From NCBI RefSeq assembly GCF_017643905.1, contig NZ_JAEPMO010000001.1, forward strand, positions 1 to 64,000: a stretch of 64,000 bases of DNA, read 5' to 3'. A program made the translations under genes and the position numbers. The notes under the pieces were generated by a model. It was not told the DNA's origin. It searched no databases and saw nothing but the letters and a program-made list of their open reading frames with translations. The stretch's first letter is position 1. Each line of letters begins with the position of its first letter. This document shows positions 1 to 64,000 of the stretch, piece after piece. This stretch comes from Marivita sp. (GTDB taxonomy: Bacteria; Pseudomonadota; Alphaproteobacteria; Rhodobacterales; Rhodobacteraceae).

Positions 1-262
1 AGGTGAGCGCGATCTGGAGCGAGCTGAGATAGGCTTTCCAGTAAAGATCGTCGGTGGTCAGGAACCAGAAGTTCTCAAAATCCAATTCGGAAAAGAACGT
101 TCTCAGACCGTCCCATCCCGCAGACAGATCAAGCTGCGGGAAATAGGGAGGACGGGCCAGTGCGACGTCCGAGAGCGAAATTTTGAGGACGATCGCAAAC
201 GGGATCAGAAACAGTGCGACCAGCCAGAGATAGGGCACCGCGATAAGGATGAAGCGGCGCAT
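1..262 (-). CDS. potH: Polyamine ABC transporter permease, PotB/PotH-like (partial)
   Basis: This is the N-terminal part of an inner-membrane permease; the rest lies beyond the left edge. The minus strand starts at ATG 262 and encodes MRRFILIAVPYLWLVALFLI, a short basic N-terminus followed by a first membrane helix. The following loop (ALARPPYFPQL) resembles PotB/PotH-type permeases. It begins three bases after the ATPase gene stops, so the ATPase, binding protein and permease form one operon. Its expected role is to form, with a second permease outside the window, the channel for putrescine or a related polyamine. The family call is firm from context; the exact substrate is inferred. Confidence 0.8.
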   Translation of the reverse strand, partial: MRRFILIAVPYLWLVALFLIPFAIVLKISLSDVALARPPYFPQLDLSAGWDGLRTFFSELDFENFWFLTTDDLYWKAYLSSLQIALT

Positions 263-265
263 CCC

Positions 266-1390
266 TTAGCGCTCCAACAGGACACCGGCGGTGTCTGTAA
301 AACTGATCCAGACCTGGTCTTCCCAGGTGATCTGCCGCCGCGACAAGCGGCGCGTGTTCGCGGTTTGCGCCTTTATGATAAGGCCCGTCGGCAATTCGAC
401 GTGATAGGTCGAGATGTTGCCCAGATACGCGATATCGAGCACCTTGCCCTGCAGCTTGTTGGCGGCGTCCTGCGGTTCTTCGGTGCTGATGGCGACCTTT
501 TCGGGGCGGATGGCGAAATGGATTTCCTGCCCGGCGTCGAATTTGGTGGTGGTTGTGCCAATGATGTCGGGCTGACCTTCTGCCCACTGCGTGGCGACCT
601 TTTCGCCATTGGGCTTGGCGCGGCCCGAGATGATGTTCACGTCGCCGATAAAGTCGGCCACGTAGACCGAATTCGGAGCTTCGTAGATCTGGGCTGGGGT
701 GGCGACCTGAATGATCTGGCCTTCGTCCATGACAGCGACGCGGCTTGCCACGGTCATGGCTTCTTCCTGATCGTGGGTCACGATCACGAAGGTGGTGCCG
801 GTCTTTTCCTGAATGTCCATCAGCTCGAACTGGGTGTCCTGGCGCAGCTTCTTGTCGAGCGCGCCGAGCGGTTCATCGAGGAGGAGCAGTTTCGGGGCTT
901 TGGCCAGGGAGCGGGCGAGTGCCACGCGCTGCCGCTGGCCGCCGGAAATCTGGTGGGGTTTGCGCTTGGCGAATTTGCTCAGGCGCGTGAGGCGCAGCAT
1001 CTCTTCGACGCGCGCTGCAATGGTGTCCTTGTCCTTGCCTTCGCGCTTGAGGCCGAAGGCGATGTTTTCCCAGACGCTGAGATGGGGAAACAGGGCATAG
1101 GACTGGAACATCATGTTCACCGCCCGTTTGTTCGGCGGGATCTTGGCCATGTCCTGACCTGCAATGAAAATCTGGCCTTCCGTCGGTGCCTCAAACCCGG
1201 CCAGCATACGCATCATCGTGGTTTTGCCGCATCCGGACGGCCCAAGCAGGGCAAAGAATTCCCGGGTGTAGATGTCCTGTGTCAGGTTGTCGATGGCGGT
1301 GAAATCACCGAACCGTTTCGTGACATTCTTGAATTGGATGAGCGGTTTCTCGTTGGGGTCTTCCCAAGGAGCGAAAACGGTTTGCGACAC
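266..1390 (-). CDS. potG: Polyamine ABC transporter ATP-binding protein
   Basis: This is the ATPase subunit of a polyamine importer, about 374 residues. It shows Walker A (GPSGCGKTT), the Q-loop (MMFQSYALFPHLSVWENIAFGL), the signature ISGGQRQRVALARSLA, Walker B (LLLLDEPLGALD) and the switch His (VTHDQEEA). A C-terminal TOBE-like domain follows (FAIRPEKVAI). The ORF track extends it to 1453, but GGAGG stands eight bases before a GTG at 1390 and the protein then begins VSQTVFAPWEDPNEKPLI, so GTG 1390 is the preferred start. It lies between the binding-protein gene and the permease gene. It energises uptake at the cytoplasmic face. Confidence 0.93.
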   Translation of the reverse strand: MSQTVFAPWEDPNEKPLIQFKNVTKRFGDFTAIDNLTQDIYTREFFALLGPSGCGKTTMMRMLAGFEAPTEGQIFIAGQDMAKIPPNKRAVNMMFQSYALFPHLSVWENIAFGLKREGKDKDTIAARVEEMLRLTRLSKFAKRKPHQISGGQRQRVALARSLAKAPKLLLLDEPLGALDKKLRQDTQFELMDIQEKTGTTFVIVTHDQEEAMTVASRVAVMDEGQIIQVATPAQIYEAPNSVYVADFIGDVNIISGRAKPNGEKVATQWAEGQPDIIGTTTTKFDAGQEIHFAIRPEKVAISTEEPQDAANKLQGKVLDIAYLGNISTYHVELPTGLIIKAQTANTRRLSRRQITWEDQVWISFTDTAGVLLER

Positions 1391-1417
1391 TTCAGGCACC
1401 TCCGAACCAAGACTGGA

Positions 1418-1442
1418 TCCGGCGGGGAAGCCCCCCGCCGGA
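1418..1442 (-). promoter_or_regulatory. Intercistronic stem-loop between binding-protein and ATPase genes
   Basis: TCCGGCGGGG pairs perfectly with CCCCGCCGGA over a five-base loop. It sits just after the binding-protein stop and before the ATPase ribosome site, with no T-run. Such hairpins after ABC binding-protein genes commonly stabilise the upstream message or reduce read-through, giving an excess of binding protein. That role is inferred. Confidence 0.65.
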
Positions 1443-1459
1443 CAAAAGAGCACGTGCGA

Positions 1460-2545
1460 TCAGGTGCCCGACTTGACCTTGGTCCACATGCGCGTCAGCG
1501 ACCGCTGTTCGGCAGGGGGGAACGGTGTTGTGGTGTAGAGCTTTTCGAGTGTTGCGTCGTCCGGATAGATGGCCGTGTCGCCGATAACGTCTTCGTTGAG
1601 AAACTCTTTCGACGAGGCGTTACCATTGGCATAGTACACATAGTTTGACGCCTGCGCCATGTTTTGCGCGTCCATCATGAAGTTCAGGAACACATGGGCG
1701 GCCTCGGGATTTGGGGCATCGACCGGAATGGCCATCTGGTCGAACCACATCAATGCACCCTCAACCGGCGGATTGTAGGCGATATTTATTCCGTTGTTCG
1801 CTTCGGATGCACGATCACGTGCAATCAGCACATCGCCAGACCAGCCAAACGCAACGCAGATGTCCCCGTTCGCGAGAGCGTTCAAGTATTCCGAACTGTG
1901 GAATTTCTGGATGTAGGGACGCACGCCCATCAGAACTTCTTCGGCTTTTGCAAGCGCTTCGTCATCCTTGCGGTCGGGGTCGAGGCCGGCATAGGCCAGC
2001 GCAGCGGGAACGACTTCGACCGGAGCGTCGAGGAAGTGTACGCCGCAGGATGCCAGCTTTTCCATGTTTTCCGGGTTAAACACGAGGTCGAGCGACGCAA
2101 TCGGCGCATCTGCGCCAAGAATTTCGGTCACTTTGTCGACATTTACACCAATCCCGGTCGTGCCCCACATGTAGTTGACCGAGTATTCGTTTCCGGGATC
2201 GTACTTGTCAGTACGTGCCGCAATAACGTCCCACATGTTGCTGATGTTGGGCAGTTTAGACTTGTCGAGTTTCTGGAACGAGCCTGCCGCGATCTGACGC
2301 TGAAGGAACGTCCCCGTCGGTACGACGACATCGTAGCCGGAGCCGCCTGCCAGCATTTTGGTTTCAAGAAGTTCGTTGCTGTCGAACACGTCGTAGATCA
2401 GGTCGATGCCGGTTTCTTCCTCGAACTTTGTGAGCAGTTCTTCGTCGATGTAGTCAGACCAGTTGTAGACGCGCACTTCCTCTGCGTGGGCGAGTGAGGC
2501 CATAAGTGCTGCACCTGCGGTCATCGTCAGCAGATGGATTTTCAT
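1460..2545 (-). CDS. potF: Periplasmic polyamine (putrescine)-binding protein
   Basis: This is the extracytoplasmic solute-binding protein of the importer, 361 residues from ATG 2545. The longer ORF in the track (start 2602) would place 19 residues before a clear signal peptide, MKIHLLTMTAGAALMASLAHA, which has GGGAGA in front, so the shorter start is chosen. The mature protein opens EEVRVYNWSDYIDEELLTKFEEETG, the hallmark of the PotD/PotF family, and contains GGSGYDVVVPTG and MWGTTGIGVN. It is first in the operon and faces the GntR regulator divergently. The substrate is probably putrescine, inferred from the neighbouring aminotransferase; spermidine or another diamine cannot be excluded. 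Confidence 0.92.
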   Translation of the reverse strand: MKIHLLTMTAGAALMASLAHAEEVRVYNWSDYIDEELLTKFEEETGIDLIYDVFDSNELLETKMLAGGSGYDVVVPTGTFLQRQIAAGSFQKLDKSKLPNISNMWDVIAARTDKYDPGNEYSVNYMWGTTGIGVNVDKVTEILGADAPIASLDLVFNPENMEKLASCGVHFLDAPVEVVPAALAYAGLDPDRKDDEALAKAEEVLMGVRPYIQKFHSSEYLNALANGDICVAFGWSGDVLIARDRASEANNGINIAYNPPVEGALMWFDQMAIPVDAPNPEAAHVFLNFMMDAQNMAQASNYVYYANGNASSKEFLNEDVIGDTAIYPDDATLEKLYTTTPFPPAEQRSLTRMWTKVKSGT

Positions 2546-2592
2546 GAGGTTCTCCCGTTGATCCCAAGGCACTTGTGGCCCTGTGGATTTGA

Positions 2593-2608
2593 ATTTGATC
2601 AAATCTTG
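2593..2608. promoter_or_regulatory. Putative operator, copy 1 (ATTTGATCAAATCTTG)
   Basis: The core TTTGATCAAA is a perfect 10-bp palindrome in the divergent gap between the binding-protein gene and the GntR gene. A copy with 14 of 16 bases identical (ATTTGATCATATTTTG) lies upstream of the aminotransferase gene. The shared site suggests joint control, most simply by the adjacent GntR protein. The binding factor is inferred. Confidence 0.55.
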
Positions 2609-2723
2609 CCCGATCTGGCAATAGTTGAGATGTTTTCATGCTCGTCGGGAACGTGCAAGATGACTTGTCAGAGGCAGGCATTCAGGCATTGTGCTCAAAG
2701 ACTCAGCAGTTCGTGAGGTGGGA

Positions 2724-3395
2724 ATGGCGGGACAGACATCGTTGAAGCCAATCGCAGAATCGATCCGTCTGCCGGCGCATGAACTGGTCTATCGTCAATT
2801 GCGCGATCAGGTCCTGTTCGGAGAGTTTGAGCCGGGCCAGCCTGTGACGATCCAGGGATTGACCGAGGCGCTGGGCGTTGGAATGACGCCGGTTCGCGAA
2901 GCGCTGCGCCGGCTGACCGCCGAAGGCGCGCTCGAATTTCTGGGTAATCGCAGAATCGCTGTACCTGTGCTTAATGCGCAGGCGATAGATGAATTGAGCA
3001 TTGCCAGAAAGGCGTTGGAGCCGGAACTGGCCCGGCGTGCGGCGCAACTGGCCACTTCAGCGGATGTGGTACGGCTCGCGGAAATCGACCAGCGGCTTGA
3101 TGCTGCAATTCGCAGGGGAGATGTGCATCGCTACCTTGTCGAGAACCACAGCTTTCACGCGGAACTGAACGTACTCGCGCAGGCGCCGATCCTGACTGAA
3201 ATGGTGGATCGGCTGTGGTTGCGGTTCGGTCCGTCGCTGCGGGTCGTCTGTGGCCAATTCGGAACGCGGAACCTCCCGGACCGTCACAAGGATGTGTTGG
3301 CTGCCCTAGGGTCAAACAACGGAGATGCTGCGGCAGAGGCGATGATGGGCGATGTAGCGCAGGGTATGGAACAAATCCGGCAGGGTCTTGCCTGA
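2724..3395 (+). CDS. GntR-family transcriptional regulator, FCD subgroup
   Basis: This is a DNA-binding regulator of 223 residues. Residues around 20-80 form the winged helix-turn-helix (ELVYRQLRDQVLFGEFEPGQPV, then GMTPVREALRRLTAEGALE). The remainder is the all-helical FCD ligand domain, with conserved acidic and His positions (ARKALEPELA, FHAELNVLAQ, HKDVLAAL). GAGG five bases before ATG 2724 favours this start over 2691. It is divergent from the polyamine importer and directly upstream of the aminotransferase, so it probably controls polyamine uptake and catabolism. A 16-bp motif repeated on both sides of the gene is the likely operator. Confidence 0.88.
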   Translation: MAGQTSLKPIAESIRLPAHELVYRQLRDQVLFGEFEPGQPVTIQGLTEALGVGMTPVREALRRLTAEGALEFLGNRRIAVPVLNAQAIDELSIARKALEPELARRAAQLATSADVVRLAEIDQRLDAAIRRGDVHRYLVENHSFHAELNVLAQAPILTEMVDRLWLRFGPSLRVVCGQFGTRNLPDRHKDVLAALGSNNGDAAAEAMMGDVAQGMEQIRQGLA

Positions 3396-3413
3396 TTCGA
3401 TTGACTCCAAATA

Positions 3414-3429
3414 ATTTGATCATATTTTG
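3414..3429. promoter_or_regulatory. Putative operator, copy 2 (ATTTGATCATATTTTG)
   Basis: This is the second copy of the motif found at 2593-2608, differing at two positions, in the 65-bp gap before the aminotransferase gene. Its position just upstream of the ribosome site fits a repressor site. Confidence 0.5.
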
Positions 3430-3460
3430 TCGGCAGCCCTCCGGAAAAGGATCTGTCCCC

Positions 3461-4864
3461 ATGGCCACCATCACCAACCACATGCCCACATCCGAACTTC
3501 AGGCCCTCGATGCGGCGCATCACATGCATCCGTTTACGCATGGTGTGGGGCTTGGCGCAAAAGGGGCGCGTGTCATCACGCGGGCCGATGGCGTGTGGCT
3601 GACTGACAGCGACGGTCATCGCATTCTGGACGGGATGGCGGGTCTTTGGTGTGTCAATATCGGCTACGGCCGCAAGGAACTGGCACAGGTTGCCGCGCGG
3701 CAGATGGAAGAGCTGCCCTTCTACAACACGTTCTTTCAGACCACCCATGTGCCGGCCATTGCTTTGTCTCAAAAGCTTGCCGAACTGGCGCCTGAGGGGT
3801 TCAATCAGGTCTTCTTTGCCGGGTCCGGGTCCGAGGCGAATGACACCAACCTGCGTATGGTGCGCACCTACTGGGCTGAAAAAGGCCAGCCGGACCGGAA
3901 CATCGTGATCTCGCGGTGGAACGCCTATCACGGCTCGTCTGTTGGCTCCGGGTCACTGGGGGGCATGAAGGGCATGCACATGCAGGGCGGTCTGCCGATC
4001 CCCAACATCCACCATATCGACCAGCCGAACTGGTGGGCCGAAGGGGGTGACATGACGCCCGAGGAATTTGGGCTCGAGCGCGCCCGTCAGCTTGAAGCGG
4101 CGATTGAGGAACTTGGCCCGGACCGGGTTGCGGCCTTTATCGCTGAACCGGTGCAGGGTGCGGGTGGCGTGATCGTTCCGCCCGAAACCTACTGGCCCGA
4201 GATTCAGCGCATCGTCGACAAATACGGCATTCTTCTGATCGCGGACGAGGTGATCTGCGGCTTCGGGCGCACGGGCAATTAGTTCGGATCGCAGACCATG
4301 AACATCCGCCCGCATATCATGACCATCGCGAAAGGGCTTAGCTCGGGGTATCAGCCGATTGGTGGTTCGCTGATTTGTGACGAGGTCGCCGAAGTCATCA
4401 ACAACGTCGAATTCAACCACGGTTACACCTATTCCGGCCACCCGGTCGCCTGTGCCGTGGCGTTGGAGAACCTCCGGATTCTGGGCGAGGAAGGCATTGT
4501 GACCCGCGTGCGCGAACAGACTGCGCCGTACCTGAAGGAAAAGTTCGAATCCCTGACCGAGCATCCACTTGTGGGTGAGGCTAAGATCGTTGGTATGATG
4601 GGGTCAATTGCCCTGACGCCGGACAAGTCCTCGCGTGCTGCCTTCGAAGCGGAGGCCGGAACCGTGGGCTTTGTCTGCCGGGAACGCTGCTTTGCGAATA
4701 ACCTGATCATGCGCCATGTCGGCGACCGGATGATCATCTCTCCGCCGCTGGTGATTTCGCATGACGAGATCGACATGCTTATCCAACGGGCGTGGCAGTC
4801 ACTGGACGAATGTCATGTGCGGTTGAAGGATGAGGGCCTGATGAAGGCGCGGGTTGCGAGTTAG
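3461..4864 (+). pseudogene. Class III aminotransferase (putrescine-pyruvate type), interrupted by in-frame TAG
   Basis: This is a PLP-dependent omega-aminotransferase of the SpuC-like group, expected to transfer the amino group of putrescine or a similar amine to pyruvate. The start is ATG 3461 after AAGGA. Family motifs are present: DGMAGLWCVNIGYGR, FFAGSGSEANDTNLRM, the YHGSS loop, and LIADEVICGFGRTGN. A TAG at 4280-4282 then replaces the Trp of the conserved GRTGNWFG motif, and the frame resumes at once (FGSQTMNIRPHIMTIAKGLSSGYQPIGG) to a normal TAG at 4864, 467 residues if read through. The PLP-binding Lys (IAKGLSSG) lies after the stop, so the upstream piece alone cannot work. A single G-to-A change explains it. 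It is either a real nonsense mutation or a sequencing error. Confidence 0.88.
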
Positions 4865-4868
4865 GGGC

Positions 4869-4913
4869 GCGAAACCATCGATGGTTTCGCTGAAATGCGT
4901 TGACGCATTTCAG
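4869..4913. terminator. Double palindrome between convergent genes
   Basis: Two adjoining inverted repeats fill the gap. The first is the 22-bp perfect palindrome GCGAAACCATCGATGGTTTCGC (4869-4890). The second is CTGAAATGCG-TTGA-CGCATTTCAG (4890-4913), a 10-bp stem with a four-base loop, whose end overlaps the TGA of the FadR-type gene. The location between converging genes suggests a bidirectional terminator. The paired-palindrome form also resembles a dispersed intergenic repeat. Confidence 0.6.
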
Positions 4914-5680
4914 CCCTTGGCAAGCGTGTGCTCATATCTCCGCCGCGCCACCGCCTCATGCGCCTCTGCCTTGCGGTTGTCCGCGAGGCAGGATTCCACA
5001 TAGGTCAGGTGATCCACCACAGCCTTGCGCGCTGCTTCGGGGTCCCGCGCCTGAAGGGCGTCGTTGATGGTGCGGTGCTGGTCCAGAAGGGTTACGCGCG
5101 TTGTCTTTTGCCGGAACACGATCTGCCGGTTGTAGAACACGCCCTCGCGCAGGAGCTGGTACATCGACCGCATCATATGGAGCATGATGACGTTATGGCT
5201 GGCTTCTATGATGCTGAGGTGAAATTCCGCATCCAATGCCGCCTCGTCCGCTGGATTGCGCTTTTGATGCGCAGCCTCCATGCGTTCGAACACTGTATTG
5301 ATGACCTTGAGGTCTGTGTCTGACGCCAGACGCGCCGCGCGTTCGGCTGCCAGCCCCTCCATGTCACGGCGGAAGGACAGGTAGTCGAACACCGCCTCGT
5401 CGTGGTTGGCAAAGAGCTGGATCAGCGCGTCGGAAAAGGCAGAGCCCAACACGTCGGCCACGTAGACCCCGGCGCCTGCGCGGCTGGTGAGCAGACCACG
5501 CTCCGACAGGTCGGCGATGGATTCCCGCAATGACGGGCGCGAGACATTCAGCCGTTCCGCCAGTTCCCGTTCGGATGGCAGGCGCTCACCCGGCCGCAGG
5601 ATGCCCTGCAGGATCAGCTTTTCGATCTGGCGGGTGACCGAAGTTGAGAGTTTTTCCGGGGTGACAGGCTGAAAGGGCAT
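4910..5680 (-). CDS. FadR-type GntR transcriptional regulator (FCD domain)
   Basis: This is a 256-residue DNA-binding regulator. The N-terminal winged helix is classic (GILRPGERLPSERELAERLNVSRPSLRESIADLSERGLL). The FCD ligand domain follows, with AERAARLAS, FHLSIIEASHNVIM and DQHRTINDAL, the last carrying a typical metal-ligand His. It belongs to the PdhR/LldR/GlcC-like branch that senses small organic acids; the ligand here is unknown. A symmetric GGTCA-N7-TGACC site lies just upstream, suggesting autoregulation. It converges on the aminotransferase and follows moaE, neither of which identifies its target genes. Confidence 0.9.
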   Translation of the reverse strand: MPFQPVTPEKLSTSVTRQIEKLILQGILRPGERLPSERELAERLNVSRPSLRESIADLSERGLLTSRAGAGVYVADVLGSAFSDALIQLFANHDEAVFDYLSFRRDMEGLAAERAARLASDTDLKVINTVFERMEAAHQKRNPADEAALDAEFHLSIIEASHNVIMLHMMRSMYQLLREGVFYNRQIVFRQKTTRVTLLDQHRTINDALQARDPEAARKAVVDHLTYVESCLADNRKAEAHEAVARRRYEHTLAKG

Positions 5681-5702
5681 GATGCTCGTGGCTGGTTGAA
5701 TT

Positions 5703-5719
5703 GGTCAAATCATATGACC
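5703..5719. promoter_or_regulatory. Putative autoregulatory operator GGTCA-N7-TGACC
   Basis: The inverted repeat GGTCA AATCATA TGACC lies 22 bases upstream of the FadR-type gene start. GntR/FCD regulators commonly bind short inverted repeats of the TGGT..ACCA kind close to their own promoters, so this is the best operator candidate. It is inferred from symmetry and position only. Confidence 0.5.
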
Positions 5720-5738
5720 GATTTGCACAGCGGACAAG

Positions 5739-6185
5739 CTACCACCGCGTGAGCGCGTCTTCGTCTTCGTCTTTCGCGGCCACCCAATTGGTTTCCCCGG
5801 TCGTCGCGTGCTCTTTCTTCCAGAACGGTGCGCGGGACTTGAGGTAGTCCATCAGGTATTCCGCAGCTTCGAAGGCGTCCTTGCGGTGTGGGGCGGCGGT
5901 GGCGACCATCATGATCTTTTCGCCCGGCTCCATCCGGCCATAGCGGTGGATCACCAGAACATCCCCCAAGGACCAGCGCGAAACAGCTTCGGCAGCGATA
6001 CCCTCCAGCGCTTTCTGGGTCATGCCGGGATAATGTTCGATCTCCATCGCGTCGAGCCCACCATTGCCAAAATCCCGCACCACGCCGGTGAAGGTGACGA
6101 CGGCGCCCATATCATGGCGGCCAGAGGCAAAGGCTTCGGCCTCTGCGCCAAAGTCGAACGGGGGTTCCTGGACAACGATCCGCAT
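5739..6185 (-). CDS. moaE: Molybdopterin synthase catalytic subunit
   Basis: This is the large subunit of molybdopterin synthase, 148 residues, which converts cyclic pyranopterin monophosphate to molybdopterin with sulfur carried by MoaD. Recognisable motifs are GAVVTFTGVVRD, LEIEHYPGM-like MEIEHYPGMTQKALEGIA, VLVIHRYGRMEPGE and APHRKDAFEAAEYLMDYLKSRAPFWKKE; the last holds the catalytic Lys region. Its ATG shares one base with the moaD stop (TGATG), indicating translational coupling. The product is cytoplasmic. Length is normal for the family. Confidence 0.96.
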   Translation of the reverse strand: MRIVVQEPPFDFGAEAEAFASGRHDMGAVVTFTGVVRDFGNGGLDAMEIEHYPGMTQKALEGIAAEAVSRWSLGDVLVIHRYGRMEPGEKIMMVATAAPHRKDAFEAAEYLMDYLKSRAPFWKKEHATTGETNWVAAKDEDEDALTRW

Positions 6186-6430
6186 CAGCCACCCGTCATC
6201 GGCGGAAAGAAGGCCACTTCCCGTGCGCCCTTGATCGACGCGTCGAAGTCAGTGAGTTCCTGATCGACGGCGACCCGCAGTGCACTCAGGTCGGAAAAGG
6301 CGAGGTCATAGCGGTCTTCGCGGGCGCGCAGTTCGGCAACAAGATCGGCCACGGTTTCTGCGTCGGTCGTTACCGTTTCCTTGGGCAGTCCGATCCGTTC
6401 ACGGACCCATGCGAAGTACAACACATCCAT
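6185..6430 (-). CDS. moaD: Molybdopterin synthase sulfur carrier subunit
   Basis: This is an 81-residue ubiquitin-like sulfur carrier. It ends in the obligatory Gly-Gly (FFPPMTGG), which is activated as thiocarboxylate and inserted in the MoaE active site. The N-terminus MDVLYFAWVRERIGLPKETV matches the family beta-grasp start. It is coupled to moaE by a TGATG overlap and follows pgsA by four bases, as in related genomes. Confidence 0.95.
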   Translation of the reverse strand: MDVLYFAWVRERIGLPKETVTTDAETVADLVAELRAREDRYDLAFSDLSALRVAVDQELTDFDASIKGAREVAFFPPMTGG

Positions 6431-6434
6431 CTGC

Positions 6435-7094
6435 TCAGTCCCTCAAAAACGGCGCGGCCTTGCGGAAATAATCCCAGCCCGTGATCAATGTCAGGAAGGC
6501 CGCAAGCCAGAGCAGTACGATGCCGACATTGCCCGCCCAGACCATTCCGGCATGTTTCCACCAGAGACCATGCAGGTCTTCTATTTCGCCCATCATGACG
6601 CCCTGGAATATCTCGGCACTCATGCCCATGGCAGACATACCAAGGTAGTGTTCGAAAACGCCCTGCGCAAAAAGCACTGCGATGGCGACCATCTGGAGTG
6701 TGGTTTTCCACTTGGCCAGCGGCGTGACCTTGAGCGTACCAGCCGTGTCGCCCAGAAATTCGCGCAGGCCCGAGACGAACACTTCGCGGAACAGAATGAA
6801 GGTTGCAGGCAGGACCAGCCATGGCGACATCGACGAATAGCCGACGATGACCATCAGCGCGATCACGACCATCGCTTTGTCCGCAATCGGATCGAGCATC
6901 GCACCCAGCTTGCTTTCCTGTTTCCAGGCGCGGGCGAGATAGCCGTCGAACCAGTCGGTGACGGCTGCGGTCACGAAAAGCACCAAGGCGAACCAATCCG
7001 CCGCCGGACGTGAGAAATAAAGGAACATAAGGGCCACACCCGGCGCAGCCAGCAGGCGCAGGACAGTCAGGATATTTGGCACCGTCATGGTCAT
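6435..7094 (-). CDS. pgsA: CDP-diacylglycerol-glycerol-3-phosphate 3-phosphatidyltransferase
   Basis: This inner-membrane enzyme, 219 residues, makes phosphatidylglycerol phosphate from CDP-diacylglycerol and glycerol 3-phosphate. The CDP-alcohol phosphotransferase signature DG(x)2AR(x)8G(x)3D(x)3D is complete (DGYLARAWKQESKLGAMLDPIAD). Several hydrophobic segments surround it, including one at the N-terminus (NILTVLRLLAAPGVALMFLYF). The gene heads the pgsA-moaD-moaE run. Alternative assignment to another CDP-alcohol transferase is unlikely given the N-terminal PNILTVLR motif. Confidence 0.93.
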   Translation of the reverse strand: MTMTVPNILTVLRLLAAPGVALMFLYFSRPAADWFALVLFVTAAVTDWFDGYLARAWKQESKLGAMLDPIADKAMVVIALMVIVGYSSMSPWLVLPATFILFREVFVSGLREFLGDTAGTLKVTPLAKWKTTLQMVAIAVLFAQGVFEHYLGMSAMGMSAEIFQGVMMGEIEDLHGLWWKHAGMVWAGNVGIVLLWLAAFLTLITGWDYFRKAAPFLRD

Positions 7095-7184
7095 GACCCT
7101 TACCTATCGCGCCAAAGAGTGACTGAAAAGGCGACGTTTTGATGTTTTCCAAACTTCGCTCATCCGTCCCTACTATGTGCCGTG

Positions 7185-7931
7185 TCAGGCGTCGGTCTTT
7201 GACGGTGGCGCGGCGCGGCGCAACATATCGACATAGCGCGCCCGTGCCTCGGGCAATGGCTTGCCCACCTGGCCTGCTGCCAGTTTGTGTTCGAGGAAAT
7301 AGCCTGTGAGTCGCAAAGCGTCGGCAATGTCGGTCGTCTCTGTTGCGCCGCCCTCGCGCAATGCGTCGGGAAGGGGCAGAAGCCTGTCTGCCCAGTCGCC
7401 CGCGCCCTTGGCAGACACGGCGCGGCCGGATTTGGGCGACACGTAGATCAAGCCGTCTGTCGCTCCGGTGACAGCGCAAGAGCTCAGGTCGAGGCCATAG
7501 CCCAGATCGTCAAGAAGCGCGGTTTCCCAGCGCAGATAGGCCAAGGGCCAAAGGTCGGTTTGGTCCAGAAGGTCCAAGAGGTTCTGCGTTTGGGCATAAA
7601 GCACGGGGTGCGGTTCGCGCTCGGGCAGGACGAACGCCAAAAGCGCAAGCGCGGCGTTCAGCCCAGCCAGCGTCGTCCGCTTCTGCATGGCAATCGCCGC
7701 GCGGGAGCGTTGCAGTTCGACGGTAAAGCTGCCCAGATGGTCCTCAAGCCGTGCGCGCCATGCCAGATCAAGCTGCGCACCGGGTTGCAGGATCGGCGCG
7801 ACCTTGCGCGATGCGCCACCGCGCACAACACCCGCGTGCCGCCCGCGTTCGGGGGTGAACACGTCGATGATCATGGAGCTTTCGCCGTGTCGGCGACTGC
7901 TCAAAAGGATGCCTGTATCGCGCCAGTCCAT
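7185..7931 (-). CDS. recO: DNA repair protein RecO
   Basis: This recombination mediator of 248 residues works with RecR to load RecA on SSB-coated gaps. The N-terminal OB-fold begins [39 protein letters not shown], typical of RecO. The helical C-terminal half contains the [18 protein letters not shown] segment characteristic of the family and ends in a basic tail. It is last in the pdxJ-to-recO run, nine bases after the DUF1491 gene. Confidence 0.95.
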
Positions 7932-7940
7932 GACGGGATC

Positions 7941-8279
7941 CTAGCCCGACAGCCCGTCTTCATCCAGAAGGTGCCGTCCGGCACGGTCTTCGACCTCAAT
8001 CACCCAGAGATCGCTGTCAAAGCTGCGTTGTTTGGCGATACTGGCATCGACATCGGCCTCGGGGCCATCAGCCAAGACCTGCCAAAGGCGTGCCCCAGTC
8101 ATCAGGTCGTATTGGCGCATGAAGACCTTGGCCTGACCATCCAGAGTGTTGAGCTTGATCAGAATGGCCCCGGCGGTGTCGTCGCCATGGGCAGTCACAA
8201 AGGCCGGGATGTCGAACAATGACAGGCGGCGCATATAGGCATGCACCCAGAAACCGCTCGCAAGCCGGGCTTCAGGCAT
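7941..8279 (-). CDS. DUF1491 family protein
   Basis: This is a 112-residue protein of a family known only from alphaproteobacteria and without assigned function. Starting at ATG 8279 it reads MPEARLASGFWVHAYMRRLSLFDIPAFVTAHGDDTAGAILIKLNTLDG, matching the family throughout. The longer ORF in the track (start 8471) is an artefact within era. The start overlaps the era stop by eight bases, so translation is probably coupled. It has no signal peptide or membrane helix. Constant position beside era and recO hints at a link to RNA or ribosome maintenance, but that is a guess. Confidence 0.88.
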   Translation of the reverse strand: MPEARLASGFWVHAYMRRLSLFDIPAFVTAHGDDTAGAILIKLNTLDGQAKVFMRQYDLMTGARLWQVLADGPEADVDASIAKQRSFDSDLWVIEVEDRAGRHLLDEDGLSG

Positions 8280-9180
8280 TGCCGTCCTTGAAATCGAGGC
8301 CCATCTCGGAATAGCGCTCGGCCTCGTCGAGCCATTTCTCGCGGACCTTGACCTGCATGAACAGATGGATGCGTCGGCCAAGGAACTCTTCAAGCTCTTC
8401 GCGCGCGGCCTTGCTGATGGACTTGATGGTCTCGCCCTTGTTGCCCAGAACGATGCCCTTGTGGCCATCACGGACCACGTAAATCACCTGGTCAATCCGC
8501 GCCGAGCCGTCGTCACGTTCTTCCCAATGCTCGGTCTCGACGGTGAGCTGGTACGGCAATTCCTGATGCAGGCGCAGCGTCAGCTTTTCGCGGGTCATCT
8601 CAGCGGCGATCATGCGCAGCGGCAGATCGGCGATCTGGTCTTCGGGATATAGCCACGGGCTTTCCGGCAGTTCAGCCGCCAGCCATTTGCGCAGGGCTTT
8701 GACCCCATGACCCTTTTCTGCCGAAATCAGGAAGGTTTCGGTAAAAGGGAACTTTTCGTTCATCTGTTGGGTCAGCGCCAGAAGGCGAGGTGCTTCGACG
8801 CGGTCGATCTTGTTGATGGCCAGCGCGACAGGGCGTTTGCCCACGACTTCGCCAAGGTTCTCAAAAATCGCGTCGACTCCTTCGGTGATGCCGCGATGCG
8901 CTTCGATCAGCAGAACAACGATATCGGCATCGGACGCGCCGCTCCAGGCTGCGGCAACCATCGCGCGATCGAGGCGGCGGCGCGGTTTGAACAGACCGGG
9001 CGTGTCCACCAGCACGATCTGCGCATCCCCTTCGATGGCGACACCGCGAATGCGTGCGCGGGTGGTCTGCACCTTGTGGGTCACGATCGACACTTTCGCG
9101 CCGACCATCTGATTGGTCAGCGTGGATTTGCCCGCATTGGGCTCTCCGATCAAAGCGACGAAACCGGCGCGCGTGGTCAT
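8272..9180 (-). CDS. era: GTPase Era
   Basis: This ribosome-assembly GTPase of 302 residues binds the 16S rRNA 3' end. It shows G1 (GEPNAGKST), G2 (QTTRARIRG), G3 (DTPGLF) and G4 (NKID), followed by the C-terminal KH domain with the hallmark IYVVRDGHKGIVLGNKGETIKSISKAAREELEEFLGRRIHLFMQVKV. The start at ATG 9180 (MTTRAGFVALIGEPN) gives the usual length; an ATG four codons earlier has AAGG directly against it and is less suitable. The track ORF to 9288 is too long. It sits in the rnc-era block and is followed by the overlapping DUF1491 gene. Confidence 0.96.
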   Translation of the reverse strand: MTTRAGFVALIGEPNAGKSTLTNQMVGAKVSIVTHKVQTTRARIRGVAIEGDAQIVLVDTPGLFKPRRRLDRAMVAAAWSGASDADIVVLLIEAHRGITEGVDAIFENLGEVVGKRPVALAINKIDRVEAPRLLALTQQMNEKFPFTETFLISAEKGHGVKALRKWLAAELPESPWLYPEDQIADLPLRMIAAEMTREKLTLRLHQELPYQLTVETEHWEERDDGSARIDQVIYVVRDGHKGIVLGNKGETIKSISKAAREELEEFLGRRIHLFMQVKVREKWLDEAERYSEMGLDFKDGNA

Positions 9181-9208
9181 AGGTGCATCCATCCTTAGAA
9201 GTCCGGCG

Positions 9209-10108
9209 TCATACGCCAGTTCGCGGGGCAGAGCCAGCCCTGTCTTTGCGCCCGCTGCGCACCAAGGTGTAGACACCGCTGCCGACAATCAAGGTGGCGC
9301 CGATCAGCGTCAGCGCGTCAGGCCGTTCGCCGAAGATAAGATAAGCAAAGACCAGAGCGATCAAGAGGCGGGAATAGCGGAAAGGGGCCACGACAGAGAC
9401 TTCTCCGGTCCGCATGGCCTTGGTCAGGGCGCTGTAGCCGATGAGACCCGCCAGCCCGGTGCCCATGAGCATTGTCAGGGCAGGCAGACTTGGGGCAGCG
9501 AGGGGCGCGCTTTCGAACAGCGTGATGACGACCCCGGCGATAAAGACCATCAAGAATCCGAGGATACCAAGCTGCGTTGCTGACACTTCCGGCGGGCTGG
9601 CGCGGGTCATCAGGTCCCGACCGGCAAAACCAATCATGCCCAGAACGGCGAAAATGACGGTTGCGTCAAACCCTGATGGGGTGGGGCGCAGGATCAGCAG
9701 GACCCCGAAAAAGCCGACAGCCATTGCGATCCAGCGGCGTAGTCCGACCTTTTCTTTGAGAACAATCACCGCGCCAAGGGTGACCACCAGCGGGGCGGCT
9801 TGCAGGATGGCGGATGTTGTAGAGAGCGGTACGAAGGCAAGGCTGAGGGCAAAGAACAGACGACCCAGAATTTCGAACGCCGATCGGATCAGGAGCGGGC
9901 CTTCGATATAGGCGTGGCTGTACAGCTGTTCGCGGCGCCAGAGTGCGTAGAGCAGAAAGAAGCCCGTTCCGAAAAGTCCGAAGAGCATCGTTCCGACACC
10001 CGGAGAGACATCACCCGTGCCAGTGGCTGCCTTGAAGAACGCGTCCTCGATGGCAAAGCCCAGCATGGCGAGAACCATGAACAGGCTGCCACGCAGGTTG
10101 TCGGTCAA
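9209..10108 (-). CDS. DMT-superfamily (EamA) transporter
   Basis: This is a 299-residue inner-membrane protein with ten predicted helices in two EamA repeats (for example [24 protein letters not shown] at the start, and the second half beginning [23 protein letters not shown]). The substrate is unknown. No ATG fits the N-terminus; a TTG at 10108 overlaps the TGA of rnc and gives the family-typical [15 protein letters not shown], so a TTG start coupled to rnc is proposed. It is inserted between rnc and era, which are adjacent in many bacteria. Confidence 0.87.
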
Positions 10109-10794
10109 GACGTGCTCTTTTCAACGGCGGCAAGCAGCGTCTTGGCGGCTGCTTGCTCTGCCTGCCGTTTGGACCCGGCTTTGGCCTTAGCGGACTGGCC
10201 GTCCTCAAGGCGGACTTCGATCACGAAGACAGGTGCGTGGTCGGGGCCATCGCGGGACAGCTCCACATAGCTGGGTGGCGGCATGGCGCGCGCTTGGGCC
10301 CATTCCTGCAGCGCGGTTTTGGCGTCGCGTGCGTCTTCCTTGACCGCGCCGATGCGATCGCCCCAGAGGCGCAGAACCATCGCCTTTGCAGCGTCGAATC
10401 CGGCATCCAGATACACTGCGGCGATCACTGCCTCCATCGCATCGCCCAAGAGCGCCTGCTTGCGCCGCCCACCGGACAGCATTTCCGAGCGGCCAAGTTT
10501 CAGGGCGGACCCCAGATCAATCTCGCGTGCAACGTCGGCACACGCTTCCTTGCGCACAAGGGCGTTGAACCTTGGGGCCAGTTGCCCCTCTGCCGCCGAT
10601 TCGTCCTCGGCGAGCAGGGCTTCGGCCATGACCAACCCAAGCACCCGGTCGCCAAGGAATTCGAGACGATGGTTGTCTTCGCGGTTCACGCCCGCGCGCG
10701 ACGAATGGGTCACGGCCCGCACCAGAAGTTCCGGCCGTTCGAACCGATGCCCCAAACGCGTCGAAAGCGCCTGAAGGTCAGCCGACAGTTTCAC
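10105..10794 (-). CDS. rnc: Ribonuclease III
   Basis: This double-stranded RNA endonuclease of 229 residues matures rRNA. The catalytic signature [20 protein letters not shown] is intact, and the second acidic helix ([22 protein letters not shown]) supplies the metal ligands. The C-terminal dsRBD runs from [17 protein letters not shown] to [20 protein letters not shown]. The start is GTG 10794, sharing its first base with the TAG stop of lepB (TAGTG), rather than 10830 of the track. Both ends overlap neighbours, so lepB, rnc and the DMT gene look translationally coupled. Confidence 0.96.
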
Positions 10795-11630
10795 TACTCG
10801 ATCTTCTCGAAAAAGCGGTCGCCGCGCCATGTCCAGAAGAACAGCATCGACGATCCGGCGGACGAGAACATCACGCGGGTGGCTTTGCCGATTATGTTCT
10901 CATATGGCACAAACCCGACCCCGCCTGCGACGCTGGGTACGCGGCTGTCCGAGGAATTGTCGCGGTTGTCACCCATCATGAAGTAGTGGCCTTCGGGCAC
11001 TGTGTAGACCGGCGTATTGTCGGACCCTTGTGTGCCGATATTTAAGATCGAGTGTGTGCGTCCGATGGGCAGCGTTTCGGCAAAGCGTTCCTTGATACAG
11101 GTACCGCCAGTGCCAACCGGACCGTTGGCGCAGCGCGGGCGCAGACCCTGCGGACCCTGCGGTGAAGCAGGTTCCTCGAAATCTGGCTGTTGTGCGAGTT
11201 CGACAGCGGTGCCGTTGATGTGCAGTACGCCACGGATCATCTGGATCTCGTCACCGGGCAGGCCAATCACGCGCTTGATGAAATCGCGCCCTGTCACGGG
11301 ATGGCGAAACACCGCGACATCACCGCGTTCGGGTTCAGAGCCGAAAAGGCGGCTGTTGTCGCCATCGGCCCATCCACACAGGTCTTTGGCGTCAATGTCG
11401 ATGCCCAAATTCGGCATATAGAGCGATGGGCACGAGGCGTAGGAATAGCCGTAGGACATCTTGTTGACGAAAAGGAAATCTCCGATCAGCAGGGTGTCCT
11501 TCATTGAACCTGAAGGAATCCAGAACGGCTGGAAGAACAGCGTCCGGAACACTCCTGCAATCAGAAGAGCATAAACGATGGTCTTGATCGTCTCGACGAT
11601 CCCGCCGCTTTTCTTGGTTTCAGACGCCAT
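10794..11630 (-). CDS. lepB: Signal peptidase I
   Basis: This inner-membrane serine protease of 278 residues removes signal peptides. One N-terminal helix ([20 protein letters not shown]) precedes the catalytic Ser in PFWIPSGSM (Ser about 42). The catalytic Lys lies in [18 protein letters not shown] (Lys about 119), and box E is [12 protein letters not shown]. The start is ATG 11630 ([10 protein letters not shown]); the 11744 start of the track would run back into acpS. A small Cys-containing insertion ([24 protein letters not shown]) is seen in many alphaproteobacterial LepB proteins. Confidence 0.96.
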
Positions 11631-11701
11631 GTTCCTGCCTTCTGCTCGGTTGTCCCGCGCTACATGAGCGGGGGCGGCGCGGGTGTCAAGCCAAGCGCCC
11701 G

Positions 11702-12100
11702 TTACTTGGGTCTCGCCTCGATCAACACGGTGGCCTGTGCCCAAGGGTGATCGTCGGTCAGCGTGACGTGGATGATCGCCTCATGGCCTTCGGGTGTCAG
11801 GTCGTCCAGCCGCTTTTTCGCCCAGCCGGTGACCTCCATGATCGGTTGCCCGGTGTGCAGGTTGCGCACCGACATATCCTTCCACGCGATGCCCATGCGA
11901 AGCCCTGTACCAAGCGCTTTGGAACACGCCTCCTTGGCGGCCCAGCGTTTGGCATAGGTGCCCGCCACATCGCGGCGGCGTTCTGCCTTGCGTTGCTCGG
12001 TCTCCGTGAAAACGCGGTTGCGGAAACGGTCGCCGAACCGTTCCAGCGTGCCAGCGATGCGGTCGATATTGGCCAGATCGGTTCCGATGCCGATGATCAT
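11702..12100 (-). CDS. acpS: Holo-[acyl-carrier-protein] synthase
   Basis: This enzyme of 132 residues transfers 4'-phosphopantetheine from CoA to the Ser of acyl carrier protein. The family motifs are complete: [15 protein letters not shown] with the metal-binding Asp, and [36 protein letters not shown] with the Lys/Glu active-site helix. Its start overlaps the preceding hydrolase gene by four bases (12097-12100). It lies between pdxJ and lepB as in related genomes. Confidence 0.96.
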
Positions 12101-13581
12101 GTGCCTGCTCCGGTTGCTGCAAACATGGGAAAGCTAACGCCCAACGCCCATGCGAGGATGATCCCCAGTGCTATCCCGGCCAGCAATGGCCCTGCGCGTT
12201 TGCCAAAGGCGCGGCCCATCGCGCCGTGGACGAAGAAAAACAGAAGGATCACGGGCGCTATGATCAGCAAGAAGAACAGTCCTTCAAGATCGAGCGCCAC
12301 AGCAATGCCCAGTGACACCAAGAGCGCCACACGTGCCGCGATGCGTCGCCAGAGCGGCGCTTTCCAGACCAATTGCGCATCTGCAACCATGAACGGAATC
12401 GCGCCGATGACCAAGGCGGCGATGATGGGCAGGCGTTCTGCGATTGGAAAAAAGTTCGCGCCATATCGGTCCAGTGCAAAACCGAAAACGCCAATCCCCC
12501 ACGCAAGGAGCGCGACAAGGGCAAGCGTGAATGGAACCACTCCGGTCCAGCCAAGGGCAAATGGCCCCCAAAGCCAGCGCTGCATCGCAAGGCTAAGCAG
12601 TCCGAACACACCCAGATGAATAGCGAGGTAATCGGCCACGAGCACGGGCAAGACGCCGAAATCCAACGGCAGCGCGATGAAGGGTGTCAGTATGGCGGGC
12701 ACGAGCAACGTGCCAAGATAGCGAAGAACGCCGGGTTGATGGCTGGGGGGCAGGGCGGCTTCCGGAACAACCATCCGCGCCAAAAGCGAGGCCAGAACGG
12801 TGATCGACGCCATCAAAGCCAGAAAGGCCCAGCCGGTTGGTGGTGCGGATGCGACCGTGTCGCGCTCATAAGCGCGGTTCAGCCAGTCCAACGCCGCCAG
12901 ACGTCCGGTGCGGGATTGCAGGATGGCGACATGCTCTGTCCACGGCGCGATGATCGCGGCGCGGATCACATCGCCCTGCTTCACTGTTTCGCCTTCCTGT
13001 GCGTCCGGGTCGACCGTCTGCAACGCATCAACGCCGAATTCCCGCAAATGCGGTTCCCATTGGCCCGAGATCAGCAGCATGTCTTTCGGCTGGTCTGCCG
13101 TGACCGCCTGAGAAAACGCGGACAGCAGGACAAGTGGGCCTGTCTCTGCCTCCAGCGCCACGCGGATCAGAACATCGGTCGCCATGGAATGCCCCAGCAG
13201 GGCAACAGGCGCGCCGTCTGACACATCGTCGATCACAGCGCGGGTCTGATCCATCAGAAGTCGGGTTGTGCCTTCGATCTTGGTCACGTCGCCCGACATC
13301 GGCACGAGGTGCGCGCCGTGGCCTTCGAAGTCAAACATGTGCACCCTATAGCCCGCCTGCGCGAGGATGAGACCATAGCCCTGCATCATCTCGCGTGACC
13401 CGGCAAACCCGTGGGCAATGACCACGTTTGGTCCATCCGCGCCTGCGCGCGCCAGCGTGGCTACGGGGGTCGGGCCGACAAAGCGATCCGTAACCGTTAC
13501 GCCCGACCGTGCGACTTCAAGCACGAGGATGGAAATGCCCGCGATCAGGATCGCCAGATAGGTCAGGAGCGGGCGGGCCAT
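12097..13581 (-). CDS. Alpha/beta hydrolase fused to a C-terminal multi-helix membrane domain
   Basis: This 494-residue membrane protein has an N-terminal anchor ([20 protein letters not shown]), then an alpha/beta hydrolase domain at roughly 50-230, then about six or seven hydrophobic helices. The oxyanion region is [18 protein letters not shown], the nucleophile elbow is LLGHSMATD (Ser132), and likely acid and His partners are near GQWEPHL (Glu176) and WTEHVAI (His217). The hydrolase domain probably faces the periplasm, because its anchor precedes it; that is inferred. The reaction is unknown; a lipid or acyl ester is a reasonable guess given the overlap with acpS. It follows pdxJ by about ten bases. 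Confidence 0.78.
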
Positions 13582-13590
13582 AGCTTCCCG

Positions 13591-14343
13591 TCAGGCCCGC
13601 GCGGCATCCATGAGGCGACGCATCTCGGCAATTGCAGGGCCGAGCCCGCGAAACACCGATTCCCCGATCAGAAAATGCCCGATATTGAGTTCGACCACTT
13701 CCGGGAAGGCAGCAACCGGCGCGACGGTTTCGTAATTCAGCCCATGCCCCGCATGAACCTCAAGGCCCAGCGAATGTGCATAGGCGGACATTTCGCGCAT
13801 CATTTCCAATTCGCGGTCGCGGGTTGCGAAATCGCCCTCGGCATGGGCGTCGCAATAGGCCCCGGTGTGCAGTTCGATGACTTGTGCCCCGATGCGATGG
13901 GCCGCCGCGATTTGACGTTCATCAGCCCCGATGAAGATTGACACGCGGCAGCCAGCCTCGCGCAAGGGGGCGATGTATCCGGCCAGCTTGTTTTCCTCGC
14001 GCGCGACTTCCAGACCACCTTCGGTGGTCCGTTCCTCGCGTTTTTCGGGGACGATACAAACCGCATGGGGTTTGTGGCGCAGGGCGATCTTCTGCATCTC
14101 GTCGGTTGCGGCCATTTCGAAATTCAACGGCACGCGCAGAGTCTCCATGAGACGGTCAATGTCGCTGTCGATGATATGGCGGCGGTCTTCGCGCAGATGA
14201 GCCGTGATGCCGTCGGCCCCGGCTTCTTCGGCCAATTGTGCGGCCCGCACCGGATCGGGGAGGTCGCCTCCGCGCGCATTGCGCAGGGTGGCCACATGGT
14301 CGATATTCACACCGAGCCGCAAGCGGCCTGCATAGTCAGTCAT
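13591..14343 (-). CDS. pdxJ: Pyridoxine 5'-phosphate synthase
   Basis: This TIM-barrel enzyme of 250 residues makes pyridoxine 5'-phosphate from 1-deoxyxylulose 5-phosphate and 3-amino-2-oxopropyl phosphate. Motifs are [42 protein letters not shown], and [13 protein letters not shown] with the catalytic His, then [17 protein letters not shown] binding phosphate. GGAGG five bases before ATG 14343 sets the start, four codons inside the track ORF. It leads the pdxJ-hydrolase-acpS-lepB-rnc run. Confidence 0.96.
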
Positions 14344-14369
14344 TCTCGCCTCCATTATTGAGGCAGAAC

Positions 14370-15023
14370 CTAGTCCGCCGCTTGCCCATCGTCAGCCTGT
14401 TTCTTCTTTTTCTTCAATGACGCCAGCTTGGCCTTCAATGCGCCTTTGCGGCGGTTCTGATAGGCGCGGATCAATGGCACTGAGAGGTAGTAGCACACCA
14501 GCCCGCATAGAATACCCGGAAGGATGCCGCCGATGAGCCAAGGAAAGAACACCTCGTCATAGAAGATGCCCAAGCCTTCCCAATTGGCAGTGGCGTCGGT
14601 GAACATAGCCATGAAGTTGCGCCAGAGGTCTTCCCCGGCTTTCGCAAACTTGTAGCCAATGCTGCCATGCGCGTGGCGAATTTCACCAAGCCCCAAGAGC
14701 CAGTATCCGGTTTGCAGGGAAGCCACGCTGATCGGTACATATGTCAGGGGATTGCCAAAGAAGGTCGACAGAAGCGCGGCGAGGATATTGCCACGCATCA
14801 CCCACGCAATGATACCAGCGGTCAGGAAATGCAGACCGTAGAAGGGTGTGAAGGTCGTCAGAACACCGGCAAAGATGCCGCGCGCGATTCGTTCGGGCGG
14901 GTCTGGAAGGCGATTCAGCCGGTGCTGGACGTAACGCGCGGCGCGAGTCCACCCTCCGCGCGGCCAAAGCGCCTCACGGAGGGTGGTCAAGATCGACCGC
15001 CTGTCCCGCCGTTTGAATACCAA
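14370..15023 (-). CDS. DUF2062 domain membrane protein
   Basis: This 217-residue inner-membrane protein matches DUF2062: [54 protein letters not shown]. Three or four hydrophobic segments are visible, and the C-terminus is a basic tail ([17 protein letters not shown]) likely in the cytoplasm. The molecular role of the family is unknown. It lies between relA/spoT and pdxJ on the same strand, 20 bases after relA/spoT. Confidence 0.85.
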
Positions 15024-15043
15024 CTCGCGTCCCTTCGATCTTC

Positions 15044-17182
15044 TTATTCGGCCGCAGCCGCTTGTGTCGACAATGCAGGATCCCGCCGCCGAACCACGGA
15101 CGCTACATCACTTTCCGCTTCGAGCGCCGACATGACTGCATGCAGATGGTTTGCATCACTCAAGTCGATATCTATGAGCAGTTTGTAAAAGTCCGGTTTT
15201 CGATCCACAAAAATCAGGTCAGAGATATTGGCCTTTTTTTCGCCGATCAATGTGCAAATCCGTCCCAGTACCCCGGCATCGTTGCCAATCGTCAGTTCAA
15301 GGGAAACCGCATAGACAGGGGGGTGGTTCCCTGCGGCCCAATGCAGGTCAAGCCAGCGAGAGGGGTGATCTTCATAGGCAACCAAGGCACCGCAGTCGAT
15401 GGAATGGACCGTGACGCCCTTGCCGCGCTGCACGATGCCCACAATTCTTTCGCCCGGAAGCGGCTGGCAGCAGGGTGCACGATCAAAGGCCTGCCCCTTG
15501 TCGAGACCGATCACCGCGCTTTGCATTTCGATGAAATCGGTGGGTGCCGGCGCAAGATCCGGATAAACCGCCGCAACCACTTCACGCGCCGACATTTCCG
15601 CGCTTCCCAGGCGTGCAAGCAGGTCCTGTGCGTCGGGGATTCGGAGGTTGCGGGCGGCCATTTCCAGAACCTTGTCACTGGATTTCTTGCCCACATTCTC
15701 GAAGGCAGAGCGCGCCAGTTCGCGGCCAAGCTGTGCATAGCGTTCGCGCCCGGCTTCGCGCAGTTCCCGGCGAATGGCTGATTTGGCCTTGCCGGTTGTC
15801 GCGATGTCCAGCCACGTCGCCTGCGGGGTCTGGCCCTCTGCGGTGACGATATCGACGGATTGGCCGTTCTTCAGCCGTGTCCACAGAGGCACGCGGATGC
15901 CATCCACTTTTGCCCCGACGCAGCCCGATCCAATTCGCGTATGGATCGCATAGGCAAAATCCAGAGGCGTTGCGCCGCGCGGCAACTTTACGACGTCCCC
16001 CTTCGGGGTGAAGCAGAACACTTTGTCGGGATACATCTCGAGCTTGACCGCCTCGAGAAAGTCTTCGTGGTCGTCATCCCCGTCAAACTGTTCGGTCAGC
16101 GAGGCGACCCATTTTGCGGGGTCCACGGCAAAGGGGTTTTCGCTGCGCACACCATCACGATAGGACCAATGCGCGGCCACCCCGGTTTCTGCCACGTCGT
16201 GCATCTGACGGGTGCGGATCTGCACCTCGACACGCTTGCCATCGCGGCCGGAGACCGTGGTGTGGATCGACCGGTAGCCGTTCGATTTGGGTTCGCTGAT
16301 GTAATCCTTGAAGCGGCCGGGAATGGCGCGCCATCGTTGGTGAATGACGCCCAGCGTGGCATAGCAATCAGCCTTGGTTCGGGTGATGATCCGGAAGCCA
16401 TAAATGTCGGACAGGCGGGAGAACCCGATCTCTTTCTCCTGCATCTTGCGCCAGATCGAATAGGGTTTCTTGGCGCGACCGAACACTTCGGCGTCGATCC
16501 CGGCCTTTTCCAACTCGTGCCGCATGTCGCCAGTGATCCGGTGGATGACATCCCCGGTTTCCTTCTGGAGCGTGATGAAGCGGCGAATAATACTGGCACG
16601 GCCTTCGGGATTCAGCACGCGGAAGGCCAAATCCTCAAGCTCTTCGCGCATCCATTGCATCCCCATACGGCCCGCCAGAGGCGCGTAGATGTCCATGGTT
16701 TCGCGCGATTTTTGGATTTGCTTTTCCGGCTTCATCGCCTTGATCGTCCGCATGTTATGCAGACGGTCGGCCAGCTTGACGAGGATCACACGCAGATCCT
16801 TGGACATGGCCATGAACAGCTTGCGGAAATTCTCGGCCTGTTTGGTTTCGGAGCTGGAAAGCTGGAGATTGGTCAGCTTGGTCACCCCATCAACCAGCAT
16901 CGCCACCTCGTTACCAAAGCGAACAGCTACTTCGGAATAGGTGGATTTGGTGTCTTCGATGGTGTCGTGCAAAAGCGCGGTGATGATCGTCGCATCGTCA
17001 AGCTGCTGTTCGGTCAGAATCGCGGCCACAGCGACAGGATGCGAGAAATAGGGTTCGCCCGAGTGACGAAACTGACCCTCATGCATCTCGCGGCCATAGT
17101 CATAGGCGGCGCGGATGAGCGCCTCATTGGTCTTGGGGTTGTAGTTGCGCACCAGCGCAACAAGGTCGTCTGCCGCGATCAT
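15044..17182 (-). CDS. Bifunctional (p)ppGpp synthetase/hydrolase (Rel/SpoT homologue)
   Basis: This 712-residue cytoplasmic enzyme controls the stringent response and is usually the only long RSH in this family. The order is: HD hydrolase domain (GEPYFSHPVAVAAIL, then LLHDTIEDT, both intact), synthetase domain (FGRAKKPYSIWRKMQEKEIGF, YGFRIITRTKADCYATLG), TGS domain (VFCFTPKGDVVKLPRGATPLDFAYAIHT), helical region, and a C-terminal ACT domain. Intact HD residues support hydrolysis activity. GAGG five bases before ATG 17182 is preferred to the upstream GTG at 17197. It follows rpoZ, as spoT does in many proteobacteria. Confidence 0.95.
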   Translation of the reverse strand: MIAADDLVALVRNYNPKTNEALIRAAYDYGREMHEGQFRHSGEPYFSHPVAVAAILTEQQLDDATIITALLHDTIEDTKSTYSEVAVRFGNEVAMLVDGVTKLTNLQLSSSETKQAENFRKLFMAMSKDLRVILVKLADRLHNMRTIKAMKPEKQIQKSRETMDIYAPLAGRMGMQWMREELEDLAFRVLNPEGRASIIRRFITLQKETGDVIHRITGDMRHELEKAGIDAEVFGRAKKPYSIWRKMQEKEIGFSRLSDIYGFRIITRTKADCYATLGVIHQRWRAIPGRFKDYISEPKSNGYRSIHTTVSGRDGKRVEVQIRTRQMHDVAETGVAAHWSYRDGVRSENPFAVDPAKWVASLTEQFDGDDDHEDFLEAVKLEMYPDKVFCFTPKGDVVKLPRGATPLDFAYAIHTRIGSGCVGAKVDGIRVPLWTRLKNGQSVDIVTAEGQTPQATWLDIATTGKAKSAIRRELREAGRERYAQLGRELARSAFENVGKKSSDKVLEMAARNLRIPDAQDLLARLGSAEMSAREVVAAVYPDLAPAPTDFIEMQSAVIGLDKGQAFDRAPCCQPLPGERIVGIVQRGKGVTVHSIDCGALVAYEDHPSRWLDLHWAAGNHPPVYAVSLELTIGNDAGVLGRICTLIGEKKANISDLIFVDRKPDFYKLLIDIDLSDANHLHAVMSALEAESDVASVVRRRDPALSTQAAAAE

Positions 17183-17200
17183 CGGCGCCTCATTCACATG

Positions 17201-17220
17201 CGGCCCGCATCGCGGCGGGC
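17201..17220 (-). promoter_or_regulatory. Stem-loop between rpoZ and the RSH gene
   Basis: GGCCCGC-ATCGCG-GCGGGCC forms a seven-bp GC stem directly after the rpoZ stop and before the RSH start. There is no T-run, so it may slow or attenuate transcription, or simply stabilise rpoZ message. Function is inferred from position. Confidence 0.4.
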
Positions 17221-17221
17221 C

Positions 17222-17575
17222 TTAGCCCTGACCCTGCGCCTCCATCAGCGCGCGGAGCAGCTTTTCTTCGGAAAGATCGTCGTCGACGGGCTTGTCGGGT
17301 TCCGCACCCATAAGCAGCGCCATTGCGTCTTCTTCCGGCTCGTCCACTTCGATCTGCGTCTGATTCGATTCGATCAGGCGCTCGCGAAGTTCGTCCGCCG
17401 ACTGAGTTTCGTCCGCAATTTCGCGAAGCGCAACAACGGGGTTCTTGTCATTGTCGCGATCGACCGTGATTGCAGCACCTGCAGACACTTCGCGGGCGCG
17501 ATGCGCGGCAAGCATCACAAGCTCAAAACGATTTGGGACTTTGTCGACGCAATCTTCAACCGTCACGCGGGCCAT
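17222..17575 (-). CDS. rpoZ: DNA-directed RNA polymerase omega subunit
   Basis: The omega subunit, 117 residues, helps assemble and stabilise RNA polymerase and takes part in ppGpp binding. The start [34 protein letters not shown] is diagnostic, and [15 protein letters not shown] follows. The C-terminal third is an acidic extension ([31 protein letters not shown]), common in alphaproteobacteria. It precedes the (p)ppGpp enzyme gene, so the ppGpp target subunit and the ppGpp enzyme are neighbours. Confidence 0.97.
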
Positions 17576-17649
17576 GGGAACTCCAATTCATCGGGCAGCC
17601 TTTGAGAGATTGCTAGATATCTCTCTGGCTGGATGAATACAAGTCGATA

Positions 17650-18213
17650 TCAGGATTCAAGCACAACAATCTCGGCCAGAGCCTCTGGCGCGAGCGCGTT
17701 GCACATCTCGGTCACGGTCAAATGCAAGACCGGATGACGCCAGTCTGCCGCAATATCCCTGAGTGGCACAAGAACAAATGCGCGGTCCTGCAATCGGGGG
17801 TGCGGGAGGATCAAATCCGAAGGCGCCGCCTGCCGCTGCGTATCCTGCGGCAAGGTCCGCCAGTGTTCGTATGTCGCCAAATCCGGCAGGACCGAGTCGC
17901 CGCAGGCAACAAGATCAAGGTCCAATGTGCGCATTCCCCAACGCTCCAGGCGTTCCCGGCCGTGTTTTGCCTCGATCTCATGAAGGTGGGCCAGCATATC
18001 TTTGGAAGTCAGGTCAGACTTTAGATGAACTGCGGCATTGACGTAATCCGGACCTGCTCCAGGCGGGAAACAAGGGGTGCTATAGAAGGCACTGATTGCC
18101 GCAATCGTCATATTTTGTTGGCTGAAATCGTTGATCGCAGCGTTCAGAGTATCCTTCGGCGAAGAGCCGCCAGACGGCAGATTCGCGCCCATGGCGATAT
18201 AAAAGTTGTTCAT
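17650..18213 (-). CDS. folK: 2-amino-4-hydroxy-6-hydroxymethyldihydropteridine diphosphokinase
   Basis: This folate-pathway enzyme of 187 residues transfers pyrophosphate from ATP to hydroxymethyldihydropterin. It starts MNNFYIAMGANLPSGG (family I.LGSNL region) and has AFYSTPCFPPGAGPDYVNAAVHL and the signature RLERWGMRTLDLDLVACGD, whose DLD coordinates magnesium. No folB or folP is adjacent; here it is a stand-alone gene divergent from the NYN-domain gene. Confidence 0.95.
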   Translation of the reverse strand: MNNFYIAMGANLPSGGSSPKDTLNAAINDFSQQNMTIAAISAFYSTPCFPPGAGPDYVNAAVHLKSDLTSKDMLAHLHEIEAKHGRERLERWGMRTLDLDLVACGDSVLPDLATYEHWRTLPQDTQRQAAPSDLILPHPRLQDRAFVLVPLRDIAADWRHPVLHLTVTEMCNALAPEALAEIVVLES

Positions 18214-18366
18214 AAATTTGTCATATGTGCGAGAGTGCTCAGAAATCTCACCTTGCGATACTATGTCAAATCATTAAATCACCCTGCACGGCTTGGCCAT
18301 TGGGCTTCGGAACCACCACTCCCGTTTGCCGGTTTAGTCGTGTCGATATTTTGAAAGGCTCAATTC

Positions 18367-18939
18367 ATGTTCTACAAAGACGAGCGTTTGGCGTTGTTCA
18401 TTGATGGATCAAATCTCTACGCGGCTGCAAAGTCGCTCGGGTTCGACATCGACTACAAGCTGTTGCGCCAGGAATTTGTACGCCGTGGAAAACTTCTGCG
18501 TGCATTCTACTACACAGCGCTTCTTGAAAATGACGAGTATTCGCCGATCCGACCCCTTGTCGATTGGTTGCATTACAACGGTTTCAACATGCGCACGAAA
18601 CCGGCCAAGGAATACACAGACAGCCAAGGCCGGCGTAAGGTCAAAGGCAACATGGACATCGAACTTACCGTCGATGCCATGGAACTGGCCGATCACGTCG
18701 ATCACGTTGTCCTTTTCTCGGGCGATGGTGACTTCCGTCCGCTGATCGAAAGCCTGCAGCGCAAAGGTGTGCGCGTGTCGGTTGTTTCGACCATCCGCAG
18801 CCAACCACCGATGATCGCGGACGAACTGCGCCGTCAGGCGGACAACTTCATCGAACTCGACGAACTGCGTGATGTGATCGGGCGGCCACCGCGCGATCCT
18901 ATGCCAGAGCGTCAACCGGTTGCGGCCGAGCAAGACTAA
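18367..18939 (+). CDS. NYN domain protein (LabA/DUF88 family)
   Basis: This 190-residue cytoplasmic protein belongs to the LabA/DUF88 PIN-like NYN family, presumed metal-dependent ribonucleases. Conserved acidic positions are visible: LALFIDGSNLYAAAKSLG, GNMDIELTVDAMELADHVDHVVLFSGDGDFRPLIE, and a final NFIELDEL. The Asp residues in DGSN and SGDGDF correspond to the presumed metal site. It is divergent from folK and about 25 bases ahead of the YqaA-like gene. The RNA substrate is unknown. Confidence 0.92.
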   Translation: MFYKDERLALFIDGSNLYAAAKSLGFDIDYKLLRQEFVRRGKLLRAFYYTALLENDEYSPIRPLVDWLHYNGFNMRTKPAKEYTDSQGRRKVKGNMDIELTVDAMELADHVDHVVLFSGDGDFRPLIESLQRKGVRVSVVSTIRSQPPMIADELRRQADNFIELDELRDVIGRPPRDPMPERQPVAAEQD

Positions 18940-18964
18940 GCGTTGATCCTGTCCCGAACGCCCC

Positions 18965-19402
18965 ATGTGGAGTGACCTGCTCTCACTCGGCAGTCTATTC
19001 ATTGTGGCGTTCGGGGCGGCGACGATCCTCCCGTTCCAATCCGAGATTGTGTTCGTCGCGCTGCAATTGCGGGGCGACATTCCGATTGAATGGATCATCC
19101 TATTTGCCAGCGTCGGAAATATCCTCGGCTCCGGGCTCAATTACGCCTTAGGCCGGGTTCTGCAACGCTATCGCGGTCGGCGATGGTTCCCGGTTTCCGA
19201 AGCACAGCTTGACCGGGCACGGGACTGGTATCTCAAATGGGGTGTCTGGACCCTTTTGTTCAGTTGGGCCCCACTTGGTGACGCCTTGACCATCGTGGCT
19301 GGGGTCATGCGGACGAATGTCTGGTTGTTTTTTCTCTTGGTCAGCATCGCCAAGACGGTGCGCTATATCGTTGTGGCCATGGTTACGGCTGCGGCATTCT
19401 GA
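18965..19402 (+). CDS. YqaA/DedA-like membrane protein
   Basis: This 145-residue inner-membrane protein resembles the YqaA branch of the DedA (VTT/SNARE-associated) superfamily. Visible features are the reentrant start GAATILPFQSEIVFVAL, GNILGSGLNYALGR, and the GVWTLLFSWAPLGDALTIVAGVMR region in which DedA proteins carry functional residues. It follows the NYN gene and may be co-transcribed. Its last 20 bases overlap the 3' end of the MFS gene on the other strand. Related DedA proteins move lipids or support membrane potential; the cargo here is unknown. Confidence 0.85.
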   Translation: MWSDLLSLGSLFIVAFGAATILPFQSEIVFVALQLRGDIPIEWIILFASVGNILGSGLNYALGRVLQRYRGRRWFPVSEAQLDRARDWYLKWGVWTLLFSWAPLGDALTIVAGVMRTNVWLFFLLVSIAKTVRYIVVAMVTAAAF

Positions 19403-20636
19403 TTTCTGCTTGGGTCTGCGCAAGGGGCAGGTCGCGCGCAGCGCGTGTTATGCCAACGAACATCAGCAGCGTTGTCATGCAGAAATAGGCTGCCACACCC
19501 ACGAACTGCGTTTCGATGCCGACACCCCGGTCGATCAGCAGTCCAGACACGCCCGGACCAAGAGCTGATCCCAGCACCATGACCGCCGTTGCCATCGACT
19601 TGATCGCGCCGATATGTGCGGTGCCGTAGAACTCCGCCCAGAACGCGTTGGGCAACGTCGAATTCGCGCCGGATGTGATGCCAAGAAAGACAAACCCCAA
19701 GGCAAGGGTCGCGGGACTTTCGCTGGCGGCAAACAACAGGAAGGCACCCACCATCGGCACCTGATAAAATGGCGTCAGCCGCGCGGTTCCCAGCTTGTCC
19801 AATGCCCAGCCGGACACCACCATCGAGGTGATGCCGATCGCGGTATAGAGCGGGAAGAAGCTGACGAAGACCAGATGTTCCAGTCCCTTGACCTCGGCAA
19901 GATGGACCTGATGGAAAAAGAAGGCGGTGTTGAACGCAGACGGGCCAAGAACAGCGGGCACCATGCACCAGAACAGAGGATGTTTCAGCACTTCCATGCG
20001 CCGCCAATGGCGCCCGGACATGCCCAGTGAAACATCGGTTTCTGCATGAGAGGCAGGCGTGCGTTCCTGCGCCAGAAGCCGGGCCAGAATGGGAACCGCG
20101 CAAATGCAGACCAGCGCCCCAATGATCCAAAGGGTCTGCCACGCCATCACCGTCATGGCAGCAACCACAGTCAACGGCACAAGGGACTCTCCCACAGCAA
20201 ACCCCAACGTCGCAATCGAGAGGGCGCGTCCGCGCGTGGCAACAAACCAGCGGGCCATGGCAACAACGGCAATGTGGGAACACATGCCCTGTCCGAAGAA
20301 CCGCAGTGCGAAGATGATCACGGGCAACGCCCAGACCCAAGGGTTGAAGGCCATGGCAAGACAGGACAGAGCCAGCCCGACCAGAACCAGCGGCCCCAAA
20401 AGCCGCACGCGGAAAACATCGGTCAGGCTTCCGGCCCAGATCATCAGCGCGGCAGAGGCCATGGTGCCCACCATGTAGATACCGCCCCACGCGCCGTGGG
20501 TCAGATCAAAGGCCAGCCGGATCTCTCCGGCAAAGAGCGAAATGAAATAGGTTTGCCCAAAAGACGACAGGAAGGTGAGCATCGCACCTGCGGTCAGAAA
20601 GGGCGCATTCGCGCGAAGATACTCAGTCAGGCGCAT
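19383..20636 (-). CDS. MFS transporter
   Basis: This major facilitator of 417 residues has about twelve hydrophobic helices. It begins MRLTEYLRANAPFLTAGAMLTFLSSFGQTYFISLFAGEIR. The TDVFRVR loop after helix 2 corresponds to the usual MFS motif A region, and FWCMVPAVLGPSAFNTAFFFHQVHLAE opens the second half. ATG 20636 is chosen; the track start at 20678 adds a charged tail with no support. Substrate is unknown. The gene ends in a tail-to-tail overlap with the YqaA-like gene. Confidence 0.88.
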   Translation of the reverse strand: MRLTEYLRANAPFLTAGAMLTFLSSFGQTYFISLFAGEIRLAFDLTHGAWGGIYMVGTMASAALMIWAGSLTDVFRVRLLGPLVLVGLALSCLAMAFNPWVWALPVIIFALRFFGQGMCSHIAVVAMARWFVATRGRALSIATLGFAVGESLVPLTVVAAMTVMAWQTLWIIGALVCICAVPILARLLAQERTPASHAETDVSLGMSGRHWRRMEVLKHPLFWCMVPAVLGPSAFNTAFFFHQVHLAEVKGLEHLVFVSFFPLYTAIGITSMVVSGWALDKLGTARLTPFYQVPMVGAFLLFAASESPATLALGFVFLGITSGANSTLPNAFWAEFYGTAHIGAIKSMATAVMVLGSALGPGVSGLLIDRGVGIETQFVGVAAYFCMTTLLMFVGITRAARDLPLAQTQAEIRMPQP

Positions 20637-20700
20637 GTCACCGCCATGACTCCAAGATCGTGCCGTTGCAAGCGGCAAAAAAGTCGCCTGCTATTTAGGG

Positions 20701-20714
20701 CCCAAAGCTTTGGG
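20701..20714 (-). terminator. Palindrome just after the cytochrome c gene
   Basis: CCCAAAGCTTTGGG is a perfect 14-bp palindrome two bases past the TAA of the cytochrome c gene. On the plus strand it is followed by TTTT, on the minus strand by CCCTAAAT. A transcription stop for the cytochrome gene is likely but not certain. Confidence 0.45.
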
Positions 20715-20716
20715 TT

Positions 20717-21187
20717 TTACGGCAGGACGCGGGCGTTGATCTCGTTGTGGATGCCCTGAATCTCAGCGGGCCATGTGCTCTTGATGTAGCCCAGCACGCT
20801 GGCGATCTCGTCATCTGTCAGGACATCGCCAAATCCTATCATGTTCGACTTGTAGCTGCCGCCGACGATGGCTTCTGTGCCTTCACGAACGATCCGCATC
20901 AACAGCGCGTTGTTATGGTGCCAGGTGTGGCCGGTTGCGTCATGCGGCGGTGCGGGAAGATACCCGTCCGCATCGCGATCCTGCCAGTTGGGTTGCTGCC
21001 CTTCGAGGTTGGCGCCATGGCAGCTTGCGCAATACTCGGCATAAAGCGCTTTGCCCTCGGCCACCCGAACGGCGTCGTCATATGGCAGGGTCGGACGCGC
21101 CTCGTCCGCCGTCCATGCTGGCGCGATCCAGACGGCTCCTGCCAGAACGAACGCGGTTATCAGGCTTGCAATGGCGGTCTTTTTCAT
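20717..21187 (-). CDS. Class I c-type cytochrome (periplasmic)
   Basis: This 156-residue cytochrome has a Sec signal (MKKTAIASLITAFVLAGAVWIAPAWTADE) and one haem c site, CASCHG (Cys53, Cys56, His57). The distal Met is probably in YKSNMIGFGDVLTDDEIASVLGYIKSTWP, a typical C-terminal class I motif. The PPHDATGHTWHHNNALLMRIVREGTEAIVGG stretch is shared with small cytochromes found near sulfur or copper oxidation genes, so electron transfer in one of those is possible. GGGAG precedes ATG 21187. The electron partner is unknown. Confidence 0.93.
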   Translation of the reverse strand: MKKTAIASLITAFVLAGAVWIAPAWTADEARPTLPYDDAVRVAEGKALYAEYCASCHGANLEGQQPNWQDRDADGYLPAPPHDATGHTWHHNNALLMRIVREGTEAIVGGSYKSNMIGFGDVLTDDEIASVLGYIKSTWPAEIQGIHNEINARVLP

Positions 21188-21322
21188 GCGGACTCCCGGT
21201 GTTGATGCATGGCAATCGCAGGCTTCCTGCGCAGGAAGGTCAATTCACACATCGGTGAAAGGCGCATTCCACTGGAAACGTGGCCGTTGAGGCTTTAGGT
21301 CTTGGGCAAGACGGAGACCGAC

Positions 21323-22273
21323 ATGACCAAACCGCCCCTGACCCTTTACCTTGCTGCCCCGCGCGGGTTCTGCGCCGGTGTGGACCGCGCCATAAAGATC
21401 GTTGAGATGGCGCTCGAGAAGTGGGGTGCGCCGGTCTATGTACGCCACGAGATCGTGCACAACAAATACGTTGTGGACGGGTTGCGCGCCAAGGGTGCGG
21501 TGTTTGTCGAGGAACTGGAAGAGTGTCCCAACGACCGTCCGGTGATCTTTTCGGCGCATGGCGTGCCGAAAGCGGTACCCGCCGAAGCCGCTAAGCGCGA
21601 GATGATCTATGTCGATGCGACCTGCCCGTTGGTGAGCAAGGTGCATATCGAAGCCGCGCGCCACCACGACAACGGGCTGCAAATGATCATGATCGGCCAC
21701 GAAGGCCATCCGGAAACCATCGGCACGATGGGGCAATTGCCCGAAGGCGAGGTCCTGCTGGTCGAAACGGTTGAAGATGTTGCCACGGTTGAGGTGCGCG
21801 ATCCCGAACGTCTGGCATTTGTCACACAGACGACGCTCAGCGTGGATGACACGATCGACATCGTGGCAGCCCTGCAGGCCCGGTTTCCCAAGATCGTTGG
21901 CCCGCACAAGGAAGACATCTGCTACGCCACGACCAACCGTCAGGAAGCGGTCAAGGCGATGGCTCCGAAATGCGACGCCATGCTGGTGGTCGGTGCGCCC
22001 AATTCGTCCAACTCAAAGCGCTTGGTCGAAGTTGGCAGCAAGGCGGGCTGCGCCTATTCGCAGCTGGTCCAACGTGCGCCCGACATCGACTGGCGGTCAC
22101 TCGACGGGATTTCGAGCGTCGGTATTACCGCTGGTGCCAGCGCGCCGGAAGAGTTGATCACCGAGGTGATCGACGCATTCCGGGATCGGTACGATGTGAC
22201 TGTGGAGATGGTTGAAACGGCCGTCGAAAACGTCGAGTTCAAGGTGCCTCGAGTGTTGCGGGTGCCTGCTTGA
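21323..22273 (+). CDS. ispH: 4-hydroxy-3-methylbut-2-enyl diphosphate reductase
   Basis: This iron-sulfur enzyme of 316 residues is the last step of the non-mevalonate isoprenoid pathway, giving IPP and DMAPP. The three cluster Cys appear in [23 protein letters not shown] and CYATTNRQ. Other motifs are [34 protein letters not shown] and [16 protein letters not shown] six bases before ATG 21323 is preferred to the TTG at 21302. It is divergent from the cytochrome c gene and ends before a terminator hairpin. Confidence 0.97.
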
Positions 22274-22316
22274 AGATGCGCGCAAGCATACTCCCTACAG
22301 GACACATCCCGGCGTA

Positions 22317-22338
22317 GGGTGCGTTTTCACACGCACCC
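22317..22338. terminator. Bidirectional terminator between ispH and the helicase gene
   Basis: GGGTGCG-TTTTCACA-CGCACCC gives a seven-bp stem between two converging genes, with a TT and then a TTTTTT nearby on the plus side. Position between 3' ends supports termination in both directions. Confidence 0.6.
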
Positions 22339-22347
22339 TTGATATCG

Positions 22348-24588
22348 TCATTTTTTACCGCCAGGTTTACCGCTGAATTTTCCGGACGGTTTCCCACCAA
22401 ATTTTCCCGCCGGCTTCCCACCGAACTTACCCGCAGGTTTTCCACCCGGTTTTGCAGCGCCCGCACGTGGTTTGCGCATGCTTTGTGACGGGTCACCAGC
22501 ATTTGCGCGAGCGGCGGCACGGGCGATGTTCTTCTTGCTGTCGGGGCGGCCTTCGGGCGGGGGCGGACCTTTGGGCTTGCCTTTTCCCTTGTAGGGCTGG
22601 GCCTGAAATTCGCTTTCCGAACGACGCGGCGGACGCTCACCACCGGGTTTGTCGCCATAGGGTTTGCGCTCGCGTGCGGGGCCGTCGGATTTGCCTTGGT
22701 AGGGCTTGCGTTCGCGTGCCGGGCCATCAGCCTTGCCATAAGGCTTGCCAGTCGGTTTACCCGCCGGTTTGCGATCCGCCGGTTTCGGCTTGCGCACACG
22801 TGGGGTCGGCTCATCGTTCCAGTCGATGGGCGCTGCGGACTTTGGGGCCGGTTTCGGTGCAACCTCTTGAACGGGCTCTGCTACCGGTTCAGCGCGTTCC
22901 GCGCGGGGCTCCGGCTTGGGCCGGTCGTCGTAGGACTTGCGCTCTGGCTTGTCGCCATAAGGCTTCCGCTCGGGCTTCGGGCCACGATTTGCGGCTGGCC
23001 GCGCCCCACGATCGAAATCGGGCGCTTTGTCGAGCTTGGTCAGGGTCACGCCCTTTTCCAGTTCCATGGAGGGTCCGACCGCGTTCAGGAACCGCGCGAC
23101 CGAGGATTCCTTGATCTGCACCAGCGAATGATCCTGCTGGATGCGGATTGCGCCGATATCGTCCTTGCTTAAATCGCCCGCACCGCAGACCATTGGCAGG
23201 ATGCGACGCGGTTCGGCGTCGGCCGCACGCCCACCGGACACGGCGAACCAGACACTCGGGCCGAATTCTTCGCGCTTCTCAGGCTTTGCACCTGGATCGG
23301 ACAGTTCCTCGGGTGCCGTGTGCTGTTCGCGGAACATGCGCAGATAGGCGACTGCGATCTGTTCGGGCGTTTTTTCTGCCACGAGACGGTTGACCACGGC
23401 TTCTTCGGATTCGCCAACCGGGGTTTCCCATGCAGGATCGGCAAACATGCGATCCTCGTCGCGCGCCAGCACTTCATCCGCCGAAGGTGCAGACCCCCAG
23501 TCGGACTTCAACTTGGCCATGCCCAGAATGCGCTCGGCTTTCTTGCGCACTTTTGGTGTCACGATCAGTGCAGACACACCTTTGCGCCCGGCGCGACCGG
23601 TCCGGCCAGAACGGTGGAGAAGGGTCTCGTGGTTCGACGGCAATTCGGCATGGACCACCAGATCGAGGTTCGGCAGGTCGATCCCGCGCGCAGCCACGTC
23701 AGTCGCCACGCAGACCTGCGCCCGCCCGTCGCGCATCGCTTGCAGCGCATGGGTGCGTTCGGTCTGGGAGAGTTCGCCCGACAGCGCCACAACCTGGAAC
23801 CCCCGGTTCGACAGGCGCGTGGTCAGTCGGTTCACCATCGCACGGGTGTTGGCGAACACGATGGCGTTGGGCGCTTCGTAATAGCGGAGAGTATTGATGA
23901 CAGCATTGTCGGTGTCGCGGTCGCTCACCAGCATGGCTCGGTAGGCGATATCGGCGTGCTGGCTTGTTTCAGACTTGGTGACCACGCGGATCGCATCGCG
24001 CTGATAGCTTTTGGCCAGCTTGGCGATCTGCGGCGGCACGGTGGCCGAGAACAGCAGCGTCTGACGGTCTTCGGGGGCTTCGCCAAGAATAAATTCAAGG
24101 TCTTCGCGGAATCCGAGGTCCAGCATCTCGTCGGCTTCGTCAAGGATCACGGCACGGCACTGCGACAGGTCGATAGAACTGCGCATGATGTGGTCGCGCA
24201 GGCGCCCCGGCGTGGCGACGACGATATGCGCACCACGCTCCAGCGCGCGGCGTTCGTCGCGCATGTCCATGCCGCCCACGGTCGAGGCCATGACCACGCC
24301 CGCCTGTGCATAAAGCCATGCCAGTTCACGCTTCACCTGCATCGCAAGTTCGCGTGTCGGCGCGATCACCAGTGCCAGCGGTGCACCTGCGGGGCCGAAT
24401 GCTTCGTCTTCGAGAATCGTCGGCGCAATCGCAAGGCCAAAGCCCAGCGTTTTGCCCGATCCTGTCTGGGCAGACACCAAAAGGTCGGCGCCGACATATC
24501 CGGGATTGAGAACCGCCTCCTGAACCGGGGTCAGCGTGTCATATCCACGGGCATCAAGGGCATCTTGCAGGGCTTTTTTCACGAGCAT
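22348..24588 (-). CDS. DEAD-box RNA helicase with DbpA-type RNA-binding domain and low-complexity basic tail
   Basis: This 746-residue cytoplasmic helicase resembles the DeaD/CsdA group. Helicase motifs are in order: Q-motif (YDTLTPVQEAVLNPG), AQTGSGKT, PTRELAMQV, TPGRLRDH, VILDEADEMLDLGF, FSATVPPQIA, ATDVAARGIDLPNLDLVVH and HRSGRTGRAGRKG. A DbpA-type RNA-binding domain follows near 480-560 (DIGAIRIQQDHSLVQI). The last 180 or so residues are Lys/Pro/Gly-rich with repeats such as GGKPAGKFGGKP, probably disordered and RNA-binding. ATG 24588 (MLVKKALQDALDARGYDTL) is preferred to 24624. Likely roles are ribosome assembly or cold-dependent mRNA remodelling. Confidence 0.93.
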   Translation of the reverse strand: MLVKKALQDALDARGYDTLTPVQEAVLNPGYVGADLLVSAQTGSGKTLGFGLAIAPTILEDEAFGPAGAPLALVIAPTRELAMQVKRELAWLYAQAGVVMASTVGGMDMRDERRALERGAHIVVATPGRLRDHIMRSSIDLSQCRAVILDEADEMLDLGFREDLEFILGEAPEDRQTLLFSATVPPQIAKLAKSYQRDAIRVVTKSETSQHADIAYRAMLVSDRDTDNAVINTLRYYEAPNAIVFANTRAMVNRLTTRLSNRGFQVVALSGELSQTERTHALQAMRDGRAQVCVATDVAARGIDLPNLDLVVHAELPSNHETLLHRSGRTGRAGRKGVSALIVTPKVRKKAERILGMAKLKSDWGSAPSADEVLARDEDRMFADPAWETPVGESEEAVVNRLVAEKTPEQIAVAYLRMFREQHTAPEELSDPGAKPEKREEFGPSVWFAVSGGRAADAEPRRILPMVCGAGDLSKDDIGAIRIQQDHSLVQIKESSVARFLNAVGPSMELEKGVTLTKLDKAPDFDRGARPAANRGPKPERKPYGDKPERKSYDDRPKPEPRAERAEPVAEPVQEVAPKPAPKSAAPIDWNDEPTPRVRKPKPADRKPAGKPTGKPYGKADGPARERKPYQGKSDGPARERKPYGDKPGGERPPRRSESEFQAQPYKGKGKPKGPPPPEGRPDSKKNIARAAARANAGDPSQSMRKPRAGAAKPGGKPAGKFGGKPAGKFGGKPSGKFSGKPGGKK

Positions 24589-24692
24589 CGTCTTTTTTGT
24601 AAGGTCGGCCCAACAGCGGGCCAAAGCGCGCGTCTAGATCATTGGGCAGCAAATGTATAGCGTCATCACAGCACACCCAGTGAGGATCCGCT

Positions 24693-25307
24693 ATGCTGTC
24701 TCTGCAATTCCTTCTGACGGCCTTTGTCGTTGTCATCGCACCCGGAACGGGCGTCATCTACACGCTGGCCATCGGCTTGGGGCAGGGGCGCTGGCCGTCG
24801 ATCTGGGCGGCGCTGGGATGCACCATCGGGATCGTGCCGCACCTGCTGGCGGCAACACTTGGATTGGCGGCGGTGCTGCATACTTCGGCGGTTCTGTTCA
24901 ACGTGGTGAAATTCGCGGGTGTCGCCTACCTGCTTTACCTTGCGTGGCAGGCGTTGAAATCCGGTGGGGCGTTGGCGGTGTCGGCTGAACGTCAAACGGA
25001 AAGCGGCTTGAGGATCGCGCGACGCGGGGCCTTGATCAACATCCTGAACCCGAAACTGTCGATATTCTTTCTGGCCCTGTTGCCCCCGTTTCTATCCGGC
25101 AACCCGGCAACCGCGACGGTGGAAATGGCGCTGATGGGCGGGGTTTTCATGCTGATGACCTTCGCGGTCTTCGTCCTTTACGGCGTCTTCGCCGCTGCTG
25201 CACGCACGTGGCTCTTGGGCAGCGAACGTGTGATGCGCTGGCTGAACCGCTCGTTCGCAGCGCTCTTTGCGGCGTTGGCCGGGCGGTTGGCGCTGGAACG
25301 TGCCTGA
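24693..25307 (+). CDS. LysE/RhtB-family amino-acid exporter
   Basis: This 204-residue inner-membrane protein has six hydrophobic helices and the family start LLTAFVVVIAPGTGVIYTLAIGLGQGRWPSIWAALGCTIGIVPHLLAA, where the PGP-like APGTG lies in helix 1. FAGVAYLLYLAWQALKSGG and INILNPKLSIFFLALLPPFL are also typical. The substrate is likely an amino acid or derivative, not determinable here. It is divergent from the helicase gene and followed by the DUF3429 gene. Confidence 0.92.
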   Translation: MLSLQFLLTAFVVVIAPGTGVIYTLAIGLGQGRWPSIWAALGCTIGIVPHLLAATLGLAAVLHTSAVLFNVVKFAGVAYLLYLAWQALKSGGALAVSAERQTESGLRIARRGALINILNPKLSIFFLALLPPFLSGNPATATVEMALMGGVFMLMTFAVFVLYGVFAAAARTWLLGSERVMRWLNRSFAALFAALAGRLALERA

Positions 25308-25344
25308 GCTATGTCGCGTCCCGTAACATGAAGACGGACCTGCC

Positions 25345-25797
25345 ATGACCCCAATTCCACGTTCCGCGCTTATCCTTGGCCTTGCCGGTGTGATCCCGTT
25401 TGCATGGGGTGCGCTGACGTTGCTGTCCGAGGCAGCGGCACAATTCGGGATGGACGCGCTTGGGCCGCGGTTTATCGGGCCTTACGTGCAACTCAGCTAC
25501 GGCATGGTGATCCTCAGCTTCATGTCCGGTGTGCTTTGGGGTTTTGCGACCAAAGCCGAAGGCGGGCAGGCCGCCACGGGATATGCGCTGTCGGTGATCC
25601 CGGCGCTCTGGGCATTCTTCATGACGGGCGGTGGGCCGGTGTCTGCCGGGACCAACCTGATCTTCGGGTTTCTCGGCCTTCTGGCGCTGGATTTCGCCTT
25701 CTGGAAATGGGGCCTTGCCCCGGCTTGGTGGATGCCGCTGCGCGTTCTCCTCACCGGTTTGGTGGTGATTTTTCTGTCTGTCGGAGTGTTCCTATGA
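25345..25797 (+). CDS. DUF3429 family membrane protein
   Basis: This 150-residue protein has four or five hydrophobic segments ([77 protein letters not shown]) and matches DUF3429, whose function is unknown. It overlaps the methyltransferase gene by ATGA. The family's GVLWGFA motif is present. An inner-membrane location is clear; a role cannot be assigned. Confidence 0.82.
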   Translation: MTPIPRSALILGLAGVIPFAWGALTLLSEAAAQFGMDALGPRFIGPYVQLSYGMVILSFMSGVLWGFATKAEGGQAATGYALSVIPALWAFFMTGGGPVSAGTNLIFGFLGLLALDFAFWKWGLAPAWWMPLRVLLTGLVVIFLSVGVFL

Positions 25798-26384
25798 CCG
25801 ATCGCGAGACCATCGCCGTCTACGATGCCCGGGCGGCTGACTATGCCAAGCTAGAGCCTTCTGACACGCCAAGCGACACCTTGGCCACCTTTATCAAGGC
25901 GTTGCCGCAGGGGGCGCGGGTGCTTGATCTGGGCTGCGGTCCCGGGACATCGGCCCGCCATATGGTGCGGGCAGGGTGCGTGGTCGATGCGCTTGATGCC
26001 TCGGCAGAGATGATCGGGCTTGCATCGGCCATCGACGGCGTCACCGCGCGACAGGCGAGTTTTGACGACATCAGCGGAACGGCGATTTTTGATGGGGTCT
26101 GGGCCAATTTCAGCTTGCTGCATGCACCCCGCGCCGACATGCCACGACATCTGTCTGCCATTCATGCAGCGCTGAAACCGGGCGGTTTGTTCCATATCGC
26201 GGTCAAGGAAGGCACTGGGGAACACCGTGACAGCATCAACCGGCTTTATACCTACTACACCGAAGCCGAACTGACCGATCTGTTACAAACCGCCGGATTT
26301 GCCGTTGGCCCCTATCGACGCGGGCGTGACAAAGGGCTAAGCGGCGAGGACGCTGACTGGATTTCTGTAACTGCCCATGCCTGA
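25794..26384 (+). CDS. Class I SAM-dependent methyltransferase
   Basis: This 196-residue cytoplasmic enzyme has the Rossmann SAM site [20 protein letters not shown] (motif I), [12 protein letters not shown] (acidic loop), [19 protein letters not shown] (motif IV) and [17 protein letters not shown]. The substrate is unknown. The track merges it into a longer frame; ATG 25794 overlaps the DUF3429 stop, giving a normal small methyltransferase. Its end overlaps rnhA by eight bases, so the DUF3429, methyltransferase, rnhA and TRIC genes appear to be one operon. Confidence 0.88.
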
Positions 26385-26838
26385 CCTTTTTGCCTATACC
26401 GACGGAGCCTGTTCCGGAAATCCCGGACCGGGCGGTTGGGGTGTGCTGATGCAGGCCAAAGATGGTGATACCGTCGTCAAGGAGCGCACCCTTTCGGGGG
26501 GAGAGGCCAACACCACCAACAACCGCATGGAATTGCTGGCGGCGATTCATGCGCTGGAAACACTGGCGCGACCGTCAGCAGTGACCATCGTGACCGACAG
26601 CGCCTATGTGAAGAACGGCGTAACCGGCTGGATTCACGGCTGGAAGCGCAACGGCTGGAAGACAGCCAACAAGAAGCCCGTTAAAAATGTCGAGCTGTGG
26701 CAACGTCTGGACGAGGCGCAGGCGCGGCATGACGTGACATGGGAATGGGTCAAGGGCCATGCAGGCCATCCCGAAAACGAACGCGCCGATGAGTTGGCGC
26801 GCGAAGGCATGAAGCCGTTCAAAAAAGGCGCGGCGTGA
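26377..26838 (+). CDS. rnhA: Ribonuclease HI
   Basis: This 153-residue enzyme cuts the RNA strand of RNA-DNA hybrids. The catalytic acids are in [31 protein letters not shown] and [12 protein letters not shown], and the last in [23 protein letters not shown], which also has the conserved flexible-loop His. Length and motifs match E. coli-type RNase HI. It overlaps the genes on both sides. Confidence 0.97.
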
Positions 26839-27458
26839 CCCTGATTTCGTGGATCGACCATGCGGCAGTTCTGGTCTTTGCCTTGACCGGCGCTCTGGTG
26901 GCCAGCCGTGCTCAGCTCGACATCATCGGCTTTGCCTTTCTCGCGATCCTGACCGGCGTTGGTGGCGGGACGGTCCGCGATGTGCTTTTGGACCGGAACC
27001 CTGTCTTCTGGATGGCGGACCCGACCTACCTGGGAGTTGCTGTCTTCGCCGCCTTCGTTGTGTTCTTCACCGCGCATCTGTTCGAAAGCCGGTACAAGGC
27101 GATCCTGTGGCTCGATGCGGCCGCATTGGCTTTTGCAGTGGCGGCGGGGGCCAATATCGCTGCCAACGTGGGGCAAAGCGCGGCGATTGTTGTGGTGATG
27201 GGCACAGTTACAGGCTGTCTCGGAGGGTTGATGCGCGATGTGGTGGCGAACGAAGTGCCGCTCGTCCTCAAGCAAGGCGAGCTTTATGTCACCTGCGCCG
27301 TGGCCGGGGCCGCGATGGTCGCGCTGGCACCCTTTATTGGGCTCAGCCAGACACCAACTGTGCTGGCTGCGGCTGCAATCACCTTCGGTTTGCGGGCAGG
27401 CTCCATCGCTTTGGGCTGGAGACTGCCGGTCTACAAATCGCGTCCGCCGCGCAACTGA
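26835..27458 (+). CDS. TRIC-type (UPF0126/YicG) membrane channel protein
   Basis: This 207-residue inner-membrane protein has seven hydrophobic helices in two repeats. The repeated glycine-rich motifs [20 protein letters not shown] and [19 protein letters not shown] are the signature of UPF0126, shown in some bacteria to be homotrimeric monovalent cation channels related to eukaryotic TRIC. The start is a GTG overlapping the rnhA stop, with AAGG six bases upstream. Ion specificity is not visible. Confidence 0.9.
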
Positions 27459-27460
27459 CC

Positions 27461-28639
27461 TTATTGCAGGTCGCTGAACGCCTCTTGCAGGCGTTTGGCC
27501 GCCTCTTCGACGCGATAGGTTTGCGTGGCAAGGTTGAAACGCAGGAATGTTTCGCCACCGGGGCCAAACTCCGGGCCGGGGCTGGGCGCGATGCGGGCAT
27601 CCTTGCGGACCCGTCGGCTGATCTCTTCAAACGACATGCCCGTATCCGAGAAATCCACCCATGCGAGATAGGTCGAGGCCAAAGGCAACGACCGAACACC
27701 CGGAATCGCGTTGACCGCGTCGTCAAAGATGCGACGGTTTTCGATGAGATGTTCGATCTGCGCATCGACCCATTCCGCGCCTTCGGGCGTGTAGGCCGCC
27801 GTGACCATCTCAAGCCCCATGCGGTTTGGCGAATAGTCCAGCGATCGAAGCCGCTGCGCCATCGCTTCGCGCAAGGAGGCGTCGGGAATGATGATGTTCC
27901 CGGTTTTCAGTCCGGCGATGTTAAAGGTCTTGGACGAGGCGGTCAGGATCACCGAACGATTCCGCGAATCCTTTGCGGCCACATCGTAGGGCACGAAACT
28001 GTGCCCCGGATAGATGAAGTCGTGGTGAATCTCGTCCGCCACGACGATGAGATCGTTCTTCTCGGCGAATTCGGCCACTTGGCGCAGTTCCTCGGCGCTC
28101 CAGATGCGTCCAGACGGGTTCTGCGGAGAACAGAAAATCAGCATCTTCTCGGTTCCGTCCAGCCGCGACTGCGCATCGTCGAAGTCGATCTGGTAGGTGT
28201 CTCCATCCAACGTTAGAGGGCATTGCACTGGCACACGCCCGGCACTGCGGATCTTGAACTCGAACTCGTGATACACCGGGTTGAAGGTAACAATCCGGTC
28301 TCCCGGGTCTGACCACACATCCAGACACAGCGCAATCGCGTTGCCCAGCCCTTGGGTCGTCACGATCCAGTCGGAGTCGATGTCCCAGCCATGCCGGTTC
28401 TTCATCCACCACTGGATCGCCGCGTGATATTCGGTGTTGTCGGTCCAGTACCCGAACACACCATGATCCACTGCTGCCTGCATCGCCCGCAGCACGCAGG
28501 GCGCAGTTGGATAGTCGCTGTCCGCCGTCCACATCGCGATCCCGTCGGCGCTTGGAACGTCGAACTTGCTTTCCAGTATGTCCCACTTGGAGCTGTGCCG
28601 TCCACGGCGGTCATTGGGTTTGTTGAAAAGGTCGCGCAT
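27461..28639 (-). CDS. PLP-dependent C-S lyase, PatB/MalY type
   Basis: This fold-type I PLP enzyme of 392 residues belongs to the MalY/PatB cystathionine beta-lyase group. The start includes RRGRHSSKWDILESKFDVPSADGIAMWTADSDYPTAPCV. The PLP site shows CSPQNPSGRIW, VVADEIHHDFIYPGHSFVP and the Schiff-base Lys in ILTASSKTFNIAGLKTGNII. It probably cleaves cystathionine, cysteine S-conjugates or related thiols. It is divergent from def1 and stands alone on the minus strand. Confidence 0.9.
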   Translation of the reverse strand: MRDLFNKPNDRRGRHSSKWDILESKFDVPSADGIAMWTADSDYPTAPCVLRAMQAAVDHGVFGYWTDNTEYHAAIQWWMKNRHGWDIDSDWIVTTQGLGNAIALCLDVWSDPGDRIVTFNPVYHEFEFKIRSAGRVPVQCPLTLDGDTYQIDFDDAQSRLDGTEKMLIFCSPQNPSGRIWSAEELRQVAEFAEKNDLIVVADEIHHDFIYPGHSFVPYDVAAKDSRNRSVILTASSKTFNIAGLKTGNIIIPDASLREAMAQRLRSLDYSPNRMGLEMVTAAYTPEGAEWVDAQIEHLIENRRIFDDAVNAIPGVRSLPLASTYLAWVDFSDTGMSFEEISRRVRKDARIAPSPGPEFGPGGETFLRFNLATQTYRVEEAAKRLQEAFSDLQ

Positions 28640-28745
28640 GTCTCACTCCAAGCTGCTCGGATTTTTTGGCGACGCTACCCCAGTGAACGGCAGGCGCAAG
28701 AGCCGGTCTATTGCCCTCGGGACATTCATTTACTAGATCACTGCT

Positions 28746-29264
28746 ATGAAATTGCCGATCCTCATCCACCCGGACCCGCGTCTGAAAAAGGTCTGTGACA
28801 CTGTGCCCGATTTGTCGGACGATTTGCGCACGCTGGCCAAGGACATGCTGGAAACCATGTATGACGCGCCGGGCATTGGTTTGGCCGCGCCGCAGGTGGG
28901 CGTGTTGTCGCGCCTGATCGTGCTCGATTGCATCAAAGACGAGGAGTCGACGCCGCGTCCTCTGATCATGTTCAACCCCGAGATTCTTGCGTCTTCTGAT
29001 GATTTGAACGTCTACGAGGAAGGCTGTCTGTCCATTCCGGATCAATTCGCCGACGTGACCCGCCCCGAAGCGGTCAAGGTGGCTTGGATCGACGAAAAGG
29101 GAAACCCGAGGGAAGAAGAGTTCGACGGACTTTGGGCGACGTGTGTTCAACACGAGATCGACCATTTGAACGGCAAGCTGTTCATCGACTACCTGAAGCC
29201 GCTCAGACGCCAGATGATCACGCGCAAGATGGTCAAGCTCAAGCGAGAGCAGGCGCGCGCATGA
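28746..29264 (+). CDS. def: Peptide deformylase (canonical)
   Basis: This metalloenzyme of 172 residues removes the N-formyl group from new proteins. All three family motifs are intact: GIGLAAPQ (43-50), EGCLS (92-96, metal ligand Cys94) and QHEIDH (HExxH at 136-140). It begins a four-gene run def1-def2-def3-fmt, with an ATGA overlap to the second paralogue. This is presumably the housekeeping deformylase. Confidence 0.97.
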   Translation: MKLPILIHPDPRLKKVCDTVPDLSDDLRTLAKDMLETMYDAPGIGLAAPQVGVLSRLIVLDCIKDEESTPRPLIMFNPEILASSDDLNVYEEGCLSIPDQFADVTRPEAVKVAWIDEKGNPREEEFDGLWATCVQHEIDHLNGKLFIDYLKPLRRQMITRKMVKLKREQARA

Positions 29265-29758
29265 CTGTGCGGCCCATTGTCAAATGGCCTGATCCCCGAC
29301 TGTCCAAGGTCTGCGCGCCGGTTGAAAATCTGACCGGGCTGGCCGATCTTGTCCGGGATATGTTCGAGACGATGTACGACGCACCGGGGCGGGGGCTTGC
29401 GGCGCCGCAGATCGGTGTGATGCAACGTGTGTTCGTGATGGACCCGACGTGGAAAGACGGTGACCGCAGCCCTTTCGTGTGCATCAATCCGGAAATCCAT
29501 GCGGCTAGCGATGACACAGCCCAAGCGACGGAGGCCTGTCTCTCTATTCCCGGTGTTTCAGCTGAAGTAACGCGCCCTACTGATATCACGCTCGGTTACA
29601 CCGATCTGGCTGGTCTCCGGCATGAAACGCGGCTCACGGGATTTGCGGCGACCTGTGCGCAGCATGAACTGGATCATCTGAATGGCGTCGTGATCTTTGA
29701 CCGCCTTGCACCCCAGATGCGGGCGCAGGTCGAAGCCAGATATGCGGCGCTTGCATGA
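29261..29758 (+). CDS. Peptide deformylase paralogue 2 (metal ligands kept)
   Basis: This 165-residue deformylase-like protein keeps GRGLAAPQ, EACLS (Gly changed to Ala, ligand Cys93 kept) and QHELDH, so metal binding and catalysis remain possible. The start is ATG 29261 overlapping the def1 stop; the longer track frame (29084) lies inside def1. It also overlaps def3 by ATGA. It may act on a subset of substrates or simply be a spare copy. Function is inferred. Confidence 0.88.
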   Translation: MTVRPIVKWPDPRLSKVCAPVENLTGLADLVRDMFETMYDAPGRGLAAPQIGVMQRVFVMDPTWKDGDRSPFVCINPEIHAASDDTAQATEACLSIPGVSAEVTRPTDITLGYTDLAGLRHETRLTGFAATCAQHELDHLNGVVIFDRLAPQMRAQVEARYAALA

Positions 29759-30252
29759 CCACGCGTCTTTGCCTGCCGTGGCCGCACAAGTGCCTGCGCA
29801 CACCCGCTGAGCCGGTGGAAGAGATCACCGACGAGATTCGCGCGATCTGGGAGGACATGATCGACACGATGGAGGCCATGCCCGGTGTCGGACTCGCAGC
29901 GAACCAGATCGGTATCCTGAAACGGTTGGCCGTTGTTGATGCCTCCGATGACCGGGGGCGGGTGGTAAGGATGGCGAATCCGGAAATCCTGCACGCCTCA
30001 GTCCAGCTTCGGTCGCATGAAGAGGCGAGCCCGAACATGCCCGGCGTCTTTGCCAAGATCGAACGCCCGCGTGCCGTAACCGTAAGGTTCATGGGGGCAG
30101 ACGGTACGGTTCACGAGCAGGATTTCGTTGGCCTCTGGGCCACGTCGGTCCAGCACCAGATCGACCACCTGAACGGCAAGATGTATTTCGACCATCTGAG
30201 CAAGACCAAGCGCGACATCCTTTTGCGGCGGGCCAAAAAGCTGAAGGGCTAG
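29755..30252 (+). CDS. Peptide deformylase-like protein 3, catalytic residues lost
   Basis: This 165-residue protein clearly has the deformylase fold (GVGLAANQIG, NPEILH, HQIDHLNGKMYFDHL), but two key sites differ. The metal-ligand Cys of EGCLS is Ser in EASPNMPG (about Ser92), and the catalytic Glu of HExxH is Gln in HQIDH (134-138). It is therefore probably inactive as a deformylase. It overlaps def2 and lies just before fmt. A regulatory or binding role is possible, but unproven. Confidence 0.87.
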   Translation: MTTRLCLPWPHKCLRTPAEPVEEITDEIRAIWEDMIDTMEAMPGVGLAANQIGILKRLAVVDASDDRGRVVRMANPEILHASVQLRSHEEASPNMPGVFAKIERPRAVTVRFMGADGTVHEQDFVGLWATSVQHQIDHLNGKMYFDHLSKTKRDILLRRAKKLKG

Positions 30253-30255
30253 GGC

Positions 30256-31167
30256 ATGCGGATCATCTTCATGGGGACGCCCGACTTCTCGGTTCCGGTG
30301 CTCGACGCATTGGTCGAGGCCGGGCACGAGATCGCCGCTGTCTATTGCCAGCCGCCACGTCCTGCGGGTCGGGGCAAAAAGGACCGCCCTACACCTGTGC
30401 ACGCGCGTGCCGAGGAGCTTGGGTTAGAGGTTCGGCATCCGACGACGCTCCGAAACGTTGAAGCACAGCAGGACTTTGCGGCGTTGAACGCAGACATCGC
30501 TGTTGTGGTGGCCTACGGTCTGATCCTGCCGCAAGCGGTTCTGGACGCGCCTAAACATGGCTGTTTGAATATCCACGCCTCGCTTCTGCCGCGCTGGCGG
30601 GGGGCCGCGCCGATCCATCGCGCGATCATGGCCGGAGATTCCGAGACAGGGATCTGCATCATGCAGATGGAGGCGGGGCTTGATACGGGGCCAGTGCTGT
30701 TGCGCGAATCGACCTCGATTGGCGCGACCGAAACCACGGGCGAACTGCATGACCGTCTGAGCAAGATGGGCGCTGACCGGATTGTACAGGCAGTGCAGCA
30801 GATCGACGCTCTGACGCCAGAGGTCCAGCCGGAGACTGGCGTGACCTACGCGCAAAAGATCGACAAGGCCGAAGCGCAGATTGACTGGGCCAGTCCCGCC
30901 GTTGAGGTCGACCGCCAGATCCGGGGCCTGTCTCCGTTTCCGGGGGCCTGGACGATGATCGGAGCAGAGCGCGTAAAATGTCTTGGCAGCCGGTTGGCCG
31001 ATGCAAGCGGCCCTGCCGGAACTGCGCTTGACGATGCCTTGACCATTGCGTGTGGAACAGGAGCGGTTACCATCACCCGTGCACAACGCGCAGGCAAAGG
31101 CGTGCAGGACAGCGATACGTTCCTGCGGGGTATGGCGGTTCCCAAGGGAACCCGTTTGGGAGAGTAG
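30256..31167 (+). CDS. fmt: Methionyl-tRNA formyltransferase
   Basis: This 303-residue enzyme formylates initiator Met-tRNA with 10-formyltetrahydrofolate. It starts [26 protein letters not shown]. The catalytic region is [45 protein letters not shown], containing the SLLP loop and conserved Asn, His and Asp. The C-terminal tRNA-binding domain has SPFPGAWT. It follows the deformylases, so addition and removal of the formyl group are encoded together. Confidence 0.97.
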
Positions 31168-31169
31168 GG

Positions 31170-31424
31170 ATGTTCATGATCTTGATGGGCACGGTCGTGA
31201 TCGCAGGGATCGTGGGATATATCTCTGAGAAAACCGGGTTTACCAACAACGGCATCATCCAGAGCATCATAATCTGCGTCGGTGGCGCATTCCTTGCCTA
31301 TTTCGTGCGGATCATGTTCGGCTTCGGTTCGCCCGGTTTGAATGCGATCATCTCGTCACTCGGCGCGTTGATCATCGTGCCGACCCATTGGCGCAGCTCC
31401 GTGCGTGACCGGCGTCGGAGGTAA
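31170..31424 (+). CDS. Small two/three-helix membrane protein, GlsB/YeaQ-like
   Basis: This 84-residue protein (MFMILMGTVVIAGIVGYISEKTGF) has three hydrophobic segments with Gly-rich spacing and ends THWRSSVRDRRRR, a cytoplasmic basic tail. The pattern resembles the GlsB/YeaQ/YmgE stress membrane family, loosely called transglycosylase-associated proteins. The track frame is longer and runs into fmt; ATG 31170 starts two bases after the fmt stop. It is immediately followed by a second protein of similar design. No catalytic site is visible. Confidence 0.65.
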   Translation: MFMILMGTVVIAGIVGYISEKTGFTNNGIIQSIIICVGGAFLAYFVRIMFGFGSPGLNAIISSLGALIIVPTHWRSSVRDRRRR

Positions 31425-31427
31425 GCG

Positions 31428-31661
31428 ATGCACATCCTTTTTCTCTTGATCATCGGGGCAGCGGCCGGATTTCTGGCCACACGGGTCATGCGAGTTGAGA
31501 TGAGCACGCTTGCCACGGTGATGGTAGGCGTGGCAGGGGCGCTGATCGGTGGAATGGTGATCCGGTTCCTGCTGGCCGCCACTGGTGCGGTTGCGGGGTT
31601 TGTCGGTGCAATCCTTGGCGCGATGATCGTGATCTGGATCGTGCAGAAACTGCGATCTTGA
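31428..31661 (+). CDS. Small membrane protein, GlsB/YeaQ/YmgE-like
   Basis: This 77-residue hydrophobic protein begins MHILFLLIIGAAAGFLATRVMRVEMSTLATVMVGVAGALIGG and ends GAILGAMIVIWIVQKLRS. The repeated small-residue helices match the GlsB/YeaQ/YmgE group of stress-associated inner-membrane proteins. It starts four bases after the preceding small gene and converges on the UspA gene. The biochemical role is unknown. Confidence 0.75.
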   Translation: MHILFLLIIGAAAGFLATRVMRVEMSTLATVMVGVAGALIGGMVIRFLLAATGAVAGFVGAILGAMIVIWIVQKLRS

Positions 31662-31662
31662 T

Positions 31663-32520
31663 CTAGCGCATGATCAGAACGGGTACCTTGCACGAGCGGA
31701 TCATCTCGGTTGTCGTGGACCCGATGATGAAGCTGCGCACCCGGCTGTGACCATAAGCGCCCATCACCAGCAGGTCTTGCGCCCCGGTCGAGGTAATCTG
31801 CGCCAGCACTTTTTCCGGCTCTCCACTTTGGACAAGTGTCTTGGCGTCGAACCCGCCTGCCTTGAGGGTGGCGGCAGCATCTGACAGCGATTTCTGGATG
31901 GCAGGAGTTTCTTTTCCCGCAAAAACCAATGTGACGGAAAGCCCCGCGAACATCGGGCTGCGCGCAATATAATCGACCGCCTTGAGCGATGACGGGCCAC
32001 CGTCAAAGGCAACCAGCACGGATGTGATCGGCTTGAACGCGCGGTTGGCAATGAATACAGGCTTGTGGCTCGCCCGGACGATGCGTTCGAGGTTGGAGCC
32101 CAGATGCTCCATCGCCAGTCCAGCAGCTTCGCCACGTTTGCCGATGACGATCATGTCGCCGGTTTCTTCCTTGGCGGTCACGGTTTCAACCAGATCTCCC
32201 TGACGAAGACGGGTTTCAACGGTGATGTCCGCCCCTTGGGTGATGATCGCCTTGGCGTCTTCAAGAATGGCACGCCCGTGTTCATGGGCCAGCTTGGCGC
32301 GGGCGGTGTCAAGTTCGGTCAGTTGCTCCAAAAGCGCGGACCGGGCACCAAGACGGATCGCGCCGGAAAGGTCCTGCTTTTCAACTGCGTCGCGGCGGCC
32401 CATGACATGATAGACCTTGACCTTCCAGTCGGTGCGCCCGGCGATCCAAGCTGCGTGATGGCAGACGCTTTCGGCATAAGCGGAGGCGTCCACAAGGGCG
32501 ATGAGGGTGTTCGTGGTCAT
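31663..32520 (-). CDS. Universal stress protein, two UspA domains
   Basis: This 285-residue cytoplasmic protein has two UspA folds. The first begins TLIALVDASAYAESVCHHAAWIAG and ends MIVIGKRGEAAGLAMEHLGSNLERIVRASHKPVFI. The second starts TSVLVAFDGGPSSLKAVDYIAR and ends LLVMGAYGHSRVRSFIIGSTTTEMIRSCKVPVLIMR. The second copy has the ATP-binding G-2x-G-9x-G(S/T) pattern (GAYGHSRVRSFIIGSTT). GGGAG precedes ATG 32520. It lies 11 bases after the SulP transporter gene, so the pair is probably co-transcribed and the Usp may modulate the transporter. Confidence 0.92.
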   Translation of the reverse strand: MTTNTLIALVDASAYAESVCHHAAWIAGRTDWKVKVYHVMGRRDAVEKQDLSGAIRLGARSALLEQLTELDTARAKLAHEHGRAILEDAKAIITQGADITVETRLRQGDLVETVTAKEETGDMIVIGKRGEAAGLAMEHLGSNLERIVRASHKPVFIANRAFKPITSVLVAFDGGPSSLKAVDYIARSPMFAGLSVTLVFAGKETPAIQKSLSDAAATLKAGGFDAKTLVQSGEPEKVLAQITSTGAQDLLVMGAYGHSRVRSFIIGSTTTEMIRSCKVPVLIMR

Positions 32521-32531
32521 GGTCTTTCTCC

Positions 32532-34022
32532 CTAGTGGCCCAGCAGTTCATCCATCGCGCCGGGCTTGTCATAAATGGCAAGCCTGTCGACGATGGTTTC
32601 GGACGCCTTATTCAGGCCAATCAGCTCGACCTCCGCACCTTCGCGGCGGAACTTGAGAACGGCCATGTCAAGCGCGGCAACCGACGAGATGTCCCAGATA
32701 TGCGCGCGGCTGAGGTCGATGGTCACGCGGGCGGGGGCTTCGCGGAAATCGAAGGCTTTCATGAAATCCTCGGACGAGGCGAAGAACAATTGGCCCTCGA
32801 TGGTATAGGTACGGTGTTCGCCGTCCGGCGTGATCGTGGAGCGCACGCGGAAAAGTTGCGAGATCTTCCAGGCAAAGAAGATGCCCGAGAGCAGCACACC
32901 GACCAACACGCCAATGGCGAGGTTGTGGGTGTAGATCACGAAAAACACGGTCGCCAGCATCACGATGGAGGACGAGCGTGGGTGATCGCGCAGGTTCTTG
33001 ATCGACGACCACGAGAAGGTGCCGATGGACACCATGATCATGATCGCAACAAGCGCTGCCATCGGGATGATCGCCACGATATCGCCGAGAGCTACGACAA
33101 GGATCAGCAGGAAGAGACCGGCCACGAAGCTCGACAATCGCCCACGTCCGCCGGATTTCACGTTGATGATCGACTGCCCGATCATGGCGCAGCCTGCCAT
33201 GCCTCCGATAAACCCGGTGGCCGAATTGGCGAGGCCCTGACCGATGCATTCCTGATTGCGGTTGGACGTGGTGTCGGTGAGGTCATCGACGATCTGCTGG
33301 GTCATCAGGCTTTCCAGCAGTCCAACCACGGCCACCGCAACCGAATAGGGGAAGATGATCTGCAGGGTCTCGAATGTCAGCGGAATGTCCGGAATGAGGA
33401 ACACCGGCAGCGTGTCGGGCAGTTCGCCCATATCGCCCACGGTGCGCACATCCCACCCCATGAAGACCACCACGGCGGTCAGCACGATGATGGTGACCAG
33501 TGGCGACGGGACTGCTTTGGTCACCATGGGAAAGAGGTAGATGATTAACAGACCCGATGCTACAAGTGCATAGGTCAGCATCGGCACGCGGCTTGGATCG
33601 AGTTCGGGCAATTGCGCCATGAAGATCAGGATCGCCAGCGCGTTGACAAAGCCGGTCATCACGGATTTCGACACGAAGCGCATCACATAGCCGAGCCTCA
33701 GCAGTCCTGCGCCGATCTGCAGGAGACCCGCAAGCACTGTTGCCGCAAGCAGGTATTGCAGCCCGTGGTCCTTGACCAGCGTGACCATGAGAACGGCAGT
33801 TGCCGCAGTGGCCGCCGAAATCATGCCTGGCCGGCCCCCTGTGATGGCCGTGATCACCGCAATCGAGAAGGACGCATACAGGCCGACCTTGGGGTCGACC
33901 CCGGCAATGATCGAGAACGCGATCGCTTCGGGGATCAACGCAAGAGCTACCACCAACCCAGACAGCAGATCGCCGCGAATGTTGTGGGTCCATTGTCGTT
34001 TGTACTGTGCAAGAGAGATCAT
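32532..34022 (-). CDS. SulP-family anion transporter with STAS domain
   Basis: This 496-residue inner-membrane transporter starts [46 protein letters not shown], the SulP signature. It has about ten or eleven helices and the conserved [51 protein letters not shown]. The C-terminal STAS domain spans about 400-490 ([38 protein letters not shown]). Substrates in the family are sulfate, bicarbonate or dicarboxylates. In marine bacteria a bicarbonate role is possible; sequence alone does not decide. Confidence 0.92.
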
Positions 34023-34120
34023 GGAAGAATTCGCCCATAGGCCGCGGATGGATGCGCGGTCTTTGTCGGTGTCGTCAAGTTGATGGGGTTCCAGCGAAAA
34101 ACCGACCAGACTGGCCAGCG

Positions 34121-34154
34121 AAGGGTGTCACCCGACTATCGTCGGGGTCCCCTT
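34121..34154 (-). promoter_or_regulatory. Nested hairpin in the sulP leader
   Basis: AAGGG ... CCCTT enclose a CCCGAC-GATA-GTCGGG hairpin (read on the minus strand), giving a six-bp stem with a four-base loop plus a five-bp outer stem. It lies about 100 bases upstream of sulP and directly after the stop of a small broken gene. It may be that gene's terminator or a cis-regulatory RNA of sulP. A motif named sul1 is described upstream of alphaproteobacterial sulfate transporter genes, but I cannot verify a match. Confidence 0.4.
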
Positions 34155-34313
34155 ACCCCGCCATGGCCAGGATGCCAAGTTGAACGGCGCTCAACTTGTC
34201 TTCTATCGGAGTATGTCCGGTCTCATGCGTGCAAAGCGGGCACACGAAGAACGTGAGCCCTTTGGCGGCGGTTTTGGGGTGGCGCGAGGCTTGTCTGTGC
34301 GGATATCAATGAC
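34153..34313 (-). pseudogene. Small CxxC protein gene, apparently frameshifted
   Basis: Two adjoining minus-strand frames both look coding. The first gives DIRTDKPRATPKPPPKG. After a one-base shift near 34256-34260 the second gives GLTFFVCPLCTHETGHTPIEDKLSAVQLGILAMAG and then TAA. Both have G/C-rich third positions. Restoring one C in GGGCTC would fuse them into a roughly 52-residue protein with a CPLC knuckle and a Pro-rich N-terminus. No good start codon is visible, so the 5' end may be damaged too. It is missed by the ORF track. It could be a real remnant or a sequence error. Confidence 0.4.
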
Positions 34314-34326
34314 ATTCTGCGCGAAC

Positions 34327-34364
34327 CTAGGTGTTTTGTGAAACTGTGCAGAGGTCTAGGTGTT
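34327..34364 (+). repeat. Direct repeat CTAGGTGTT, two copies
   Basis: CTAGGTGTT occurs at 34327-34335 and 34356-34364, 29 bases apart, in the promoter region of the glutathionyl-hydroquinone reductase gene. Spacing near three helical turns would suit a regulator bound on one face. No regulator is identified; chance is possible. Confidence 0.3.
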
Positions 34365-34392
34365 GGTCTGACAGAGACAAGAGGAGCACGAA

Positions 34393-35382
34393 ATGGGACA
34401 TCTGGTTGACGGAGTCTGGAAAGACCAATGGTACGACACCGAAAGCACGGGTGGCGCGTTCAAGCGCACCACCTCTCGCTATCGCAACTGGATCACCGCG
34501 GATGGCAGCGCAGGCCCCACGGGCGAAAGCGGTTTCAAGGCCGAGGCGGGGCGTTATCATCTCTACGTCAGCCTTGCCTGCCCATGGGCCCATCGCACGC
34601 TCATCTTCCGTGCGATCAAGGGACTGACGGATCATATAGGCGTATCGGTCGTCCATCCTGACATGTTGTCAGATGGCTGGACGTTTGATCCCGATTTTCC
34701 CGGTGCGACCGGGGATACGCTTTACGGGTTGCCCTTCGCCCGGGACATCTATCTCAAGGCTGATCCAAAAGCATCGGGGCGCGTGACGGTTCCGATCCTG
34801 TGGGACACCCAGCGCGAGATCGTTGTGTCGAATGAGAGTTCGGAGATCATCCGCATGCTGAATTCGGCGTTCGATGGCCTGACGGGTGACACGCAGGATT
34901 TCTGGCCAGTGGCTTTGCGCGACGAGATCGAAGCGGTCAATGAGCGCGTCTATGACACCGTCAACAATGGCGTCTACAAATCCGGTTTCGCGACCACGCA
35001 AGAGGCCTATGACGCGGCTGTGGTGCCTCTGTTCGACAGTCTTGACTGGCTTGAGGACCGGCTCTCACAGCAGCGATACCTCGTCGGCGACCGGATCACC
35101 GAAGCAGATTGGCGGCTGTTCACCACCTTGGTGCGGTTCGATTCGGTCTACCACCTGCATTTCAAATGCAACCGACGCCGGATCATCGATTATCCCAACC
35201 TTTGGGCCTACACGCGCGAGCTTTATCAACAGCCGGGCGTTGCCGAGACCGTCAACCTTGATCACATCGTGCGGCACTACCATTACAGCCACGAAACCAT
35301 CAATCCTTACCGAATCATCCCGATAAATCCGGTTCTCGATTTCGACGAGCCGCATGGGCGTGACCATCTGGCTGCCGCTTAG
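34393..35382 (+). CDS. Glutathionyl-hydroquinone reductase (Xi-class GST)
   Basis: This 329-residue cytoplasmic enzyme reduces glutathionyl-hydroquinones and similar conjugates, as YqjG/PcpF do. The thioredoxin-fold domain contains the catalytic Cys in YVSLACPWAHRTLIFRAIKGL (Cys63). VVHPDMLSDGWTF, then VPILWDTQREIVVSNESSEIIRMLN, and the C-terminal helical domain with DRITEADWRLFTTLVRFDSVYHLHFKCNRRRIIDYPNLWAYTRELYQQPG are all Xi-class hallmarks. GAGGAG precedes ATG 34393. It converges on the receiver-domain gene with a four-base overlap. Confidence 0.95.
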   Translation: MGHLVDGVWKDQWYDTESTGGAFKRTTSRYRNWITADGSAGPTGESGFKAEAGRYHLYVSLACPWAHRTLIFRAIKGLTDHIGVSVVHPDMLSDGWTFDPDFPGATGDTLYGLPFARDIYLKADPKASGRVTVPILWDTQREIVVSNESSEIIRMLNSAFDGLTGDTQDFWPVALRDEIEAVNERVYDTVNNGVYKSGFATTQEAYDAAVVPLFDSLDWLEDRLSQQRYLVGDRITEADWRLFTTLVRFDSVYHLHFKCNRRRIIDYPNLWAYTRELYQQPGVAETVNLDHIVRHYHYSHETINPYRIIPINPVLDFDEPHGRDHLAAA

Positions 35383-35741
35383 GCTGTTTTCGCGTAATGC
35401 TCGACCATCGCCGCCAAGTCTTCGGGCTGGGTGGCGCTGGGCACAAATGCGCAGGCGTTCGAGCAAAGCTGGAAGATGGAGCCGTCCGAGAAAAAGCTCG
35501 TATTGGTGACAAAGATCACGCGGGCGTCCGGATGACGATAGCTCGCGTAATCTGCGACGGCGATGGCGCTGCCGCCTTCCAGCACAACGTCGAGGATGAT
35601 GATCGAATAGAACTGTTCGTGCAGCCTGTCGATGGCGCTGTCCTGATCCAGCGCGACATCCACAACATGACTCTGACGCTGCAAATGGCGTTGCCAGATG
35701 CGGCCAAGTTTGGCGTCGTTTTGAACGATCAGCACATTCAT
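35379..35741 (-). CDS. Stand-alone receiver-domain protein, atypical
   Basis: This 120-residue single-domain response regulator has the fold start MNVLIVQNDAKLGRIWQRHL, a phospho-acceptor Asp51 in SIIILDVVLEGG, and Thr79 in VIFVTNTS. Two usual features are altered: the acidic pair is N-D (only Asp9) and the invariant Lys before the cis-Pro is absent (AFVPSATQPEDL). Phosphorylation may still occur but switching would be changed. No kinase is adjacent. It overlaps the 3' end of the reductase gene. Confidence 0.85.
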   Translation of the reverse strand: MNVLIVQNDAKLGRIWQRHLQRQSHVVDVALDQDSAIDRLHEQFYSIIILDVVLEGGSAIAVADYASYRHPDARVIFVTNTSFFSDGSIFQLCSNACAFVPSATQPEDLAAMVEHYAKTA

Positions 35742-35944
35742 TCGTCGAGGCGTCTTTCAAATTCTTGCGTCGCGTCACGGACAGGGTCCGCCGTCAGTAG
35801 ATAACAAACGGTTAATGTCAGTGTAAGGAAAGTGATCAGAACGTTAAATTGAGCGAAACTTGGCCGACCGGGATGATCCCCCGTTCTGTTACTAATTTCG
35901 AAAACGGCTGGTTTTTCAAGGGCTTTCTGGTGTGTACTACTTGA

Positions 35945-36301
35945 TCAGGGGCGCGTTGGGAAACGATCTCCTGACGCAGTGATGACAATCAAACGGCCCT
36001 GATCGTCAGTGACATACAGATCGCAGCGTGAAAATCCGGTGACGAACTCGATGCAGATCGTGCTGTCCTGCATGACTGTGAAATACCCGTACCCGGTGCC
36101 GCCGTCGTTCGCATAGGTGTAGGTGTAGCGCCCGTCCTCGAAGAACCTGGACTGACCATCGTCGAAAAAGGTGATGGTCGCGCCTCTCAGCCGCAGCTCC
36201 AGGCTGGTCTGATCAAACAACTCGTCGCCTTCACGGGGCACCCATTGCTGGGCAAAAACGACAGCGGGCACAAGTATGAAAGCAACGGTACATCTGATCA
36301 T
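35945..36301 (-). CDS. Secreted hypothetical protein
   Basis: This 118-residue protein has a Sec signal (MIRCTVAFILVPAVVFAQQ, cleavage after VFA) and a beta-rich mature part with aromatic repeats (FFDDGQSRFFEDGRYTYTYANDGGTGYGYFTVMQDSTICIEF). Two Cys (STICIEF and FSRCDLY) could form a periplasmic disulfide. I do not recognise the family. It is followed by smc on the same strand but with an independent look, 200 bases from the receiver gene. Confidence 0.7.
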   Translation of the reverse strand: MIRCTVAFILVPAVVFAQQWVPREGDELFDQTSLELRLRGATITFFDDGQSRFFEDGRYTYTYANDGGTGYGYFTVMQDSTICIEFVTGFSRCDLYVTDDQGRLIVITASGDRFPTRP

Positions 36302-36343
36302 GCGGCAAGCTTAAGCGTAATCATGCAAACGCCGGAGACACGT

Positions 36344-39300
36344 TTACGCGACCAGTCGTTCGGCTTTCTTGAGATCGACAGAGACAAGCTGGCTGACGCC
36401 CTGTTCCTGCATCGTCACACCAAACAGACGATCCATGCGTGCCATCGTGACGGCATGGTGCGTGATGATCAGGAACCGAGTGTCCGTCCGGCGGCACATT
36501 TCATCGAGAAGGTCGCAGAAGCGTGTCACGTTTGCATCGTCCAACGGCGCGTCCACCTCGTCGAGCACACAGATCGGCGCAGGGTTGGCGAGGAAGACTG
36601 CAAAGATCAGCGCCAACGCGGTCAGCGTCTGTTCCCCACCCGACAGAAGCGACAGCGTCGACAGTTTCTTACCCGGCGGTTGGCACATGATTTCAAGCCC
36701 GGCATCCAGCGGGTCGTCGCTTTCGACCATGACAAGGTTCGCCTCGCCACCGCCGAAGAGATGGGTGAAGAGCAGAGTGAAATTGCTGTTCACCTGTTCG
36801 AACGCAGTCAAAAGGCGTTCGCGCCCTTCGCGGTTGAGGCTGGCAATGCCGGACCGCAATGTCTTGATTGCTTCTTCCAGATCGGTCTTTTCCGCCAGAA
36901 GGTGATCATGTTCTTCCTGTACTTCGCGCGCGTCTTCCTCGGCACGCAGGTTGACGGCACCCAAGGCGTCGCGTTGCCGCTTGAGGCGGTTCACATCGGC
37001 ATCAATGGCCTCTGCACGGGGCAGGTTGTCGGGGTCTGCGCCCAGCTTCTGCAACAGGTTGGTTGGGCTGGTATCCTGCTCTTCGGCGATCCGTTCGGCC
37101 GCCGCGTTGACCGCGTCGCGGGCGGCTTCGGCACGGGCTTCTGATCGGGCACGCGCTTCGCGGGCCTCAGACGCTTTCCGTTCGGCTTCGCGTTCGGCCT
37201 GATCGGCGTTGCGCAGCGTTGCTTCTCCGCTGGACAGCGTATCATCCGCCGCCGCTTTGCGGGCTTCGGCTTGCGTGATTTCATGGCCCAGCGTTTCGCG
37301 CTGGGCGGCCAGTTCACCCGGAAGACCGGACGCCTTTTCCAGTTCCGTCTGTGCAGCCGACCGCCGGTCCGCCAGTTCCGCGCTGCGCTTTTCGGCGGTG
37401 TCCAGACGGTGCCGCCAGCCGCTCAGCTCTTTCGTGACCTGTTGCGACCGGGCCTTGCGGGCATCGCCTTCGCGGCGCAGCTCGTCCTGAGCTGACCGGC
37501 GCGACATCATGGTCATGCGGGCCGCTTCCACCGTCATCTTGAGGTCTTCAACCTCGGCGCGGGCGGAGTCGAGGTCTTCCAGATCCGCCACGGCACGCTG
37601 TGCCTCGACCAGTTGCGCGCGCGCACGAGTGGCCTCTTCCTCGTGGCGCGTCACGGCCATGGAGAGGCTTTCCAGCTTGCCTTCAGCCATATCGCGGTCG
37701 GCCTCGGCACGGCTCAGTTTCCGCGCCGCTTCGGTCACAGCTGCATCGGCATCCCGCCGCGCTTGCCGCGCAGCTTTTTCGGCCATCGCCAGATCTGCTA
37801 AGCGCTGGGTCAAGCTTTCATGCGCGGCGCGCGCGCCATCGACACGGGCCGAGGCAAGGGCGGTTTCCTGTTTCAGCGCCTCAAGCCGGTTCAACTGCTC
37901 CAGACGCAATGCGGCGGCTGACGGGGCATCTTCGGCCCATGCCCGATACCCGTCCCAGCGCCAGAGATCGCCTTCAAGGCTGACCAGACGCTGGCCGGGT
38001 TTCAGCAATGGTTGCAGCCGCGCGGCATCTTCGGGGTCCGCAAGGCCGATCTGGGCCATGCGCCGTTCCAGCACCTCTGGCACTGACACGTGGTTGGTGA
38101 GTGGTGTGATCCCCTCGGGCAAAGGCTGGTCGGTGTCGTAGCGCGGCAGTGCTGTCCAACCCGTGGGGCCGTCGCCTTCGACCTCGGGCGCGCGCAGATC
38201 GTCTGCCAGCGCCGCACCCAACGCTTTTTCGAACCCTTGTTCCACATGAAGCCGGTCGAGGATCTGACCACCCTCGGCAGTGTCCCGATCAAGCAGTCGT
38301 GCCAGAGCGGTGGTTTCCGCACTCAGCGCGTTCATCTCGCCTTCGGCTTCGGACCGTTCGGCGCGGGCATCAGCTTCGCGCGACTGGGTTTCGGCGCGGG
38401 CCGCTTCGGCCTCTGTCAGAACCTGATCCGCTCGGTCGGCCAGATCGCGCGCGGCGACCTGTTCCTTGTCCGCCGCCAACGCCGCGGTTTTTGCGTCGGC
38501 CAGGGATTGTTTGGCCGCCGCCATTGCGTCACGCGCGCGGGCCGCATCCGCTTCGTTCCGGTCGAGCGTTTTCTGGCTGTCGGACAGAAGCCGGTGCGCC
38601 GATTGGTGCCGCGCGGCAAGGCGGGCGACATCTTCGGTCTTCTGGCTCAGATCAGACTCTCGGGCTTGCAGGACTGCGCCCGCCTCCTGTGCCGCTGCGA
38701 TGGCTGCCGCGAGTTTATCGTCATGCCCATCGGCTGCCTTGGCCAGTTCGCGCGCTTCCCATTCCAGTTGCTGGATGGTCTCGCCCGCGTCGCGGTTGAG
38801 CCCGCTTTCGCGCTCCATGTCCTTGGTCATCTGGTCGATGCGGCGGGTCAGGGTTTCAATGGTTTCCGCGGCGCGGCGTTCCTGCTCGGTCAGCGTGTCC
38901 CGCTGGAGAGTCAGCCGCTGCACAATCGCCGCTGCTATAGCCGCCTCCTCGCGCAGGGGGGGCAGGGCGGCATCTGCAGCTTCGCGCGCCTTGGTGGCTT
39001 CGCGCGCGGCGGACTCCGCCTTTGCCGCCTCGGTGGTGCGTTCGCGCAGCTGCGCGTCTGCCTCGGCGCGGGCGGTGTCTGCGTCTTTCCAACGGCGGTA
39101 CAGCAGCAGACCTTCGGCATGGCGCAGTTCTTCGCCGATGGCGCGATACCGCGCCGCCTGACGGGCCTGTCGCGCCAGTTGTGCAAGCTGCGCTGCAAGT
39201 TGTTCGATCACGTCATCGACACGCAGCAGGTTCGCTTCGGTGTTCTTGAGCTTCAGTTCCGCCTCGTGCCGACGCTGGTAGAGGCCGGAAATCCCTGCTG

Positions 39301-39799
39301 CTTCCTCAAGAATGCGGCGGCGGTTCTTCGGCTTGGCGTTGATCAGCTCGCTGATCTGGCCCTGCCGCACCAGCGCGGGGGAATGCGCCCCGGTTGAGGC
39401 ATCGGCGAACAGCATCTGAACGTCGCGCGCGCGGACGTCCTTGCCGTTGACCTTGTAGGCGCTGCCCACGTCGCGGGTGATACGACGGACGATGTCGATC
39501 TGGTCTTGATCGTTGAAGCCAGCAGGCGCCAGGCGGTCGCTGTTTTCGATCTGGATCGACACTTCGGCAAAGTTGCGCGCCGGACGCGTGGCGGCACCTG
39601 CGAAGATCACGTCTTCCATACCGCCGCCGCGCATCGCGGTGGGGCGGTTTTCCCCCATCACCCAGCGCAGCGCTTCGAGAAGGTTGGATTTTCCACAGCC
39701 GTTCGGACCCACAACGCCGGTCAGACCATCCGCGATGATCAGATCGGTGGGGTCAACGAAGCTTTTGAAGCCCGTCAAACGGAGTTTGGAAAAGCGCAC
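36344..39799 (-). CDS. smc: Chromosome segregation protein SMC
   Basis: This 1151-residue condensin ATPase organises the chromosome. The N-terminal head has MRFSKLRLTGFKSFVDPTDLIIADGLTGVVGPNGCGKSNLLEALRWVMGE (Walker A). Two very long Ala/Glu/Arg-rich coiled coils flank a hinge near 520-640 (ALADDLRAPEVEGDGPTGWTAL). The C-terminal head has LSLLSGGEQTLTALALIFAVFLANPAPICVLDEVDAPLDDANV (signature and Walker B). The start is GTG 39799. scpA and scpB are not adjacent. Length is normal. Confidence 0.97.
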   Translation of the reverse strand: MRFSKLRLTGFKSFVDPTDLIIADGLTGVVGPNGCGKSNLLEALRWVMGENRPTAMRGGGMEDVIFAGAATRPARNFAEVSIQIENSDRLAPAGFNDQDQIDIVRRITRDVGSAYKVNGKDVRARDVQMLFADASTGAHSPALVRQGQISELINAKPKNRRRILEEAAGISGLYQRRHEAELKLKNTEANLLRVDDVIEQLAAQLAQLARQARQAARYRAIGEELRHAEGLLLYRRWKDADTARAEADAQLRERTTEAAKAESAAREATKAREAADAALPPLREEAAIAAAIVQRLTLQRDTLTEQERRAAETIETLTRRIDQMTKDMERESGLNRDAGETIQQLEWEARELAKAADGHDDKLAAAIAAAQEAGAVLQARESDLSQKTEDVARLAARHQSAHRLLSDSQKTLDRNEADAARARDAMAAAKQSLADAKTAALAADKEQVAARDLADRADQVLTEAEAARAETQSREADARAERSEAEGEMNALSAETTALARLLDRDTAEGGQILDRLHVEQGFEKALGAALADDLRAPEVEGDGPTGWTALPRYDTDQPLPEGITPLTNHVSVPEVLERRMAQIGLADPEDAARLQPLLKPGQRLVSLEGDLWRWDGYRAWAEDAPSAAALRLEQLNRLEALKQETALASARVDGARAAHESLTQRLADLAMAEKAARQARRDADAAVTEAARKLSRAEADRDMAEGKLESLSMAVTRHEEEATRARAQLVEAQRAVADLEDLDSARAEVEDLKMTVEAARMTMMSRRSAQDELRREGDARKARSQQVTKELSGWRHRLDTAEKRSAELADRRSAAQTELEKASGLPGELAAQRETLGHEITQAEARKAAADDTLSSGEATLRNADQAEREAERKASEAREARARSEARAEAARDAVNAAAERIAEEQDTSPTNLLQKLGADPDNLPRAEAIDADVNRLKRQRDALGAVNLRAEEDAREVQEEHDHLLAEKTDLEEAIKTLRSGIASLNREGRERLLTAFEQVNSNFTLLFTHLFGGGEANLVMVESDDPLDAGLEIMCQPPGKKLSTLSLLSGGEQTLTALALIFAVFLANPAPICVLDEVDAPLDDANVTRFCDLLDEMCRRTDTRFLIITHHAVTMARMDRLFGVTMQEQGVSQLVSVDLKKAERLVA

Positions 39800-39984
39800 C
39801 TGTAAAGCCTGCCTGATTCCCGATGTGAGGGACAGTGTGTCGCGGGGTTTGGCGCGGAGTCAACGATTTGGTTCCGCATGTGGTAACTTGGTGCGGCTTA
39901 TCCACAAGATATTGCGGTCTTGTTAAGGTATTTTCCGGAGGTCCGGTGCTGCTTTTCAAACGAGCAATGCAGGCAGATCTTTAC

Positions 39985-40000
39985 ATTCTGATTTTTGAAT
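39985..40000. promoter_or_regulatory. SqrR-type box 1 (ATTC-N8-GAAT)
   Basis: ATTC TGATTTTT GAAT, with symmetry extended outward to TACATTC...GAATGTA (seven-base arms). The spacing and sequence equal the ATTC-N8-GAAT consensus reported for SqrR, the persulfide-sensing ArsR-type repressor of Rhodobacter capsulatus. It is 40 bases before a membrane-protein start. Confidence 0.7.
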
Positions 40001-40008
40001 GTATATGT

Positions 40009-40024
40009 ATTCCGAAATCCGAAT
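40009..40024. promoter_or_regulatory. SqrR-type box 2 (ATTC-N8-GAAT)
   Basis: ATTC CGAAATCC GAAT, with five-base arms TATTC...GAATA, lies eight bases after box 1 and ends just before the AAGGAG ribosome site. Binding of a repressor here would block the promoter or early transcript of the following gene. Confidence 0.65.
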
Positions 40025-40039
40025 ATAAGGAGACTCGCC

Positions 40040-41257
40040 ATGGACCATTCCGTATCCAGACCCGCTGACACCTATTCGCCAATCTACTTTCTGGCCTCGC
40101 TTGGCGCGGGCGGGATCGCGGTCACGTTCTTCATGTTCCTGATGTTCTGGGTGCCGCATCCGGGGCAGCCGGTGCCTGTCTTCGAAGACATCGCTGCTGC
40201 ATTTGCCAAGGGCGGTGCGCCCATGCAGGTCGCCATTGCGGCCGCATTGATCGGGATTGCCGTCTTTGCCTTTCTCAACATCAAATCACTGATCTGGAAT
40301 CTGCAATCCCTGTCGGCGTTCAAGAAAACCGATGCCTACACAAAGCTGCGCGAAACCAACGCCGAGGCCACGCTTCTCGCGATGCCGCTTGCGCTTGCGA
40401 TGAGCGTGAACGCGATGTTCATCGTGGGTCTCGTCTTCGTGCCGCAGCTTTGGAGCGTGGTGGAATACCTCTTCCCAATGGCGCTGATCGCCTTTGCCGC
40501 GATCGGCGTGCTGGCCCTCCGCATGATCGGCGCGTTCTTGGGACGCGTCCTGTCCAAAGGCGGCGTGTTCGATGTGACCGCGCATAACTCGTTTGCGCAG
40601 CTTCTGCCTGCCTTCAGCATTGCCATGGTCGGCGTCGGTTTCGCCGCCCCTGCCGCGATGAGCACGTCCGCCACCACGGTCGCCGTTGCCCTGATGCTGT
40701 CGACCTTCTTTGGTGTGGCTGCGATCCTCTACACCGTGATTGCCGCGACCACAGCCTTTGCGTCGATGCTTCAGCACGGGACGGCGCGGGAATCCGGCCC
40801 GACCCTGATGATCATCGTGCCGATTGTCACCGTTCTGGGCATCCTCTTCCTGCGTCAGAGCCACGGTTTGCACGTCGCTTTTGACACCCATGCACAACCG
40901 GGCGAGACCATGATCTTCCTCGCACGGCTGCTGTCCATCCAGATCGTGTTCCTGCTTCTGGGTGCGGTTGTCATGATGCGTCAGGGATATTTCAGTGACT
41001 TCGTCATGGGCAGCAAGACCTCGCCGGGCTCTTACGCTCTGGTCTGCCCGGCGGTTGCGCTTTCGGTCATGCTCCACTTCTTCGTGAACAAGGGTCTTGT
41101 CGCGGCTGGTGCAATCGAGAAGTTTGGTGTGGCCTATTGGAGTGTGACGGGCATTGCCATCGTGGCGCAGATCGTCGCGATCGCTTTGGTTCTGCGCCTC
41201 AACCGTCAGCACTTTGCGCGCAGGGTCATCGCTGCCAATGCAGTTCCTGCTGAATAA
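40040..41257 (+). CDS. Multi-pass membrane protein, possibly TsoY/TDT-like, under SqrR-type boxes
   Basis: This 405-residue inner-membrane protein has about ten hydrophobic helices. ATG 40040 follows AAGGAG; the track start at 39995 lies inside the putative operators. Features are SPIYFLASLGAGGIAVTFFMFLMFWVPHPGQPVPVFEDI, ETNAEATLLAMPLALAMSVNAMFIVGLVFVP and TSPGSYALVCPAVALSVMLHFFVNKGLV. The pattern suggests relation to the tellurite/dicarboxylate (TDT/SLAC1-like) channels; similar proteins may be labelled TsoY. The two upstream ATTC-N8-GAAT sites suggest induction by sulfide or persulfide, which would point to sulfur-compound export or sensing. Function is inferred only. Confidence 0.6.
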   Translation: MDHSVSRPADTYSPIYFLASLGAGGIAVTFFMFLMFWVPHPGQPVPVFEDIAAAFAKGGAPMQVAIAAALIGIAVFAFLNIKSLIWNLQSLSAFKKTDAYTKLRETNAEATLLAMPLALAMSVNAMFIVGLVFVPQLWSVVEYLFPMALIAFAAIGVLALRMIGAFLGRVLSKGGVFDVTAHNSFAQLLPAFSIAMVGVGFAAPAAMSTSATTVAVALMLSTFFGVAAILYTVIAATTAFASMLQHGTARESGPTLMIIVPIVTVLGILFLRQSHGLHVAFDTHAQPGETMIFLARLLSIQIVFLLLGAVVMMRQGYFSDFVMGSKTSPGSYALVCPAVALSVMLHFFVNKGLVAAGAIEKFGVAYWSVTGIAIVAQIVAIALVLRLNRQHFARRVIAANAVPAE

Positions 41258-41280
41258 ACCCGGCACACAGAAAAACCGCG

Positions 41281-41308
41281 AAAGCCCGGATCAGGTGGTC
41301 CGGGCTTT
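41281..41308. terminator. Bidirectional terminator embedded in the aldolase 3' end
   Basis: AAAGCCCGGA-TCAGGTGG-TCCGGGCTTT is a perfect ten-bp stem between two converging genes. One arm encodes the final codons of the aldolase (WKAR) and the loop carries its TGA. On the minus strand it is followed by CGCGGTTTTT. Confidence 0.75.
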
Positions 41309-42067
41309 CCACGTTGTGACAAGCCCGCGCATGGCATCGGCGAGCAAGAGCACATCCGCTCCAAGTGCCACGAAATTTGCGCCTGCGTCGATGTCCTGCT
41401 GAATAAGCGCCGGGTCGCCATCTATGATACCCGCCGCTTTGCCTGCGGCACGGATGCGGCGCAGGCCGTCCTGTACGGCCGCACGGACATCTGGGTGGGT
41501 GATATTGGGCAAGAGACCCATATCGGCACAAAGGTCTGCCGGGCCGATGAACACGCCATCCACGCCGTCGACCGCGCAGATCTCTTCGAGTGCGTCCATC
41601 GCCGCGACGCTTTCAGCCTGAACGATGATGCAAATCTGCTTTTCAGCCGTGTCCAAATAATCCGGGACACCGTTGAACGCCGACGCCCGTCCCAGCATAT
41701 GCCCAACACCGCGGATGCCGCGCGGCGGATAGCGTGTTGCGGCGACGATTGCGCGGGCTTCTTCTGCGGAATTGACCATCGGGCACAGCAGCGACTGCGC
41801 GCCAAGGTCGAGCACTTGCTTGATCAGTGCCGCGTCGTTGTGCGGGATGCGGACTACCGGGGACACATTGTGCCCGGAAAGGGCCATCAGTTGCTCATGG
41901 ATTGTCACCAGATCATTGGGCGTGTGTTCGCCGTCGATCAGAAGCCAGTCGAACCCGGCAGAGGCCGCGATTTCGGCCGCGTAGCCTGTGCCCATGGCCA
42001 GCCAAAGGCCAAGTGTTGGGGTGTCCGATGTCAAAGCGGCTTTGAATTTGTTGTATGGGGCAGGCAT
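41291..42067 (-). CDS. HpcH/HpaI-family aldolase (2-oxo acid aldolase)
   Basis: This class II, metal-dependent aldolase of 258 residues cleaves 2-oxo-hydroxy acids to pyruvate and an aldehyde. Motifs are LGLWLAMGTGYAAEIAASAGFDWLLIDGEHTPND (the catalytic His region), VRIPHNDAALIKQVLDLGAQSLLCPMVNSAEEARAIVAATRYPPRGIRG with the substrate-binding Arg, and GVDGVFIGPADLCADMG with metal ligands. AAAGGA precedes ATG 42067; the track start at 42340 runs into the next gene. The natural substrate (4-hydroxy-2-oxoheptanedioate or a sugar acid) is undetermined. Confidence 0.9.
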   Translation of the reverse strand: MPAPYNKFKAALTSDTPTLGLWLAMGTGYAAEIAASAGFDWLLIDGEHTPNDLVTIHEQLMALSGHNVSPVVRIPHNDAALIKQVLDLGAQSLLCPMVNSAEEARAIVAATRYPPRGIRGVGHMLGRASAFNGVPDYLDTAEKQICIIVQAESVAAMDALEEICAVDGVDGVFIGPADLCADMGLLPNITHPDVRAAVQDGLRRIRAAGKAAGIIDGDPALIQQDIDAGANFVALGADVLLLADAMRGLVTTWKARTT

Positions 42068-42117
42068 GGGTGTGTCCTTTTTCGGCGATCTGACAGCTGC
42101 GCCATGGGTAAGGCAAG

Positions 42118-42315
42118 TCAGTCGCGCTGGCGTGCCAGTTTGAGCGCGGACCAGATCGCGGTCCCGCCAAAGAACGCACCCGCGATTCCCACAACCTCGA
42201 CCAGAGCGGCGGAATTCGAAATGCCGCGCACCATCACCGTCACCGCCAGCAGCGTCAGGCCACAAAGGCTGAAGATCAGACGAAACCAAAGCTCGTTTCT
42301 TGTGGGTCCGGTCAC
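42118..42315 (-). CDS. Small two-helix membrane protein
   Basis: This 65-residue protein, MTGPTRNELWFRLIFSLCGLTLLAVTVMVRG..., has two hydrophobic helices separated by a short loop (SNSAALVE) and a basic end (KLARQRD). AGGAG six bases before a GTG at 42315 supports translation. Family unknown. It lies on the same strand as the aldolase, about 50 bases upstream of it. Confidence 0.65.
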   Translation of the reverse strand: MTGPTRNELWFRLIFSLCGLTLLAVTVMVRGISNSAALVEVVGIAGAFFGGTAIWSALKLARQRD

Positions 42316-42372
42316 ACGCCGCTCCTGATGCTTTGGTCAATGGTAGGCGGCGCGGCTCGGGCGGCCAGTGCC

Positions 42373-43182
42373 CTAGAACGTGACAGACACGCCGGGCAGA
42401 TTCAGCGATTTGATCAGGTCGCGCAATTCCTGCCGTGCCGCGATGTTTGAGATGTTGAGCTGCTTCACCCCAACATCCTTGAGATCAAGCAGGGTCATGC
42501 CTCGAGGAAAGAGTTCGCGGAAGATGACCCGTTCATTGAACCCCGGTGCCACGCGAAATCCGATGCGCTTGGACAGTCGCTCCAGCGCCTTTTCCATCTT
42601 CGCCTTATTGACCATCTGTTGTGCCCCAAGACGGTTGCGCAGGACGACCCAGTCGATCGGGGGCAGACCGGCTTGCGCGCGAAGCTGACGGGCGTTCCAG
42701 ACCATTTCGGAATAGACCGAGGGGCCTTCGATCTTTTCGCCGGTTGCGTCGGTATGGGCCAGCAAATCGAAATCCACGAAACTGTCATTCAGCGGCGTGA
42801 TCAGCGTGTCAGCCAGCGAGTGTGCGACCTGGCTGAGCCGCGTGTGCGACCCGGGGCAGTCGATCAGGATGAAATCGCTGCCTGGCTCCAGTTCGGCCAC
42901 GGCGGCGGAGAGGCGATGATCGTAGATGTTTTCGCCCGGTTGCAGCGTGTCGGGGTCAATCTCAGGCAGCTCGATATAACGTGGTGTGGGCAGATCCAGG
43001 TCTTCGCCTTCAAGCGTTTTCAAACGATTGGCGATGTAGCGGCCCATGGTCTTCTGGCGAAGGTCAAGGTCCAGGGCACCGATCTTGTGACCCATCCGTG
43101 CCAACGCCGTTGCAACATGCATCGACACGGTGGATTTCCCAGCACCGCCCTTTTCGTTTCCGACAACAATGATATGCGCCAT
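42373..43182 (-). CDS. mipZ: MipZ-like ParA ATPase, division-plane positioning
   Basis: This 269-residue P-loop ATPase matches alphaproteobacterial MipZ, which forms gradients from ParB-bound poles and keeps FtsZ at midcell. It has the deviant Walker A (VVGNEKGGAGKSTVSMHVA), DLDLRQKTMGRYI, and Walker B FILIDCPGSHTRLSQVAHSLADTLITPLNDSFVDFDLL. The MipZ-specific VWNARQLRAQAGLPPIDWVVLRNRLG and FPRGMTLLDL segments are present. parA and parB are not in the window. A ten-bp palindrome TATGCGCATA lies just upstream, possibly by chance. Confidence 0.94.
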   Translation of the reverse strand: MAHIIVVGNEKGGAGKSTVSMHVATALARMGHKIGALDLDLRQKTMGRYIANRLKTLEGEDLDLPTPRYIELPEIDPDTLQPGENIYDHRLSAAVAELEPGSDFILIDCPGSHTRLSQVAHSLADTLITPLNDSFVDFDLLAHTDATGEKIEGPSVYSEMVWNARQLRAQAGLPPIDWVVLRNRLGAQQMVNKAKMEKALERLSKRIGFRVAPGFNERVIFRELFPRGMTLLDLKDVGVKQLNISNIAARQELRDLIKSLNLPGVSVTF

Positions 43183-43295
43183 GTTTCTGCTCTTGCATGC
43201 TTTTGATCAGCTATGCGCATAGACGCTTCCGGTTGCAACGCCAGATACGTGAATCGACGCAATCCGTTGCGGAACGGTGCATGCGCGACTCACAT

Positions 43296-44339
43296 TCACA
43301 GGATGCCAGTGGCGCCCCAGACCAATCCCAACGCCATCGTCAAAATTGTCAGAATCGCTGAATAACCTGCCAGCTTCCATGGTGAGAACGGACGCTCCCC
43401 GAAGGTACGCCCGTCAATTCCGGACACCACGACCTTCTTCGCAGTGCCCTGATAGCTGTAATGCAAAATCCAGACCGGTAGCAGAATGCGCCGGTAGTGA
43501 ATGCCAGTCGTGTCCGTCCTGTACCGATCGACCCGCGTTCCGGATTTCCCGACATGCTTCTTGATTCTGTTGCGGATCAGGAGGTCCTTGTCCTGCGCGT
43601 TCATGCTCAACCCCTTGGCGACCGTCCAATGGTGCCGCTCTGCTGCAAAGCCAGCGAGGTAGCCGGCCTTGTAGGGGCGCAGGTAACCGGGTTGGAAATC
43701 GTGCAAAATTCCGTCCCGGATCAGCGGAGTGACATGTTGCGATGCTGGAACCAAAAGATCGTCAAAGTGAATGGTCATGTTCCCAGAAACGCGCTTCGTC
43801 CGTTTGTTCTTTCCGGAACCGGTCTTGTAGCTGGCCCAGTATTCAATCGCTTCCTTTGAGTCGAATGTCCAAAACGGAACGTAAAGCCCGGCAACTCGGC
43901 CTTTGGCGATCACCTCATCAAGATCGCTTGGCGCCGCGATGCGACGTCGCGTCCAGTCGGTCACAGACTTTTCGGCAAAAGAGCCATCGACCCGGAATGG
44001 GATAAGGGCCATTGTCTGGTAGGCTTTGTCCTCTGAGGTCAGGACAACAGGACCGTCACAATAGGGGCACCGCTCCGACAAGGCCGGGCCTGTAAACACG
44101 ACCTCTCCGCCGCATGTCTCGCATTGATGGATGTGGTCCCCAAGCAAGCTTGGTGGCTCCAATTGCGGCTTGTCTGGATCAAAGGGAAATTCCCGTGCGG
44201 CCTCTTGATCTGCTTCGCTGGCCAAAGGCCACAGGGTGCCACAGCTTTGACACAGTAGGTCTTGTTGCGCGGGATCAAAGGCGCATTGACCCCCACAGTT
44301 CTGACAGAGGATGTCAGATTGGCTGGGTGTCGGGTCCAT
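43296..44339 (-). CDS. Double zinc-ribbon membrane-anchored protein of unknown function
   Basis: This 347-residue protein has two tandem zinc ribbons: CQNCGGQCAFDPAQQDLLCQSC near 12-33 and CETCGGEVVFTGPALSERCPYC near 73-94. A mixed alpha/beta middle follows (IPFRVDGSFAEKSVTDWTRRR, GRVAGLYVPFWTFDSKEAIEYWASY), then a C-terminal helix AGYSAILTILTMALGLVWGATGIL. Such proteins are often called TFIIB-type zinc-finger or primosomal N'-like, without evidence of that role. ATG 44339 overlaps the stop of the preceding membrane protein (TGATG), so the two probably act together. Confidence 0.75.
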   Translation of the reverse strand: MDPTPSQSDILCQNCGGQCAFDPAQQDLLCQSCGTLWPLASEADQEAAREFPFDPDKPQLEPPSLLGDHIHQCETCGGEVVFTGPALSERCPYCDGPVVLTSEDKAYQTMALIPFRVDGSFAEKSVTDWTRRRIAAPSDLDEVIAKGRVAGLYVPFWTFDSKEAIEYWASYKTGSGKNKRTKRVSGNMTIHFDDLLVPASQHVTPLIRDGILHDFQPGYLRPYKAGYLAGFAAERHHWTVAKGLSMNAQDKDLLIRNRIKKHVGKSGTRVDRYRTDTTGIHYRRILLPVWILHYSYQGTAKKVVVSGIDGRTFGERPFSPWKLAGYSAILTILTMALGLVWGATGIL

Positions 44340-44650
44340 CACGAATCTGAATCGGCCACAGCCGAAATGATTTCCAAAATGACCCAAAATCGCAGTTCGG
44401 CCCGCTCCATCGCGCCTTCGAGATCGCCACTGATGTACCAGTCTCCGATAATGGTCGAAAGGAACCACGTCACAAGAACCCAGATGATAATCAGCGACCA
44501 GCCCGAGATCGCCCTGATCCATCCCGCCGACCCATGCCGGAGTTCGTGTTTCGCTTCGTAAATCGTGATGATTTTGACCACGTTGAACATGCCGATGGCT
44601 GTGGAGAGCCCGAACAAGATGAGCGCTGCAATCATCGGCTCAAGCTGCAA
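44339..44650 (-). CDS. Small membrane protein coupled to the zinc-ribbon protein
   Basis: This 103-residue protein has an N-terminal helix (IAALILFGLSTAIGMFNVVKIITIY) and a second one (ISGWSLIIIWVLVTWFLSTIIGDWYI), with an acidic C-terminal stretch. Family unrecognised. The stop TGA shares a base with the ATG of the zinc-ribbon gene, a sign of fixed pairing. An alternative start is the Met five residues in (MIAALIL). Confidence 0.65.
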   Translation of the reverse strand: MQLEPMIAALILFGLSTAIGMFNVVKIITIYEAKHELRHGSAGWIRAISGWSLIIIWVLVTWFLSTIIGDWYISGDLEGAMERAELRFWVILEIISAVADSDS

Positions 44651-44784
44651 TCGGCAATTCCTTCAAACGAGGTCAAACAGTTCGGCAAACCTAGATCACC
44701 CGTTCGGAATACAAAAGCATCGAGATGCGTATGGGTCCTGAAGGACCACATCGCGCGCCTGTTTGCTGTGCAAGGCGCAAAAAG

Positions 44785-44816
44785 CAAAAAAGCCGCCCCA
44801 AATTGGAGCGGCTTTT
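44785..44816 (-). terminator. Terminator of the rplS-rpmE run
   Basis: Read on the minus strand, AAAAGCCGCTCC...GGGGCGGCTTTTTT forms a GC-rich stem ending in a T-run, 22 bases past the rpmE stop. This is a standard intrinsic terminator. Confidence 0.85.
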
Positions 44817-44838
44817 GAGATTTCCAGAAAGGCGAAGC

Positions 44839-45060
44839 TTAGAAGCCCAGACCTTCGTATTTCTTCTTGAACTTGGAGACGCGGCCGCCGGAATCCATCA
44901 AGCGCGAGCTGCCGCCGGTCCACGCCGGGTGAACAGTCGGGTCGATGTCGAGCGCGAGCGTGTCGCCTTCCTTGCCCCAGCACGAGCGCATTTCGAGCAT
45001 GGTGCCATCCGTCATTTTGACGTTGATGACGTGGTATTCGGGATGGATGTCTTTTTTCAT
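44839..45060 (-). CDS. rpmE: 50S ribosomal protein L31
   Basis: This 73-residue ribosomal protein starts [50 protein letters not shown]. It lacks the CxxC pair, so it is of the zinc-free type, as usual in this group. AAGGA precedes the start. It follows rplS by 11 bases and ends before a strong terminator. Confidence 0.97.
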
Positions 45061-45071
45061 CTCGATGATCC

Positions 45072-45455
45072 TTACGCGTCTGCGCCCGAAACGGGCTTGT
45101 AATTTGCATCTTCTGCGATACGGGCCGACTTGCCGCGACGCGAACGGAGGTAGTAGAGCTTGGCGCGACGGACGCGGCCGCGGCGAACAACCTCGATGCT
45201 GTCGATGTTGGTGGAATAGAGCGGGAACACACGTTCCACACCTTCACCGAAAGAAATCTTGCGAACTGTGAACGAACCGGCAATGCCAGACCCCTGACGA
45301 CGGCTGATGCAGACGCCTTCATAGTTCTGTACGCGGGTGCGGGTGCCTTCGGTCACTTTGTAGCCGACACGGATGGTGTCGCCTGCTTTGAAGTCGGGAA
45401 TGGTTTTCCCGAGGGCGGCAATCTGTTCCGCCTCCAACTGAGCGATAAGATCCAT
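45072..45455 (-). CDS. rplS: 50S ribosomal protein L19
   Basis: This 127-residue protein at the 30S-50S interface starts [119 protein letters not shown] precedes the ATG. It comes after trmD on the same strand, with the EthD-like gene and a 300-base gap between. Confidence 0.97.
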
Positions 45456-45756
45456 CGCTTCTCTCCTAATACTGCTTGCGGTTGGTCCGCAAAGATGTGC
45501 GCGTCCTCAGAGCTCTCGGTCTTCGTCCGGGTCCGCCTGTTCCGAATGATCGGAGCGCCCGCCAGAGATCAGGTCGTCTTTGTCTTGTTCTGTCCGGGAA
45601 GGGTGCGGTTGCGCCATGTCCGAAGACCACACGGAATCACCGCACCGGGCTGACACCCGGAACACGCGCCGTAAACCAGAAGCGCCGCAGTTAATCAAGG
45701 GCCGTTTGGTGTCTCAATGCTCTTACGGGGCTTGGTTTGGTTGCGCCAGTAACAGG
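45456..45756. other. 300-base gap upstream of rplS
   Basis: Apart from a possible 36-residue frame (45507-45617) and a CCGGG-N6-CCCGG hairpin near 45650, I see no gene, RNA or repeat here. It probably holds the rplS-rpmE promoter. Confidence 0.5.
45507..45617 (-). CDS. Possible 36-residue acidic protein before rplS
   Basis: This frame encodes MAQPHPSRTEQDKDDLISGGRSDHSEQADPDEDREL and has a coding-like third-position pattern, but a weak ribosome site (no clear purine run before the ATG). It occupies part of the 300-base gap 45456-45756, which otherwise shows only a short CCGGG...CCCGG hairpin near 45650. It may be a real small gene or a leader peptide. Confidence 0.3.
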   Translation of the reverse strand: MAQPHPSRTEQDKDDLISGGRSDHSEQADPDEDREL

Positions 45757-46065
45757 TCAGGCGATCACTTCGCCAATCAGCATCTGAGGTCGTGTGTTTG
45801 TGAAGTTGGCGATGTCAGCGACCACGGGCCCAGCTGCGCCAAGTGCTGAATCAAGTGCGGACTTGTCGGCAAAGGTCATCGTGGCGATTGCATAGCTTTC
45901 GGGCGGCGCGTCCGGTCCGCTGGCAAGCCCTTTGGTCACGAGCACAGACTCGATATGCGCACCCATGTATTCGCCGACCATCGGCATATGCGTGCCAAGA
46001 TAATAGTCGTAATCGAAGTGGGTCTCGTCCGTGATCGGGTAAATTACCTGTAAGGAAAGTGCCAT
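45757..46065 (-). CDS. EthD-family dimeric ferredoxin-like protein
   Basis: This 102-residue protein of the EthD (DABB-like) fold starts MALSLQVIYPITDETHFDYDYYLGTHMPMVGEYMGAHIESVLVTKGLASG; the HMPM segment is the usual EthD motif. GGAG six bases before ATG 46065 fixes the start, ten codons inside the track ORF. The family includes small enzymes and binding proteins of aromatic or ether metabolism; its role here is unknown. It lies between trmD and rplS, probably as a later insertion. Confidence 0.85.
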   Translation of the reverse strand: MALSLQVIYPITDETHFDYDYYLGTHMPMVGEYMGAHIESVLVTKGLASGPDAPPESYAIATMTFADKSALDSALGAAGPVVADIANFTNTRPQMLIGEVIA

Positions 46066-46128
46066 TTTAAACTCCTGTGGGATTCGCAGTGGCACAGGCT
46101 TAACACAGATCGCGCGATCGTGACGCGA

Positions 46129-46944
46129 TCAATCGTTCCGGTCCTGTCTGGCGCACCAATCGGCCCAAAGGTCGGGACGTCGCGCCCGAGTCAATTCTTC
46201 GGATTGCGCTTTGCGCCATTTGGCGATTTCGCCATGGTGGCCTGACATCAGGACGGGTGGAATTTCCCGTTCGCGCCACACCGCGGGCCGGGTGTATTGC
46301 GGATGCTCCAACAGCCCGTCTGAGAAGCTTTCTTCTTCTGTCGATGCCTCGTTGCCGAGCACTCCCGGCAAGAGCCTTACGGTGGCATCAATCATGGCCT
46401 GCGCCGCAATCTCGCCGCCGGTCAGGACAAAGTCGCCAAGGCTGACTTCGATCACCCGGTAGTGGTCGATCACGCGTTGATCCAAACCTTCGAACCGGCC
46501 ACAGATCAGCGTCACGCCCGGCCCCGTGGCAAGCTGTTGCGCCATGGCCTGGGTCAGGGGTTTTCCGCGCGGGCTGAGGTAAATCAGGGGCGCACTTGGG
46601 GCGATCCGAGCACGGGCGTGGTCAATGGCGGCGGCCATCACGTCGGGTCGCAGCACCATGCCCGCGCCTCCACCGGCAGGGGTGTCATCGACATTGCGGT
46701 GTTTGCCTTCGCCAAATTCGCGCAATGGCACAGTTTCAAGCTGCCACAGCCCATCCTGAAGCGCGCGCCCGGTCAGAGATTGCCCCAGCAGACCGGGAAA
46801 CGCGTCCGGCAGAAGGGTGATCACCTGCGCCTTCCATGCCCGGGCCAGTTCCGGCGCGTCTTCCATCAGTTCGCGCGGTACCAGCGAAGGCCGGATTGTC
46901 TTGCGACCATGGGAGCGTTGCGGCGGTGTTTTGGGATCGTCCAT
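46129..46944 (-). CDS. trmD: tRNA (guanine-N1)-methyltransferase
   Basis: This 271-residue SPOUT enzyme methylates G37 of tRNA. The trefoil-knot motifs are LIYLSPRGKPLTQAMAQQLA, LICGRFEGLDQRVIDHY and ISLGDFVLTGGEIAA-like VSLGDFVLTGGEIAAQAMIDATVRLLPGVLGNEAS. DDTPAGGGAGMVLRPDV and EHPQYTRPAVW complete the pattern. An N-terminal extension of about 35 residues (MDDPKTPPQRSHGRKTIRP) precedes the core, as in related species. AAAGG precedes the ATG. Confidence 0.96.
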   Translation of the reverse strand: MDDPKTPPQRSHGRKTIRPSLVPRELMEDAPELARAWKAQVITLLPDAFPGLLGQSLTGRALQDGLWQLETVPLREFGEGKHRNVDDTPAGGGAGMVLRPDVMAAAIDHARARIAPSAPLIYLSPRGKPLTQAMAQQLATGPGVTLICGRFEGLDQRVIDHYRVIEVSLGDFVLTGGEIAAQAMIDATVRLLPGVLGNEASTEEESFSDGLLEHPQYTRPAVWREREIPPVLMSGHHGEIAKWRKAQSEELTRARRPDLWADWCARQDRND

Positions 46945-47004
46945 CTGGGCAGCCTTTTGGTGACGCCGATGGCTTTAGTGGCTTGTCGCCCAAAAGACCA
47001 CAGG

Positions 47005-47553
47005 TCAGGCGGTCACGGGTGTTGCCAGCATATCCCGCATCGCAAGCATGGCTTCCGGCGCGGAAAAGAAGTGCGACAATGCGCCTGCCTCGGCAGGGCT
47101 GGCACGCATCATCCGATCAATGAGCCACAGCTCTCGGATCTGGTCATCGTCCAGTTGGGACAGGTCCGAGGCGTCCCACCGCGCAATGATCTGCGACAGC
47201 ACCATGCCGATCTGTTCTTCATCTGAAACGAAGCCGGGGTGACCTGGCGCGGCGGTCATCCGTGCCCCAAGTGTTGCCCGGATCGACACCGGATCAGGGG
47301 GCATTCCCTTGAGCGCGTCCAGCGCGGATGAGTGCAGGAGCGAGTGATACTTTTTTTTTGAAGGCTCTTGTTTCAGCGAGGATGGAGCAATCTGAGGAAA
47401 AACTGCGATGGTTGCGGCAGCGATGCTGATCGCGCCGAAAATGCCCAAGACCATGAAGGCCAAGGAGACCGCGAATTCGTGCAATGTGATCGTCACCACA
47501 CCCGGTGAGAGCGCGGCCATCACCAACAGCAAACGTCGTTTTACGCGATCCAC
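47005..47553 (-). CDS. Hypothetical protein with one or two membrane helices
   Basis: This protein of about 182 residues starts with a basic N-terminus (VDRVKRRLLLVMAALSPGVV) if GTG 47553 is used; TTG 47574 is the track choice and both are uncertain. A long helix (SLAFMVLGIFGAISIAAATIAVFP) is followed by a soluble C-terminal part with EEQIGMVLSQIIARWDASDLSQLDDDQIRELWLIDRMMRAS. Family unrecognised. It lies between trmD and the sulfotransferase gene on the same strand. Confidence 0.55.
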   Translation of the reverse strand: MDRVKRRLLLVMAALSPGVVTITLHEFAVSLAFMVLGIFGAISIAAATIAVFPQIAPSSLKQEPSKKKYHSLLHSSALDALKGMPPDPVSIRATLGARMTAAPGHPGFVSDEEQIGMVLSQIIARWDASDLSQLDDDQIRELWLIDRMMRASPAEAGALSHFFSAPEAMLAMRDMLATPVTA

Positions 47554-47661
47554 AGCGGTCTGTCCCCAAGGCAACCATGTAGGCGTAAACCTGCCAGGTG
47601 GCGATTTTTCGCCGGAATTCAGGCAACGACGTGTCTATTTTTCGGCAAAAAGATGGCTGCC

Positions 47662-48462
47662 TCAGGAAGCAGGGCGCTGCGCCATCTTGCGGACAATCCG
47701 TTTGGCATCCTGCACGTCGCGTTCCGGAAGTTCGCTTCGGTTGAGGGCCAGAAACACCGCATCAATGCCAAGGTCGGGCTGCACGTTTTCAGGCGGCAAC
47801 ACGACCACGGCGTCGCGGTCCAGCTCCGTAAGCTCGAGCAGCGTGACCAGTGGATCAAGCGGCCCAAGTGGCAGGGTGGCCGCGTCTTCGAGAAGAAACG
47901 AGGTTACGCGGGCAGGAGCAACATCGTGGGCGATCTCCTCGAGAATGTCGTCGAGGCTGCGGGCGGCGTCGAATTGGTTGCTGTAGGTTTCGAAATCGTC
48001 GGTCAGGCGGGTGCTGCGGAGGTTCTGCCACCATGTGCTGCGCAGCCACGGCTCTCGCATCCTTGTGGAGAAATAGAAGGTCAGGTCAGTGTCATTGCCG
48101 AAACGTCGGAACGCGGCATCGCTCAGGCACTTCATCACCAATCCCGCACTGTCATAGCATTCGAGGCCATGGCGACCGGGCATATGCCCTGACAAATCTT
48201 CCGAGGACATCAGGATCGGGCGCGGGTCCTTTCGGTCGACTGTTTCGAAAAAGGCGACAGCCGCCCGGGTAACCGCAGCCAATGTTTTCTTCTTCGGGTC
48301 GATCGAAAAAGCGCGTGCGCTTTCGGTAAGACCGTCAAAAGCCTCTTTGAGAAAAACCCGCACATGGGGCTCCAGCACGCTAGCGTTCTCGCGCAGCATG
48401 GACTGAACGCTGGTCGTACCGGTTTTGTGAAAGCCCGCGTGAATGACGATCCGTGTCGTCAC
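47662..48462 (-). CDS. Sulfotransferase-like protein
   Basis: This 266-residue protein has the PAPS 5'-phosphosulfate-binding loop at its start ([20 protein letters not shown]), the defining feature of sulfotransferases. The second (3'-phosphate) motif is likely [16 protein letters not shown]. The acceptor is unknown; in bacteria such proteins often sulfate surface glycans or lipids. ATGA overlap couples it to rimM, an unusual partner. Confidence 0.82.
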
Positions 48463-48965
48463 GAAAACAGGCCCTCTGGCGGATCGGCCACAATGCGCCC
48501 CTGCGCAAGGTCCACCGTCGGCACGACGGCTTTGGTAAAGGGCAGCAGCACCGTCTGTTTCTGCCCCGGTGCGCTGAGTTCAAGCAGGTCGTCCGCGCCG
48601 TTGTTGATGACGGCCAAAACCTTACCCAAAGACGCGCCACCGGTGTCCGTGACCTCAAGCCCGATCAGGTCTGCATGGTAGAATTCGTCATCGGGAAGCG
48701 ACGGCAGCCGGTCGCGCGGCACAAAAAGCTGCGTTCCGCGCAGCGCGTCAGCCTCTTCCTTGGTTGCGATGCCGGACATGCGCGCGGCGAGACCGTTCTT
48801 GATCTGACGCGTGATCTTGACGGTAAAGCTGCGTTTTCCGTCTTCGGTCTCAAGAGGGGTGTAACGCGCGATATCCTCGGGGATCGCGGTAAAGCTCTTG
48901 AGGCGCACTTCACCCCTGACCCCGAAGGAGCCGGCAATTGCGCCAACGCAGACTTTTTCACTCAC
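48459..48965 (-). CDS. rimM: Ribosome maturation factor RimM
   Basis: This 168-residue factor assists 30S maturation. It begins [43 protein letters not shown], the family N-terminal beta-barrel. The PRC-barrel half has [37 protein letters not shown] and [28 protein letters not shown]. The start is GTG 48965 with GGGAG seven bases upstream; the track start at 49088 lies in the neighbouring gene. It is coupled to the sulfotransferase gene. Confidence 0.96.
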
Positions 48966-49039
48966 GGATATGCTCCCGGTCGCTTTGCACGACTGGATAG
49001 ACCAGACCATTATGTGGACGCAATCGCCTGCGTGCGAGA

Positions 49040-49861
49040 TCAGCCGCCGATGCTGAACACGCGGGTCACGCCAAAGCGGACCCCCCACTGTTCGTCTGAA
49101 CCTTGCTTGACGATCGGGCTGTCGGCAGCGTCATCGGTGAACTTTTCATATGTGACGGCCCCTTCCAACCCCCAGACATCGTTGATCTGGTAGCGTGCGC
49201 CGAATTCGATACCGGCAGAGACCATACCACCTTCGGGATCGTAGGCGGGCAGGGCCGCACTGGATTCAGCGGGGGTGATGCCGAAATAGGTGTCACTATA
49301 GGCGTCGTCGCCAAAGAACAGGCGCGGCCCCATTGACAGGCGCAGACGATCCGTCGGGCGCAGGATCGCGTCTGCGCCAATTTCACCGACCCAACCTTCA
49401 TGACCGCCAAAGCCGCGACGGACTTCGCCGAAGGCAGCGAAATTCTGGGTGCCGTAGCGCATGGACACGCCCAGTTCGACCGCCGCGTCGATGTCATCAA
49501 GACCGGCCAGTTCGTCAAAATCGTCGGTCTTGCGTTCCTCGATGAACCGGAAGGACCCACCAAAGGTCAGGCCCATGCTGTCAGCCCAAGGATCGGGGTT
49601 GCCGAACGTGCGCCCGCTGCGCAGCGCGAGATAGTTGAAGCTGAAGCCAAGATCAGCGCCGATGGCATTGTCGTCAGAGCCGAAATATTCAGGTGTGCTT
49701 GCGACACCACCGCGCAGGGTGAACATCAGCTGCTGTTTGGCTGGCGCCGAAGCTGGGGTCATCACATCGGTCTGTGTCGCAGACTGCGAGGGGCCAGCTG
49801 CGTAGGCCGGTGCCGCAAGGCTAAGGACGAGGGTAGAGACGACAGCAAGACGTGTGAGCAT
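49040..49861 (-). CDS. MipA/OmpV-family outer-membrane protein
   Basis: This 273-residue outer-membrane beta-barrel has a signal peptide [22 protein letters not shown] and alternating beta-strands ([75 protein letters not shown]). The YFGSD segment is typical of MipA/OmpV. AGGAG precedes ATG 49861. MipA proteins in E. coli scaffold murein enzymes, but most homologues are uncharacterised. It separates rpsP from rimM. Confidence 0.85.
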
Positions 49862-50044
49862 GACATTTGGCTCCTGTTGGGCAGCACGCGGTTGGTCCAA
49901 GACATGGAGCGGCACGGTGGCGGGGTCAAGCAAAGCGCGACACGCAAAAGAAAATGGCGCGTCAATGACACTCGCCTGTTGCGAGAGTGGCGCGGTCTTG
50001 GTCACAGAATGTTCAGGAGGGTCCTGCTCTGAGGCAGGTGGGGT

Positions 50045-50073
50045 GCAGATGACCGGGTGGGCCGGCCATCTGC
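50045..50073 (-). terminator. Stem-loop after rpsP
   Basis: Read on the minus strand, GCAGATGGCCGG-CCCAC-CCGGTCATCTGC makes a 12-bp stem (one G-U) 16 bases past the rpsP stop. There is no T-run, so it may be a weak terminator or an mRNA stabiliser. Confidence 0.55.
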
Positions 50074-50088
50074 GAAGGCAGTCCGCGA

Positions 50089-50478
50089 TTATTCCGCGGT
50101 TGCCTCTTCGGCGGCCGGGGCAGCTGCGGCTTCAGCAGCTTCAGCTGCTTTGGCGGCCTTTGCCTGTGCGCGTTCGGTTGCTGCTTTGCCCGGAACGGCT
50201 TTCTTCGGGTTGTTGCGGACTTTCTTTTCGACGACGCCAGCGGCTTCGAGGAAGCGCGCCACGCGATCGGTCGTCTGTGCGCCCTGGCTCATCCAGTACT
50301 GGATGCGCTCGACGTCCATCTTCACGCGCTCTTCGCTGTCTTTCGGCAGCAGCGGGTTATAGACGCCCAGCTTTTCGATGAAACGGCCATCGCGCGGCAT
50401 GCGGCTGTCGGCGGCAACGATGCGGTAGAAGGGGCGCTTTTTGGAACCGCCACGGGCGAGACGAATTTTGATAGACAT
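50089..50478 (-). CDS. rpsP: 30S ribosomal protein S16
   Basis: This 129-residue protein starts [83 protein letters not shown], the full S16 core. An Ala/Lys/Glu-rich tail of about 45 residues follows ([26 protein letters not shown]), longer than in E. coli but common in alphaproteobacteria. TAGGAG precedes the ATG. Confidence 0.97.
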
Positions 50479-50519
50479 GTGGTATTCTCCTAAGGTTTTC
50501 GAGGTGACGGGAAGACCCG

Positions 50520-50819
50520 TCAGGATTGCTTCTGTTTGTGGTGTTGGATGACTTCCTGGATGATGAAATTCAGGAATTTCTTGGCGAACTCAGGATCAAG
50601 ATCTGCCTGGGTCGCAAGCTCTTCGAGCCGCGCGATCTGGGTCGCTTCGCGCGCGGGGTCTGAGGGCGGGAGGTCGTGCTGGGCTTTGAGAACCCCAACA
50701 GCCTGCGTGTGTTTGAACCGCTCGGCCAATGTGAACACGAGGATCGCGTCCAGCCGGTCTATGCTTTCGCGGTGACCCCTGAGCAGCTCTGCGGCGCGGG
50801 TTACGGGATCGGTGGTCAT
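50520..50819 (-). CDS. Chorismate mutase (AroQ type)
   Basis: This 99-residue all-helical enzyme rearranges chorismate to prephenate. Active-site features are [56 protein letters not shown], matching the AroQ N-terminal helix and the Lys of helix 2. ATG 50819 starts one base after the GNAT stop; the track start at 50891 is inside that gene. It lies between five acetyltransferase genes and rpsP, so aromatic synthesis is tied to the ribosome operon here. Confidence 0.92.
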
Positions 50820-50820
50820 A

Positions 50821-51426
50821 TCAGTCAATGGCCCAGCCTTTCGGTTTGAACAGAGGGTCTTGGTAATGGGCGATTTCCATGTCGATGCCATGGGCTAGCT
50901 GCGTGCCGCGCAGGGCGTCGGGCGCAGGGTGCCGGTAGCAGACATCGTTGCCGTCGACGGTGGGCGCGTCATGGTCTTTCTTGGCGCCAAGGCGCTCGGC
51001 CAGCCGAATGCTGTCGAGGTTCTTGGGATCCAGATAGCTGACCGCCGTTTCCCAGCCTTTCTCGTCATAGAAATATCGGCGCACCCGATGCGTCGCCTCA
51101 AGCGCAAAGCCCTTGCCTGCGCGATCCGGCCAGATGATCCATGCAATTTCCCGTTCCGGCCATTTCGCGGGTGACCAGCCACCGGCCATACCAACCGTTT
51201 CCTCGGTATCCTTGAGGTGCACCATCCACATGCCAAAGCCGCGGATTTCCCAGTGCCCGATCTCGGCGGCATAGAGCATCCACGCCTCGTAGCTGTTCAG
51301 CGGCCCGCCCATGAAGCGGGACCGGTACGAGGCGAAGGTGGCCTTGAAGTCCGGATAGTCATCGGCCTTGGGGCTGCGCAGAACAAGCCGCTTGGTTTCG
51401 AGAACGGGGATGTCGCGGTGGCCCAT
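50821..51426 (-). CDS. GNAT acetyltransferase, tandem copy 5
   Basis: This 201-residue protein of the RimJ/RimL (Acetyltransf_3) type starts MGHRDIPVLETKRLVLRSPKADDYPDF. The acetyl-CoA loop is likely in REIAWIIWPDRAGKGFALEATHRVRRYFYDEKG, followed by SYLDPKNLDSIRLAERLGAKKDHD. A C-terminal extension (AHGIDMEIAHYQDPLFKPKGWAID) is longer than in the other copies. It starts one base inside the stop of copy 4 and is followed after one base by the chorismate mutase gene. Confidence 0.88.
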   Translation of the reverse strand: MGHRDIPVLETKRLVLRSPKADDYPDFKATFASYRSRFMGGPLNSYEAWMLYAAEIGHWEIRGFGMWMVHLKDTEETVGMAGGWSPAKWPEREIAWIIWPDRAGKGFALEATHRVRRYFYDEKGWETAVSYLDPKNLDSIRLAERLGAKKDHDAPTVDGNDVCYRHPAPDALRGTQLAHGIDMEIAHYQDPLFKPKGWAID

Positions 51427-52001
51427 CAGAGCACCTCCGCCAGTGTGTAGCGGTAGACCAGCGTGACCTCACCATCCTCAATGATCTCACCATCGAGGTC
51501 GGCCCCCAGCCGTTCGGCAAGGGCGATGGAGCGGGCGTTGGCCGGGTCGATATAGCTGACCAGCGTCTTCCATTTCAGAACATCCGTCGCGAAGTCGAGA
51601 ACGCAGCGCCCCGCCTCGTAAGCGATGCTCCGGCCTTCGGCTTTGGCATCGAGCAGGAAGCCAAGCTCCGGCTCAAGGTCTCCCGGTTCGAACCCGATCA
51701 GGACAAAGCCCAGCACTTCACCGGTCTGTGCATCTTCGAGCGTCCAACCACCATGCCCGTGCAGCATCCAGCCAGAGGAAAGCTGCACAAACTCGCGCCA
51801 TGCGTCAGCCCGCGTCATGGGGCCGCCGATGCCACGGCCACGCTCGGAGCAGGCGATGTCTGCCAGACAGTCGAAGTCGCTGACGCGCGGGGCCCGCAGC
51901 ACAAGACGGTCGGTCCTCATGGTCGGGACAAGCGTGGAAATTTGTCCGGCAATTGCAGCAGCTGCCCCGGTAGAGGCTGTTTCACAGGCCATACGCATCA
52001 T
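51426..52001 (-). CDS. GNAT acetyltransferase, tandem copy 4
   Basis: This 191-residue paralogue begins with a stretch unlike the others (MMRMACETASTGAAAAIAGQISTLVPTM) and then the common MRTDRLVLRAPRVSDFDCL. The CoA-binding region is ELGFLLDAKAEGRSIAYEAGRCVLDFA, and VSYIDPANARSIALAERLGADLD follows. The Met at MRTDR may be the true start instead. Its 5' end overlaps copy 3 by four bases (ATGA). Confidence 0.86.
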   Translation of the reverse strand: MMRMACETASTGAAAAIAGQISTLVPTMRTDRLVLRAPRVSDFDCLADIACSERGRGIGGPMTRADAWREFVQLSSGWMLHGHGGWTLEDAQTGEVLGFVLIGFEPGDLEPELGFLLDAKAEGRSIAYEAGRCVLDFATDVLKWKTLVSYIDPANARSIALAERLGADLDGEIIEDGEVTLVYRYTLAEVL

Positions 52002-52516
52002 GCCGCTGCCTCCGGTATAGGGTGGCGGTAGACAGTCGCCACCTTGTTGCGGAGCGTGATGTCGGGCTCGCGTACCGCGCCCATGCGCAGCGCCAAAGCC
52101 TGCGAACGTGCGTTGTCCGGTGCGATGAAGCTGGGCAGATGATACAACCCCAGATGCGTCGCGGCAGCCTGACGCGCGGCCATGGCAGCCTCATGGGCGA
52201 TGCCCTTGCCTTCGTGTTCGGCAGTCACGGCATAGCCCAGTTCGGGTTCCGGCCAGTCCAGTGGATGGAAGATACCGGCAAAGCCGATGAAGGTGTCATC
52301 GCCCTTGAGCGTGATGTGCCATTGCCCGTGACCGCGCAGGTGCCACTGACCAAGTCCGATCATCAGCATGCGACCCACATCAAGCGGTTCCGCCGGTCCA
52401 CCGTTGTAGCGGCTCCGGGGGTCTTGGAAGTAGGCGCAGAGTGGCTCGAAATCCTGCATGCCGGGGGCACGCAGGATCAGGCGTTCTGTCTCGATCACGG
52501 GAATCTCGAAACTCAT
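51998..52516 (-). CDS. GNAT acetyltransferase, tandem copy 3
   Basis: This 172-residue paralogue starts MSFEIPVIETERLILRAPGMQDFEPLCAYFQDPRSRYNGGPAEPLDVG. CoA-binding residues are in ELGYAVTAEHEGKGIAHEAAMAARQAAATHLG, followed by SFIAPDNARSQALALRMGAVREPD. It overlaps copies 2 and 4 by ATGA. The acceptor is unknown. Confidence 0.88.
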   Translation of the reverse strand: MSFEIPVIETERLILRAPGMQDFEPLCAYFQDPRSRYNGGPAEPLDVGRMLMIGLGQWHLRGHGQWHITLKGDDTFIGFAGIFHPLDWPEPELGYAVTAEHEGKGIAHEAAMAARQAAATHLGLYHLPSFIAPDNARSQALALRMGAVREPDITLRNKVATVYRHPIPEAAA

Positions 52517-53040
52517 GCCAGCGCCTCCGGTCCCGGATGGCGATAGAGCATGTCTTCACCCATGTTTGGATTGTCGTAGGTGCGCTCATAGACGGCGCCC
52601 ATCCGTTCGGCGAGGCGGATCGACCGGGTGTTGCCGGGAACGATGTTCGAGGTCAGCGTTGTGAAGCCAAGGTCGTCATAGGCCCACTGGCGCACCCGCG
52701 TAGCCGCTTCATAGGCGACGCCCTTGCCTTCGAACCCGTCGAACACAACCCAACCCACTTCGGGTTCAGGCCAGCCTTCGGGATTCCAGATGCCGCTGAT
52801 CCCGGCCGGTTTGCCGGTCGCCCTGTCTTCGATGGTGAAATAGCCGTAGCCGTGCCAGTGCCAGTGGCCCACGTTCAGCGTGAACCAGCGCCACGAATCC
52901 GAGCGGTTGTCATATCCACCAAAGCCTTGTGCGCGGGTGTCGTCCATCAGGAACGCAATCATCGCTTCAGCGTCGGCCTTTTGTGGGCCGCGCAGGATCA
53001 GGCGTTCGGTTTCAAGGACGGGTGCGTTCGTGAGGCTCAT
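52513..53040 (-). CDS. GNAT acetyltransferase, tandem copy 2
   Basis: This 175-residue paralogue starts MSLTNAPVLETERLILRGPQKADAEAMIAFLMDDTRAQGFGGYDNRSDSWRWF. CoA-binding residues are in EVGWVVFDGFEGKGVAYEAATRVRQWAYDDLG, followed by SNIVPGNTRSIRLAERMGAVYERT. It overlaps copies 1 and 3 by ATGA. Of the set, its core most resembles generic RimJ/RimL-like enzymes that acetylate protein N-termini or small molecules. Confidence 0.88.
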   Translation of the reverse strand: MSLTNAPVLETERLILRGPQKADAEAMIAFLMDDTRAQGFGGYDNRSDSWRWFTLNVGHWHWHGYGYFTIEDRATGKPAGISGIWNPEGWPEPEVGWVVFDGFEGKGVAYEAATRVRQWAYDDLGFTTLTSNIVPGNTRSIRLAERMGAVYERTYDNPNMGEDMLYRHPGPEALA

Positions 53041-53576
53041 GCATAGGCCTCCGGGCTGCCGTCGATGTCCGGGCTGTGCCGGTAGACAACGGTTTCCTCG
53101 GGAGTTTCGCCGTCGGGCAGCGGGGCGTTCGCATCCAGAATAGCCCCAAGCCGTTCTGCAAGTGCGCGCGAGCGCACGTTTTCGGGGGTTATATAGCTGA
53201 CAAGGGTGTCAAACCCCTGTTCCCAAGCCCATCCAAGTGCGGCAGTTGCCGCTTCGGTCGCGTAGCCTTTGCCTTCGGCCTTCTCAAACAGGGTCCAGCC
53301 AATCTCGCGTTCGGGAAAATGCGGCGGTTGGGTGATGGCGACCTGACCGACAAACTCGCCCTCGGCCGTATCGACGGCCCAAGCCCCGTGACCCATCCAG
53401 TCCCACGCAACCACCTCGGACGACAGCCCATAGAACAGGTGTGTCCTGTTCTTGGGAGCGCCCACATAGGCGGCGCGCGGCGTCTGATAGAAGGCCCAGA
53501 AGGCTTCCATGTCGTCCATGCGATGTGGACGCAGACGCAACCGCGGCGTGGTTATGACGGGGGCTTTACGCATCAA
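53037..53576 (-). CDS. GNAT acetyltransferase, tandem copy 1
   Basis: This 179-residue paralogue is first after ffh, three bases past its stop site on the other side of the array: MMRKAPVITTPRLRLRPHRMDDMEAFWAFYQTPRAAYVGAP. CoA-binding residues are in EIGWTLFEKAEGKGYATEAATAALGWAWEQG, followed by SYITPENVRSRALAERLGAILDAN. It overlaps copy 2 by ATGA. All five copies share the layout motif RLxLR, the E(I/L)(G/A)W strand, G(K/R)(G/S)xAxEA and a late ALAERLGA helix. Confidence 0.88.
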   Translation of the reverse strand: MMRKAPVITTPRLRLRPHRMDDMEAFWAFYQTPRAAYVGAPKNRTHLFYGLSSEVVAWDWMGHGAWAVDTAEGEFVGQVAITQPPHFPEREIGWTLFEKAEGKGYATEAATAALGWAWEQGFDTLVSYITPENVRSRALAERLGAILDANAPLPDGETPEETVVYRHSPDIDGSPEAYA

Positions 53577-53579
53577 GAG

Positions 53580-55082
53580 TTACTTCTTCTTGCCGAACCC
53601 GCTCAGGCCCGGCGGCAGGCCCATGCCGCCACCCAGACCGGGCATGCCGCCCTTGCCGCCAAGCGCCTTGGCGGCCTGTTCCAGGGCTTTCGGGTCCATC
53701 TGGCCCATCATCTCTTCCGGGCTGGGGCCGCCTTTGCCGAACATGCCCTTCATGGCCTGTTTCAGCATGCCGCCTTTGCCCATCTTACCCATCTTCTTCA
53801 TCATGTCGGACATTTGACGGTGCATCTTGAGCAGCTTGTTCAAGTCGGACACGTCCATCCCCGACCCTGCGGCAATGCGCTTCTTGCGGCTGGCCTGAAG
53901 GATCTGCGGGTTCGCGCGTTCCTTCTTGGTCATGGAGTTGATCAGCGCGATCTGCTGACGCAGCATGCGGTCGTCGATACCTGCGCCGTCCATCTGCTTT
54001 TGCATCTTCTGCGCGCCGGGCATCATGGCCAGCATGCCTTCCATGCCGCCCATCTTCATCATCTGTTCCAGCTGCATCTTGAGGTCGTTCATGTTGAACT
54101 GACCCTTCTGGAAGCGCTTCATCATGCGCTCGGCTTGTTCGACCTCAAGCGTCTGCTGTGCCTTCTCGACAAGGGCTACGATGTCGCCCATGCCAAGGAT
54201 GCGGCCTGCAATCCGGTCCGGCTCGAAGGTTTCGAGCGCGTCCATCTTTTCGCCAAGGCCGACAAAGCGGATCGGCTTGCCGGTCACAGCACGCATTGAC
54301 AGGGCTGCACCGCCGCGTCCATCGCCGTCCATCCGTGTCAGAACAACGCCGGTGATTCCGATGCGGTCGTCAAAATTCTGTGCCGTGTGCACCGCGTCCT
54401 GACCGGTCAGGCCGTCGACCACCAGCAGCGTTTCGCGCGGATTGGCGACATCGCGCACCGCCTCGACCTGCGCCATCAGCTCTTCGTCAATGGACAGACG
54501 GCCTGCGGTATCGAGCATGTAGACATCGTAACCGCCCAGCGACGCCTGTGTCTTGGCGCGCTTAGCGATTGCAACCGGGTCTTCACCCTTGACAATGGGA
54601 AGCGTGTCGACACCGATCTGAACACCGAGGATCTGCAGCTGCTCCATCGCCGCCGGGCGGTTCACGTCGAGCGATGCCATGAGAACGCGCTTGCCGTCCC
54701 GCTCTTTCAGGCGTTTGGCGATCTTGGCAGTTGTCGTGGTCTTACCGCCCCCCTGCAGACCGACCATCAGGATCGGGGCAGGCGGGTTGTCGATCTTCAG
54801 TTTGCCGGGGTCTTCGTCACCGCTCAGCACATGCTTGAGCTCGTCATGGACAATCTTGACTACCTGTTGGCCGGGTGTGACCGATTTCGTCACGGCCTGA
54901 CCGGTGGCCTTGTCCTGCACCGCTTTGATGAAGTCGCGGGCCACCGGCAGCGACACGTCGGCTTCAAGCAAGGCCACGCGGACTTCGCGCAGGGCGGATT
55001 TGACGTCGTCCTCGGACAGCGCGCCCTGTTTGGTCAGCCGATCAAAGACGCTGCCTAGGCGGTCGGACAGATTTTCAAACAT
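53580..55082 (-). CDS. ffh: Signal recognition particle protein Ffh
   Basis: This 500-residue GTPase binds 4.5S RNA and signal sequences and targets nascent inner-membrane proteins. The N domain begins MFENLSDRLGSVFDRLTKQGALSEDDVKSALREVRVALLEADV. The G domain has GLQGGGKTTTTAKIAKRL, DVNRPAAMEQL, DTAGRLSIDEELM and TRMDGDGRGGAALSM. The M domain is Met-rich (RMMKRFQKGQFNMNDLKMQLEQMMKMGGMEG) and ends in a long Gly/Met tail. AAAGGAGG precedes ATG 55082. It heads the GNAT-chorismate mutase-rpsP operon. Confidence 0.97.
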   Translation of the reverse strand: MFENLSDRLGSVFDRLTKQGALSEDDVKSALREVRVALLEADVSLPVARDFIKAVQDKATGQAVTKSVTPGQQVVKIVHDELKHVLSGDEDPGKLKIDNPPAPILMVGLQGGGKTTTTAKIAKRLKERDGKRVLMASLDVNRPAAMEQLQILGVQIGVDTLPIVKGEDPVAIAKRAKTQASLGGYDVYMLDTAGRLSIDEELMAQVEAVRDVANPRETLLVVDGLTGQDAVHTAQNFDDRIGITGVVLTRMDGDGRGGAALSMRAVTGKPIRFVGLGEKMDALETFEPDRIAGRILGMGDIVALVEKAQQTLEVEQAERMMKRFQKGQFNMNDLKMQLEQMMKMGGMEGMLAMMPGAQKMQKQMDGAGIDDRMLRQQIALINSMTKKERANPQILQASRKKRIAAGSGMDVSDLNKLLKMHRQMSDMMKKMGKMGKGGMLKQAMKGMFGKGGPSPEEMMGQMDPKALEQAAKALGGKGGMPGLGGGMGLPPGLSGFGKKK

Positions 55083-55151
55083 GGGCTTTCGCCTCCTTTG
55101 CTGCTGGATGTGTCCCCGACGTAAGGGCCAGCAACGGTTTTACCAAACGTC

Positions 55152-55246
55152 AAACGCCCCCACGGGCGTAACACGCTGGTGGGGGGCGATCCCGGACTGT
55201 GTCCAAGGGACCGGAAAGTCAGACTTCCCGGAGTTGGGAGGCGTTT
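55152..55246 (-). promoter_or_regulatory. Highly foldable 5' leader of ffh (candidate RNA switch)
   Basis: The 95-base stretch 70-165 bases upstream of ffh can form several stems on the minus strand. AAACGCC pairs with GGCGTTT at the ends. Inside, CCGGGAAGT-CTG-ACTTTCCGG (nine pairs, one G-U) and TCCC-TT-GGAC-ACA-GTCC-GGGA form hairpins. CGCCCCC-CAC with GTGGGGGCG forms a further long stem containing GCGT-GTT-ACGC. The outer stem and the last stem compete for the same GGCG, so two exclusive folds are possible. No protein frame fits. A regulatory role is inferred. Confidence 0.5.
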
Positions 55247-55288
55247 AGGCCAAACCGGCGCGCAGAGTCAAGCCGCGCGCCAGAGTGT

Positions 55289-55870
55289 TCAGGCGGCGAG
55301 GGCCTCAAGCGCCGCGGTCGCCTTGGCATGCGACGCCTCAGCATCCACCATCAATTGGTCGGCCGCGACGAACTGGACATCGGTGATTCCGACAAAGCCG
55401 AGTACGTGACGCAGGTAACCGCTGGCAAAATCGATCTCGGATCCGACCTGCGTTCCGCCCGATGTGATGGCGACGATCGCGCGCTTGCCGGTCAGCAAAC
55501 CTTGGGGGCCGGTTTCCGAATATTTGAAGGTGATCCCTGCGCGGGCAATGAGATCGATCCATGTCTTCAGCGTTGCCGGGATGCCGAAGTTGTAGATCGG
55601 CGCGCCGATGACGATTGTATCTGCCGATTTGATCTCTTCGATCAGGGTATCGGACAGAGCAAGCATCTGGCGCTGCGCGTCGGTGCGATCGTCTGCGGGC
55701 GTCCAGTTTGCGGCGAGCCAATCCGCGTCGATGGCCGGCATGGCCACGGCCAAATCGCGGTTGATCACGGCTTCCGGCTCAAGGCGGTCGATGATGCGCT
55801 GTGTCAGGGCGCGGCTTTCAGAACCCGAATGCCGGGCGGATGCGTCGATGCGAAGAACGGTATGTGTCAT
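55289..55870 (-). CDS. azoR: FMN-dependent NADH-azoreductase
   Basis: This 193-residue flavodoxin-fold enzyme reduces quinones and azo compounds with NADH. It starts MTHTVLRIDASARHSGSESRALTQRIIDRL, with the FMN phosphate loop (SARHSGSESRALT), the flavin-stacking APIYNFGIPATLKTWIDLIARAGITFKYSETGPQGLLTGKRAIVAITSGG. GGAGAG precedes ATG 55870. It is divergent from the LysR regulator gene, the usual arrangement for a regulator-target pair, so quinone or electrophile-induced expression is likely. Confidence 0.93.
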   Translation of the reverse strand: MTHTVLRIDASARHSGSESRALTQRIIDRLEPEAVINRDLAVAMPAIDADWLAANWTPADDRTDAQRQMLALSDTLIEEIKSADTIVIGAPIYNFGIPATLKTWIDLIARAGITFKYSETGPQGLLTGKRAIVAITSGGTQVGSEIDFASGYLRHVLGFVGITDVQFVAADQLMVDAEASHAKATAALEALAA

Positions 55871-55983
55871 GGGACTCTCCAGTCACGAACTTGTTTGCTT
55901 GTGAAGAGTACTTAGGTATTGCCTCAGCGCACGAAATAGGAAGATAAGCGCAGTTGATGTGAGTAATTGCACAAAGGTGGATC

Positions 55984-56871
55984 ATGGAGCATTGGGACGA
56001 GGTGCGCACGGCGTATCAGGTTGCTCGGCAAGGCACGGTCAGCGGAGCCGCCGAGGTATTGGGCGTTCACCACGCCACCGTTATCCGACACATTGACGCT
56101 CTTGAAGCGCGGCTGGGCGTCAAGCTGTTTCAGCGCCATGCGCGCGGATACACGCCGACGGAATCTGGTGAGGACCTCGCCCGCGTTGCTCAGACCACCG
56201 AGGACCAATTGCAGCAATTGGTCGGCCGCATCCGGGGACGCGGTGCCGATGTGAGTGGTGAATTGATGGTCACGTCCATTGTGGAGCTGTCCAATTTCCT
56301 TGTCCCGGTTCTTTCGGACTTCAAGGACAATTACCCCCGCGTCGTGCTGCGCTACCTGACCGACGCGCGCGTGTTCCGACTGGAATACGGCGAGGCGCAT
56401 GTTGCGATCCGCGCGGGATCGGTTCCCGATGAGCCGGACAATGTCGTACAACCGCTGACAAAGCTCAAGATCGGGTTTTACGCATCCAAGAGCTATGTCG
56501 AAAAACATGGCCTTCCCAAAGGCGAAGATGATCTGGTGAATCATTTCTTCGTCGGCAACGACAATCCTGATGGCCGTGCGCCGTTCCAACAATGGCTTCG
56601 TGCAAAGGTGCCATATGAGCGTGTCGTGTTCCGGGCAACCGACACTTACAGCATGATCACGGCCGTCCGCAGCGGTGCGGGCATGGGGTTCATGCCGGTG
56701 GCGCAAGGCGCGGAGGATCCTGATCTTGTCGAGGTGATGCCGCCGAAGGAAGAATGGGTGGCACCCTTGTGGCTGGTCACTCATGTGGACTTGCATCGCA
56801 CGGCAAAGGTGCAGGCCCTGCTGGCGCATCTCAAAGAGGCGGTCAAAGTGCTTGACGCTGCACATTCCTAA
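55984..56871 (+). CDS. LysR-family transcriptional regulator
   Basis: This 295-residue regulator has the N-terminal winged helix (WDEVRTAYQVARQGTVSGAAEVLGVHHATVIRHIDALEARLGVKLFQRHARGYTPTESGEDLARVAQ) and a substrate domain (SNFLVPVLSDFKDNYPRVVLRYL onward). The 112-base gap to azoR contains the expected LysR operator region, though I cannot single out one T-N11-A site. Regulation of azoR is inferred from divergence. It is followed two bases later by an exporter gene. Confidence 0.92.
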   Translation: MEHWDEVRTAYQVARQGTVSGAAEVLGVHHATVIRHIDALEARLGVKLFQRHARGYTPTESGEDLARVAQTTEDQLQQLVGRIRGRGADVSGELMVTSIVELSNFLVPVLSDFKDNYPRVVLRYLTDARVFRLEYGEAHVAIRAGSVPDEPDNVVQPLTKLKIGFYASKSYVEKHGLPKGEDDLVNHFFVGNDNPDGRAPFQQWLRAKVPYERVVFRATDTYSMITAVRSGAGMGFMPVAQGAEDPDLVEVMPPKEEWVAPLWLVTHVDLHRTAKVQALLAHLKEAVKVLDAAHS

Positions 56872-56872
56872 T

Positions 56873-57784
56873 ATGACTGAAGCGCATCGCGGTCACTTGG
56901 CCATGTTGGCCTTTTCGGCGCTTGTGGCCGGGTCGTTCTCGCTTGGGTCGATGGCCGCGCCACATATCGCGCCTGACGCCTTGAACGCGGTGCGTTTTGT
57001 CATCGCGTCGGCGATCTTGGCTGTTCTCGTCTTTTCGACCGGAGGTGTGGATCGACCCGCATTACAGGCACCGTGGCGGTATCCCGTCCTTGCGCTGTTT
57101 CTTGTCGCCTATTTTGTCCTGATGTTCGAAGGGCTGAAAACCGGGGCGCCGGTTTCGATGGCTGCGGTGTTCACGTTGACGCCAATGATTGCGGCCGGGT
57201 TCGGCTGGCTGCTGCTGCGTCAGGTCCTGACCGGACGCATGGCTATCGCGCTGACCATTGGCGGCATCGGTGCGCTTTGGGTGATCTTCCGCGCCGAGCT
57301 GTCTGCGTTCCTGGCATTCGAAATCGGTCGCGGTGAAATGGTCTACTTTGTGGGCTGTGTGGCCCACGCCGTCTATGCGCCGATGGTGCCCAAGCTGAAC
57401 CGGGGCGAACGCCCTGCGGTCTTTACGCTGGGTGTGCTGATAATGGGCGCGGTGCTGTTGCTGGTTTTCGGGTATCCGTCAATAATGGCTACGGAGTGGG
57501 CAGAATTACCGTCAATCGTTTGGGTGACCATTGCCTACACCTCGGTTTTTGCCAGTGCGGCGACGTTCCTGCTGCTCCAATATGCGACCATGCGTATTCC
57601 GTCAGCCAAGGTCATGGCCTACACCTATCTCACGCCAAGCTGGGTGATCCTGTGGGAAATGGCGCTCGGGCGGCCGCTTCCGCCAATGCTCATTCTTGTG
57701 GGGGTCGGACTGACAATGGTGGCGCTCGGGCTTCTGCTCAAGGATGACAGCCAGGTCCGGGGCAGAGTGGCGTCAGAAGGGTAA
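56873..57784 (+). CDS. DMT-superfamily (EamA) transporter
   Basis: This 303-residue inner-membrane protein has about ten helices in two EamA repeats: the first LAMLAFSALVAGSFSLGSMAAPHIAPDALNAVRFVIASAILAVLVF, the second MVYFVGCVAHAVYAPMVPKLNRGERPAVFTLGVLIMGAVLLLVF. The conserved TPMIAAGFGWLLLRQVLTGRMAIALTIGGIGALWVI segment is present. ATG 56873 starts two bases after the LysR stop, so they are co-transcribed. The substrate is unknown; export of a compound sensed by the LysR protein is plausible. Confidence 0.88.
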   Translation: MTEAHRGHLAMLAFSALVAGSFSLGSMAAPHIAPDALNAVRFVIASAILAVLVFSTGGVDRPALQAPWRYPVLALFLVAYFVLMFEGLKTGAPVSMAAVFTLTPMIAAGFGWLLLRQVLTGRMAIALTIGGIGALWVIFRAELSAFLAFEIGRGEMVYFVGCVAHAVYAPMVPKLNRGERPAVFTLGVLIMGAVLLLVFGYPSIMATEWAELPSIVWVTIAYTSVFASAATFLLLQYATMRIPSAKVMAYTYLTPSWVILWEMALGRPLPPMLILVGVGLTMVALGLLLKDDSQVRGRVASEG

Positions 57785-58762
57785 TCTTTCTAGCGAAAAA
57801 CCCTCGGCCTCAAGAAGGGCCAGAACACCATCACGCCCCGGTAAATGCGCCGCGCCGAACGCCGCGATGACGGTTTCATTCTTTTCGGTTGCCTCAATCA
57901 GAACCGGGATCCAGGCGCGGTTTCGGTCGATCAGCAGTTCCTGCTCCATAGTCGCAAAAATCTCGGCTGCGGCATCTGACGGGATCGGGCTGTAGCGCTC
58001 GGCAAGAATGGTCGACATGGCCCAGCCTTCTGCGGGGGCTTCGTCGAAATAACTCGCCAGCATGGTCGCAAACAGGTCTTCGCTAATCGCCGGATCGACC
58101 AGAGCAGACAGCATCATGTCGATCTGCACATCGCGGGGCTGGTCCGCAAAGGCGGCGAAAATCGTCTCCACATCCTCAAGCGCGGCACTGGGAATACCAA
58201 CTGAAGTCGCGATTTCTTCGATGCGGGCATCCAAACCGCCGTCGGAGAGAACGGTCTCTGACGCACAGGGCGGAATGGCCAGAAGAATTGACACGTACCA
58301 TGGCTGAAACCGCGCGGCCATGAAGGGCGGAACGCCGCGCGCATTCAGCGCCTCTGACATCTGTGCCCATTGCGCCTCGCTCAGCAAATCTGGCAGCGTC
58401 GCGTCCGGCATGAGCAAAAGGCTTGGATCGGTCGACAGGCGCTGCTGCAAAGCGAGCTCATCTTCGTTTGTCATTTCCAGCAATAGCAGATCGGCACTCT
58501 CAACGGTGTTGCGCAGGCGGTTCAAGGGGGCATCCAGACGTGGATCAGACAGGTGCATCGTGCCGATCAGGTGCAATGTGGCACCGTCCCGCGTGGCTTT
58601 CCAATGATTGCCTTGCGCAAACGGGTCGTCAGCGACGATGGCGTCAAGGCGATCGCGCTCTCCTTGGTCAAGCGTGGCGCGCAGGTCATTGCCCGAACAG
58701 GCGGCAAAGGCAGGCAGCGCCAATACGAGACAGCACAAAACCGACAGCAGGCGAGCAATCAT
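57773..58762 (-). CDS. TraB/GumN-family protein, secreted
   Basis: This 329-residue protein has a signal peptide (MIARLLSVLCCLVLALPAFAACSG) and the TraB/GumN core: ATLHLIGTMHLSDPRLDAPLNRLRNTVESADLLLLEMTNEDEL, including the GTMH motif shared with Tiki/TraB proteases. The C-terminal part has AFGAAHLPGRDGVLALLEAEGFSLERL, the second family motif with His. These conserved His/Glu residues suggest metal-dependent peptidase activity in the periplasm. ATG 58762 is preferred to 58846. It converges on the DMT gene with a 12-base overlap. Confidence 0.88.
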   Translation of the reverse strand: MIARLLSVLCCLVLALPAFAACSGNDLRATLDQGERDRLDAIVADDPFAQGNHWKATRDGATLHLIGTMHLSDPRLDAPLNRLRNTVESADLLLLEMTNEDELALQQRLSTDPSLLLMPDATLPDLLSEAQWAQMSEALNARGVPPFMAARFQPWYVSILLAIPPCASETVLSDGGLDARIEEIATSVGIPSAALEDVETIFAAFADQPRDVQIDMMLSALVDPAISEDLFATMLASYFDEAPAEGWAMSTILAERYSPIPSDAAAEIFATMEQELLIDRNRAWIPVLIEATEKNETVIAAFGAAHLPGRDGVLALLEAEGFSLERLPF

Positions 58763-58844
58763 CCAAGTATCCTTTTCGGTCTTCCCTGTCAGGAAGCTAG
58801 GCGTTGCACTTGTCAGCGGCAAGGCGGTCGCGCATTGATGAGGC

Positions 58845-59510
58845 ATGGAGCGTGAAGCCGATCTTTATCCACCTGTAAAAGCCTTTCTTGAGGCGCAGGG
58901 ATATTCCGTCAAAGGCGAGATCGGCGCGGTCGATCTGGTTGCTGTCCGGGGCGATGAAGACCCTGTCGTGGTCGAATTGAAACTGCGTCTGAACCTGACG
59001 CTCTATCATCAGGCGGTGACGCGGCTGCGGCTGACCGATCTGGTGTACATCGCGGTGCTCAAGCCGACGGGGCGCAATGCACGGCGGTCCTTGCGCGAGA
59101 ACCGGATCATGTGCCGCCGCCTTGGGCTTGGGTTTCTGACGGTGCGCGCAGACGGCGTGGTCGAAGCGCACTGCGATCCGGGCCGCTATCTGCCGCGCCA
59201 GACCAAAGCCAAGCGCGAAAAGCTGCTGCGAGAGTTTCATCGGCTCGAGGGTGATCCGAACGCCGGGGGCGCCACCCGCCACGGCATCGTCACCGCCTAC
59301 CGGCAGGATGCGCTGCGTTGCGCCATTTATCTTGCCGAAACAGGTGCCGAGAAAGGGTCCATCGTGGCCAGGGCGACCGGCGTTGCCAATGCCACGACGC
59401 TGATGCGCGACAACCATTACGGTTGGTTCTGCAAGGTCGAAACGGGTGTGTATGACCTGACGCCGGAGGGGCGTCAGGGCTTGGCGGATTGGGGCGAAAG
59501 CCTTGGCTAG
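58845..59510 (+). CDS. DUF2161 putative PD-(D/E)XK nuclease-like protein
   Basis: This 221-residue cytoplasmic protein matches DUF2161. The N-terminal half carries a PD-(D/E)XK pattern, with GAVDLVAV and PVVVELKLRLNLTLYHQAVTRLRLTDLVYIAV (Asp, then Glu-x-Lys). The C-terminal half looks like a winged helix (GATRHGIVTAYRQDALRCAIYLAETGAEKGSIVARATGVANATTLMRDNHYGWFCKVETGVYDLTPEGRQGLADWGE). It may cut or bind DNA. It is divergent from the TraB-like gene by a small gap. Confidence 0.87.
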   Translation: MEREADLYPPVKAFLEAQGYSVKGEIGAVDLVAVRGDEDPVVVELKLRLNLTLYHQAVTRLRLTDLVYIAVLKPTGRNARRSLRENRIMCRRLGLGFLTVRADGVVEAHCDPGRYLPRQTKAKREKLLREFHRLEGDPNAGGATRHGIVTAYRQDALRCAIYLAETGAEKGSIVARATGVANATTLMRDNHYGWFCKVETGVYDLTPEGRQGLADWGESLG

Positions 59511-59522
59511 ATTGGCATAAGC

Positions 59523-62018
59523 TTATTCGACCTTGATCGTCGCAGATGCAATGCTTTCCCGGTCCTGACGGATGAAATACTGCACCACGTAGTCGCCCGG
59601 AGCGTCCGGCAGGATGATTGTCGCCGGGTTGCCGCTGCGCGTATAGGCCCAGCTTTGCCATTGTTCGCCGCCCGTTGCGTCCGCAGGACCAACGCCGATG
59701 TAGTCTTCCGCGTAATCAGGCCCGGTCCAGCCGATTTCGACGGTGGCCCCCGGTGTCGCCGTCGCGGGCACACTCAGCGTCGCCTCAACCGGGGTCACGG
59801 TGATCGGGGTTTCTGCAATCGCGTTGCGGTCTTGTCTGACGAAATACCGGATCAGGTGATCCCCCGGTGTTGCGGGCACCAAGAGTTTTGCGGGCGCTCC
59901 GTCGCGCGTATACACCCAATTTTCCCACCGGTTTGCCCCATCCGCATCCGCGCGTCCGATCCCAAGGTAGTCCTCGCTGTAGTTCGGGCCTGTCCACGCG
60001 ACGTCGATGGTCGATCCGGCCGGAGCGCTGGCCGGAGCCTGAAGTGTCGCCTCAACCGGTTTCAGCGAAATTGGCACAGACGTCAGGGGAGTACGATCCT
60101 GCCGCTGGAAATAGGTGATAAGGTACTCGCCGGGTTCCACCGGCATCACCAGATCAAGCGGGCTGCCCTCGCGGGTGTAGGTCCAGTTCTCCCACTGATT
60201 TGCACCGTCGGCATCTGCGCGCCCAACGCCGATATAGTCCTCGTCGTAGTTCGGGCCGGTCCAGCCAATTTCGATGGTTGATCCGACGAACGCCTCTGTT
60301 GGCGCCGTGATGCTGGCACTGACCGCCGTCAACGTGATCGGAACCGACGTGAGCGGTGTGCGGTCCTGTCGTTGGAAATAGGTAATGACATACTCGCCGG
60401 GTTCTGCAGGCATCACAAGGTCAAGAGGGCTGCCCTCGCGGGTGTAGGTCCAGTTTTCCCATTGGTTCGCACCGTCGGCATCTGCGCGCCCGATGCCGAT
60501 GTAATCTTCGGCATAGTTCGGTCCGGTCCAGCCGATTTCGATGGTCGATCCGGCAACGGCCTCGGTCGGCGCGGTGATGCTGGCTGTGACCTCGGTTGCC
60601 GTAAACGCGATGGTCGTCAGCGGCGTTCTATCCTGCCGCATGAAGTAGGTGATGGCATAGTTGCCGGGCTCTGCCGGGATGGTCAGTTTGGCCGGTGATC
60701 CGTCGCGGACATAGGTCCAGTTCTCCCACTGGTTTGCTCCGTCTGCCGCCACCCTGCCGATGCCGATATAGTCCTATTTGTAATTTGGGCCTCTCCAGTC
60801 GACCATGATTTCAGAGCCCGCCGGGGCCTCGGCCACGGTCTGGAGGGTCGCGGTCGCGGGTGTGACCATGATCTCGGTCTGTCCCAACGGTTCGCGGCCA
60901 TCGCGTTTGAAATATGTGATGACATGCGGGCCGGGTGTGGGCGGAACCAAAAGGTCTACCGGGTTGCCGGACGATGTGTAGCTCCAGTTGCGCCACTGGT
61001 TTGCACCGTCTGCATCTGCGGCACCGATCCCGATATAGTCTTCCTTTTCATTCGGGCCGTCCCATCCCACCTGGATCGTGCTTCCCGCGACGGCCTCTAC
61101 CGGGGCCAGAACGCGCGCCTTGTCCTGCGGAGCGGGAAAGGCGATTTGTACTGTTGCACTATCACCAATCGCCACGAATTGGCGGGTCATTTCGGTTTCC
61201 AGCGCAACGCTGTAGGCGATGGCGGTGTACGATCCTTCGGGCAATTGCAGGTCAAGCGGATTGCCTTCGGTATCGCTGAGGACAGTGTTGGTGTTGCTTG
61301 TCAGTTCCCAGAGCACAGGGCCGGACACCAACATGTCCGTGCCTTCGATTACGGCTGTCAGCGTGGTTGGCACGACGACAGGTTCGGGGTCCGGTTCGGG
61401 CGCAGCGGCCACCTGTGTCAGGGCGGCGGTTAACTGATCCGCGTTGTCGGCAGTGAGGAATTGCCCGCCGGTTTCGTCGGCGATGCACTGCATCTGCGCC
61501 AAAGCCTCGGGGTCAGAGCCAACGTCGAAACCGATCACATGGGCGGTGAAATCAATGCCGGCCTCTTCCAACAGGCGCGCGGCTGCGCAGGGATCGGGAT
61601 TGCAGGTCTCAACCCCGTCACTGACAAGGATGACGGTCGCCTTTTCCTCGGTGTAGCGCAGGGCTTGCGCGGCGGCGATGACTGCGTCGGTCATGGGCGT
61701 CTTGCCCAAGGGCTTGATCCCGTTCACGGCGGTCGCAATCTGGGCCGCCGTTCCCGGTGCCGGGGCGACGACCGTTTCGATATCCGTGCATTCGCCGCGT
61801 TCGCGGTGGCCATAGACCGTCAGGCCAAGCCCCTGTTCTGCTGGGAAATCCGACAGAAGCTTGCCCACGACGTCTTGCGCGATGGTGATCTTGGCAACGC
61901 CATCGACCTGTCCCCACATCGACCCGGATCCGTCCATCACGAGAACCGTGTTGGGCTGGTTTTGCGCGGTGGCGATCGTGGCAAAAGCCGTTAGGGAAAG
62001 GGCAAGCAAATGTCGCAT
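59523..62018 (-). pseudogene. Secreted VWA protein with six tandem repeats, interrupted by in-frame TAG
   Basis: From ATG 62018 the gene encodes a signal peptide (MRHLLALSLTAFATIATAQ), a von Willebrand A domain with an intact MIDAS (VLVMDGSGSMWG, GKTPMTDA, LVSDGVETC), a linker, and six repeats of about 88 residues each with the core GPNYxEDYIGIGRADADGANQWENWTYTREGSP. In repeat 2 a TAG at 60774-60776 replaces the Glu of the YxEDYIG motif; the frame then continues to 59523, giving 831 residues if read through. Repeats 3 and 4 are most alike in DNA, so a recent duplication is likely. It is secreted and presumably a calcium- or metal-binding adhesion or surface protein. The TAG is a real lesion or a sequence error. 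Confidence 0.85.
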
Positions 62019-62276
62019 CGGATGTGTCCTCGAAATCAGGTGATTCAATGACACCAGAGAAGCACGTTGAATCGGACATGCACAGGTTTCGCAGAACCAA
62101 AATTTCGCTTTTTTTGCTTGGCGAAAAGACGCCGTGTGCTAATGATTTGAGCAAGTTCGTGAAAGCTGCTCAGAAATTATGCGCCCTTGGCCTCTGGAAA
62201 TAGGTGGACGGTCCTTCGTGTTCCGTTTCTCCAACTGATGGAACAGCTTGCCTCGAACAAACTGTGGAGATTCTCG

Positions 62277-63284
62277 ATGCTTAAACGTACGTTGGCGGCC
62301 TTTGCCACCACACTCAGCTTCGCAAGTGCCGCCTTTGCACAGGCTGATTTTCCATTTGCGCTCGACTGGAAATTCGAAGGTCCAGCGGCCCCTTATTTCG
62401 TGGCCATCGACAAGGGCCATTTCGAAGCGGCCGGCCTCTCGGTCGAGATTTCGGCCGGGCAGGGGTCTCTGGATGCCATCCCGAAAGTGGCGACCGGGGC
62501 CTTCCCCGTCGGGTTCGCAGACATCAACTCCTTGATCAAGTTCCTCGACCAGAACCCCGGCGCGCCTGTCACAGCGGTAATGATGGTCTATGACAAGCCG
62601 CCTTTCGCTATCATTGGCCGCAAGTCGCTGGGTGTCGAAGTGCCGAAAGACCTTGAAGGTAAAGTGCTGGGCGCCCCACCCCCCGATGGCGCATGGGCGC
62701 AGTTCCCGGCTTTCGCCATTGCCAACGATCTGGATGTCGCGTCAATCACTGTTGAACCGGTCGGCTTCCCGACCCGTGAGCCGATGCTCGCCGAAGGCAA
62801 CGTCGCCGCGATCACAGGGTTCTCGTTCTCGTCCTATCTGAACCTTGTGCGTCTTGGCGTGCCGGAAGAGGACATCTCGACCATCCTGATGGCGGATTAT
62901 GGCCTCTCGCTTTACGGCAACGCGATTATCGCGAACACCAATTTCGCTGCCGATAATCCCGAGCTGATCAAAGGGTTCCTTGGTGCGGTCGCCGCCGGTT
63001 GGAAAGATGCTATTGCAGACCCGGATGCCGCGATTGCCAGCCTGATCGAACGCAACCCGGCGGCCGATGCAGAGCTTGAAAAGCGTCGTCTTCAACTGTC
63101 CATCGATGCCAACGTCGCGACCGATTACGCGATGACCAACGGCATGGGCGATATTGATGCCGACCGTATGGCAAAGGCGATCGAGCAGATCGCACAAACC
63201 TACGAGTTCCAGAACGCGCCCGACGCAAGCCTCTACTTTACGGATGCCTACCTGCCGGACGCGGCAGCGCGGATGCTGAAATAA
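62277..63284 (+). CDS. ABC transporter substrate-binding protein, NMT1/THI5 (TauA/SsuA) type
   Basis: This 335-residue periplasmic protein has a signal peptide (MLKRTLAAFATTLSFASAAFAQA) and the NMT1/THI5-like start PFALDWKFEGPAAPYFVAIDKGHFEAAGLSVEISAGQGSLDAIPKVATGAFPVGFADINSL. These proteins bind thiamine precursors, taurine, sulfonates or nitrate/cyanate. GGAGA seven bases before ATG 62277 sets the start. It is followed by the ATPase gene of the same importer. No riboswitch is seen upstream, so a thiamine substrate is not supported by regulation. Confidence 0.88.
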   Translation: MLKRTLAAFATTLSFASAAFAQADFPFALDWKFEGPAAPYFVAIDKGHFEAAGLSVEISAGQGSLDAIPKVATGAFPVGFADINSLIKFLDQNPGAPVTAVMMVYDKPPFAIIGRKSLGVEVPKDLEGKVLGAPPPDGAWAQFPAFAIANDLDVASITVEPVGFPTREPMLAEGNVAAITGFSFSSYLNLVRLGVPEEDISTILMADYGLSLYGNAIIANTNFAADNPELIKGFLGAVAAGWKDAIADPDAAIASLIERNPAADAELEKRRLQLSIDANVATDYAMTNGMGDIDADRMAKAIEQIAQTYEFQNAPDASLYFTDAYLPDAAARMLK

Positions 63285-63294
63285 AACTCCCAAT

Positions 63295-63323
63295 GGGCCG
63301 GTCGTGCGTGTCACGATCGGCCC
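63295..63323 (+). promoter_or_regulatory. Intercistronic stem-loop after binding-protein gene
   Basis: GGGCCGGTCGTG-CGTGT-CACGATCGGCCC is a 12-bp stem (one G-U), ten bases past the binding-protein stop and 20 bases before the ATPase start. It is the same arrangement as in the polyamine operon at the other end of the window and may reduce read-through or stabilise the upstream message. Confidence 0.6.
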
Positions 63324-63342
63324 TTGTTACAAGGCGGTGCGC

Positions 63343-64000
63343 GTGTCGAGAAATCTCATCGAAATCAAAGGCGTGCGACACGCCTACCACACCAAGGCGG
63401 GTCCCTTGCCCGTACTGGGTGGATTGGAAATAACTGTTCCCGAAGGCGGATTTGCTGCCGTGGTTGGGCCGTCCGGCTGTGGTAAATCCACATTGACCCG
63501 TTTGATCGCTGGCCTGATGAAACCCGATCAAGGCGAAGTCTGGCTGCACGGTGAATTGGTCAAAGGGCCGAAGTCGACTGTGGGTATGGCCTTTCAGAAC
63601 CCCGTGCTGCTGGAATGGCGCACCATACTTCAAAACGTCATGCTACCGCTCGAGATTTTGCCGACCAAGCTGTCGAAGCGCGAACAGGAAGAGCGCGCGC
63701 GCAAGCTGCTGGCGCTTGTCGGTCTGGAAGGTTTCGAGGACAAACGCCCCAGTGAACTCTCTGGCGGGATGCGGCAGCGTGCGTCGCTGTGCCGGTCAAT
63801 CGTGCACAAACCCGAAGTGCTGATCCTTGATGAGCCGTTCGGGGCCCTAGACGCGTTCACCCGCGAAGACCTCTGGCAGACCATGCACAAGGTCAAGGCG
63901 GAAGAGCCGTTCACCGGCGTCCTGATCACCCATGATCTGCGCGAGTCGATTTTCTTGGCCGATCAGGTTGTTGTGCTGTCGGGGCGGCCTGCCAAAACGC
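63343..64000 (+). CDS. ABC transporter ATP-binding protein, TauB/SsuB type (partial)
   Basis: This is the first 219 or so residues of an ATPase that runs past the right edge. It has Walker A (VGPSGCGKSTLTRLIAG), Q-loop (GMAFQNPVLLEWRTILQNV), signature (LSGGMRQRASLCRSIVHKP) and Walker B (LILDEPFGALDAFTREDLW), with the switch His in LITHDLRES. AAGG eight bases before GTG 63343 sets the start. It pairs with the NMT1-type binding protein; the permease should follow outside the window. It is absent from the ORF track because it has no stop in the window. Confidence 0.92.
   Translation, partial: MSRNLIEIKGVRHAYHTKAGPLPVLGGLEITVPEGGFAAVVGPSGCGKSTLTRLIAGLMKPDQGEVWLHGELVKGPKSTVGMAFQNPVLLEWRTILQNVMLPLEILPTKLSKREQEERARKLLALVGLEGFEDKRPSELSGGMRQRASLCRSIVHKPEVLILDEPFGALDAFTREDLWQTMHKVKAEEPFTGVLITHDLRESIFLADQVVVLSGRPAKT

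Follow-up and report, generated by a model that had tools for sequence, protein, structure and literature searches.

The promoter of the membrane protein gene tsoY in Marivita sp. carries two tandem ATTC-N8-GAAT palindromes. We consider it likely that a persulfide-sensing repressor of the ArsR type, from the SqrR/SoxR clade, has its operator here, and that the apparently SLAC1-like TsoY handles a reduced-sulfur anion by means of its cysteine C336. The promoter lies in a stretch of 64,000 nucleotides that was analysed as a whole and is called the window below. Both 16-bp cores (Table 1) match ATTC-N8-GAAT exactly, and they are separated by 8 bases, with the second box standing just ahead of the AAGGAG ribosome-binding site, i.e. 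the boxes are situated as the initial annotation had described them. ATTC-N8-GAAT is cited as the deduced SqrR recognition site (PMC9774250).

Table 1. Features of the tsoY promoter (positions in the window) and the two SqrR-like regulators of the same genome (G000).
Feature	Position	Strand	Description
Candidate -35, TTTACA	39980..39985	+	Overlaps the left arm of box 1; predicted from the sequence and the conservation of TTTACA-TTC in orthologues
Box 1	39982..40003	+	Extended palindrome TACATTC-N8-GAATGTA; 16-bp core 39985-40000, ATTCTGATTTTTGAAT; conserved in orthologues
Candidate -10, TATATG	40002..40007	+	16 bases downstream of the -35, in the stretch that separates the boxes; predicted
Box 2	40006..40027	+	Extended palindrome TGTATTC-N8-GAATATA; 16-bp core 40009-40024, ATTCCGAAATCCGAAT; conserved in orthologues
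Ribosome-binding site, AAGGAG	40027..40032	+	Downstream of box 2
tsoY	40040..41257	+	405 aa, ATG at 40040; TsoY_fam NF047644; single cysteine C336, codon 41045-41047
SqrR-like regulator 1 (SoxR)	G000:C85:6234-6569		Gene of the sox cluster
SqrR-like regulator 2 (second paralogue, P2)	G000:C68:1627-1917		

The arrangement of the boxes suggests how such an operator would work. Box 1 would cover the spacer between the -35 and -10 elements, and box 2 the probable transcription start. As long as reactive sulfur is absent, a repressor dimer on the boxes would block RNA polymerase; sulfane sulfur would link the two cysteines of the repressor, which would release the DNA and allow tsoY to be expressed. 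TsoY, with its modelled SLAC1/TehA fold, would then move or gate a small reduced-sulfur anion, the invariant C336 being the putative reactive part. In the two-box promoters of orthologues TTTACA mostly overlaps the left arm of box 1, and the boxes are separated by an AT-rich, -10-like stretch (TAAATAT/TATATT-like), which supports the candidate TATATG. A repressor bound to either box would thus be expected to cover the promoter. Note that the tsoY promoter was missed by a simple promoter scan.

The conservation of the boxes was investigated in 80 loci from a species-level genome collection, fetched as relatives of TsoY. Exact cores were counted up to 250 bp from the start codon, with the rest of these loci (832,320 bp) as the background. 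At least one exact box was present in 60 of the 80 loci and at least two in 39, as compared to 4 exact cores in the background. The conservation upstream of orthologues, which the initial annotation had named as a check of its proposal, is therefore evident. The arms of the boxes are constant and the eight spacer bases vary freely, i.e. we see the pattern expected of selection on a dimer site. The spacing of the boxes is regular as well, since the box starts are 24 or 25 bp apart in 33 of the 36 two-box promoters with close boxes. All counts of conservation and co-occurrence given here are inflated by kinship among the genomes.

The number of boxes in the window is unremarkable; it is their arrangement and conservation that make the case. 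Two exact ATTC-N8-GAAT sites were observed in the window against 1.10 expected, 29 out of 100 shuffles reached two, and the whole genome contains 37 exact 16-bp boxes that are mostly within open reading frames. The extended form TAYATTC-N8-GAATRTA, with at most one mismatch, matches nothing in 4.44 Mb but the two tsoY boxes, and the seven sites with two mismatches are all within or overlapping reading frames. The earlier statement that one match per window is expected by chance, and two with long arms are not, is thus correct as regards the expectation and the uniqueness of the extended arms, but a count of two is still within chance. We regard the boxes as non-random because the orthologue promoters conserve the cores and the extended form is unique in the genome. 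The view that they are functionless products of chance agrees with the expected number of 16-bp matches in a window, but in the face of a conservation far above the background and the uniqueness of the extended sites it is scarcely credible, and chance as a cause of the arrangement is ruled out by the 60 boxed loci as against the 4 background cores.

In the 250-bp interval searched, the other 20 of the 80 loci are without an exact box. About seven of them show a near match at the position of the box. Another palindrome seems to be present in at least eight, GTGAC-N3-GTCAC-like, in which case the same gene is possibly under another control. This palindrome, followed by CG, is seen upstream of tsoY in L076, L079, L080, L081, L082, L090, L091 and L107. 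Genes of Crp/Fnr-type regulators are located inside the fetched region of the box-less loci L076, L079, L082 and L090.

Exact boxes also precede other genes of the Marivita genome. An identical box, ATTCATTCGGATGAAT, occurs twice on one contig (G000:C230:1081 and 7531; L113), one copy preceding a GntR-type regulator and the other an ABC transporter ATPase, apparently of a phosphonate system; these two boxes probably belong to another regulator. Further examples at the starts of genes are those of a metallo-beta-lactamase-fold protein (G000:C157:16990; L117) and of an apparent 5-aminolevulinate synthase, hemA (G000:C64:17601; L115).

Candidate repressors were found elsewhere in the genome. Two of the ten HTH_5 matches are SqrR-like ArsR regulators (Table 1), so the SqrR/BigR-like gene on which the initial annotation depended is present, and in two versions. 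Both proteins have the ArsR winged-helix fold with Rhodobacter capsulatus SqrR as the best solved-structure match (6o8k to 6o8o, 13ct), the E-values against the SqrR structures being 2e-34 and 6e-31. Both sensor cysteines of SqrR are aligned in both regulators (MILC and FC motifs). Since their scores of 96.7 and 104.9 bits miss the cut-off of the BigR equivalog NF040642 (155 bits), neither of them is BigR itself, and both are relatives.

In the sox cluster the SoxR gene is accompanied by soxS, soxV, soxW and a YeeE/YedE transporter gene; both soxB and soxX of this cluster are preceded by boxes. SoxR is an SqrR-related repressor that responds to sulfane sulfur, and binding regions have been reported inside sox clusters (PMC10451225). 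The exact ATTC-N8-GAAT core is present in the soxW-soxX gap in 17 out of 20 sampled genera (L241-L260), the soxX boxes being of the type AATTCA-N6-TGAATTT, and the box in this gap is likely to be a SoxR operator. In other words, the same core at soxX ties the box to the SqrR/SoxR clade independently of tsoY. The soxB box says little in this respect, because its entire sequence, with the spacer, is shared by nearly all Marivita genomes.

There is no regulator or obvious sulfur-oxidation gene adjoining tsoY in this genome; a sulfur context is apparent when genomes are compared. An SqrR-family homologue was found in 52 out of 52 tsoY genomes searched. Over 249 genera of the family, soxB was present in 62 of the 68 genomes with tsoY and in 102 of the 181 without it (odds ratio 8.0, p = 4e-8). 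As tsoY occurs without soxB in 6 of the 68 genera, and the boxes are kept in 4 of these 6, a requirement of soxB was rejected. A gene of a sulfide:quinone-reductase-like flavoprotein lies near tsoY in the box-less loci L079, L082 and L110 and in the boxed locus L094; the protein of L082, to which the others were matched, has as its best NCBIfam match a type III SQR model whose cut-off it does not reach. A YeeE/YedE-type gene is near tsoY in the box-less L076.

It is possible that an unrelated regulator reads the palindromes and that their likeness to SqrR sites is accidental. The core of 4+4 bases is short, and SqrR-type binding is a prediction here, but the core at soxX, the SqrR-family regulators in all searched tsoY genomes and the sulfur context would then all have to be coincidental, so we find this reading quite improbable. 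We predict that tsoY is induced by reactive sulfur, as the initial annotation proposed, because SqrR/SoxR-type boxes are conserved on its promoter in many related marine bacteria.

Several observations on the neighbourhood of tsoY may be added. The window also encodes a SulP-family-like anion transporter (32532-34022, minus strand), at a distance of about 6 kb from tsoY. A TDT (TehA-like) gene is found beside or near tsoY in the box-less loci L079, L082 and L186, i.e. apparently related folds are encoded side by side. In L186 there are, in addition, a multihaem cytochrome and a flavoprotein that resembles the sulfide:quinone-reductase-like protein of L082.

The two paralogues differ as candidates for the tsoY repressor. 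In the tree, the C68 protein is in a separate clade, P2, and SqrR is near the SoxR-type clade. On the one hand, the SoxR of the sox cluster may repress tsoY as another member of its regulon, the second paralogue having some other job. SoxR is encoded in the sox cluster, its predicted operator at soxX has the same 16-bp core, tsoY tracks soxB, and boxes are found in genomes with a SoxR/SqrR-type regulator only (G023, G622, L085, L095, L096, L101 and L102). But the sites are not of the same type: in a comparison devised after the data were seen, ATTCA was found in 31 of 34 soxX half-sites as opposed to 15 of 88 tsoY half-sites in genomes with P2 (13 of 22 in those without P2). Moreover, 17 of 31 genomes with P2 have tandem tsoY boxes, as against 0 of 15 without it (p = 2e-4); among the former are L075, L098 and G194, which keep the tandem boxes and in which no SoxR-type regulator was found. 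SoxR is thus a tenable but tentative choice.

On the other hand, P2 may be a near-dedicated tsoY repressor with a shifted operator preference, for which the chances seem to be close to even. It forms a clade of its own and retains both cysteines, tandem and non-ATTCA boxes accompany it, and in this genome the extended box occurs at tsoY only. P2 also co-occurs with tsoY over the 249 genera, being present in 31 of the 68 genera with tsoY as compared to 26 of the 181 without it (odds ratio 5.0, p = 6e-7, with the P2 score threshold set by eye at the score gap), but this correlation is confounded by phylogeny, and the 26 genera that have P2 without tsoY speak against a dedicated function. The same is true of the P2 neighbourhood, which contains no sulfur genes and, in most genomes, no strong box of its own. 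The tandem and non-ATTCA boxes, the genomes with tandem boxes in which no SoxR was found and the co-occurrence of tsoY with P2 give P2 a slight advantage over SoxR as the candidate for the boxes of the window.

The product of tsoY, which the initial annotation called uncharacterised, already has a place in the NCBI TsoY (seleno)protein family NF047644, as it matches the full profile (1-378) with 520 bits against a cut-off of 150. The Pfam search gave no family match, SLAC1 included, and the NCBIfam search no TDT match. With 63.8 bits the protein is well under the 250 bits of the selenoprotein TsoY model NF047643; it has an open frame with Cys at 336. Among 399 genomes of the phylum, none was found to encode a selenoprotein TsoY above the cut-off. 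A 2026 review (PMC13188914) gives UxxV as the Sec motif of TsoY. C336, the sole cysteine of the window TsoY, is within C-P-A-V (C336-P-A-V339). All 50 aligned relatives have this cysteine, as do three members that belong to other families of the same phylum. Because C-P-A-V fits UxxV and the residue is invariant in the relatives, C336 very probably corresponds to the selenocysteine of the Sec-containing TsoY proteins.

Genes of this type were also seen on plasmids. The large Rhodobacteraceae plasmids CP049029.1 (L314) and NZ_CP022416.1 (L315) bear tsoY, annotated as hypothetical protein, and an unannotated tsoY-like gene with a frameshift just before the conserved cysteine is found on the Aliarcobacter plasmid NZ_CP099557.1 (L313:4974-6245), where a SulP anion transporter gene is the nearest annotated one upstream in the same orientation. 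The Aliarcobacter match ends before the cysteine, but a Sec codon was rejected as the reason, since the second frame reads LICPGV.

The fold of TsoY was modelled with AlphaFold2 from a 50-sequence alignment (mean pLDDT 88.6). The model is a ten-helix and probably SLAC1/TehA-like protein. The best 23 Foldseek matches in the PDB are TehA and SLAC1-type proteins with probability 1.00, but the E-values are 1e-3 or worse, and the TM-scores, normalised by query, are mostly 0.42-0.56; by target they reach 0.72. With three TDT proteins, a profile comparison gave no match. When TsoY and 22 TDT proteins were aligned as profiles in forced global mode (E 1e-5, probability 62%; weak unless global), C336-P337 fell on the F-P of TM9, so that TsoY is apparently without the gate phenylalanine, i.e. 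F450 in AtSLAC1 and F262 in HiTehA (PMC10645844). The match of C336 to this gate residue is suggestive, because the profile match appears only in the forced global mode and at that probability.

The most likely function of TsoY is to transport a small reduced-sulfur anion, such as sulfite, hydrosulfide, thiosulfate or similar, or to gate its passage. It might instead be a membrane thiol/selenol oxidoreductase that reduces or transfers sulfane sulfur via C336, with the SLAC1-like fold as a mere scaffold. Selenocysteine is typical of redox catalysis, and TsoY has one invariant cysteine at the probable selenocysteine position, but this cysteine is single, no second redox residue or cofactor motif was seen and the modelled fold belongs to anion channels, hence we think this somewhat unlikely. 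As to the anion-handling TsoY that we prefer, its most specific version is a SLAC1-fold channel in which the gate phenylalanine has become a reactive cysteine (Sec elsewhere), possibly gated or permeated directly by sulfane sulfur, and expressed only once P2, as a dedicated repressor with a shifted operator preference, has released the tandem operator. Taken with all these details it is a rather long shot.

TsoY is a family of no known function that includes selenoproteins. The conserved, predicted operator of a persulfide repressor makes sulfide, polysulfide and thiosulfate the conditions under which a tsoY phenotype should be sought, and the invariant cysteine at a possible channel-gate position is one residue to probe. 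In addition, the two box types, seen in genomes that have either one SqrR-like paralogue or two, are a naturally occurring example in which a repressor has been duplicated and operators have diverged.

The predicted system can be compared to several known ones. NCBI names an ArsR/SmtB-type regulator, TsoR (NF045707), for tso; the candidates found here are of the same type, but neither of them reaches its cut-off, and there is no tso neighbourhood around tsoY in this genome. The window protein is in the TsoY family and its motif fits UxxV, but it is the Cys form and below the cut-off of the selenoprotein model. With the SqrR system of R. capsulatus (PMC9774250, PMC9995734), the predicted system shares the ATTC-N8-GAAT core, a two-cysteine ArsR repressor and the bacterial family, and it differs in the predicted target, tsoY with two tandem boxes, and in the two paralogues of the genome. 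As in the thiosulfate oxidisers with SoxR (PMC10451225, PMC12423496), the C85 regulator is encoded between soxS and a YeeE/YedE gene. The operators are different, since the soxX boxes are ATTCA-N6-TGAAT with AA/TT flanks, whereas those of tsoY are mostly ATTC(C/T) with TAC/GTA flanks. Finally, TsoY resembles the SLAC1/TehA (TDT) proteins in the probable ten-helix fold indicated by Foldseek and in the residue-Pro element of the gate in TM9; it differs from them in being about 90 residues longer, in having no Pfam match and in the gate phenylalanine, which is apparently a cysteine.
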